Shown: positions 1 through 35,728 of the stretch, in pieces | Numbering within the stretch: position 1 is the first letter of the stretch | Layout: each line of letters begins with the position of its first letter | Source of the DNA: an uncultured Caryophanales bacterium | GTDB taxonomy: Bacteria > Bacillota_I > Bacilli_A > RFN20 > CAG-826 | Assembly (NCBI GenBank): GCA_946612115.1 | Contig: CAMOEI010000010.1 | Span: forward strand, 1-35,728 | Direction of reading: 5' to 3' | Length of the DNA stretch: 35,728 nucleotides | Translations under genes and position numbers: made by a program | The notes under the pieces: model-generated | What the model was told of the DNA's origin: nothing | The model's database searches: none | What the model saw: the letters and a program-made list of their open reading frames with translations, nothing else

Positions 1-61
1 TTTGGGGTTATTTTATTTTGGCTCCCCGCTAAACCCCGCTAGATTTCAGAGAGCCATAAAA

Positions 62-85
62 GGCTAGTGAGTTAACCCACTAGCC
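62..85 (-). terminator. Intrinsic terminator after the OB-fold lipoprotein operon
   Basis: An 8-bp stem (GGCTAGTG / CACTAGCC) with a self-complementary GTTAAC centre lies 20 bases past the stop codon of the last gene of the transporter operon. On the minus strand the stem is followed by TTTTA. This fits the 3' end of the whole ABC/nuclease operon. The 60 bases beyond it hold no gene that I can support. Confidence 0.75.
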
Positions 86-105
86 AAATAATTTAATGAT
101 GTAAA

Positions 106-2289
106 TTATGCGTTAGCTGGAACAACCTTAACGAATTGTCCACCGGTGTCAATTTGATAGACATTTCTTGCTGGTTTGCTACCACTTGCTTCTTGATAGA
201 AGTTAGTGACGTGTCCTCTAATCATAACTTGAGCACCAACGACAACTGTCTTTGATTGAGCTTCAGTTAATTTAAATCTATAAGCACCAAATGTTTCTTC
301 TCCAGCAGTGTATGTGATAGACATATTCTTGTATTGAGAAGAGAAAGCGGAATCAATCTTTTTAACAACACCGAGAACACAATATTCGTATTCAGTGACT
401 TCATTGTTATCAAGAGCTTTTGCCAAAGCAAGAGCTTCTTCGGCGGTTAATGGATTTTCTTCACTACCTTTTGGAGCAGTAGCAGAAACATGGAGTTGGT
501 AAACTTTTTCAAATGCACCAGCACTAACTGTTAATGTTGTATTTCCTTCAGCAACACCGGTAATCTTCTTACTTGTTGCATCGTAAGTAGCAACTTCACT
601 ATCAGCAATAACAATAGAAACAGCTTGGTTGTTTCCTTCTGGATATGCTTTTCCAGAAATAGCAACAGCGTTATCTTCTCCTGGTTTGACATAAATTTCA
701 TCGTGGAAAATGCCATCGCATTCAACATCGACGAATGTGATATCAGTATTTGTAAGGCTAATGACAGTGCCGTCGCCTTGAATGTTTTCAACTGTATTGC
801 CGAAAGCATTCATGATACGGCAGCTCATTTCAATCATAGCGCCTTTAACTAATTTAGCAGCTTCTTCTTCAGTAAATGTGACTCTATAGAATTCGAATTC
901 TTTTTCAAGTCCTAAATAACCAGTCGCATTCTTATATTGAGAAGTCCATGCTTCAGAAACTTCGAAAACTATATCTCTAACATAGTAAACAATATCAGAA
1001 GCAACGATAGTACTTGGTGGGGTAGAACGTGCTAATTTAGATCCAACGGCTTTGATTTGTTTTGCAGTCATTGGATGATCAGCATCTTCACCAATAACAT
1101 CTTCTTCTTGGACGTAAATGTGAATACTACCAGTAACTTTTCTTGTACCGATTGTTAAGTTAGCAACAACGTTTGTATCACCAACTGCATCAGCGTGAAC
1201 AACACCTGCTGTACAAGTAGCAATACCTGCTGTTGTATATGTGTAAGAGATTGTACCAGTTACAGGTGCGGTAGTTGGATAAGTTTGAACTTCAGCGTCG
1301 TAATCAGTGTCAAGTTTAACTGTCTTAGCAGCAACATTAAATCTAATTAATCTAACTTCTGTGCTATCAACAGCGATTGCCTTATGTTCTGTATCTTTAT
1401 CGCTTGTAAAGTCTTCAATTTCTCTATCGTTATAGTTAATAATCTTACATTTATAAGTAATGTATGATCCTAAAACGATTGGGTTAGAGGCTTGTGATGC
1501 TTTTGGCCAAACACAACGATAGGCTAAGAATTCTTTATTTTCACCTAAATAGCAACCTAAGTTTTCATAACCTTCGTCATAAGCAGAAGTGATTTCGCTA
1601 ACAACATCACGGATGTAGTAGTAATACTCAGTTGGATAAGAACCAGATTGAGTACTAGGTGTTAAGTTTTGTCCGATTGCCTTTGCTTCAGCAGCGGTAA
1701 TTGGATCAGATTCAACTGTACCTTTACTGTGTCTTTGAACTGACACTGTTTCACGGAAGATTTCTTCTCCAGCTTCTTTAGCAATAAGAGTGACTTGTCC
1801 AACATATCCGAGTTCAAATGTGACGAATTTGCCAGAAATAGTAACGTGAGCCAAGCTTTCGGCGGCTGGAGATAAAGTAATTCCAGTCATTGGGTCAGTA
1901 CCATCACATAAGACGAATTCAGCGGTCATGCCGTCTCTTAGGAAGGCTTCGTTATAAACGAAGTGAACTCTAGTTCTTAAGGTTGCACTTAATGTGACAT
2001 TCTTACTAGGCATTTTGAATGAATATGAATCACCAACGAGTTCCACTGTCGTTTCATCATATTTCACATCTTTAACTTCGTAGTTGACTTTGTCGGTAGC
2101 AGCAACCTTAAAGGTAACGGTTTCTCCAGCCTTATAGCCAGCTGCGTTAACACCTGAAATTGTGTAGGCGGTGCTTTCTTCATAATTGACCTTATAGATT
2201 TTTGGGGCTTCAGATTTACAACCTGCTAAGCCTGCGCCCATAAGGACCAATGAAAGAGTTAAGGCACCAAATTTAAATCCTTTTTTCAT
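106..2289 (-). CDS. Secreted lipoprotein with three OB-fold-like repeats and Ig-like domains
   Basis: This is a 727-residue predicted lipoprotein of unknown exact function. I chose the ATG at 2289 because GGAGG lies just upstream and a signal peptide follows at once, ending in a lipobox (LAGC, Cys24). An upstream in-frame TTG lacks this logic. Residues about 35-105 resemble an InlB B-repeat-like module, ending in the typical FKMPSKNVTLSATL pattern. Three repeats follow, near residues 195-290, 405-495 and 610-720. Each starts with a TAxEA-type helix, then a Y.V..VV.EI..A strand, a Y.N...YL turn and an AYR strand. They look like the small OB-fold domains found with secreted nucleases such as Bacillus YhcR. 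Ig-like (Big_2-type) segments lie near 320-395 and 530-602. It is the last gene of the operon, 16 bases after the small membrane protein. I infer nucleic-acid or ligand binding at the cell surface; no catalytic motif is visible. Confidence 0.8.
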   Translation of the reverse strand: MKKGFKFGALTLSLVLMGAGLAGCKSEAPKIYKVNYEESTAYTISGVNAAGYKAGETVTFKVAATDKVNYEVKDVKYDETTVELVGDSYSFKMPSKNVTLSATLRTRVHFVYNEAFLRDGMTAEFVLCDGTDPMTGITLSPAAESLAHVTISGKFVTFELGYVGQVTLIAKEAGEEIFRETVSVQRHSKGTVESDPITAAEAKAIGQNLTPSTQSGSYPTEYYYYIRDVVSEITSAYDEGYENLGCYLGENKEFLAYRCVWPKASQASNPIVLGSYITYKCKIINYNDREIEDFTSDKDTEHKAIAVDSTEVRLIRFNVAAKTVKLDTDYDAEVQTYPTTAPVTGTISYTYTTAGIATCTAGVVHADAVGDTNVVANLTIGTRKVTGSIHIYVQEEDVIGEDADHPMTAKQIKAVGSKLARSTPPSTIVASDIVYYVRDIVFEVSEAWTSQYKNATGYLGLEKEFEFYRVTFTEEEAAKLVKGAMIEMSCRIMNAFGNTVENIQGDGTVISLTNTDITFVDVECDGIFHDEIYVKPGEDNAVAISGKAYPEGNNQAVSIVIADSEVATYDATSKKITGVAEGNTTLTVSAGAFEKVYQLHVSATAPKGSEENPLTAEEALALAKALDNNEVTEYEYCVLGVVKKIDSAFSSQYKNMSITYTAGEETFGAYRFKLTEAQSKTVVVGAQVMIRGHVTNFYQEASGSKPARNVYQIDTGGQFVKVVPANA

Positions 2290-2305
2290 TTTATAACCTC
2301 CGGAT

Positions 2306-2692
2306 TTACATTTCTTTTGCCATGAGGTCACGTTTAACAACAGCAACCTCAATAATTTCTTGTTTTAATTGTCTTCTTACTCCAAAGGCGATGAAAAATC
2401 TCACTAAGCCAATGGATAAGAGAATAACAGCAGCCCCAAAACAGACCATTGAAACAATGAACTGTAATGAGCCAGTATCAATTCCTGCCATTTGGTTATA
2501 TCTTCTAACAAATGACAAGATAAGGAATAAAATTCCACAAATAAGGGTAATAGCCCCAATCATTACTAAACAAAGAGCGTTTTGCTGTTTGTCGTATTGA
2601 CGGGTATCTTCTTGGTGGTCGTCTCTACTAATTTGAGAGAGTTCTTCATATGACAAAGCTTTGTAATCTTTTTTTACTACTTCTTTTGCCAT
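2306..2692 (-). CDS. Small two-helix membrane protein, unknown function
   Basis: The product is 128 residues. The ATG at 2692 is preferred: GGAGG sits 9 bases upstream, inside the end of the SNase gene, while an in-frame TTG at 2701 touches the GGAGG directly. The ATG begins one base after the upstream stop codon, so translation is probably coupled. The protein has a charged N-terminal segment (about residues 1-38) and two hydrophobic helices (about 41-63 and 77-107). These are joined by a short loop with RRYNQ, and a basic C-terminal tail follows. The shape suggests both ends in the cytoplasm. I do not recognise the family. Its place between two secreted lipoproteins of the transporter operon suggests an accessory membrane subunit, but that rests only on position. 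Confidence 0.7.
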   Translation of the reverse strand: MAKEVVKKDYKALSYEELSQISRDDHQEDTRQYDKQQNALCLVMIGAITLICGILFLILSFVRRYNQMAGIDTGSLQFIVSMVCFGAAVILLSIGLVRFFIAFGVRRQLKQEIIEVAVVKRDLMAKEM

Positions 2693-2693
2693 A

Positions 2694-4967
2694 TTATTCA
2701 ACCTCCGAGAGAGTGAATTCAGTGTAGTATGCTGTACAAATAGTCGCAGTCATCTTTCTTTTACCACTTGTGGATTCATAACCAGTAGACATACAAATAA
2801 TGCCGTGGTTCTTCACAGTATCTTTTTTGATACATTTTCTGCTACTAGCAACTTCGTAAGCAATGAATAATTCCTTGAATGATTCTAAATCATAGTCAGG
2901 TAATTTTTGTTGCCAGGTCTTACTTTCTGGATCGCTAGGATCAGAAGGGGATGTCCATAATGTTTCACGATCTGCTTCACTCACTGTACTAGCAAATGTC
3001 GCGCTAGCAAATTGAGCGCCTTTATCGTTATACCAATAACTTCCACCAACGAAGAATCTATAAGAGTAAGATGTTTTGCCATCGTAAGATACTAAGACGT
3101 TTTCATCAACTTTGAATCTGATAAGAGCGCTACTATATCTATTTCCATCAACTGTCTCTTTGACTTTGACTGATGGATCAGCACTACTTGGAGCATTATC
3201 GAGATCTGCACCATTATCTTCACCAAAGGTGGCGTAGAAGAATGGAGCGTTACTTGTGTTATAAAATTTATAGAATAAATTATATTTATTAACTTCTTGA
3301 GATCCACCTTCAGCGATTGAGCCAGTAACTCCATCATAAGTAGACTCAAAATCGTAGAAATATAAATCATCAACGATATCGACTAAAACGCTTGGTAAGC
3401 GGTAAGTGTTGAAATCAGCACCAGTCATCTTAACTGGAGTGACATATTTATCACTTTCAAGAATACGTGTATCACGTTTTAAATTTGGTCTAATTGTATT
3501 GAAGTTAATACCTTGAATTTGTAAAGTTCCACCATATTCACTTAACGCACCGATAACCACGACATGGTCACCTGGGCGAATAAGTGTTTGAGAGAAGGTA
3601 AAGACATAAATACCAACGGCCTTATGATTTTTCCATTCCTCTTTGGTGTAAGTTTGTTTTTCTTGCATATAGAAGGAAGTTCCAACCATTCTTGAAACAT
3701 AACCCTCAATTTTAAATAGAGTTCTTCTATTAGCTAGGCTAGATGTAGAAGCTTTGTAATATAATGGGTCATCATTATCAACTTCTAAATCTTCATAAAT
3801 TTCGGTTAATGTCGCAGAACGGATTTTAACGTCATCTCTTTCATAGTAATAATAGTTATTATCATCCATATCGGAGAACATATGACGTTTATTAGCTTCA
3901 GCAGAAGCTCCTGCGCCCGCTAACATTTTATACATATATAAGGAAGTATCAGTTTTACTTCCAATGCCACTACTGAATCCTTGATAAACCATTTCAAGGT
4001 TTAAGCAGCGGAATGTATCTTTTGTTGGGTTTTTAGCAGTGGAATACCAAACATACGCTAAGTTACGTTGGTTACCATCTGTTGTGGCGTGATATTTACC
4101 TTCTTTTGTTGTGCCTTTATTTAAATCAGCAATTTTGACATTTTCTTCGCCAGCTTTAGTGATTTCTTGGCTCATCAAAATAATGCTTGTCGCACCAGCT
4201 TGAACACCAGTGAAGTCTGTGGTTTGTCTAATAGCTTGTTTATATTCATCATGACCACTATAAATATATTTAGAGTAGTTAGATGCAGTTAGACCCCACT
4301 CTTCAATTTCTGAAGTTGATTCAGGTGTATCAATAGATAAATATCTAATTTTAACTGTGTATTTTAAGTTGAATGTTTCTACGTGAGTGGTATCTCCATC
4401 AACATAGTTGATAAAGACACTATTTTTTCCAGTCGTTGGATATTCTTTCTTTGTGTCTCCATCATAATAATTAGGAGCGCGAACTTGTTCGATTCCAGAC
4501 TTACGGAAATCAACATCAGTGTCATCAGCGAAGACTTCTTTTCCATCAGTCTTCTTTTTGCTCATAATCTCGTTAAAGACATCATTGCTAATAGGAATCT
4601 TACAAATATCAACCCAGTCGACATCTTTATCGACAGAATATGTACCCGCAATAACGTTTTTGCCAGGAACGATGGTAGTCTTATAAACAGCACTACCATC
4701 ATCATTTTTCCTGACTAATTTACATGGTTTGTTATTGTTAGTGACGTCCTTAATTGAATAATGCTCTTCTGGAGTGGCCTTAAAGGTTAAGGTTTGTCCA
4801 CTTTTGACATTATCAGGATCGGCTAATGAGAAATCAGAAAGTTTTCCAAAGATGGAATCCGCAGTCATATCTTCATAGTAAGCCTCTTGACCGTCTGTAG
4901 ATTTACATCCGGTAAGACTACCTAAAGCAAGAAGAGATAACGTTGCTGAAATTAAGAATTTTTTCAT
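2694..4967 (-). CDS. Secreted staphylococcal-nuclease-type lipoprotein with OB-fold domain
   Basis: This 757-residue lipoprotein is probably a surface DNase/RNase. The signal peptide ends in the lipobox LTGC (Cys21), and AGGAG lies 7 bases before the ATG. An InlB-like segment covers about residues 50-115. The nuclease core begins with DGDT (190-193) and KIRYLSIDTPES (206-217), followed by DGNQRNLAYVW (297-307). Aligned with staphylococcal nuclease, these supply the catalytic Arg35, Glu43 and Arg87 equivalents as Arg208, Glu216 and Arg301, with Asp213 and Thr214 as metal ligands. All key residues are therefore intact, although the loop between them is longer than usual. Residues about 413-490 form a YhcR-type OB-fold (FKIEGYVSRM ... 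GDHVVVIG). The C-terminal 250 residues are unassigned. The gene follows the solute-binding protein gene by 17 bases in an ABC transporter operon, which suggests that it feeds substrate to the transporter. Confidence 0.88.
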   Translation of the reverse strand: MKKFLISATLSLLALGSLTGCKSTDGQEAYYEDMTADSIFGKLSDFSLADPDNVKSGQTLTFKATPEEHYSIKDVTNNNKPCKLVRKNDDGSAVYKTTIVPGKNVIAGTYSVDKDVDWVDICKIPISNDVFNEIMSKKKTDGKEVFADDTDVDFRKSGIEQVRAPNYYDGDTKKEYPTTGKNSVFINYVDGDTTHVETFNLKYTVKIRYLSIDTPESTSEIEEWGLTASNYSKYIYSGHDEYKQAIRQTTDFTGVQAGATSIILMSQEITKAGEENVKIADLNKGTTKEGKYHATTDGNQRNLAYVWYSTAKNPTKDTFRCLNLEMVYQGFSSGIGSKTDTSLYMYKMLAGAGASAEANKRHMFSDMDDNNYYYYERDDVKIRSATLTEIYEDLEVDNDDPLYYKASTSSLANRRTLFKIEGYVSRMVGTSFYMQEKQTYTKEEWKNHKAVGIYVFTFSQTLIRPGDHVVVIGALSEYGGTLQIQGINFNTIRPNLKRDTRILESDKYVTPVKMTGADFNTYRLPSVLVDIVDDLYFYDFESTYDGVTGSIAEGGSQEVNKYNLFYKFYNTSNAPFFYATFGEDNGADLDNAPSSADPSVKVKETVDGNRYSSALIRFKVDENVLVSYDGKTSYSYRFFVGGSYWYNDKGAQFASATFASTVSEADRETLWTSPSDPSDPESKTWQQKLPDYDLESFKELFIAYEVASSRKCIKKDTVKNHGIICMSTGYESTSGKRKMTATICTAYYTEFTLSEVE

Positions 4968-4984
4968 ACGGATTCTCCTATTGA

Positions 4985-6565
4985 TTATTGATCTGAAATA
5001 CAGTAGTTATAGGCAGTAGAGATAGCGTCATGGATTGACATCTTATTACCGATAACGTAAGAGATTGTGTTACCAATTTGAGTTCTAGCTTCACCACTAC
5101 CAACGAAGACTGGAGAAGTCATATAGTTGTTTTTTAAGGTTTGAGTGATATTTGGAATATCATATTGTAAACCTCTACCAGCTTTTCCAACCCAGGTTTT
5201 GTATTCAACTGTATCATAAGAAGAAACTCTAATTGGGTCATAGGAGTTTTCAAGTGCTAAGACTGCGTTATTGGTTGGATCACTTAAATAGTAACGATAG
5301 AATAACCAAGCACCTTTATGGATGTATTTATTATTGTTATCAAAGAAACAAAGTGATGGACCTTGTTGAATGTATTTTTTGTATGGGTGTTCTGGATCAG
5401 GATCATTTAATTTAGCCGCTCTGACTGGGACGTGGGCGATGCTAACATCAAAGTTACCACTTGCTTGATAGCTAGATCCACCAGTAGAACCAATGGACAT
5501 AACACATTGTTTGGCGGTGAAGTAAGTATTGGTGTATTGGTTTCCACCTAAAGAACCTTTAGTGTGCATTAAACCAGATTTAATGTATCCAGTGATTTCA
5601 CCTAAAAGTGATTCTGTATTTGCGTTTTTGAATTGATAGTGTTTTGTACCATCTTCTTCGCTTTCAGCGTCGTTTTTGGTATAGGCATAATCTAATTGCT
5701 CTAATTGAGTAATCATTAAGTTGGAATCACTATCGTATCCAATTGGGAAGAATGTGCCAGTACAACCAGTATCAGTTCTTGCTTTTTGAATTGCTTGAGC
5801 GGTAGTAATCATATCTTCCCATGTTTCAGGAACTTCATATGTATAACCATTATTTTCCTTAACGTAGGATTTTAAGTCTTCCATGTCTGAATTGTATTGG
5901 GCAATTTCTTCTGGACTATGTTTTTCTTTTTCAAATCCGGTGACTTTTTGTAATCTAGAATCGAAACCAGTTTTGACTGCACCAGTAAATAAATTACTGT
6001 TCATTTCGTTTCCGCCATAGAAGAATGTCTTGTTATAGTACATAACTTCAGTGGACTTATATAGTGGAACTGACCAAATGCCATCGAATTGATAGCCACT
6101 TCCTTCACTCCAATAAGCAGGAACAAAGTCATTTAATTCTTCAGTAGAGTAACCATATTTACATTTCTCTTTATCGATAAAGTTACCTAATCTAAGAATT
6201 TTAGATCTAGAGATTTTTCTTGTCATATAAGCAGAGAATGAATCTGGATAACCCATGGCTAAGGCTGGGACTTCACCAGCGGAAATCTTTTGACGAATAA
6301 CGTCATCAAGATCGCCATAATCTCCTGCCATCTTGGTTAAGACTACTTTGTATTTACCTTTGTAATCTTCATTAAATTTGTCGATGACAATTTGCATTTG
6401 TTCAGTTTTGGCGTGACCTAAGCAGTGCCAGAAATTAATGGTTAATTCTCTACTAGGATCACCATCTGGAAGAGTTTGGTCAACATTACCACCTGTACCA
6501 GTGCTACAAGCGGTTAAGCTCATCAATGAGCCAGCTAATAAAGTTAAAACTTTTGTAAATTTCAT
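4985..6565 (-). CDS. ABC transporter solute-binding lipoprotein (family 1)
   Basis: This 526-residue extracellular binding protein is lipid-anchored through Cys20 (lipobox LTAC). GGAGG lies 9 bases before the ATG. The N-terminal lobe begins with TINFWHCLGHAK and FNEDYKGKYKV, the usual start of the family-1 (MalE/UgpB-like) fold, followed by IRQKISAGEVPALAMGYPD. The protein is longer than the roughly 420-450 residues common for sugar-binding members; a charged insert sits near residues 200-245. By family it would be called a carbohydrate-binding protein, but substrate cannot be read from the sequence. The operon places it between two permease genes and a nuclease gene, so a nucleoside, nucleotide or sugar released from nucleic acid is as plausible as a free sugar. 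Gaps of 20 and 17 bases to its neighbours point to one transcript. Confidence 0.88.
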   Translation of the reverse strand: MKFTKVLTLLAGSLMSLTACSTGTGGNVDQTLPDGDPSRELTINFWHCLGHAKTEQMQIVIDKFNEDYKGKYKVVLTKMAGDYGDLDDVIRQKISAGEVPALAMGYPDSFSAYMTRKISRSKILRLGNFIDKEKCKYGYSTEELNDFVPAYWSEGSGYQFDGIWSVPLYKSTEVMYYNKTFFYGGNEMNSNLFTGAVKTGFDSRLQKVTGFEKEKHSPEEIAQYNSDMEDLKSYVKENNGYTYEVPETWEDMITTAQAIQKARTDTGCTGTFFPIGYDSDSNLMITQLEQLDYAYTKNDAESEEDGTKHYQFKNANTESLLGEITGYIKSGLMHTKGSLGGNQYTNTYFTAKQCVMSIGSTGGSSYQASGNFDVSIAHVPVRAAKLNDPDPEHPYKKYIQQGPSLCFFDNNNKYIHKGAWLFYRYYLSDPTNNAVLALENSYDPIRVSSYDTVEYKTWVGKAGRGLQYDIPNITQTLKNNYMTSPVFVGSGEARTQIGNTISYVIGNKMSIHDAISTAYNYCISDQ

Positions 6566-6585
6566 AAATGAATTCCTCCTTTTTA

Positions 6586-7542
6586 TTAGCCTTTAATACC
6601 TGCACGGCCAACACCGCGCATAATGTATTTTCTAAAGAATACGAATAATAAGAGTAATGGAACTGTAACGATAACAGTAGCAGCCATTTGAGCACCGTAA
6701 TCGTTAACGTTATCCGCTGCCGAGAAGGTTTCTCTTAAACCGTTAGTGATAAGGTAAATCTTTGAGTTACCACTAGCGATTAAGTTTGGCCACACGTATG
6801 AGTTCCACGCGCCCATTAATTTAAGAATAAAGATAGTAGTTAATGTTGGCATGGCAAGTGGAACCATGACTTTCCATAAGAATTCCCAGTCACTCTTACC
6901 ATCAACTTTAGCGGCGAGATAGAGTTCATTAGGAATTTGTTTGAAGTTTTGACGTAATAAGTAAATGTAGAAGATAGAAACCCAGAATGGAATAATCATC
7001 GCAGCAAAGTTACCAACGATATTACTATTGCTGGTCCAGCCTAATCTAGAAACGGAAATGTAGTTAGAAATAACCATCATTTCACCAGGAATCATCATAC
7101 TTCCTAATAAAAGCATGAACATCACATCGCGGCCTTTGAAGTTTAATCTAGCAAAGGCATAGGCTGCTAAGATTGTGGTAATAATTGTTCCAATTGTGGA
7201 AATAATACCAACAATCAAGGTGTTTCTAAGTAAGGTTCCAAAGTCCAATCTTTGGAATGCTTCAGTGTAGTTCTCCCATCTAACAATATGTGGATAGAAG
7301 GTTTGGACTAAAGCTTGAATTTCATCACCAGTTTTAAGAGAAGTGATAATCATCCAATAAAATGGGAAGATAACAACTAAACCTAAAACGGCGAGGAATA
7401 AATAGGTAAAGACGAGTTGAATGATATGCCAGACATTGCTCACCTTTTGTTTGGTAGCAGTACTTTGTTCACTACCAGCGAGTGCTAATACATATTCGGA
7501 AGTATCAGCCGCATATGGATAAACAGCTTTTTCTTTTTTCAT
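6586..7542 (-). CDS. ABC transporter permease, MalG/UgpE-like
   Basis: This inner-membrane permease has 318 residues with about six predicted helices. The cytoplasmic EAA loop is clear: ELYLAAKVDGKSDWEFLWKV followed by MVPLAMP, the site that docks the ATPase. The order helix, long loop, EAA motif and two C-terminal helices matches the MalG/UgpE/AraQ group. An N-terminal stretch of about 40 residues before the first helix is cytoplasmic and lacks known motifs. The start codon is one base after the stop of the partner permease, so the two are almost certainly co-translated. It forms a heterodimeric channel with that protein. Family membership is clear, but the transported substrate is not. Confidence 0.92.
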   Translation of the reverse strand: MKKEKAVYPYAADTSEYVLALAGSEQSTATKQKVSNVWHIIQLVFTYLFLAVLGLVVIFPFYWMIITSLKTGDEIQALVQTFYPHIVRWENYTEAFQRLDFGTLLRNTLIVGIISTIGTIITTILAAYAFARLNFKGRDVMFMLLLGSMMIPGEMMVISNYISVSRLGWTSNSNIVGNFAAMIIPFWVSIFYIYLLRQNFKQIPNELYLAAKVDGKSDWEFLWKVMVPLAMPTLTTIFILKLMGAWNSYVWPNLIASGNSKIYLITNGLRETFSAADNVNDYGAQMAATVIVTVPLLLLFVFFRKYIMRGVGRAGIKG

Positions 7543-7543
7543 A

Positions 7544-8497
7544 CTAGTAATGCACCCTCTTCTTGCTCACTTGATTTTGAATCAAGGTAAATAACAAGAT
7601 AATTAAGAATAAGAATATTGAAGCCGCACAGGCATAATGAACTTTGTTCTTAGCGACTTGTTTATAAATGAAGAACACCATTGTCGACATGTTACGTGGT
7701 CCAGAGTTGATATCAAACGATCCACCCTCGCTACCGAACATACCGATAACTGAGTTATATTCCTTAAACGCTCCGATTGATGAAGTAATGAGCATGTAAA
7801 GAATTTGAGGAGATAATAACGGAACAGTAATCTTAAGTGCAGTTTTCCATTTTGGAGCACTATCGATCTTCGCTGCGTCATAGTATTGAGCGTCAATGTT
7901 TTGTAAGCCACCAAGGAAGATAAGAATCTTATATGGTAAGCTATGCCAAATGATATAGAAACAAATGGCGAATAACGCATTTGCGTATTTAACGGAATTC
8001 TCTGGATGATCTGGTGAAGGGAAGATCCATGGAGTTCCTTTTAAACCAAACATTGAGTTGAAGATACCGTAATCTGTTGAGAAGATAACGGTAAAGACCA
8101 TACCAATGGCGATCGCGTTAGTGACGTAAGGCATAAAGAAGACTGTTTGGAAGAATTTCTTTAAGACCTTAATACTATTTAAAGCAATCGCAATAGCGAG
8201 AGAAAGAATAATGCTTAATGGAACGGTAATAACTGTAAGAATCAATGTGTTAGGAAGAGCGGTCTTCATAACTTGTTCATACATCGTACCTGTTCCACCA
8301 CCAAACTTAGAGTAAGGTGTTAAAACTGCAATGTAGTTGTCAAACGTGAAGCCTTCATGAGAGAAGTCGATGTAATCGTAGTTCTTCAAGAATGACACAA
8401 ATAAAGTATTAATTATTGGATAAAAAGTAAACACTGCCAAGAGAATGATGACAGGGGCTAAATATAACCAAGCTTTCCAGTTGTTTTTACTTTCCAT
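7544..8497 (-). CDS. ABC transporter permease, MalF/UgpA-like
   Basis: The product has 317 residues and belongs to the UgpA/MalF-type permeases. The first helix, LYLAPVIILLAVFTFYPIIN, is the standard opening of this family. The EAA loop appears as QYYDAAKIDSAPKWKTALKI, followed by TVPLLSP. About six helices are visible, and the C-terminus is short and basic. It sits directly after the ATPase gene (6-base gap) and one base before the second permease gene. It is expected to pair with that permease and the ATPase to move the ligand delivered by the downstream-encoded binding lipoprotein. No large periplasmic P2 loop of the enterobacterial MalF type is present, in keeping with Gram-positive members. 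Confidence 0.92.
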   Translation of the reverse strand: MESKNNWKAWLYLAPVIILLAVFTFYPIINTLFVSFLKNYDYIDFSHEGFTFDNYIAVLTPYSKFGGGTGTMYEQVMKTALPNTLILTVITVPLSIILSLAIAIALNSIKVLKKFFQTVFFMPYVTNAIAIGMVFTVIFSTDYGIFNSMFGLKGTPWIFPSPDHPENSVKYANALFAICFYIIWHSLPYKILIFLGGLQNIDAQYYDAAKIDSAPKWKTALKITVPLLSPQILYMLITSSIGAFKEYNSVIGMFGSEGGSFDINSGPRNMSTMVFFIYKQVAKNKVHYACAASIFLFLIILLFTLIQNQVSKKRVHY

Positions 8498-8503
8498 AAT
8501 TTA

Positions 8504-10201
8504 CTATTTATCTAAATAAATTCTTGGGAATTTTTCATCTTCAGCGTCGAAAATGAAAGTCTTTTGTTCCTTAATACCAAATTTGTTTGTTCCGAGATTG
8601 ATTTTAATTAATGAGTCGATAATAACTTTAATGTCATTTTCGTCTTTATGATACTTAGATTGGCAAACTAGAGAGACATCTCTACCCATGGTTTGAATTT
8701 GTTCAACATCAAGAGTTAAAACTTTTTCTTTTGCTGGGACATCATCACCCGCTAAGAAACCTTCTGGACGGATACCAACTTTAACTTTGTGTCCGTTTTC
8801 AAAGTCTTTCAAACCTTTATGAGCAAGGATTGCTTCTTCTCCAATATAAACTTTGCCATCTTTAATTGTTCCATCAAAGACGTTAATTGGTGGGGTTCCT
8901 AAGAACTTCGCAACGAATAAGCAGTTTGGAGAATTATAGACTGCTTGTGGATGTTCTCTTTGCATTTGAACTCCATCTTTCATAACGACGATATCATCAC
9001 AAATGGACATCGCTTCTTCTTGGTCGTGGGTGACGAAGATAGTAGTAATGCCTGTTTCTTGTTGAATACGTCTAATTTCTTCTCTAGTTTGAAGTCTTAA
9101 ACGAGCATCAAGGTTAGATAATGGTTCGTCTAAGAGTAAAACTCTTGGTTTTTTAACAAGCGCTCTAGCGATAGCAACACGTTGTTGTTGACCACCAGAT
9201 AATTCGCTTGGTTTTCTAGCGAGATATTCATCGATTTGAACAAGTCTAGCAGTCTCTTGAATGAGAGCATCCATCTCGTCTCTATCGAGTTTTCTCTTTT
9301 GTGAAATAGTCATGCCGTTAGCGTCAAGAATATTGAACTTGTCATCAACGGACATTCCTTTTTCTTCTAATTTAGCTTTGCGAGCAGCGGAATCAGCTTC
9401 TAAAGAAGCAACAACTTCATCTCTAACTTTTTCTCTAAGTTCAAAGACTTGTTTTTCGATAACATCAACGTTAACGGTTTCAAGTTGAGCCTTGAGAGCG
9501 TCGAGTTTTTCTTTGTGCTCGTGTAATTTTTCTTTAAGTGCAGGGATTTGTCCCTCTTTTGCTTTCTCGATTTTTAATTTGAGAACATTAACGGCGATCT
9601 TTTCTTTTTCAATATCACCTCTAAGTTTGTCTAAAGCATCTAAATCATCGCTTCTGACACCTTGGAACCCAAATTTAAAGAGCTTTTCAGCAGTTGAAGT
9701 AACAATGTGATACTTCTTAACGAGCTTACGAGCTGACATATCCTTTGAGTATTTGTTCTTGAATTTAGAACCAAGAATAATTTGCAAGACACCTTCAAAT
9801 TCGTTTTTGAGAAGATTGACAAGTGTTGCGTTAACTTGCATTCCCTTCTCCTTCTTAGTTGTGACAACATTTAAGTTAGTTAATGGGAACTTGACGTTGT
9901 CATACACTGTCATATGAGGGTATAAAGCATAGTTTTGGAAAACGAGACCAATTTCACGCTTTTCAGGAGCTAAGTGGGTCACGTCTTCATCGCCAAACCA
10001 AATTTCACCATCGGTTGGCGCTTTGAGTCCGGCAATCATGTAAAGAGTGGTTGATTTTCCACATCCAGATGGGCCGAGTAAACCGATAAGTTCACCATCA
10101 CGAATATCCACGTCTAAAGCGGAAACCGCGACTGCATCCGGAATATTTTTTGCAGGATTGCCTGGAAAAACCTTTGTAAGGTTCTTCAGTCTTATTTCCA
10201 T
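8504..10201 (-). CDS. ABC transporter ATPase (MsmK/UgpC type) with a ~190-residue insert
   Basis: This cytoplasmic ATPase energises the two permeases encoded just downstream. Walker A is GPSGCGKST (43-51), the Q-loop Gln is residue 89, the signature LSGGQ is 334-338, Walker B VLLLDEP is 354-360, and the switch His is 392. A TOBE-type regulatory domain follows from about residue 435. In normal MsmK/UgpC proteins (about 360-370 residues) only some 40 residues separate the Q-loop region from the signature. Here residues about 113-305 are inserted in the helical subdomain, giving 565 residues in total. The insert is rich in Lys and Glu and contains a likely coiled coil near 193-262. Mollicute UgpC-type ATPases of about 585 residues are similarly enlarged. 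GGAGG precedes the start, and this is the first gene of the operon. Confidence 0.93.
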
Positions 10202-10220
10202 ATGTGTTCCTCCGCTTAAA

Positions 10221-10250
10221 ATTATAGCGCAGGTGCGAAATGATAGTAAA
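10221..10250 (-). promoter_or_regulatory. Promoter of the ABC transporter/nuclease operon
   Basis: On the minus strand a perfect TATAAT (10221-10226) follows TTTACT (10245-10250) with an 18-base spacer. Transcription should start near 10214, leaving a leader of about 14 bases that contains GCGGAGG before the ATPase ATG. The spacer holds the interrupted inverted repeat CGCA-NN-TGCG (10228-10237), a possible operator. No terminator separates this promoter from the upstream RDD gene, so read-through may also supply the operon. Confidence 0.65.
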
Positions 10251-10263
10251 GATAGAATTAGAT

Positions 10264-11322
10264 TTATTTGAGGACTAAATCTTTGTTTTCTAACCTAATT
10301 TTCTTAAGCTCTTCTTCGGCAAATTCTCTCTCCGCTTCATTCATATAAATTTTCTTCAAATCAACGTCCACCATATAGTCGTTAAAGACGTAACTTGTAA
10401 GTGAAGAATTGGTCTTTGAGAAGAACATCATTCCAAGCGAGACAAATGAAGGAATAAGGAAGCTAACAAAGTTTAAAGGAATGAAAATTAAGTAGTTGAA
10501 AAAGAATCTTCCTATATAAACATAAGCTGGTTCATTGATCGCTCTAACAGTAATTAAACCAATCTTATTTAGCTTCATTCCAAGGGTCTGTCTTCCACGC
10601 TTAAACGCAGTTAATGGAAGGATCAAATAAACTAATGCAAATGAGATTGTAACCGCAATAATAACGACAACAACTTCGGACAAAAAAGCAAATTGAGTTA
10701 GTCTTAAGTAGGTTGGATTATTAACAAGATAAGCAAGGGTATAATTCTCGTATTCAGCTTTATAGAAATTGTAGAATACTTCTGCAGAAATACCTTCTTT
10801 TTCTTCGACATTTCCCTCATTTTTGACGAAAATTTCTACTTGAGTGCCTTCAATCGTTGCTTTTGCAGCAACTTTTCTTTGGCGATATTCAGTCTTAACT
10901 AAATCACTAGAAAAGTAGGTTGTGTTAGAATAGAAAGCATCAATGCGTGTACTTAAAAGATTTTTTCTACTAGTGTAATCAGAATATTCACCAGAATGGC
11001 TATCCATATATTGAATGAGGTTTGTGTCATTTATATAAATGCCAGATTCGTTTTTTGCTTGAGATAATTCCGCAGTCTTTTGGCTATAGTAAGGTAAAGA
11101 AATGTTGACATAATGTAGACCAGTAAATAGTAAAACTCCAAGGACAAATAAAGAGCCAACATCGATGATGTGAGCAAGCATTCTTTTACCAAGTTTTGCT
11201 TTGGTGTAGACTACTTCAATTTTCTTTGGTTTTTCTTCTTTGACCTCTTCAACTTTAGTCTCTTCTTTGACTTCGTTTTTAGGTTCTTGAGCCTTAATTT
11301 CTTCGCTTTCTTTTTTAACCAT
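10264..11322 (-). CDS. RDD-family membrane protein
   Basis: The product has 352 residues. The ATG at 11322 is preceded by AGGAGG at 8 bases; an in-frame TTG further upstream lies before that site and is rejected. The first 40 residues are Lys/Glu-rich and cytoplasmic. The RDD signature is in [16 protein letters not shown] (Arg47, Asp54). Helix 1 (about 52-70) is followed by an outside loop of some 140 residues, which is unusually long for this family, then helix 2 (about 212-236), the conserved [13 protein letters not shown] segment, and helix 3 near 270-300. The gene overlaps the preceding RDD-like gene by 8 bases. RDD proteins are poorly understood; some have been linked to transport. Here the external domain and the coupling to a 5'-nucleotidase gene suggest a cell-surface role. 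Confidence 0.8.
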
Positions 11323-12589
11323 TTTTTGCGTCCTCCTCAACTTTTGAAATCACCTCTGCAGGAGCTTCAAATTCATTGATATCTTTAAGGGAAATTCGAG
11401 TGATAAATGTCGAAATATCGTGTCTATTTTTTGTCCATAATGGCATGAATAATGAGATCAGGTTAAACACTAAAACAAATAGGGCAATTGAGAACACTGT
11501 GACATATGGAATCACTTGTAAAGAAAGAACTCCCGCCATATTTGCAAAATATAGCCCAACAACAGATGAACTACCGAATAAAACAAAATTAAGAACGTGA
11601 TATCCGATGATTTGAATTGGACTTAATTCCATTTCATTAGATGAACACATTGCTAGATTTAATACTTTTTGGCCAAGTGTCACCCACTGCTTTGTAATTA
11701 ATCTTAAGATTAAAGTTAGTAGTAGATACGCTAATAAATAGCTTCCTAAATATGTTAAAGCGTCATACCAACATATATTTCTATAAACTTTGTAGAATCT
11801 AGCATAGATTACCTTATATGGAGTGGATTTATCTTCGATTTCTTTTATCCCATATTGAACAGCCTTGCCATACGATTCAATTACTCTATTTAAGCAGTTA
11901 ACTGCTTCACTATCAATTTTTTCACCTTTACCAACGCGATTGATCATCTTTTCTGTATAAGTCTTATTAAAGACGACATATCTAGATAAAAATCCACCAC
12001 GAACAACAAAATCAGTGTCATCTTCACTAACGAAGAATTGACTCTTAACTTTCATTATCTTTTCATATAAATACGTATCGATATCAAATCGATAATCGAC
12101 ATTTTGATAAACATATGAATTTAGTGATGGTTCATCCGCTTTAACTTTCTTGAAATAATATGAAATATTATCAAGCGGATAATTATATTCATCTTCTAAG
12201 AATGTTTCTTCAATTGGAACATCCTTCATCTCATAAGTTCCATCTTCTTTATAATAAGGATATTGAAACTCGTGAATATACGCGCTTGTCTTAGTGATAT
12301 TAACGACATAATCATATCCACTATCATCAACGCTAATTAAAGAAGATTTCTCTTCGTTATACATTTGTAGTCTAGTGGAATCGACATAGTCCGCTAAAGC
12401 GGTTGATTCTTTGTTTAATGTTTTATACATCCCGCTAATAGAAGGAATGTTTAAAAGAATCGCATTTGCGATTACAAAAACAATAAAGCCTAAAACAAAG
12501 GTTGAAAAATAATCTAGTAAACGAGAATAGATATGTTTCTTTTTACTAGCTAAAGCATTGTTTTTATATCGAGAAACAATTCTTTCCAT
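11315..12589 (-). CDS. RDD-like membrane protein with large external domain
   Basis: This 424-residue protein is probably a diverged paralogue of the RDD protein encoded just downstream. SRLLDYFSTFVLGF (Arg23, Asp26, then helix 1) and QWVTLGQKVLNL match the two most conserved RDD segments. Between them lies an external region of about 230 residues rich in Tyr and charged residues. Several helices close the protein (about 278-300 and 320-385). Its ATG overlaps the stop codon of the 5'-nucleotidase gene (TAATG), and its own end overlaps the next gene by 8 bases, so all three should be made together by coupled translation. No enzymatic motif is visible in the external part. The RDD assignment is weaker than for its neighbour. 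Confidence 0.7.
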   Translation of the reverse strand: MERIVSRYKNNALASKKKHIYSRLLDYFSTFVLGFIVFVIANAILLNIPSISGMYKTLNKESTALADYVDSTRLQMYNEEKSSLISVDDSGYDYVVNITKTSAYIHEFQYPYYKEDGTYEMKDVPIEETFLEDEYNYPLDNISYYFKKVKADEPSLNSYVYQNVDYRFDIDTYLYEKIMKVKSQFFVSEDDTDFVVRGGFLSRYVVFNKTYTEKMINRVGKGEKIDSEAVNCLNRVIESYGKAVQYGIKEIEDKSTPYKVIYARFYKVYRNICWYDALTYLGSYLLAYLLLTLILRLITKQWVTLGQKVLNLAMCSSNEMELSPIQIIGYHVLNFVLFGSSSVVGLYFANMAGVLSLQVIPYVTVFSIALFVLVFNLISLFMPLWTKNRHDISTFITRISLKDINEFEAPAEVISKVEEDAKNG

Positions 12590-14742
12590 TACAAGGAATC
12601 ATCTCCACTATTTTGTAAATAGCTTACAAGTGCTTCTTTAGCGGTATTTGGATAAGACGCTAATTCAGAAGTTTTAATACCACTATATTTTCTAATATAG
12701 GTAATAATAACCGCTTTAGTATACCCGTTAGTGTAAACAATCTCTTGATTAGAGTACGCCCTTAAAGAAAGATGCGAGAACATTCTATTAATGTTACTCT
12801 GATTACACTTAGTAATGATCAACTTATTATCAAATGGGAATACTTCAATTAAATTTCGATAAGTAAAATCACCACGTTGTACAGCGGATCTCACTCCTCC
12901 AAGGTTATGACAAGAAGCATAGACATAATGATTATCGAATGTTTCTTGATTGTTATTTACATACCAAAGCATTGCCTTACAGGCAACTGTAGCAAAGGCG
13001 TCTGATGTGTAATCATTTTTAAAAGTATAAATTACTTCATCAGGATTACCAATCTCTTCAGCGTAGTGACTTGGAATAGCGGCAATTTCAGCGTCTTCAG
13101 TCTTACAAGCATTATATGCTTGAACAACATTAGTAAACGAATTCCTAACTGTGTAATTAATTCCATTAGAGGCGACATTTAAAGTCATCACTCCATAATC
13201 TCTTCCGTTACTCCAGGCTTCTAAATAAGGAACTCCTTGATATGTTCCGTTTTTTCCTAAATGGTCATGAGCGAAAAACATCGCATCAACATATTTAGAA
13301 TTGGTTAATGGATCAGTCGCCACTAAATCAGAATATTTAGTTGGTTCTCCATCATATCCTTCAAATCCACCATCATGGAATCCAGCGATAATTAAATCGC
13401 AGTTATAAGATAATCTAAGTTCAGTAGAATACTTTTTGATATAACTATTTGGAGATGGGAATGAGAAGTTTGTGGAAATTTCACTATCAATTGATGAACC
13501 CATTCCTTCAATCGCTCCCCCGATAATACCAATCTTAAGATTGTCTTTTTCAATAATCGTATATGGAGCAATGTAATCTAAAGATTCTCCAGTGGAATAG
13601 AATGAGTTACATGAAATAGTTGGACAATTTAATCTACCCACCATATCTTGTAAAACTTCTTCTCCCCAGTCGAATTCATGGTTACCTAGAACCATCGCAT
13701 CAAAACCGATGTTATTCATCGCATCAATCATCACTTTGCCATATGTGACATTTGATTCATATCCACCTTGAAACATATCTCCTCCAGAAAGGATTAAGGT
13801 GTTATTTGGATCATTAGCCTTTTGGGTTTTGAAATATTTTCCAATATAAGCCATACCAGCTTCATTTTGATATGAGTTAGCTTTTTCTTGTCTAATAAAT
13901 GAACCATGTGTGTCATTTACATAGTAAATGGTTAAGTTTCTAATATCGACAATATCGGTGTTAGTGACTGGGTTAACAGTGATATTAAATTTTGCAGATT
14001 GATAAAGTTCTTTACTTACAGTAATTGGAATTTCATCGCTTGCATATTTGAGTTTATTTCCATTATTAATTGAAAGTGTATAATCGGTAACTGGTTGGTT
14101 ATCTTGATCAACAACTTCTAATCCTGAAGTAGAGAAAGAATCACCTTGGTTATAAATAATATTAGTAGGTAATCTTTTAATTTTTAAAGATAACGCTCCA
14201 TCAACACTAATTCTAAAATTAGTAGGGAAATAACCGGTCTTGCTAATAACGACTTGATGATATCCACCTTTAGTTAAAGTCGTTCCATCAGTTATTGAGG
14301 AAGTATAATCTTCAATCACTTCATTTCCGCAAGTGACAATCAATCCTTCTAAAGAGAAAGTATCTCCAACTCGATATTTAGTTTTTGGTAAACTTGAAAT
14401 CTCTAAAGCTGGTAAATCATAGACATCAATTAAATAAGAAGTAGATTTAAAGCCACTTTTACTAACTTCTACTGACTTTTTCAGTTCTGCATCACTAGAT
14501 TGAAAAATATAACCAGGTTCAATACTAGTAACAAAGTTAGTGACTGTCTTACCACTGATAGAGTCAATAACTTCCATCCCATCAATATTAAAAGCTTGCC
14601 CAGTGTTAAAAGATAACTGGGTTGGTTTTTTATTAACCATTAATATTTGTTCAGTTTTAAATAGCGAGCAGCTAGATAAAACAAATAAAGATAAAATAGG
14701 TATGGCCTTAAATAATTTGTGTTTCATAGAAACATCATACAA
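12589..14742 (-). CDS. 5'-nucleotidase-type metallophosphoesterase lipoprotein
   Basis: This 717-residue surface lipoprotein probably removes phosphate from nucleotides or related esters. The lipobox is LSSC (Cys25). Two starts are possible: the ATG at 14742, with a weak AAGAGA upstream, or the ATG at 14727, which gives a more typical signal peptide. Three Ig-like repeats fill residues about 34-107, 112-180 and 186-256; each opens with a P-x-x-x-x-x-x-G-D/Q-x-F pattern. The catalytic domain shows NDTHG (276-280), GDMFQG (321-326), GNHEFD (353-358), GFHDGG (454-459) and AHDH (491-494), the full metal-ligand set of the UshA/YhcR family. The C-terminal 5_nucleotid_C domain has NLGGVRSAV and VFPFDNKL. 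It lies after the EEP gene, across a terminator, and is coupled to two RDD-type genes. Confidence 0.88.
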   Translation of the reverse strand: MYDVSMKHKLFKAIPILSLFVLSSCSLFKTEQILMVNKKPTQLSFNTGQAFNIDGMEVIDSISGKTVTNFVTSIEPGYIFQSSDAELKKSVEVSKSGFKSTSYLIDVYDLPALEISSLPKTKYRVGDTFSLEGLIVTCGNEVIEDYTSSITDGTTLTKGGYHQVVISKTGYFPTNFRISVDGALSLKIKRLPTNIIYNQGDSFSTSGLEVVDQDNQPVTDYTLSINNGNKLKYASDEIPITVSKELYQSAKFNITVNPVTNTDIVDIRNLTIYYVNDTHGSFIRQEKANSYQNEAGMAYIGKYFKTQKANDPNNTLILSGGDMFQGGYESNVTYGKVMIDAMNNIGFDAMVLGNHEFDWGEEVLQDMVGRLNCPTISCNSFYSTGESLDYIAPYTIIEKDNLKIGIIGGAIEGMGSSIDSEISTNFSFPSPNSYIKKYSTELRLSYNCDLIIAGFHDGGFEGYDGEPTKYSDLVATDPLTNSKYVDAMFFAHDHLGKNGTYQGVPYLEAWSNGRDYGVMTLNVASNGINYTVRNSFTNVVQAYNACKTEDAEIAAIPSHYAEEIGNPDEVIYTFKNDYTSDAFATVACKAMLWYVNNNQETFDNHYVYASCHNLGGVRSAVQRGDFTYRNLIEVFPFDNKLIITKCNQSNINRMFSHLSLRAYSNQEIVYTNGYTKAVIITYIRKYSGIKTSELASYPNTAKEALVSYLQNSGDDSL

Positions 14743-14764
14743 TTTTCTCTTATAAAAATAAAGA

Positions 14765-14785
14765 AGAGTAGGATTTACCTACTCT
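14765..14785 (-). terminator. Terminator after the EEP gene
   Basis: Minus-strand stem AGAGTAGG / CCTACTCT with a 5-base loop, followed by TCTTTATTTTTAT. It starts 6 bases past the EEP stop codon and ends only about 23 bases before the first ATG of the 5'-nucleotidase gene. That leaves little room for a separate promoter, so partial read-through is likely. Confidence 0.8.
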
Positions 14786-14790
14786 AGCTT

Positions 14791-15879
14791 CTATTTAAAC
14801 TTAACGACAAGTTTTACAGGATTATGATCACTATTTTCAAACTTCTTATCCAATGTTTTTATCTCTTGAATTTCTAGATTATTACTAACGATAAATCCAT
14901 CTAACATATAGTGTTGAAATTTCTCATCATAGGCAGTTGTGTACGGTTTGTTAAGTAACCTACATGTTGGAATAGAATCATCCATAGAACAAGTGAAGTT
15001 TTCAAAGTCACTTTCATTAATTACTGGGGCTTCCCAGTTATTGCCATAATGTGGGTAAGAATCTTTAAAATTACTGAAAACTTGGTTCAAATCTCCACCG
15101 GCTATCACATAATTATCTTTTTTAAATTCTGAATCGATGAATTCTCTAAGCATTTTTGTCTGCTTAATTTTTCCTTCTCCATCATCATAAGCTTCTAAGT
15201 GAACATTAACATACACTAGTTGTCTAGTGCTCGCCTTAATTGGGAAGCGAGTAACGCTCATGCAGCGCTTTAAATTCATCGTTGAAATAGGCCAAGAGAA
15301 CGGAATAGGAAGTTGATATCTAGTGGCTTCAATCATCTCAAATTTACTTAATGTTTGCACTCCACTATTAACGCGACCAATTGTATTAAATAAAGGATAA
15401 GGAACATAGCCTGCTTGATAATTTAACGCATAAGTCGATTGATATTTATCTTTTCCTAATTCATTAAAGAAATATCGTGGTTCATTAACTTTATAAGAAC
15501 GATCACTATCATAGTCTACTTCTTGTAAACCAACGATATCATAATCCCCACTAGCGATTTCATTTTTCATCGCTTTGACGTTATTTTCAACCGCGGATTT
15601 AGATCTAGCTCTGGCGTTTTTTCCTCCATCTAAAGCAAAATCACTATCTTTATCATTGGCGCCATAACCAACATTCCAAGAAAGAATACTGACTGTATTA
15701 GTGATAAGAGCTTCTTTAGAAGATTTACCTGATACTTTAAGAGTTTCTTTATTTTGAACTTTTAGTTCAGTCGCACTAGCGAATATAATAAACGCTCCGA
15801 CAACTGAAATGATCGTCGCTAAAACTCCGCCAACAGAAATACCGACAATTTTTAAAACCTTTTTAGTTTTGTCATTCAT
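14791..15879 (-). CDS. Membrane-anchored endonuclease/exonuclease/phosphatase (DNase I-like)
   Basis: The product has 362 residues. A single N-terminal helix (about 9-34) anchors the catalytic domain outside the cell. The EEP-fold motifs occur in order: LSWNVGYG (metal-side Asn69), GLQEVD (Glu120), VNVHLEA, AGGDLNQ and, at the end, SDHNPV with the catalytic Asp-His pair. The family includes DNase I, exonuclease III and sphingomyelinase/inositol phosphatase-like enzymes. The substrate cannot be settled from motifs, because a nuclease and a phosphodiesterase acting on lipids look alike here. AAGGA lies about 10 bases before the ATG. The neighbouring 5'-nucleotidase and SNase-type lipoproteins make an extracellular nuclease the more attractive reading. 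The gene is bounded by terminators on both sides and appears to be a single-gene unit. Confidence 0.82.
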   Translation of the reverse strand: MNDKTKKVLKIVGISVGGVLATIISVVGAFIIFASATELKVQNKETLKVSGKSSKEALITNTVSILSWNVGYGANDKDSDFALDGGKNARARSKSAVENNVKAMKNEIASGDYDIVGLQEVDYDSDRSYKVNEPRYFFNELGKDKYQSTYALNYQAGYVPYPLFNTIGRVNSGVQTLSKFEMIEATRYQLPIPFSWPISTMNLKRCMSVTRFPIKASTRQLVYVNVHLEAYDDGEGKIKQTKMLREFIDSEFKKDNYVIAGGDLNQVFSNFKDSYPHYGNNWEAPVINESDFENFTCSMDDSIPTCRLLNKPYTTAYDEKFQHYMLDGFIVSNNLEIQEIKTLDKKFENSDHNPVKLVVKFK

Positions 15880-15934
15880 AATATATTTTCCTTAATTAAT
15901 TTAATAATAACTAATTATTAACTAAAAATAAAGA

Positions 15935-15955
15935 AACGCCTATTTAAAAGGCGTT
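15935..15955 (-). terminator. Second terminator downstream of tuf
   Basis: Minus-strand stem AACGCC / GGCGTT with a 9-base loop, followed by TCTTTATTTTT. It lies 38 bases beyond the first tuf terminator. No gene lies between the two, so it probably serves as a back-up stop that shields the EEP gene from strong tuf transcription. Confidence 0.7.
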
Positions 15956-15992
15956 AACTACAAAATCGATAATTATTACAAAGAATAATAAA

Positions 15993-16010
15993 AGGAGTCC
16001 GAAGACTCCT
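15993..16010 (-). terminator. Primary tuf terminator
   Basis: Seven-base-pair stem AGGAGTC / GACTCCT closed by a stable TTCG tetraloop on the minus strand, followed by TTTATTATTCTTT. It starts 25 bases after the tuf stop codon. Confidence 0.85.
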
Positions 16011-16034
16011 AATAATTGTGCTTAGTTAACTAAA

Positions 16035-17219
16035 TTATTTAATGATTTCGTTAACGGTACCAGCACCGACGGTTCTACCACCTTCACGAATGGAGAACTT
16101 GGTTCCCTTTTCAATCGCGATTGGGTGAATTAATTCGACGGTGAGTTCAACGTTATCACCTGGCATAACCATATCTGTTCCAGCTGGAAGAGTGATGACA
16201 CCAGTAACGTCTGTTGTACGGAAGTAGAATTGTGGTCTGTAGTTGCTTAAGAAAGCTGTGTGACGGCCACCTTCTTCTTTTGTTAAAACGTAGACTTGAC
16301 CTTTGAATTTGCTGTGTGGTGTAACGGAACCTGGTTTTGCTAAGACTTGACCACGTTGGACTTGATCACGGTTGATACCTCTTAATAAGACACCAACGTT
16401 ATCACCTGCTTGGACGAAGTCACAAGTCTTACGGAAGGATTCAAGACCAGTAATAACGGTCTTTTGGGTATCTCTAATACCGACGATTTCAACTTCGTCA
16501 CCGAGTTTAGCTGTACCTCTTTCAACACGGCCAGTAACAACTGTACCACGTCCAGAAATAGTCATAACGTCTTCGATAGCGAGTAAGAATGGCTTATCGG
16601 TATCTCTGGTTGGAGCTGGGATATAAGTATCACATGCATCCATTAATTCCATAATAGCAGCTTCTGCTTTTGGATCGCCATCTAATGCAGCTCTTGCGGA
16701 ACCACGGATGACTGGGACCTCGTCTCCTGGGAAGCCATAGCTATTTAATAAGTCACGGACATCCATTTCAACTAAGTCTAATAATTCTGGATCATCGACT
16801 AAGTCGGTCTTGTTGATGAAGACGACGATGTATGGAACACCAACTTGACGAGCAAGTAAGATGTGTTCACGAGTTTGTGGCATAACGCCATCAGTACCAG
16901 CAACAACGAGGATTGCACCATCCATTTGAGCAGCACCAGTAATCATGTTTTTAACATAGTCAGCGTGGCCTGGGCAGTCAACGTGAGCATAGTGTCTTTT
17001 TTCTGTTTGATACTCAATGTGGGCAGTATTAATTGTAATACCACGGGCTTTTTCTTCTGGAGCAGCATCGATTTGATCGTATGCTTTCTTTTCAGATAAA
17101 CCTTTCTTTGCTAAGACAGTTGTAATAGCAGCAGTTAATGTGGTCTTACCGTGGTCGACGTGACCAATGGTACCAATGTTAACGTGCTCTTTAGATCTGT
17201 CAAACTTTTCTTTTGCCAT
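16035..17219 (-). CDS. tuf: Translation elongation factor Tu
   Basis: This 394-residue GTPase brings aminoacyl-tRNA to the ribosome. The true start is the ATG at 17219, with AAGGAG about 11 bases upstream. G1 is GHVDHGKTT, the switch I end is [10 protein letters not shown]3 is DCPGHADYV and G4 is NKTD. Domains 2 and 3 follow in normal order and the protein ends in [10 protein letters not shown]. Length is standard. It lies after fusA, as in other Bacillota, but has its own promoter in the 110-base gap and two terminators after it, consistent with independent high expression. Confidence 0.98.
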
Positions 17220-17261
17220 TGTTTGAATTTCTCCTTTCATTCAAATGAATTCAACATTTTT

Positions 17262-17290
17262 AATATATAGCAAGTTTTATTTATAATCAA
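17262..17290 (-). promoter_or_regulatory. tuf promoter
   Basis: On the minus strand TTGATT (17285-17290) and TATATT (17262-17267) are separated by exactly 17 bases in the fusA-tuf gap. The -10 is preceded by TTGCTA. The predicted start is near 17255, giving a leader of about 36 bases that includes the AAGGAG site. Confidence 0.65.
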
Positions 17291-17330
17291 TACCAATTAT
17301 TATTGGTGTTAATTATTAAGGTTTTTAAGA

Positions 17331-19406
17331 TTAGCGGGCACTCATTCCGCTTTTCTTAATGATTTCATCTTGGACGTATCTTGGGCATTCTCCGTAGTGG
17401 TCGAATTGCATGACGTAGTTACCACGTCCTTGGGTCATACTACGTAAATCTGTGACGTAACCAAACATTTCTGAGAGTGGTACTTCCGCTTCAATGATTT
17501 TGGCGTTGCTTCTTTGAGATTCACCAGTGACGAGTCCACGTCTTCTAGCGATATCACCAAGAACATCACCATAATATTGTTCTGGGACAGTAACTTCAAT
17601 CTTCATGATTGGTTCTAAGATGACTGGATTACATTTCTTAGCAGCTTCTTTAAGAGCCATACTAGCAGCGATCTTATAAGCAGCTTCACTAGAGTCGACA
17701 TCATGGTAAGAACCATCGAATAATGTCGCTTTAATATCCATGACTTGGAATCCAGCAATCATACCTCTACCTAAGGCATCGACTAAACCGTCTTGGGTAG
17801 GTTTGATATATTCTCTTGGGACAGAACCACCGACAATCGCATCGACGAATTCAAATCCTTTTCCTGGGTTTGGTTCAAATTTGATCCAAACGTGACCGTA
17901 TTGTCCACGACCACCAGATTGTTTGATGTATTTACCTTCACAATCCGCAGAGGATTTAATCGTTTCACGATATTCGACTTGAGGAGCACCAACGTTAACA
18001 GAAACGTTAAATTCTCTTCTCATACGATCGACGATAATGTCTAAGTGTAATTCACCGACACCAGCAATAATGGTTTGACCTGTTTCAGCATTAGTTCTAA
18101 CTCTGAAAGTTGGATCTTCTTCCGCTAATTTTTGTAAAGCGATAGACATCTTTTCTTGGTCAGCTTTAGTCTTTGGTTCAACAGCTTCTTCAATAACTGG
18201 ATCTGGGAATTCCATCTTTTCAAGAATGACTTCGTGTTTTTCATCACAGAGTGTATCACCTGTGGTGGTGTTCTTAAGTCCGACAACTGCGCCGATATCT
18301 CCAGCGTGGAGTTCTTCAACTTCTTGTCTATGATTAGAGTGCATTAAGACAACACGAGCGATTCTTTCTTTAACTCCTTTTGTGGAGTTTAAGACGTAAG
18401 AGCCTGATTTTAATGTACCGCTATAAACACGGACATAGGCTAATCTACCAATGAATGGGTCAGTAGCGATTTTAAACGCTAAAGCTCCTAATGGTTCGTT
18501 ATCGTCTGGTTTACAAACGATTTCATTTCCTTGATCATCAACACCTTTTGCGGGAGGAATATCAAGTGGGGATGGTAAGTATTCAACAACACCGTCTAAG
18601 AGTAATTGAATATTTTTGTTTTTATAAGCACTACCGCAGAAGACTGGGTGGAATTCACCAGTTAAGACAGCCTTACGGATAATGGCTTTAATTTCATCAA
18701 CACTTGGTTCTTCACCTTCTAAGACTTTCATCATGAAGTCATCATCGAAGGCGGCAAGAGCTTCAACGAGTTCCGCTCTTTTTAATTCCATTTGATCAAC
18801 CATGTCTTCTGGAACTGGAATTTCTTTTGGTTCTTGGCTTCCCGCTTCATAGACATAAGCTTTTCTTTCAATAATATCAACCGCACCTCTAAGGGAGCTT
18901 TCAATACCGATTGGAAGTTGAACGGCTTTGGCGTTAGCGCCTAAACGTTCCTTTAAGGAACGGACACACATTTCGAAGTCCGCACCGATGGCGTCAAGTT
19001 TGTTAACGAAGACAATTCTTGGAACACCATATTTTGAACCTTGTCTCCAAACTGTTTCAGTTTGTGGTTCAACACCATTTTTACCATCGAGGACGGTAAC
19101 CGCACCATCTAAGACACGGAGAGATCTTTCAACTTCAACAGTGAAGTCGACGTGACCGGGAGTGTCGATGATATTAATTCTATTACCTTTCCAGAATGCT
19201 GTAGTTGCAGCTGAGGTGATGGTAATACCTCTTTCTTGTTCTTGTTCCATCCAGTCCATGGTGGCGCCACCTTCGTGGACTTCACCAATCTTGTGGATTT
19301 TACCTGTGAAGAAGAGGATACGTTCGGTTGTTGTGGTCTTACCGGCATCGATGTGAGCCATGATACCGATATTACGTGTATGAGCTAAATCAAATTCACG
19401 TGCCAT
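17331..19406 (-). CDS. fusA: Translation elongation factor G
   Basis: This 691-residue translocase GTPase is of standard length. G1 is AHIDAGKTT, switch II is DTPGHVDF and the G4 motif is NKLDA. The switch I region ends in [11 protein letters not shown]. Domains II-V continue without a break (for example [12 protein letters not shown] in domain III and GRGQYGHVW in domain IV). GGAGG lies about 10 bases before the ATG. It is the third gene of the str operon, 17 bases after rpsG. No paralogue-type deviations of the TetM or EF-G2 kind are visible, so this is the housekeeping copy. Confidence 0.98.
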
Positions 19407-19423
19407 ACGTTAATATCCTCCTA

Positions 19424-19894
19424 TTACCAGCGGTAATGTGCGTAAGCTTTATTAGCCTCTGCCATCTTGTGAGTATCTTCTCTTTTCTTCACGGAAGCAC
19501 CAGTGCCGTTAGCGGCATCGATGATTTCATTAGCGAGTCTTTCTTCCATGCTCTTTTCGTTTCTAAGTCTAGAATAGTTAACTAACCATCTTAAGCCTAA
19601 TGTGACTTTTCTCTCTGGAGAAACTTCAGTTGGGACTTGGTAGTTAGCCGCACCGATTCTACGAACTTTTAATTCGACTTCTGGCATGATGTTATTGATC
19701 GCAGTTGCGAAGACATCCATTGCTGGTTTACCTGTTTTGGCTTCGATTTTGTTGAAGGCGGTATAGAGAATCTTTTGAGCGGTTCCCTTTTTGCCATCAA
19801 GCATAATTTTGTTAATTAAACGTGTTACTAATTTTGAATTATAAATTGGATCTGGTAACACATCACGTTTTGCAACGCTTCCTTTACGTGGCAT
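19424..19894 (-). CDS. rpsG: Ribosomal protein S7
   Basis: The 156-residue product nucleates assembly of the 30S head by binding the 3' major domain of 16S rRNA. It starts [16 protein letters not shown] and shows the conserved [12 protein letters not shown] and [14 protein letters not shown] segments. The length equals the bacterial norm. In other bacteria S7 is also the translational repressor of the str operon; whether that holds here cannot be seen. The gene follows rpsL by 19 bases, with GGAGG upstream. Confidence 0.97.
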
Positions 19895-19913
19895 TATTCT
19901 ATCCTCCTTCTAA

Positions 19914-20333
19914 TTATTTCGCCGCTTTTGGTTTCTTAGAACCATATAAGCTACGACCTTGACGTCTAGCTTCAATTCCGGCGCAGTCAAGTGTTCCTCT
20001 AACGATGTGGTAACGAACACCTGGTAAGTCCTTAACACGGCCGCCTCTAATCATGACGGTTGAGTGTTCTTGTAAGTTATGGCCTTCTCCACCGATATAA
20101 GCTGTAACTTCATAACCATTGCTTAATCTAACACGAGCGTATTTTCTTAAAGCTGAGTTTGGTTTTTTAGGGGTCATGGTACCAACACGGGTACAGACAC
20201 CTCTTTTTTGGCTAGCTGGTTGAGAGGTTTCTTTTTTCTTTAAAGAGTTCCATCTTTTTCCAAGAGCTGGCGCCTTTGATTTTACAGTGGCGGTTCTTCT
20301 GCCTTCACGGACTAATTGATTAATTGTTGGCAT
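19914..20333 (-). CDS. rpsL: Ribosomal protein S12
   Basis: The 139-residue product is part of the decoding centre. The start [12 protein letters not shown] and the loops [13 protein letters not shown] and [12 protein letters not shown] are intact. Both lysines commonly altered in streptomycin resistance are wild type, and the Asp in KDLPG that RimO modifies in many bacteria is present. AAGGAG precedes the ATG. It is the first gene of the str operon, behind a promoter and a leader of about 120 bases. Confidence 0.97.
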
Positions 20334-20339
20334 ATATTG

Positions 20340-20453
20340 CTCCTTTCAATTATTTCCTGTTATTTATGGTAATTACTGTCCACGCTACCGGGTGTGTCCA
20401 ACTTTTCTCATAAAAATGGACCTTAACGGTCTTGTGGCGGTTTGAATTACGCG
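20340..20453 (-). promoter_or_regulatory. rpsL operon leader with a possible 8-codon leader ORF
   Basis: The predicted 5' UTR of the str operon runs from about 20453 to the rpsL start. It contains a small GACC/GGTC hairpin followed by CATTTTTATG, and two copies of TGGACA (20378-20383 and 20396-20401 on the minus strand). An ATG at 20409-20411 opens an 8-codon frame that ends at 20385 and has AAGG about 9 bases upstream. I cannot match the region to a named leader family. Autogenous control by S7 or another r-protein is possible but not shown. Confidence 0.4.
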
Positions 20454-20460
20454 CTCATAT

Positions 20461-20488
20461 ATTATATATAAAAGAAAAATAGGCGCAA
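20461..20488 (-). promoter_or_regulatory. rpsL (str) operon promoter
   Basis: On the minus strand TTGCGC (20483-20488) and a perfect TATAAT (20461-20466) are 16 bases apart. The -35 hexamer lies inside the end of the terminator hairpin of the upstream HTH gene, so stop and start signals overlap. The predicted transcript starts near 20453. Confidence 0.7.
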
Positions 20489-20520
20489 TAACTTTTTTAA
20501 AAAATATTATTTTGCCTATT
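20478..20520 (-). terminator. Terminator of the HTH gene
   Basis: The outer stem AATAGGC / GCCTATT encloses an AT-rich region with its own partial pairing (AATAATA / TTATT and TTTTTT / AAAAAA). On the minus strand it is followed by TTTTCTTTTAT. It begins 12 bases past the stop codon of the HTH gene. Confidence 0.7.
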
Positions 20521-20531
20521 ATTAAGCGACT

Positions 20532-21455
20532 TTAGTAAAGAATTTTTTTGTTAATTTTGCTTTTTGCTTTATCACTGATCGACTTTGTTATTTGATTTGA
20601 GTGTCGATGAATTTTTTTATCGCTGATGATAATGACATCTTTGTATTCACCAAAGTCCTTATTGGATTCAGGGTTCAATTGATAAAACACTAATACTTTG
20701 TCTTTTTTGTTATCAATCTCCACTTCTTTTGTTTCTTTGGTGACAACTAATAGATCTTTTATATCGATATCTTTGAAATAATAAGCAACAATAAATTCTG
20801 CAAGAACCTTGTCTAAATCAGATACCTCTTCCTTTCGATCGTCTTTAAACTCAATTTTTTCAACAAAGAAAGAAAATGGAACATCTAGGGCTTTCGCTAA
20901 TTTATAAATATTTGAAAAACTTGCTTTATATAAAAATATATCCTTTCTAGAATATCGATCAATCGAATCAAATCCAACGCCACTCTTCAAAGATAATTCT
21001 TTCATCGTCATCATTCTTCTTTTCAAAATTCTCTTTAACAAAGTGCTTTCTAGATTTACTTTTTCATATTCACAATATAAGTGGCTCCAGCCCACTATGT
21101 GAAGAGTTGGAAAAAAGTGAAGCATTAAACTTATTGGTAACGTTAAAAATAACGCATAGAAAGATTTACGATATTTTAAAAAGAGATAATAGTACGCTGA
21201 AGCGATCCAGTACGCCTCATCAGATACGACATCTATATCTTCTATATTCACTACTCTTTCAATTGTGTCCTCAATTATTTGTTTTTTATTGTAACGATCA
21301 AAAAAACTATCATCATCGTTTTCTAAAGCGTGAATAAATCTAGAACTAGCGAGCTTTTCTTCTAACACTAAAAGATGAATTCCTTTTGATAATTCAAAAT
21401 GAAGAATATTTGAGAATATTTCAATAAGATAAGTTTCGTAATTTTGTCTATACAT
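20532..21455 (-). CDS. Unrecognised protein with an XRE-like HTH segment
   Basis: This 307-residue protein is one I do not recognise as a whole. The N-terminal 100 residues are helical and acidic, followed by a hydrophobic stretch (KSFYALFLTLPISLMLHFF) that could be buried or membrane-associated. Residues about 140-200 look like an XRE-type helix-turn-helix: MTMKELSLKSGVGFDSIDRY, then FSNIYKLAKALDVPFSFFVE, the classic end of such domains. The C-terminal 90 residues are Lys/Asp-rich and may form a beta-rich domain ending in a basic tail. The start at 21455 has only a weak AGGGA upstream. A regulator is the likeliest role. It sits alone between rpoC and the str operon, with its own terminator, and interrupts the usual rpoC-rpsL linkage. 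Confidence 0.65.
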   Translation of the reverse strand: MYRQNYETYLIEIFSNILHFELSKGIHLLVLEEKLASSRFIHALENDDDSFFDRYNKKQIIEDTIERVVNIEDIDVVSDEAYWIASAYYYLFLKYRKSFYALFLTLPISLMLHFFPTLHIVGWSHLYCEYEKVNLESTLLKRILKRRMMTMKELSLKSGVGFDSIDRYSRKDIFLYKASFSNIYKLAKALDVPFSFFVEKIEFKDDRKEEVSDLDKVLAEFIVAYYFKDIDIKDLLVVTKETKEVEIDNKKDKVLVFYQLNPESNKDFGEYKDVIIISDKKIHRHSNQITKSISDKAKSKINKKILY

Positions 21456-21484
21456 CTATTTTGTCCCTAATCATTAAATATGAA

Positions 21485-21490
21485 ATTATA
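21485..21490 (-). promoter_or_regulatory. Candidate -10 element for the HTH gene
   Basis: A perfect TATAAT on the minus strand lies about 30 bases before the HTH ATG. No good -35 hexamer sits 16-18 bases upstream, so the call is weak. The predicted leader is about 22 bases. Confidence 0.35.
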
Positions 21491-21651
21491 CCTTCAATTT
21501 TGTATAAAGCTTCTTTTTTAATAGCAGATTAACTACCATGTTAAAGAATTATTTTCATACCCTGATTATACATTGAGAATTGGATTATATATAAATTTTT
21601 TCGTATTACACTACGGATTTTTTTAATAGAAAAAACTTTTTCATTATTTAA

Positions 21652-21680
21652 TTGCCCACCTATTAAATATCATTTAATAT
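21652..21680 (+). promoter_or_regulatory. Promoter of the P-loop kinase gene
   Basis: TTGCCC (21652-21657) and TAATAT (21675-21680) are 17 bases apart on the plus strand, followed by a leader of about 38 bases containing AAGGAG before the ATG. The rest of the 270-base gap between the divergent HTH and kinase genes is AT-rich, and I see nothing else in it. Confidence 0.5.
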
Positions 21681-21725
21681 ATCTTTGTTCCTTTTGCAGA
21701 TTGGACACTTAAGGAGAAATACAAC

Positions 21726-22193
21726 ATGAAAACACTAATCATGCTCTCGGCTATTCCAGCTTCAGGTAAATCGACCTGGGCAAGTGAATACCAAAAAACC
21801 CACGACAATACTTATATCGTAAGTAGTGATGATGTGAGGATGGAAGTCACCCATGGTGATTATCAAGACCACTCCAAGCAAAAAGAAGTGTGGGAATTAT
21901 TTGAAAAAAGAATCCATGAATATGGACAAATTGATGACGTCACAGTAATTCTTGATGCGCTTAACGATGTTAACGCAGTCAGATTAAAATATTTATCAAC
22001 CACTCCTGAATTTGATAAAAAGATTCTCGTCTTATTCCCTAGCTCACTAGAGAAAAGTCGATTCTACAACAATCAAAGAGAAGTTGAAGTGAGAGTCCCA
22101 GATTTCATCTTAGAAGGCTTAGTAAATAAATTTGAAGAGCCAAATGAAGAAGTACTCAAATTAGTTGATGAAGTTATAGAAGTAAAATGGTGA
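21726..22193 (+). CDS. Small P-loop kinase (polynucleotide-kinase/zeta-like AAA_33)
   Basis: The 155-residue cytoplasmic NTPase starts with MKTLIMLSAIPASGKSTW. Its Walker A covers residues 9-17, with Ala9 where Gly is usual. VSSDDVRMEV (about 32-41) and VILDALNDVNAVRLKYL (about 74-90) match the substrate-binding and lid-side motifs of small kinases related to the T4 polynucleotide kinase N-terminal domain. The ending VPDFILEGLVNKFEEP is typical of this group. The substrate is unknown; a nucleic-acid 5'-OH or a small metabolite are both possible. AAGGAG lies 9 bases before the ATG. It is the only plus-strand gene between the two large minus-strand blocks, convergent with rpoC and bounded by terminators. 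It ends in TGA, which shows that TGA is a stop codon here. Confidence 0.8.
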   Translation: MKTLIMLSAIPASGKSTWASEYQKTHDNTYIVSSDDVRMEVTHGDYQDHSKQKEVWELFEKRIHEYGQIDDVTVILDALNDVNAVRLKYLSTTPEFDKKILVLFPSSLEKSRFYNNQREVEVRVPDFILEGLVNKFEEPNEEVLKLVDEVIEVKW

Positions 22194-22205
22194 GAATTTC
22201 TCACC
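22189..22205 (+). terminator. Kinase gene terminator overlapping its stop codon
   Basis: Stem GGTGAGA / TCTCACC with a 3-base loop, then TTTTTCTTTTA on the plus strand. The TGA stop of the kinase lies inside the left arm, so the 3' UTR is minimal. Confidence 0.8.
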
Positions 22206-22227
22206 TTTTTCTTTTATCAACATAAAA

Positions 22228-22248
22228 GCCCCTACTTAACATAGGGGC
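22228..22248. terminator. Bidirectional terminator between kinase and rpoC
   Basis: Stem GCCCCTA / TAGGGGC with a 7-base loop. The plus side is followed by GATTTTATT and the minus side by TTTTATG. It lies 22 bases after the rpoC stop codon and serves rpoC mainly, with back-up for the convergent kinase gene. Confidence 0.75.
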
Positions 22249-22270
22249 GATTTTATTAGTTAATCAAAGA

Positions 22271-25200
22271 TTAATATTCTTGACCAGACTTATGAGTGAT
22301 TTTCTCGTGTAAAGCGTTAAGCGCGCGGTCATGATCTTCAATATAGTGATCTTTGACTTCATGCATTGTGGCCTCAACAGAGAAATCCTTCAACAATTCT
22401 TCGCTAGCTTCATCATCTAGTAAGCCACGTCCTGCTGGAATTAAGTGTCCAGTAATGACGTTTTCTTTTAAGCCGTGTAAGTAGTCGGTCTTTCCTTTAA
22501 TAGCAGCGTCGGTAAGAACTCTTGTAGTTTCTTGGAAAGATGCTGCAGAGAGGAAGGAATCGGTCTCTAAAGCGGCTTTAGTGATACCTAAGATAAGTGG
22601 AGAGAAGACTGCAGGACGTTTTCCAGCAATAATCGCTTCATTATTCTTACGAGTGAAGATATTTAAGCTCACTCTTGTACCAGCGATCATATCAGTATCT
22701 CCAGCATCGATAACGAAGACTTTTCTTAACATTTGTCTAACGATAACTTCGATGTGTTTATCAGAAATACCGATGGATTGAGCGCTATAGACTTTTTGAA
22801 CTTCTTTAATAATGTAACGTTCAACTTGAGTGACATCACTAACTTCGAGAAGTTTCTTAGGATCGATAGCACCTTCGGTGATCTTACCGCCGTTAGTGAC
22901 TGTATCACCTTTCTTAACACGGAGTTTAGCACCGAAAGAAGTTGTATAAGTCTTTTCTTCTAAATCGTTAGTGACAGTGACGAGATAGCAACCGTTCTTT
23001 TCTTCAATCTTGGTAATCTTACCTGGGATTTCAGAGATGAGAGCTTCTCCTTTAGGGTTACGAGCTTCAAATAATTCTTGAACACGAGGTAAACCTTGAG
23101 TGATATCGCTACCAGCAACTCCGCCAGTATGGAAGGTTCTCATTGTTAACTGAGTACCTGGCTCACCAATAGATTGAGCGGCCATAATACCAACAGCTTC
23201 ACCAACTTCAACCTCTCTACCTGTAGCGAGGTTACGTCCGTAACAGTGAACACAAACGCCATCTTTAGTTTCACAACCAAATAAGCTTCTGATAGTCACT
23301 TCTTCTATTCCAGCATCAACGATTGCTTTCGCGCTTTCTTCGTCAATCATGGTGTTACCTTTAACTAAGACTTCACCAGTTTTTGGATTAACGACATCAT
23401 TTAAAGCATATCGACCAACTAAACGGTCATATAACTTAACGATAACAGCGTTTCTAGCGGTGTCTCTAATTTCTTTAACGGAATAGCCGTGGTCAGTGCC
23501 ACAATCGATTTCTCTAACGATAACGTCTTGAGAAACGTCAACTAATCTTCTAGTTAAGTAACCAGAGTCAGCAGTCTTAAGAGCGGTATCCGCTCCACCT
23601 TTACGAGCACCATGGGTGGCGATAAAGAATTCACTAACGGTCATACCTTCACGGAAACATCTCTTAACTGGGAGTTCGATGGTGCCACCAGAGGTGTTAC
23701 CCATAAGACCTCTCATACCAGCTAATTGGGTAATGTTAGAAATGTTACCACGAGCACCACTATCACTCATCATGAAGATAGGGTTTCTCTTATCTTTTTT
23801 AACTTGTTCAGTTAATTTGGTACGAACTTCAGCAAGGACACCATTCCAAACATCAACGACGGAATTGTGTCTTTCTTCTTCGGTATACATGCCCATATCG
23901 TACATCTCTTCGATTTCAGCGACTTTCTTGTCACCTCTTTCTAAGATGTCTTCTTTTCCTTCAACGATATGAATATCGTCGATAGAAATGGTAAATCCTG
24001 CAACAGTCGCGTATTGGAATCCTTGATCTTTCATCTTATCAAGAACAGAAGAGGTCTTTGGATTACCTTTACGATCATAACGTTGGAAGATTTCATTAAT
24101 GATTTTTCCTAAATCACCTTTCTTAACAGGTGAACGAAGTGGCATCTTCGCAATGATCGATTTCACATCGCTTCCCATTGGAACAAAGTATTCAGGGATA
24201 TCGTGATCCATATTCGCGGAATTAACTTCATTTAAATATGGGAAATCACTTGGGAAAATTTGGTTGAAGATAATCTTACCAACAGAAGTGATTAAGTAGC
24301 TCTTATTCATTTCTTCAGTGAAGGTTTTCTTCATTAAAGCTTTACCAACAATGGCAATTCTATTATGTAAGTGGACTTGGTGAGTTTGATAAGCGAGTAA
24401 GACATCATCAACGCTTCTAAAGACTTTTCCTTCACTAGCAGCGTATAATTCAAATCTTTCAGCTTCTTCTAAATCACCTTTTTCTTCGAATTTCTTGGCT
24501 CTTGCTAAGAATTCTTCTTTAGTGGATTCAAGAGTTAAGTAATAGTTACCTAAGACCATGTCTTGAGATGGGGTAACGATTGGTTTTCCATCTTTTGGTC
24601 CAAGGATGTTATTACTTGCGAGCATTAAGTGTAACGCTTCTTCTTGAGCAGCCTTACTTAATGGAACGTGAACCGCCATTTGGTCACCATCGAAGTCAGC
24701 GTTAAATCCTGTACAAACAAGTGGGTGTAAACGAATGGCTCTACCATCGACTAAGCGAGGTTGGAAAGCTTGAATACCAAGTCTATGTAAGGTTGGAGCA
24801 CGGTTTAAGAGAACTGGGTGTTTACCGATGATTTCTTCAACGATATCTAAAACCGCTGGATCATATCGATCGATAATCTTGTCAGCTTGCTTATGCGCGT
24901 TCGCAATACCTTTCTTTAATAATTCACAGGCGATAAATGGTCTTAATAGTTGAACCGCCATTTCACGTGGAAGACCACATTCATACATTTTTAAGAATGG
25001 ACCAACCGCGATAACGGAACGACCAGAGTAGTCGACACGTTTACCTAAGAGGTTTTGTCTAAATCTACCTTGTTTACCTTTTAAGCCAGAGGATAAGGAT
25101 TTAAGCGCTCTTCCTCCAGGACCTGTGACTGGTTTATTTCTTCTGCCGTTATCAATGAGCGCGTCAACTGCTTCTTGAAGCATACGTTTTTCGTTCATTA

Positions 25201-26188
25201 ATAAGACTTGAGGAGAGTTCATGTCAATTAACTTCTTTAAACGGTTATTACGAGAAATAACTCTACGATATAAATCGTTTAAATCAGAGGTGGCAAATCT
25301 TCCTCCATCAAGTTGAAGCATTGGTCTTAAATCAGGTGGGATGACTGGAATGACATCAAGGACCATCCATTCAGGCTTGTTATCGCTATGACGGAAGGCT
25401 TCGATGACTTCGAGCCTTTTAGTTAATTTTGCTCTATTTAAGGAAGTTGTTCCCTTCATCTTGCGGTTAATTTCTTCGCTTTCTGCATCTAAATCGATTT
25501 CAGAAAGTAAACGTTTAATCGCACTCGCACCTTCAGAGAATTCACAACCTGTGAACTTTCTAGCGAAGAGATAGACAGTTTGGAAGTCAAAGACTTCGTT
25601 ATTGTTTTCTAATCTAGCGATGAGCTCTTCACTTCTTAAATAATCATCGCTTCCTGGAGTTAATCCCCATTCTTCTCCATGAGATTGAATTTCTTTAATA
25701 ACAGGAATGAAGATTTCTCTACCATTCTTTTCGTTAACGAATTCTCTATAGGAGAGGATTTGAGATTTACCTGGGTTTAAGCAGATATGAGCAGCGTAAT
25801 AGGCCACTTCTTCTAAGTGTTTTGGAGAAACATCGAGAAGTAAACCAATACGAGACGGGATACCTTTAAGGTACCAGATGTGGGTGCAAGGAGAAGCGAG
25901 TTCGATATGACCCATTCTTTCTCTTCTTACTTCTTTAGAAATAACTTCAACACCACATTTTTCACAAACGACACCGGCGTATCTAATTTTCTTATATTTA
26001 CCACAGTGACATTCGTAGTCTTTGGCAGGACCAAAGATCTTTTCGCAGTATAAACCTTGCATTTCAGGTTTTTGGCTACGATAGTTGATGGTTTCTGGTT
26101 TTAAAACTTCACCATGAGACCAGCTTCTAATAGTGTCAGGAGAAGCTAATCCAACTTTGATAGCAGATAATTTTTTTACGTCAAACAT
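22271..26188 (-). CDS. rpoC: RNA polymerase subunit beta'
   Basis: The 1305-residue product forms, with beta, the catalytic cleft of RNA polymerase. I place the start at the ATG at 26188 ([13 protein letters not shown]), with AAGGAG 9 bases upstream; an in-frame ATG 30 bases earlier would place that site inside the gene. The N-terminal zinc ribbon has Cys60, Cys62, Cys75 and Cys78. The catalytic loop NADFDGD is at residues 496-502. The trigger-loop region and the C-terminal clamp motifs follow. The protein is longer than the roughly 1200-residue Bacillus form; some of the extra residues lie near 140-215. Mycoplasma RpoC proteins are also about 1290 residues. It follows rpoB by 19 bases. Confidence 0.97.
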
Positions 26189-26207
26189 TGTTTTTTTCTC
26201 CTTTCTA

Positions 26208-29200
26208 TTAGTCTCCACTATTAACGAGGGTTGTCATAGCGATATCCTCATCAATACCGGATTTAACATTTCCGCTTTCTTCACCGACAAGATTACGTAA
26301 GGAAGTGTTAATCTTTCTTTCTTCTTTATCGGCTTCTTTAGCAAGCGCATCCATATCAATCTTATTACCTTTGTCATCGAGTAAATCAACAGACATTGAT
26401 AATGATTGTAATTCTTTAACTAAAACCTTAAAGGCTTCTGGAATACCTGGTTTTGGAAGTGGTTGATTCTTAATAATAGCCTCATAGGTCTTTCTTCTAC
26501 CAACACGGTCATCAGATTTGATAGTGATAATTTCTTGTAAGACGTGGGCGGCGCCATAAGCTTCAAGAGCCCAAACTTCCATTTCACCAAATCTTTGTCC
26601 ACCGTTTTGAGCTTTACCTCCAAGAGGTTGTTGTGTGACCAAGGAATATGGTCCAGTCGCTCTAGCGTGTAATTTATCATCGACCATGTGGACGAGTTTA
26701 ATCATATACATGACACCAACAGTGATTCTTTCATCGAATTTTTCACCTGTACGGCCATCGTATAAGACGGTCTTTCCATCTTTATCCATTCCAGCTTGTT
26801 TCATCATTTCGAAGATTTCTTCGTTAGTGATTCCGTCAAAAACTGGGGTAGCAATCTTATAGCCAAGTTTCTTTAAAGCCATACCTAAGTGGACTTCAAG
26901 AATTTGACCGATGTTCATACGAGATGGAACGCCTAATGGGTTAAGCATGATGTCTACTGGAGTTCCATCTGGTAAGAAAGGCATATCGCATTCTGGTAAG
27001 ATACGAGAGATAACACCTTTGTTACCGTGACGTCCAGACATCTTATCTCCTTCGGAGATCTTACGTTTTTGAACGATGTAGACAGTGACAACTTCGTTGA
27101 CTCCTGGTGGGAGTTCGTTGTCTTTGGCTTTTTCTTCTCTTTTTCTAATTTTGACATCAAGGACGATTCCCGCCCCACCATGTGGGACACGTAAAGAAGC
27201 ATCTTTTCCTTCGTTGGTCTTTTCTCCGAAGATCGCCATTAAGAGTTTTTCTTCTGGAGTTGGTTCAGTTTGTCCTCTTGGAGTAACTTTACCAACTAAG
27301 ATATCTCCCTCTTTAACTTCAGTACCGATAACAACAATACCTCTACTATCTAAGTGAGATTTGGCTTCGGTTGAAACATTTGGGACATCCGCGGTGATTT
27401 CTTCATCACCTAATTTTGGAATGCTACGGCATTCGCAGTCATATTTCTCAATGTGGATTGAGGTATAGACATCGTCTTTGACGAGTCTTTCTGACATGAT
27501 GACCGCATCTTCGTAGTTATATCCGTTCCAAGTCATGAAGGCAATGGTGACGTTTTGACCTAAAGCGAGGTCTCCGTTTTGCATTGCTGGACCATCAGCG
27601 ATGATTTGTCCTTTTTTAACTTTGTCTCCAACTTTGACGATGGCGACTTGGTTAATACATGTACCTTGGTTACTTCTTTCAAATTTTTGTAAGTGGTAGC
27701 ATACTGGTTCATTACTACCTTTAACTAAGACTTCAATAACGCGTGAATCGACGTAAGTGACGACGCCATCTTCACTAGCGACAACAGCAAGTCCACTATC
27801 GTGAGCAACTTGATGCTCTAATCCTGTACCAACTAATGGTGCGTGTGGTTTTAATAATGGTAAGGCTTGACGTTGCATGTTACTACCCATAAGGGCACGC
27901 ATTGTGTCATCGTTTTCTAAGAATGGAATACTACCAGCCGCAATCGAAACAACTTGTTTTGGGCTGACATCGACAAAGTCAACTTCCTCTTTCTTCGCTA
28001 AGACGTTTTCGCCTTTATGTCTAGCGACAACGACATCATCTAAGATTTCGCCATCTTCAGATAGGTGAATATTAGCTTCAGCAATGACATAATCCCATTC
28101 TTCATCAGCGGTTAAATAAACGCTATCTTCAGCTTTAGATAAAACTCTATGAGTTTTTTCATCAACTGGTCTATATGGAGTTTCAATAAATCCATATTTA
28201 TTTACTTTCGCGTATGAGGCTAAGTTATTGATAAGACCGATGTTTTGACCTTCAGGGGTTTCAATTGGACAAATACGTCCATAGTGAGAAACGTGAACGT
28301 CACGAACTTCAGTGGAGGCTCTATCTCTAGTTAATCCTCCAGGACCTAACGCAGAAATTCTTCTTTTGTTTGTTAACTCCGCTAATGGGTTTGTTTGATC
28401 CATGAACTGAGATAATTGGGAACTTGCGAAGAATTCTCTAATTGAGGCCACTAAAGGACGTGGGTTGATTAAGGCTTTTGGTTTGACGTTGCCTAAATCA
28501 GAAATAGACATCTTTTGTTGAACGGTCTTAAGCATCTTAGCTAAACCGACTCTAAATTGATTTTGGATGAGTTCTCCAACACATCTAATTCTTCTATTTC
28601 CTAAGTGGTCGATATCATCTGTTCCACCAAATCCGTCTTGGACGTTTAAGAAATAGCTAAAGATTGCGATAATATCGCAAATGTTGACATATGTTGAAGT
28701 ATTATGTAAGTCTGTACCAATAATGACAGAGACTTTTTTATCTTTTTCGTTATTGTAAACTTTGACGATGTTAACTTTTCCGTTAGTGTCAAGTTTCTCA
28801 TTAACTTTAAGAACTCTTAAGTGAGCGCCTTGTTCGAAGAATTCTTCATCTTTTAATTTCTCAACTTCTTCGTTGGTTAATAAGTGTCCTTTTGGATAGA
28901 CGACTTCTCCATCGGCGGAAATTAAGTTTTCAGCGAGGATTCTTCCACCTAAACGGTTATAGATACCAAGTTTTTTGATGAATTTATATCTACCAGCACG
29001 ACCAAGGTCATAACGTTTCGCATCAAAGAAGCGTTGAACTAAGAAGTTAACAGTTCCTTCTTCAGTGATTGGTTCGCCTGGTTTCATCTTCTTAAAGATA
29101 TCCACTAAAGCGGCTTTAGAAGATTTGATATTGGCTTCTTCTTCTTTTTCAAGAGTGTTTCTTAAAGCAAGAGAATCACCAAATAATTTGAGCATGTCAT

Positions 29201-29813
29201 CGCTATTTTCGATACCTAACGCTCTAAGTAAGGTGGTCGCATGGATCTTTCTTTGTCGATCAATACGAACTGAAAGCATATCTTTTGCGTCGCTTTCAAA
29301 TTGTAACCAAGTACCTCTTCCTGGAATTAAGTCAGCTTCATATAAATATTTACCTGCTCTAAATTCTTTAGATAAGTAGGCTCCTGGAGATCTAACGATT
29401 TGAGAGACGATAACTCTTTCTGCACCATTAACGATGAATGTTCCACTATTGGTCATAAGTGGTAAATCACCCATAAAGACTTCTGATTCTTGAATTTCAC
29501 CAGTTTCTTTATGGAGTAATCTCACGGTGATATACATTGGAACATTGTAGGTGAGATCTCTTTCTTTACACTCTAAATAAGTGTGTTTTGGTTCACCAAG
29601 TCTAATGCTTAAGTATTCAATAGATAAGGTGTTGGTGTAGTTTTCAATAGGGAATGATTCTCTAAAGACCTCATCAAGACCTTTTTCTAAAAACTCAGCG
29701 TAAGACTTAGTTTGGATTTCAACGAGATTTGGTAAAGGAAGATCACCAGAAATCTTCGAATAATCATATCTGTTGTTATTAATTTGTCTTAAATCTTTAA
29801 TGTTTCTAGACAT
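26208..29813 (-). CDS. rpoB: RNA polymerase subunit beta
   Basis: The 1201-residue product is of normal Gram-positive length. AAGGAG precedes the ATG ([10 protein letters not shown]). Conserved segments include [33 protein letters not shown], the [16 protein letters not shown] motif, and the C-terminal [20 protein letters not shown] with [18 protein letters not shown]. Within the rifampicin region the residue equal to E. coli His526 is Asn482 (codon AAC at 28368-28370), while the Asp516 and Ser531 equivalents are wild type. The gene sits 29 bases after the methyltransferase gene and before rpoC, the usual Bacillota order. Confidence 0.97.
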
Positions 29814-29842
29814 GTAATGGCTCCTTTTTCTATAAAAATGTT

Positions 29843-30448
29843 TTACTGTTCACTTTTGGTTGCTTGAATAATCCAGTAACCTTTTTCTTTGTGGAGCACA
29901 GTAACGTTTTCAAATACTGTTTCGAGATATTTGAAAGCGCTCTCGGCTCCTTGTTTTTTACGGATTACTATATAAAGTGAACCGCCATCAATTAAGTATT
30001 GTTTAGCCCCACTATACATTTGGTAGGTAACGATTTTACCCGCCCTAATTGGGGGATTTAACACAATTGAATCAAACGTTCCTTCAATCTTTTGATAGAT
30101 GTCACTATGAAGGCAGGTGACTCGTGACGATAAATTCAGACGTTGGCTACTCTTTGACGCTAGAGCAAGCGCACGCGAATTAATATCAGCGAGAACGACT
30201 CTCGCTTCTATATTGTTTTGGGCCAAAGTAAGTCCAATAGGGCCTACTCCACACCCTAAATCAAGGATTCTCCCGGATAGATTTAGAGGGACTAATACCT
30301 TTAAAAAGATATAGGTCCCCTCATCTATTCGCGATTTTGAAAATACTCCATTATCGGAATAATAGGCGTACTCTTTGCCATATAAAGAGAATTTAATTTC
30401 TCTCTCGTTAGATTTGACGCTTGGCTCCGAGTCAAAATAATGGCCCAT
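29843..30448 (-). CDS. RsmC-like class I methyltransferase (YbxB-type)
   Basis: The 201-residue SAM-dependent methyltransferase probably acts on 16S rRNA guanine, as RsmC does in E. coli. The start [15 protein letters not shown] and the segment [14 protein letters not shown] match Bacillus YbxB. Motif I is [13 protein letters not shown] (about 62-74), motif II has ADINSRAL, and the catalytic motif IV is LNPPIRAGK. Single-domain forms like this are usual in Bacillota, whereas E. coli RsmC has a duplicated N-terminal domain. It lies between rplL and rpoB, its standard location. GAGG with short spacing precedes the ATG. The exact target base is inferred from the family. Confidence 0.88.
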
Positions 30449-30461
30449 TATTACCTCAGGA

Positions 30462-30484
30462 AATTAACTAAAGTTTCGTTAATT
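30462..30484 (-). other. Intercistronic stem-loop between rplL and the methyltransferase gene
   Basis: Perfect 7-bp stem AATTAAC / GTTAATT with a 9-base loop on the minus strand, overlapping the rplL stop codon. No T-run follows, so it is not a normal terminator. It may be an mRNA-stability or processing element that lets rplL exceed rpoB in expression. Confidence 0.4.
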
Positions 30485-30857
30485 ATTTAACTTCGACTTC
30501 AGCACCAGCAGCGACTAATTGCTCTTTTAAGCTATTAGCTTCGCTTTCAGAGATGTGTTCTCTGATGGCAACTGGAGCAGCATCAACCATCTTTTTAGCA
30601 TCCATTAAGCCTAAGCCTGTGATTGCTTGGACAGCTTTGATGACTGCGACTTTGCTAGCACCAGCACTCTTTAAGAATAAAGAGACTTCAACTGGTCCTT
30701 TAGCAGCTTCTTCTTCGACAGGTGCAGCAGCAGCGGCAACAGGTGCAGCAGCGGTGACACCAAATTCTTCTTCAACAGCTTTGACGAGTTCGTTTAATTC
30801 GAGAACTGTCATTTCTTTTAAGCTGGCAATGATTTCTTCTTTTGTTAATTTAGCCAT
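30483..30857 (-). CDS. rplL: Ribosomal protein L7/L12
   Basis: The 124-residue stalk protein recruits translation GTPases. The N-terminal dimerisation helices (KEEIIASLKEMTVLELNELV) are followed by an Ala/Pro/Glu hinge and the C-terminal domain with AVQAITGLGLMDAKKMVDAAP. Length and layout are normal. It lies 24 bases after rplJ, with AGGAGG upstream. Confidence 0.97.
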   Translation of the reverse strand: MAKLTKEEIIASLKEMTVLELNELVKAVEEEFGVTAAAPVAAAAAPVEEEAAKGPVEVSLFLKSAGASKVAVIKAVQAITGLGLMDAKKMVDAAPVAIREHISESEANSLKEQLVAAGAEVEVK

Positions 30858-30881
30858 TTTTCTTTTCCTCCTAAATTGGCA

Positions 30882-31370
30882 TTATTTTGCATCCGCAACA
30901 GCCTTTACAGTGCAGGCAAATTGACGGACTGGTGCTTGTAAGCACGATAATAACATGGATATGAGACCTTCTCTTCCAGGCATCTTTGAGATTTCTTTAA
31001 CGCCGTTAGCGTCAACGAATTTTCCTTCAAAGATTCCACCTTTGATGGTTAAGTTGTCTCCAAATCTTTTTGCGTATTTAACAAGCACTTTGGCCCCGGT
31101 GTTGATTTCTGTTGAGAAGAACACAGCGTTTGGTCCAGATAAGACTTGTTTTAAATCTTGATAATTAAGTTCATCAGCAGCGCGTTCAACGAGTGAGTTC
31201 TTATAAACATTCATAGAAGCGTTTTCTGCTCTTAAGGCTCTTCTTAATTCTTGGATTTGAGCAACAGTGAGACCACGATACTCCGCAACAATTAAGGCTT
31301 GAGACTCTTTAGCTTTGCTAACGATTTCATTAACAGATTCTTGTTTAGCTAATAAGACATCCTTATTCAT
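30882..31370 (-). CDS. rplJ: Ribosomal protein L10
   Basis: The 162-residue product anchors L7/L12 dimers to 23S rRNA. The start is the ATG at 31370 (MNKDVLLAKQESVNEI), with AAGGAGG 7-8 bases upstream; an earlier in-frame start lies before that site. The conserved ALIVAEYRGLTVAQIQELRR segment is present. A structured leader that matches the L10-leader type lies just upstream, so autogenous repression by the L10-L12 complex is expected. Confidence 0.96.
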   Translation of the reverse strand: MNKDVLLAKQESVNEIVSKAKESQALIVAEYRGLTVAQIQELRRALRAENASMNVYKNSLVERAADELNYQDLKQVLSGPNAVFFSTEINTGAKVLVKYAKRFGDNLTIKGGIFEGKFVDANGVKEISKMPGREGLISMLLSCLQAPVRQFACTVKAVADAK

Positions 31371-31411
31371 GTTTGACCTCCTTTTCAATTTGATTTTTTG
31401 TTTGAGGCTCC

Positions 31412-31502
31412 AATATACAGTGAGAATGAAATGATGATATTTCTATTTCTTCACCTCGGTAACATTATTAAGACCCATGTCCGTTACTGTCTTAGGTATA
31501 TT
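31412..31502 (-). ncRNA. L10 ribosomal protein leader
   Basis: In the rplA-rplJ gap the minus strand shows the layout of the Bacillota L10 leader. A closing helix pairs AATATAC...CAGT with ACTGTATATT, with a 6-base bulge CTAAGA. Inside is a GTAAC / GTTAC arm followed by CCGAGGTGAAG, the conserved CCGAGG element next to the kink-turn. L10-L12 binding to such leaders lowers expression of rplJ-rplL in Bacillus. I judged it by pattern, not by covariance search. Confidence 0.75.
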
Positions 31503-31516
31503 AGAATCTAGTTTGA

Positions 31517-32197
31517 TTATCGACCGTTAAATGTGATGTGGATAGCTGGACCCATGGTCGTATGGATGACAGCGTTTTTGACGTAGGTGCCTTTAACAGC
31601 AACTGGTCTAGCCTTGATAACTGCGTCAATTAAAGCTTCAAGGTTTTCATAAATTTTCTTTTCATCAAAGCTCACTCTGGCAATAGAAACATGCATATTT
31701 GCTTCTTTGTCGACACGGTATTCCACTTTACCGGCTTTGATTTCTTTTACCGCTCTAGCGATGTCAGGATTGACAGTGCCAGTCTTTGGGTTTGGCATTA
31801 AGCCTTTAGGACCAAGGACACGAGCGACTTTACCGATGACAGGCATCATGTTTGGAGTAGCAACGATAACATCGAAGTCGAACCAGCCTTGGCTGATTTT
31901 ATCGATCATTTCTTGTCCTCCAACTAAGTCTGCACCAGCAGCTTTAGCCTCTTCAGTTTTGTCAGTAATGGCTAAGACCTTTTTTGTTTTACCATTTCCA
32001 TGTGGAAGGATGAGAGTTCCTCTGACTTGTTGATCGGCTTGTTTTGGATCGACATTGAGTCTTAATGAGACATCGATTGTAGCGTCGAACTTGACAGTAG
32101 AAGTTTCTTTGACAAGTTTGGCAGCTTCTTCAAGACTATATTGTTTGGTTGGATCTACTTTCGCTAAAGCAGAAGTGTATTTCTTACCTTTTTTCAT
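31517..32197 (-). CDS. rplA: Ribosomal protein L1
   Basis: The 226-residue product forms the mobile L1 stalk that guides deacylated tRNA out of the E site. The start is the ATG at 32197 with GGAGG 5 bases upstream, rather than an ATG 12 bases earlier that overlaps this site. Conserved segments are [34 protein letters not shown] and [12 protein letters not shown]1 is a known repressor of rplK-rplA translation in several bacteria; a candidate site lies in the rplK leader. Confidence 0.97.
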
Positions 32198-32208
32198 AGT
32201 TCCCTCCA

Positions 32209-32622
32209 TTAGTCGTCGATGACGATTCCCATATTACGAGCACTACCTTCAACGATTTTCATAGCCGCTTCAATGTCATTAGCGTTTAAATCAGGTAATT
32301 TGTACTCAGCGATTTGCTTGAGTTGTGCTCTTGTAATGTGTCCGACAGTTTGTTTAACACCTGTAGCGGAACCTTTTTGGATACCAGCAGCTTTAAGAAG
32401 TAATGGAGCAACTGGAGATGTTTTGATGACAAAATCACAAGATTTGTCTTCATAAGCCGTAATGATGACTGGGACGATTTCCCCACGACGATCAGCAGTC
32501 TTAGCATTGAAGTCGGTACAGAACTTCGCCATGTTAATACCAGCAGATGCGAGTTTTGGTCCTGGTTTAGCTTCGCCACCAGGAAGTTCCATCTTTAAGA
32601 CTTTCGCGATTTTTTTACTCAC
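32209..32622 (-). CDS. rplK: Ribosomal protein L11
   Basis: The 137-residue product is part of the GTPase-associated centre. The C-terminal RNA-binding domain is normal (GHITRAQLKQIAEYKLPDLN, GSARNMGIVI). In the N-terminal domain the usual NPxPPVGPALGQxGVN loop reads KPGPKLASAGIN: four residues are missing and the Pro-rich VGPALGQ core is lost (positions 18-30). This loop is the thiostrepton and EF-G contact surface. GGAGG precedes the ATG. The gene starts the L11-L1-L10-L12-rpoBC cluster; nusG, usually adjacent, is separated from it by ktrBA. Confidence 0.95.
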   Translation of the reverse strand: MSKKIAKVLKMELPGGEAKPGPKLASAGINMAKFCTDFNAKTADRRGEIVPVIITAYEDKSCDFVIKTSPVAPLLLKAAGIQKGSATGVKQTVGHITRAQLKQIAEYKLPDLNANDIEAAMKIVEGSARNMGIVIDD

Positions 32623-32656
32623 GTGACTTTCCCTCCTATATTAAGATTTGTCCGTG

Positions 32657-32689
32657 CTGTGGTACGGGTGAATCACCACTCTTCCACAG
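32657..32689 (-). promoter_or_regulatory. Candidate L1-binding hairpin in the rplK leader
   Basis: On the minus strand the outer stem CTGTGG / CCACAG closes an asymmetric loop containing AAGAG and an inner GGTG-ATT-CACC hairpin. The pattern GTGG-AAG ... GGTGA ... TACCAC resembles the L1-binding part of 23S rRNA (GTGGGAG ... GGTGA ... TACCAC). It lies about 20 bases before the rplK Shine-Dalgarno. I infer translational autoregulation of rplK-rplA by L1. Confidence 0.5.
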
Positions 32690-32696
32690 AACTAAT

Positions 32697-32736
32697 CATG
32701 TGTATTACGTACTCTCGTATACGTAAAGGCAACATG
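32697..32736 (-). other. Stem-loop in the rplK 5' UTR
   Basis: Perfect 7-bp stem TTACGTA / TACGTAA with an 8-base loop, extended by an outer CATGT / ACATG pairing. It lies just downstream of the predicted transcription start. No T-run follows, so it is a structural leader element and not a terminator. Confidence 0.45.
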
Positions 32737-32743
32737 CTTGTAT

Positions 32744-32773
32744 ATCGTATCAAAATGACACATGCGGACGCAA
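32744..32773 (-). promoter_or_regulatory. Promoter of the rplK-rplA cluster
   Basis: On the minus strand an extended -10 (TGA-TACGAT, hexamer at 32744-32749) lies 18 bases after TTGCGT (32768-32773). The predicted leader is about 115 bases and carries two stem-loops. Confidence 0.5.
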
Positions 32774-33222
32774 GCAAAAATTTATTTTTTTTCTTTAATC
32801 AAGTAAACAAAGAATAAAATATCAAGACATTATTAATAAATTAATAAAAACCCAAAGTTATTCCATAAAAATTCCTCGATATCATTTGAGAACAATCGCA
32901 AGAAAAAAGTTACTGTCTATAAATGAAGAAAAATCAAAAAAAAGATAAACGTTTTTAGGTGGAGAAATGTGGGCAATAATTGTTTATGGATTTTAATATT
33001 TTTCTAACCTCTTTTATTATATAATTCGTGTAGATTACATTGTAAAAGATATATTATAAATAACCTATATATTGATAATACCTTTATGGGAATTTTATTA
33101 GATTTTATTACGATATTTTTCTCTAACTGATTAATGAAATATTCTTACTGAGCATAACAAAATATTAATGCTATTTATTGCTCAATAAATATTTATATTT
33201 GAGGTACAATAACTATACTAAT
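32774..33222. other. AT-rich divergent intergenic region without a recognised gene
   Basis: This stretch of about 450 bases lies between the rplK and ktrB promoters. It is very AT-rich, with many short stops in all frames and no Shine-Dalgarno-led frame that I can support. A loose inverted repeat TGAGCA / TGCTCA spans about 33149-33183. I see no RNA gene, insertion sequence or terminator in it. Confidence 0.5.
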
Positions 33223-33250
33223 TTGCTTTTTATCGCGATAAGAGTATAAT
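33223..33250 (+). promoter_or_regulatory. ktrB-ktrA promoter
   Basis: TTGCTT (33223-33228) and a perfect TATAAT (33245-33250) with a 16-base spacer. The start is expected near 33257, only about 7 bases before the ktrB ATG, so the mRNA would be nearly leaderless. There is no Shine-Dalgarno sequence before ktrB. Confidence 0.7.
33230..33241. promoter_or_regulatory. Perfect 12-bp palindrome in the ktrB promoter spacer
   Basis: TTATCGCGATAA is fully self-complementary and sits between the -35 and -10 hexamers, where a bound repressor would block polymerase. The TCGCGA core stands out in a region otherwise made almost only of A and T. The binding protein is unknown. Confidence 0.5.
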
Positions 33251-33263
33251 ACAAACAGTCTAT

Positions 33264-34658
33264 ATGGCAAAATCACAAACCAAAAAACGTAAATTATCAC
33301 CTTACTTATTGGTACTTCTCTCCTTTGCTGGAGTCATACTTTTAGGTTCATTTTTATTAACACTTCCTTTAGCACATAAAAATGGTCTATGGGGTTCATA
33401 TTTGGATTCATTATTCATTTCTACCTCCGCTACTTGTGTGACTGGCTTATCAACTTATGCTTCTGGACTAGAAGGGGAACTTACATATTTTGGTCAGGCT
33501 GTTGTCCTTGTGATGATTCAAATTGGTGGTCTTGGTTTTATTACCATCTTCACCTTCATCATTTCCTTGTTTGCCAAAAAGCTACAATTCAAGGATCGTT
33601 TATTCCTTTCTCAGGCTGTGAATAGTAACACAATAGCTGGGGTTTCAAAGTTTGTTAAAAGAGTTATTGTTATCGTTTTAACCGCTGAAACATTAGGTTT
33701 CTTATTAGGTTTACCAGTGTTTTTGAATGTCTCTCAATACTCAACCGGAAAAGCAATTTGGGTCTCTTTATTCACCTCAGTGTCTGCATTTAATAATGCA
33801 GGATTTGACTTATTTGGCAGTTTATCGCTTATAAGAATGGCGGAAAACCCAATCGTTTATGGTCTTCCTACATGGGCGTATTATTATTTATGTTCTTATA
33901 TAATGGTCCTCATCGTTATTGGTGGTATCTCTTTTATCACTATTATCGACTTGGTGATTTTACGAAAGAAACCAAATCAATGGAGTGCCTTTGTTAGAAT
34001 CGTTTTAATTACTACAAGTGTCTTATTAGTCTTTGGTTTTGTGATGTTTGTCCTTACTGATGTCACCACTAATCACATCAACTTCTTTGAAGCAGCGTTC
34101 CAAAGTGTCACTTTAAGAACTGCTGGCTTTGCAACTTTTGATCAGAATAATCTCAGTAGCGCTGGTAAAGCTGTCAGCTGTCTATTGATGTTTATAGGTG
34201 GATCACCAATCTCCACCGCTGGTGGTATTAAAACCACCACCATCTTTGTTATCGTCTTATGCTTAGTAAGATTCTTACAAAGAAAAGGAATCTATGCTTT
34301 CAACCGTGAATACACCAAATCAAGTATTCTTAAGGCCACAAGCTTAGTGTTCTTATCAATATTTTTCATCGTCATTGCCTTCTTATCCATTATGGCTATT
34401 GAACAACACTGTCAAAATCCAAATGAACTCATTACATCCGAGAACGTCTTCTTTGAAGTCTTCTCAGCGTTCGGTACAGTTGGAGTTACCGCAGGTATTA
34501 CTTCTACATTGAATGTAGGCAGTAAGGTTATCATTATTGCCCTAATGTTCTTTGGAAGACTCGGTCCAATTACCTTGTTCCAATTATTCCAAGGTGATAT
34601 GGATAGAGAAGAAAGTGTTCATTTTAAACGTGTACAAACCGATGTTATCGTTGGTTAA
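33264..34658 (+). CDS. ktrB: Potassium uptake channel subunit KtrB (TrkH/KtrB family)
   Basis: The 464-residue membrane protein carries K+ (Na+-assisted in studied members). It has the four-fold M1-P-M2 layout. The filter loops are seen as SATCVTGLS, SAFNNAGFD, TLRTAGFAT and SAFGTVGVTAG, each with the key Gly. The flexible intramembrane gate loop GGSPISTAGGIKTTT between repeats 3 and 4 is present. The C-terminus is short and ends near KRVQTDVIVG. The start MAKSQTKKRKLSPYLL is favoured by the promoter position, although no Shine-Dalgarno precedes it. It forms a pair with ktrA, 15 bases downstream. The two genes lie between nusG and rplK and point the opposite way to both. Confidence 0.93.
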   Translation: MAKSQTKKRKLSPYLLVLLSFAGVILLGSFLLTLPLAHKNGLWGSYLDSLFISTSATCVTGLSTYASGLEGELTYFGQAVVLVMIQIGGLGFITIFTFIISLFAKKLQFKDRLFLSQAVNSNTIAGVSKFVKRVIVIVLTAETLGFLLGLPVFLNVSQYSTGKAIWVSLFTSVSAFNNAGFDLFGSLSLIRMAENPIVYGLPTWAYYYLCSYIMVLIVIGGISFITIIDLVILRKKPNQWSAFVRIVLITTSVLLVFGFVMFVLTDVTTNHINFFEAAFQSVTLRTAGFATFDQNNLSSAGKAVSCLLMFIGGSPISTAGGIKTTTIFVIVLCLVRFLQRKGIYAFNREYTKSSILKATSLVFLSIFFIVIAFLSIMAIEQHCQNPNELITSENVFFEVFSAFGTVGVTAGITSTLNVGSKVIIIALMFFGRLGPITLFQLFQGDMDREESVHFKRVQTDVIVG

Positions 34659-34673
34659 TAGGAGGAAATCTAT

Positions 34674-35348
34674 ATGGCACACAAATCATTTGCAGTTATC
34701 GGCTTAGGTCAATTCGGTCGATCCATCGTTAAAGAATTATCAGAAAACGGGATGGACGTTATCGCGATTGACAATAACGAAGAAGTCGCTAAAGAAGTCG
34801 CTAACGATTTACCAACAACATTTATTGCTGACTCCACTGATGAAAAAGCTCTTAAAGAGCTTGGAATTAGTGATGTTGATGCGGCAATCGTTGCTTTTGG
34901 TGATAATCAAGAAGCGAGCGTTCTTACCACCGTTATTTTAAGAGAGTTAGGTGTTAAAAATATCGTTGTTCGTGTTGACGATGATTATTATGTTCCAATT
35001 ATGAAAAAACTCGGTGCTACTGAAGTAATTACTCCTCAAAAAGCTGCTGGTGCTGCTTTGGCTAACCGTATCGGTAACGATGATTACACTGACTTCTATC
35101 GTTTAGATAGCAAATATTCAGTAGTCTCCATTATCATTAACCCTGGTTTCTTCCCAGTTACCTTAAAAGAAATGAATCCTAAAAATGTTTATGGCGTTAA
35201 TGTTGTCTTAATTAGAAGAGGTTCAAGATCTTTCGTTCCTGGTGGTAATGATTCACTTTTACCAGACGATACTGTCTACGTTGTAGGAACTTCTAAGGAA
35301 GTTGCTTCATTTAGAGAAGCGATTAACGGTAAGATTAAAAAGAAATAG
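34674..35348 (+). CDS. ktrA: Potassium uptake regulatory subunit KtrA (RCK protein)
   Basis: The 224-residue cytoplasmic protein forms the octameric ring that gates KtrB. The N-terminal RCK/Rossmann domain shows AVIGLGQFGRSIVKEL (GxGxxG at about residues 10-15) and VIAIDNNEE, where the acidic residue binds the adenosine ribose. In studied members this domain binds ATP or ADP. The C-terminal RCK_C domain (about 140-220) includes PDDTVYVVGTSKEV; in Firmicutes this domain can bind c-di-AMP. Here no c-di-AMP riboswitch is present upstream of the operon, so control may be at the protein or promoter level. AGGAGG precedes the ATG. Confidence 0.94.
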   Translation: MAHKSFAVIGLGQFGRSIVKELSENGMDVIAIDNNEEVAKEVANDLPTTFIADSTDEKALKELGISDVDAAIVAFGDNQEASVLTTVILRELGVKNIVVRVDDDYYVPIMKKLGATEVITPQKAAGAALANRIGNDDYTDFYRLDSKYSVVSIIINPGFFPVTLKEMNPKNVYGVNVVLIRRGSRSFVPGGNDSLLPDDTVYVVGTSKEVASFREAINGKIKKK

Positions 35349-35368
35349 TTTTATATTTAATATAAAAA

Positions 35369-35389
35369 GCAAACCGTTGAATGGTTTGC
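35369..35389. terminator. Bidirectional terminator between ktrA and nusG
   Basis: Stem GCAAACC / GGTTTGC with a 7-base loop, flanked by AAAAA on the left and TTTTTT on the right, so it works on both strands. It lies between the convergent ends of ktrA (plus) and nusG (minus). Confidence 0.9.
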
Positions 35390-35396
35390 TTTTTTG

Positions 35397-35728
35397 TTAG
35401 ATTTTATCAATTTCTGAGAAATCAACTTCAACTTTAATGGTTTTACCAAAGAAGATGGTTTCAAGTTCGACCGCTCCAGTATCTTTGTTGATGGAGAGGA
35501 TTTTACCTTCGGTTCCTTCAAGAGTGCCGTGGATGACTTTAACATAATCACCTGGTTCATAACGATCATACATGCTTTCATCAACCATGCCCATTCTTTT
35601 AAGAACTGGTTCAATTTGTTCACGTGGCACTGGGAATGGCTTTGTACCTTTACCAGCAGATCCAACGAAGCCAGTAACACCTGGAGTGTTTCTAACAATA
35701 TACCAAGCATAGTCAGTCATAATCATTT
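35397..35728 (-). CDS. nusG: Transcription factor NusG, C-terminal part (cut by window end)
   Basis: Only the last 109 full codons are in the window; the 5' part continues past 35728. The visible sequence starts in the NGN domain (MIMTDYAWYIVRNTPGVTGF, then VGSAGKGTKPFPV) and ends in a complete KOW domain (YEPGDYVKVIHGTLEGTEGK ... VEVDFSEIDKI). NusG binds RNA polymerase and couples elongation to translation or termination. The ATG seen at the edge is internal to the gene, since the NGN core is missing. In most Bacillota nusG is followed directly by rplK; here ktrBA and a terminator intervene. Confidence 0.95.
   Translation of the reverse strand, partial: MIMTDYAWYIVRNTPGVTGFVGSAGKGTKPFPVPREQIEPVLKRMGMVDESMYDRYEPGDYVKVIHGTLEGTEGKILSINKDTGAVELETIFFGKTIKVEVDFSEIDKI

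Follow-up and report, generated by a model that had tools for sequence, protein, structure and literature searches.

In Bacillus subtilis, the genes of the Ktr potassium pump are arranged in the order ktrA-ktrB. According to a publication on their regulation, both the riboswitch and KtrA of this organism respond to c-di-AMP, and its authors allow that an unknown transcription factor may act at ktrAB (PMC5573677). BusR is a c-di-AMP-responsive repressor of the GntR family with an RCK_C domain, whose bipartite motif is separated by 22 bp (PMC8517857). As for transcripts with little or no leader, PMC3160421 reports leaderless genes in 56/209 Firmicutes genomes, averaging 4.2% of the genes in those.

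Like B. subtilis ktrAB (PMC5573677), the locus described here encodes a Ktr pump with an RCK subunit, in a genome with a diadenylate cyclase gene. It differs in that ktrB comes first, there is no riboswitch match and the predicted leader is too short for one. Like the leaderless and near-leaderless bacterial mRNAs of PMC3160421, ktrB has a -10 element within ~15 nt of its ATG and no Shine-Dalgarno (SD) sequence, whereas its predicted leader measures 6–8 nt instead of 0. A text search of a limited collection of papers found no report of a leaderless ktrB.

The ktrBA locus and its promoter

The following features were annotated around ktrB in the window, that is, the whole stretch of 35,728 nt that was analysed:

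32209–32622, minus strand: rplK, divergent neighbour (open reading frame, named by eye; also beside 11 of the 13 relatives' loci viewed)
33223–33228, plus strand: -35 element TTGCTT, read from the sequence (TTG[AC][TC]T in all 19 ktrB promoters from the genus, column identity averaging 0.92)
33230–33241, no strand assigned: TTATCGCGATAA, a perfect palindrome of 12 bp within the spacer (exact; judged probably a chance feature)
33245–33250, plus strand: -10 element TATAAT (19/19 in the genus, 10–14 nt from the ATG)
33251–33258, plus strand: conserved bases after the -10 element, ACAAACAG, in congeners commonly ACAAGCAG (column identity averaging 0.86 across these 8 nt)
33257–33263, plus strand: predicted 5' leader of ~6–8 nt without SD, placed from the position of the -10 element
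33264–34658, plus strand: ktrB, Trk/Ktr potassium-translocating subunit, 464 aa (Pfam TrkH, E = 3.3e-42; TIGR00933, E = 1.4e-75, short of the curated cut-off; relatives)
34660–34665, plus strand: AGGAGG, SD of ktrA, read from the sequence
34674–35348, plus strand: ktrA, regulatory subunit with RCK_N and RCK_C, 224 aa (Pfam TrkA_N and TrkA_C; PDB KtrA and KtrC chains, best E = 5.1e-58)

TTGCTT and TATAAT are 16 nt apart and are followed, after a further 13 nt, by the ktrB ATG at 33264; a transcription start ~7 nt past the -10 element would give ktrB a leader of ~6–8 nt. The letters of this promoter, the missing SD of ktrB and the exact palindrome had all been named in the initial annotation and were recovered in the sequence. 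Its description of ktrB as an exception among the genes of the window also holds: an SD of five or more bases was assigned to 21/26 genes and one of four bases to two, leaving three genes, ktrB included, with none. This tally, from which the partial nusG was excluded, is lenient in that the highest-scoring SD anywhere in the first 30 codons was accepted, and at least one of the 21 assignments is probably spurious (SD 29 codons into the open reading frame).

Of the ktrBA loci viewed in 13 relatives, with genes again identified by eye, 11 have rplK or rplK-rplA as a flank and five have nusG at the opposite end; the remaining loci end early or have other genes beyond ktrA. An arrangement with ktrBA lying in opposite orientation between nusG and rplK (again by eye) is shared by the window (32209–35728) and four of these 13 loci, L010, L012, L017 and L025. 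Another locus of the own genome (G000:C4:96548-100822, within L034) has stretches resembling nusG, ktrA/ktrB and rplK that are 72–88% identical to those of the window (compared with positions 32279–35728). It sits at the end of another contig, and rpoB is single in this genome; the MAG probably includes a mis-binned contig, so that either C4 or the window contig may belong to a related species. Further upstream in the window, an L10 leader (RF00557, 50.3 bits) was detected on the minus strand at 31417–31514, just upstream of an open reading frame at 30882–31388.

The predicted short leader is conserved across the genus

ktrB was found in 18/19 genomes of the genus, giving 19 genes with the two copies of the own genome. 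An order-level search returned a match in 63/117 genomes, and the promoter analysis was confined to the family, where 57 ktrB genes outside the genus brought the total to 76. Entries L108 and L109, which repeat the promoter letters of L002 and L003, were excluded from the 19 and the 76, and a short fragment in G099 (L121) as well as L120, a repeat of the second own-genome copy L034, were left out. Four of 68 ktrB rows were at first omitted as fragments or because they lie at a contig start (G060:C68, G066:C20, G066:C85 and G084:C15); G060:C68 was included later as L155. The start codons of the family table were assigned manually; that of L060 is not a valid start codon.

Across the 19 promoters of the genus, mean column identity reaches 1.0 in the -10 element, 0.92 in the -35 element and 0.86 in the 8 nt after the -10 element, in contrast to 0.60 in the 12 columns of the palindrome and only 0.52 in the 30 nt upstream of the -35 element. 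A TATAAT lies 10–14 nt before the ATG of every one of these genes. Outside the genus, the distance from the -10 element to the ATG is 7–15 nt in 26/57 ktrB genes and 16–35 nt in 22/57, with no -10 element recognised in 9/57; a very short leader is therefore not shared by the whole family.

As a control we used ktrA, which directly follows ktrB: an SD of five or more bases precedes ktrB in 2/19 cases in the genus and 7/57 in the rest of the family (9/76 together), and ktrA in 17/17 and 18/19 (35/36 together), the latter counts covering the 36 of 76 loci with a ktrA start found, since most others had been fetched without downstream DNA. In two members of the genus (L114 and L119), ACAAGGAG replaces ACAAGCAG just after the -10 element; where most congeners have AAGCAG, these two carry AAGGAG, which resembles an SD and overlaps the transcription start as predicted, and the bases after the -10 element could therefore be a worn, ancestral weak SD.

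The near-leaderless class is marked by a -10 element near the start codon and by the lack of an SD; ktrB of the window shows both, as do the genes of the genus apart from two with an SD of five or more bases. The near-leaderless ktrB mRNA predicted in the initial annotation is supported by the conserved -35 element, -10 element and following bases and by the conserved distance to the ATG; it is probably real and found throughout the genus.

The same configuration is seen elsewhere in the genome. In a 235.7-kb sample of the own genome (G000; the window and ten 20-kb stretches), restricted to the first ATG of non-overlapping open reading frames of at least 100 aa, a -10-like hexamer was found 7–15 nt before 18/69 first ATGs with an SD of fewer than four bases, ktrB included. 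The corresponding controls were 10/267 internal ATGs with such an SD (p = 1.5e-7) and 4/105 first ATGs with an SD of four or more bases. A second genome (G082, 184-kb sample) gave 11/51 first ATGs against 10/179 internal ones (p = 0.0014) and 5/94 first ATGs with an SD of four or more bases. As short-leader starts recur in the genome, ktrB is not unique; judged from these counts, they look like a minority class in the genus.

The reading we favour, at a probability of roughly 0.8, is that an ordinary sigma-A promoter would transcribe ktrBA from a start ~6–8 nt before the ktrB ATG, with ktrB and ktrA presumably sharing one transcript. Given such a start, translation of ktrB would begin at a 5' end with almost no leader and no SD, and ktrA would use its normal SD. 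TTATCGCGATAA would be a chance feature, and c-di-AMP control, if any, would most likely act on the RCK_C domain of KtrA, for which binding of the nucleotide is putative.

Possible routes of c-di-AMP control

Searches with Rfam revealed no c-di-AMP riboswitch in the window, and with a lax threshold on positions 32200–33600 they gave nothing but a match to Corona_pk3 under the threshold (E = 1.7), which we took as chance. Among 96 genomes of the family, searched with stricter filters that can lose weak matches, RF00379 was found in three, all of one genus and all on contigs other than those of their ktrB; the own genome and five congeners, the six genus members of this set, had none. Consistent with the initial annotation, which had seen no room for this riboswitch, RF00379 was not found upstream of ktrB. 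One of the three RF00379 loci was read (L068, ~1501–3002): the long open reading frame after the riboswitch looks by eye like a cation/proton antiporter and not like ktrB.

A diadenylate cyclase is encoded in 18/19 genomes of the genus, the own genome included, and the TrkA_C match in KtrA scores 47.4 bits (cut-off 27), so that a KtrA with RCK_C and the cyclase occur together in this genome. Searching six genomes for TrkA_C (PF02080) gave seven matches, in open frames of 225–246 aa that each lie just downstream of ktrB. No BusR-type protein combining an HTH with RCK_C was found in these six genomes, where a divergent RCK_C could be missed. BusR (PMC8517857) would resemble the situation considered here as a route from c-di-AMP to transcription, but it differs in that the arms of the inverted repeat found in the family (see below) are 3–9 nt apart and in that all seven TrkA_C matches of the six genomes are at KtrA; a BusR-like regulator was rejected on the latter ground. 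A regulator gene beside ktrBA was likewise discarded as a candidate after the 13 loci had been viewed, with flanks mostly formed by rplK or rplK-rplA and nusG. Beyond ktrA, locus L022 has an XRE-like HTH gene and L015, from the same genus, a truncated open reading frame.

The missing riboswitch, the diadenylate cyclase and a KtrA bearing RCK_C together make control at the protein level the simplest guess, and a leader too short for a c-di-AMP riboswitch also points to the RCK_C domain of KtrA as the most likely site of any such control. As far as can be judged from the genomes, only the protein route of c-di-AMP control appears to have visible parts here.

An inverted repeat upstream of ktrB in part of the family

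A scan of the ktrB promoters of the family revealed an inverted repeat, CAAATT-N-AATTTG, just upstream of the -35 element. The exact repeat occurs in 11/66 upstream regions of the first set as compared to 0.05 per shuffled set, a comparison that is partly circular because the arms were derived from the same promoters (L155 and L159 excepted). Of 78 entries (76 distinct and two duplicates), scanned with -10 candidates counted only if more than 15 nt from the repeat, 24 have some repeat of this type. In 17/76 promoters (5/19 in the genus and 12/57 outside), the repeat has a core of 15–21 bp and a -10 candidate 29–32 nt from the core end. These promoters belong to genera g1, g30, g14, g28, g11, g16 and g8, with g25 represented through the variant L041.

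Several promoters depart from this pattern. The arms of L007 and L041 are altered symmetrically, to CAGATT/AATCTG and CAAATC/GATTTG, respectively. L011 and L031 have a second -10 candidate further down, and L050 carries a repeat of this type with no -10 element in place. In L040, a better -10 element (TATAAT) lies 17 nt from the repeat and outranks the only candidate at 31 nt, TATTAT. A shorter palindrome, AGCAAATTTGCT, is found 19 nt before the -10 element in L005, L006, L008, L009, L117 and L118.

A search of 224 family genomes for the full architecture (CAAATTN{3,9}AATTTGN{29,32}TATAAT) gave a single match in each of 20 genomes, as compared to three matches of the reversed pattern. Fourteen of the 20 lie beside ktrB (tblastn), L155 and L159 being first seen in that scan and the others known before. 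The bare repeat, with arms 3–6 nt apart, is not rare: nine genomes contain 33 sites, nine of them at ktrB and 24 elsewhere, as compared to eight for the reversed control. Among repeat-bearing loci, the distance to the start of the divergent rplK varies between 180 and 284 nt and the distance to the ktrB -10 element hardly does; the repeat therefore belongs with the ktrB promoter, and its assignment to the rplK promoter was rejected.

The strongest alternative is that, in part of the family, a DNA-binding protein controls ktrB at CAAATT-N3-9-AATTTG and that the window species lost the site or never had it. Enrichment at ktrB, the near-constant spacing to the -10 element and the symmetric changes of the arms speak for such a site; against it stand its presence in only 17/76 promoters, the case of L040 and the many bare copies away from ktrB. 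In the ktrB promoter of the window itself, no such repeat was found within two mismatches. The arm spacing of 3–9 nt, variable even within a genus, speaks against a rigid dimer, and the position just upstream of the -35 element would suit an activator or contact with the RNA polymerase alpha subunit better than a classical repressor. We regard this alternative as conceivable but somewhat doubtful.

A fuller version is put forward more tentatively still. A dedicated, essentially single-gene element might govern ktrBA in part of this rumen/gut lineage, with its proximal arm ~30 nt upstream of the -10 element and a variable arm spacing (core 15–21 bp), replacing the riboswitch before a short-leader mRNA. 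Its reader might be RNA polymerase itself or an activator that responds to potassium or c-di-AMP and whose DNA-binding units are joined flexibly; the clade of the window would lack the element.

Alternatives for the ktrB promoter of the window

A longer transcript from an upstream promoter could be the regulated ktrB mRNA, with the proximal promoter playing a minor part. The ~640 bp between the starts of rplK and ktrB would offer room for such a promoter, but this interval contains no Rfam leader, the 30 nt upstream of the -35 element are poorly conserved in the genus (see above), and in the comparison with L003 the promoter-proximal bases are kept and the region further up diverges. We consider this explanation unlikely and continue to favour a start a few nucleotides before the ktrB ATG.

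The initial annotation had further proposed the spacer palindrome as an operator, to be recognised by its conservation before ktrB in relatives and by copies in other promoters. The two relatives compared most closely, RUG14307 (L002) and RUG042 (L003), are Erysipelotrichaceae MAGs with DNA identities to the window of 94% and 82–83% over aligned stretches. In RUG14307, the closest one, the palindrome reads TTATTGCGATAA, with one substitution that keeps 5/6 pairs; in RUG042 it is gone, and the -10 element and the bases after it are kept. The other 17 promoters of the genus retain at most 3/6 pairs. Without the window, the self-complementarity of the palindrome columns averages 1.83/6 pairs, against a mean of 1.83 (sd 0.23) for shuffles that, unlike the observed mean, took in the window promoter.

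The search for further copies did not yield a regulon either. The own genome of 1.23 Mb has a single copy of TTATCGCGATAA, the one at ktrB. The palindrome is present in 3/19 genomes of the genus, with the copies of the other two inside open reading frames, and an exact copy at ktrB is absent from every other genus genome searched; a regulon of TTATCGCGATAA was rejected on these grounds. One result runs against a chance origin: near matches (up to two mismatches, the exact one counted) number six in the window as compared to 1.95 in shuffles, of which 1/100 reaches six. All five non-exact ones lie inside open reading frames, ktrA holding two. As a palindrome, however, TTATCGCGATAA does not stand out, for the window has 18 perfect ones measuring 12 bp or longer, among them ATAAATATTTAT at 33185. 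Hence, neither conservation in orthologous promoters nor recurrence in a regulon was observed for TTATCGCGATAA, which is probably a chance feature of the own genome.

That a spacer-bound repressor blocks RNA polymerase at ktrB is very improbable: the palindrome sits exactly between the -35 and -10 elements, the closest relative retains most of its pairs and a regulator with a single target would account for the one copy in the genome, but its columns drift while the -35 element, the -10 element and the bases after it are kept. The wider proposal of the initial annotation, a shift of control to a DNA-binding protein, may hold, though on this evidence not at TTATCGCGATAA. As a candidate for promoter-level control of ktrB, the inverted repeat of some relatives appears better than TTATCGCGATAA.

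Implications for Ktr expression in the family

The expression of a potassium importer that a c-di-AMP riboswitch gates in Bacillus seems, in this genome, to start from a promoter that leaves hardly any leader. With so little leader on ktrB, the promoter and the protein would be the only places for any control. For the former, the inverted repeat of some family members offers a concrete, testable handle on ktr transcription without a riboswitch.
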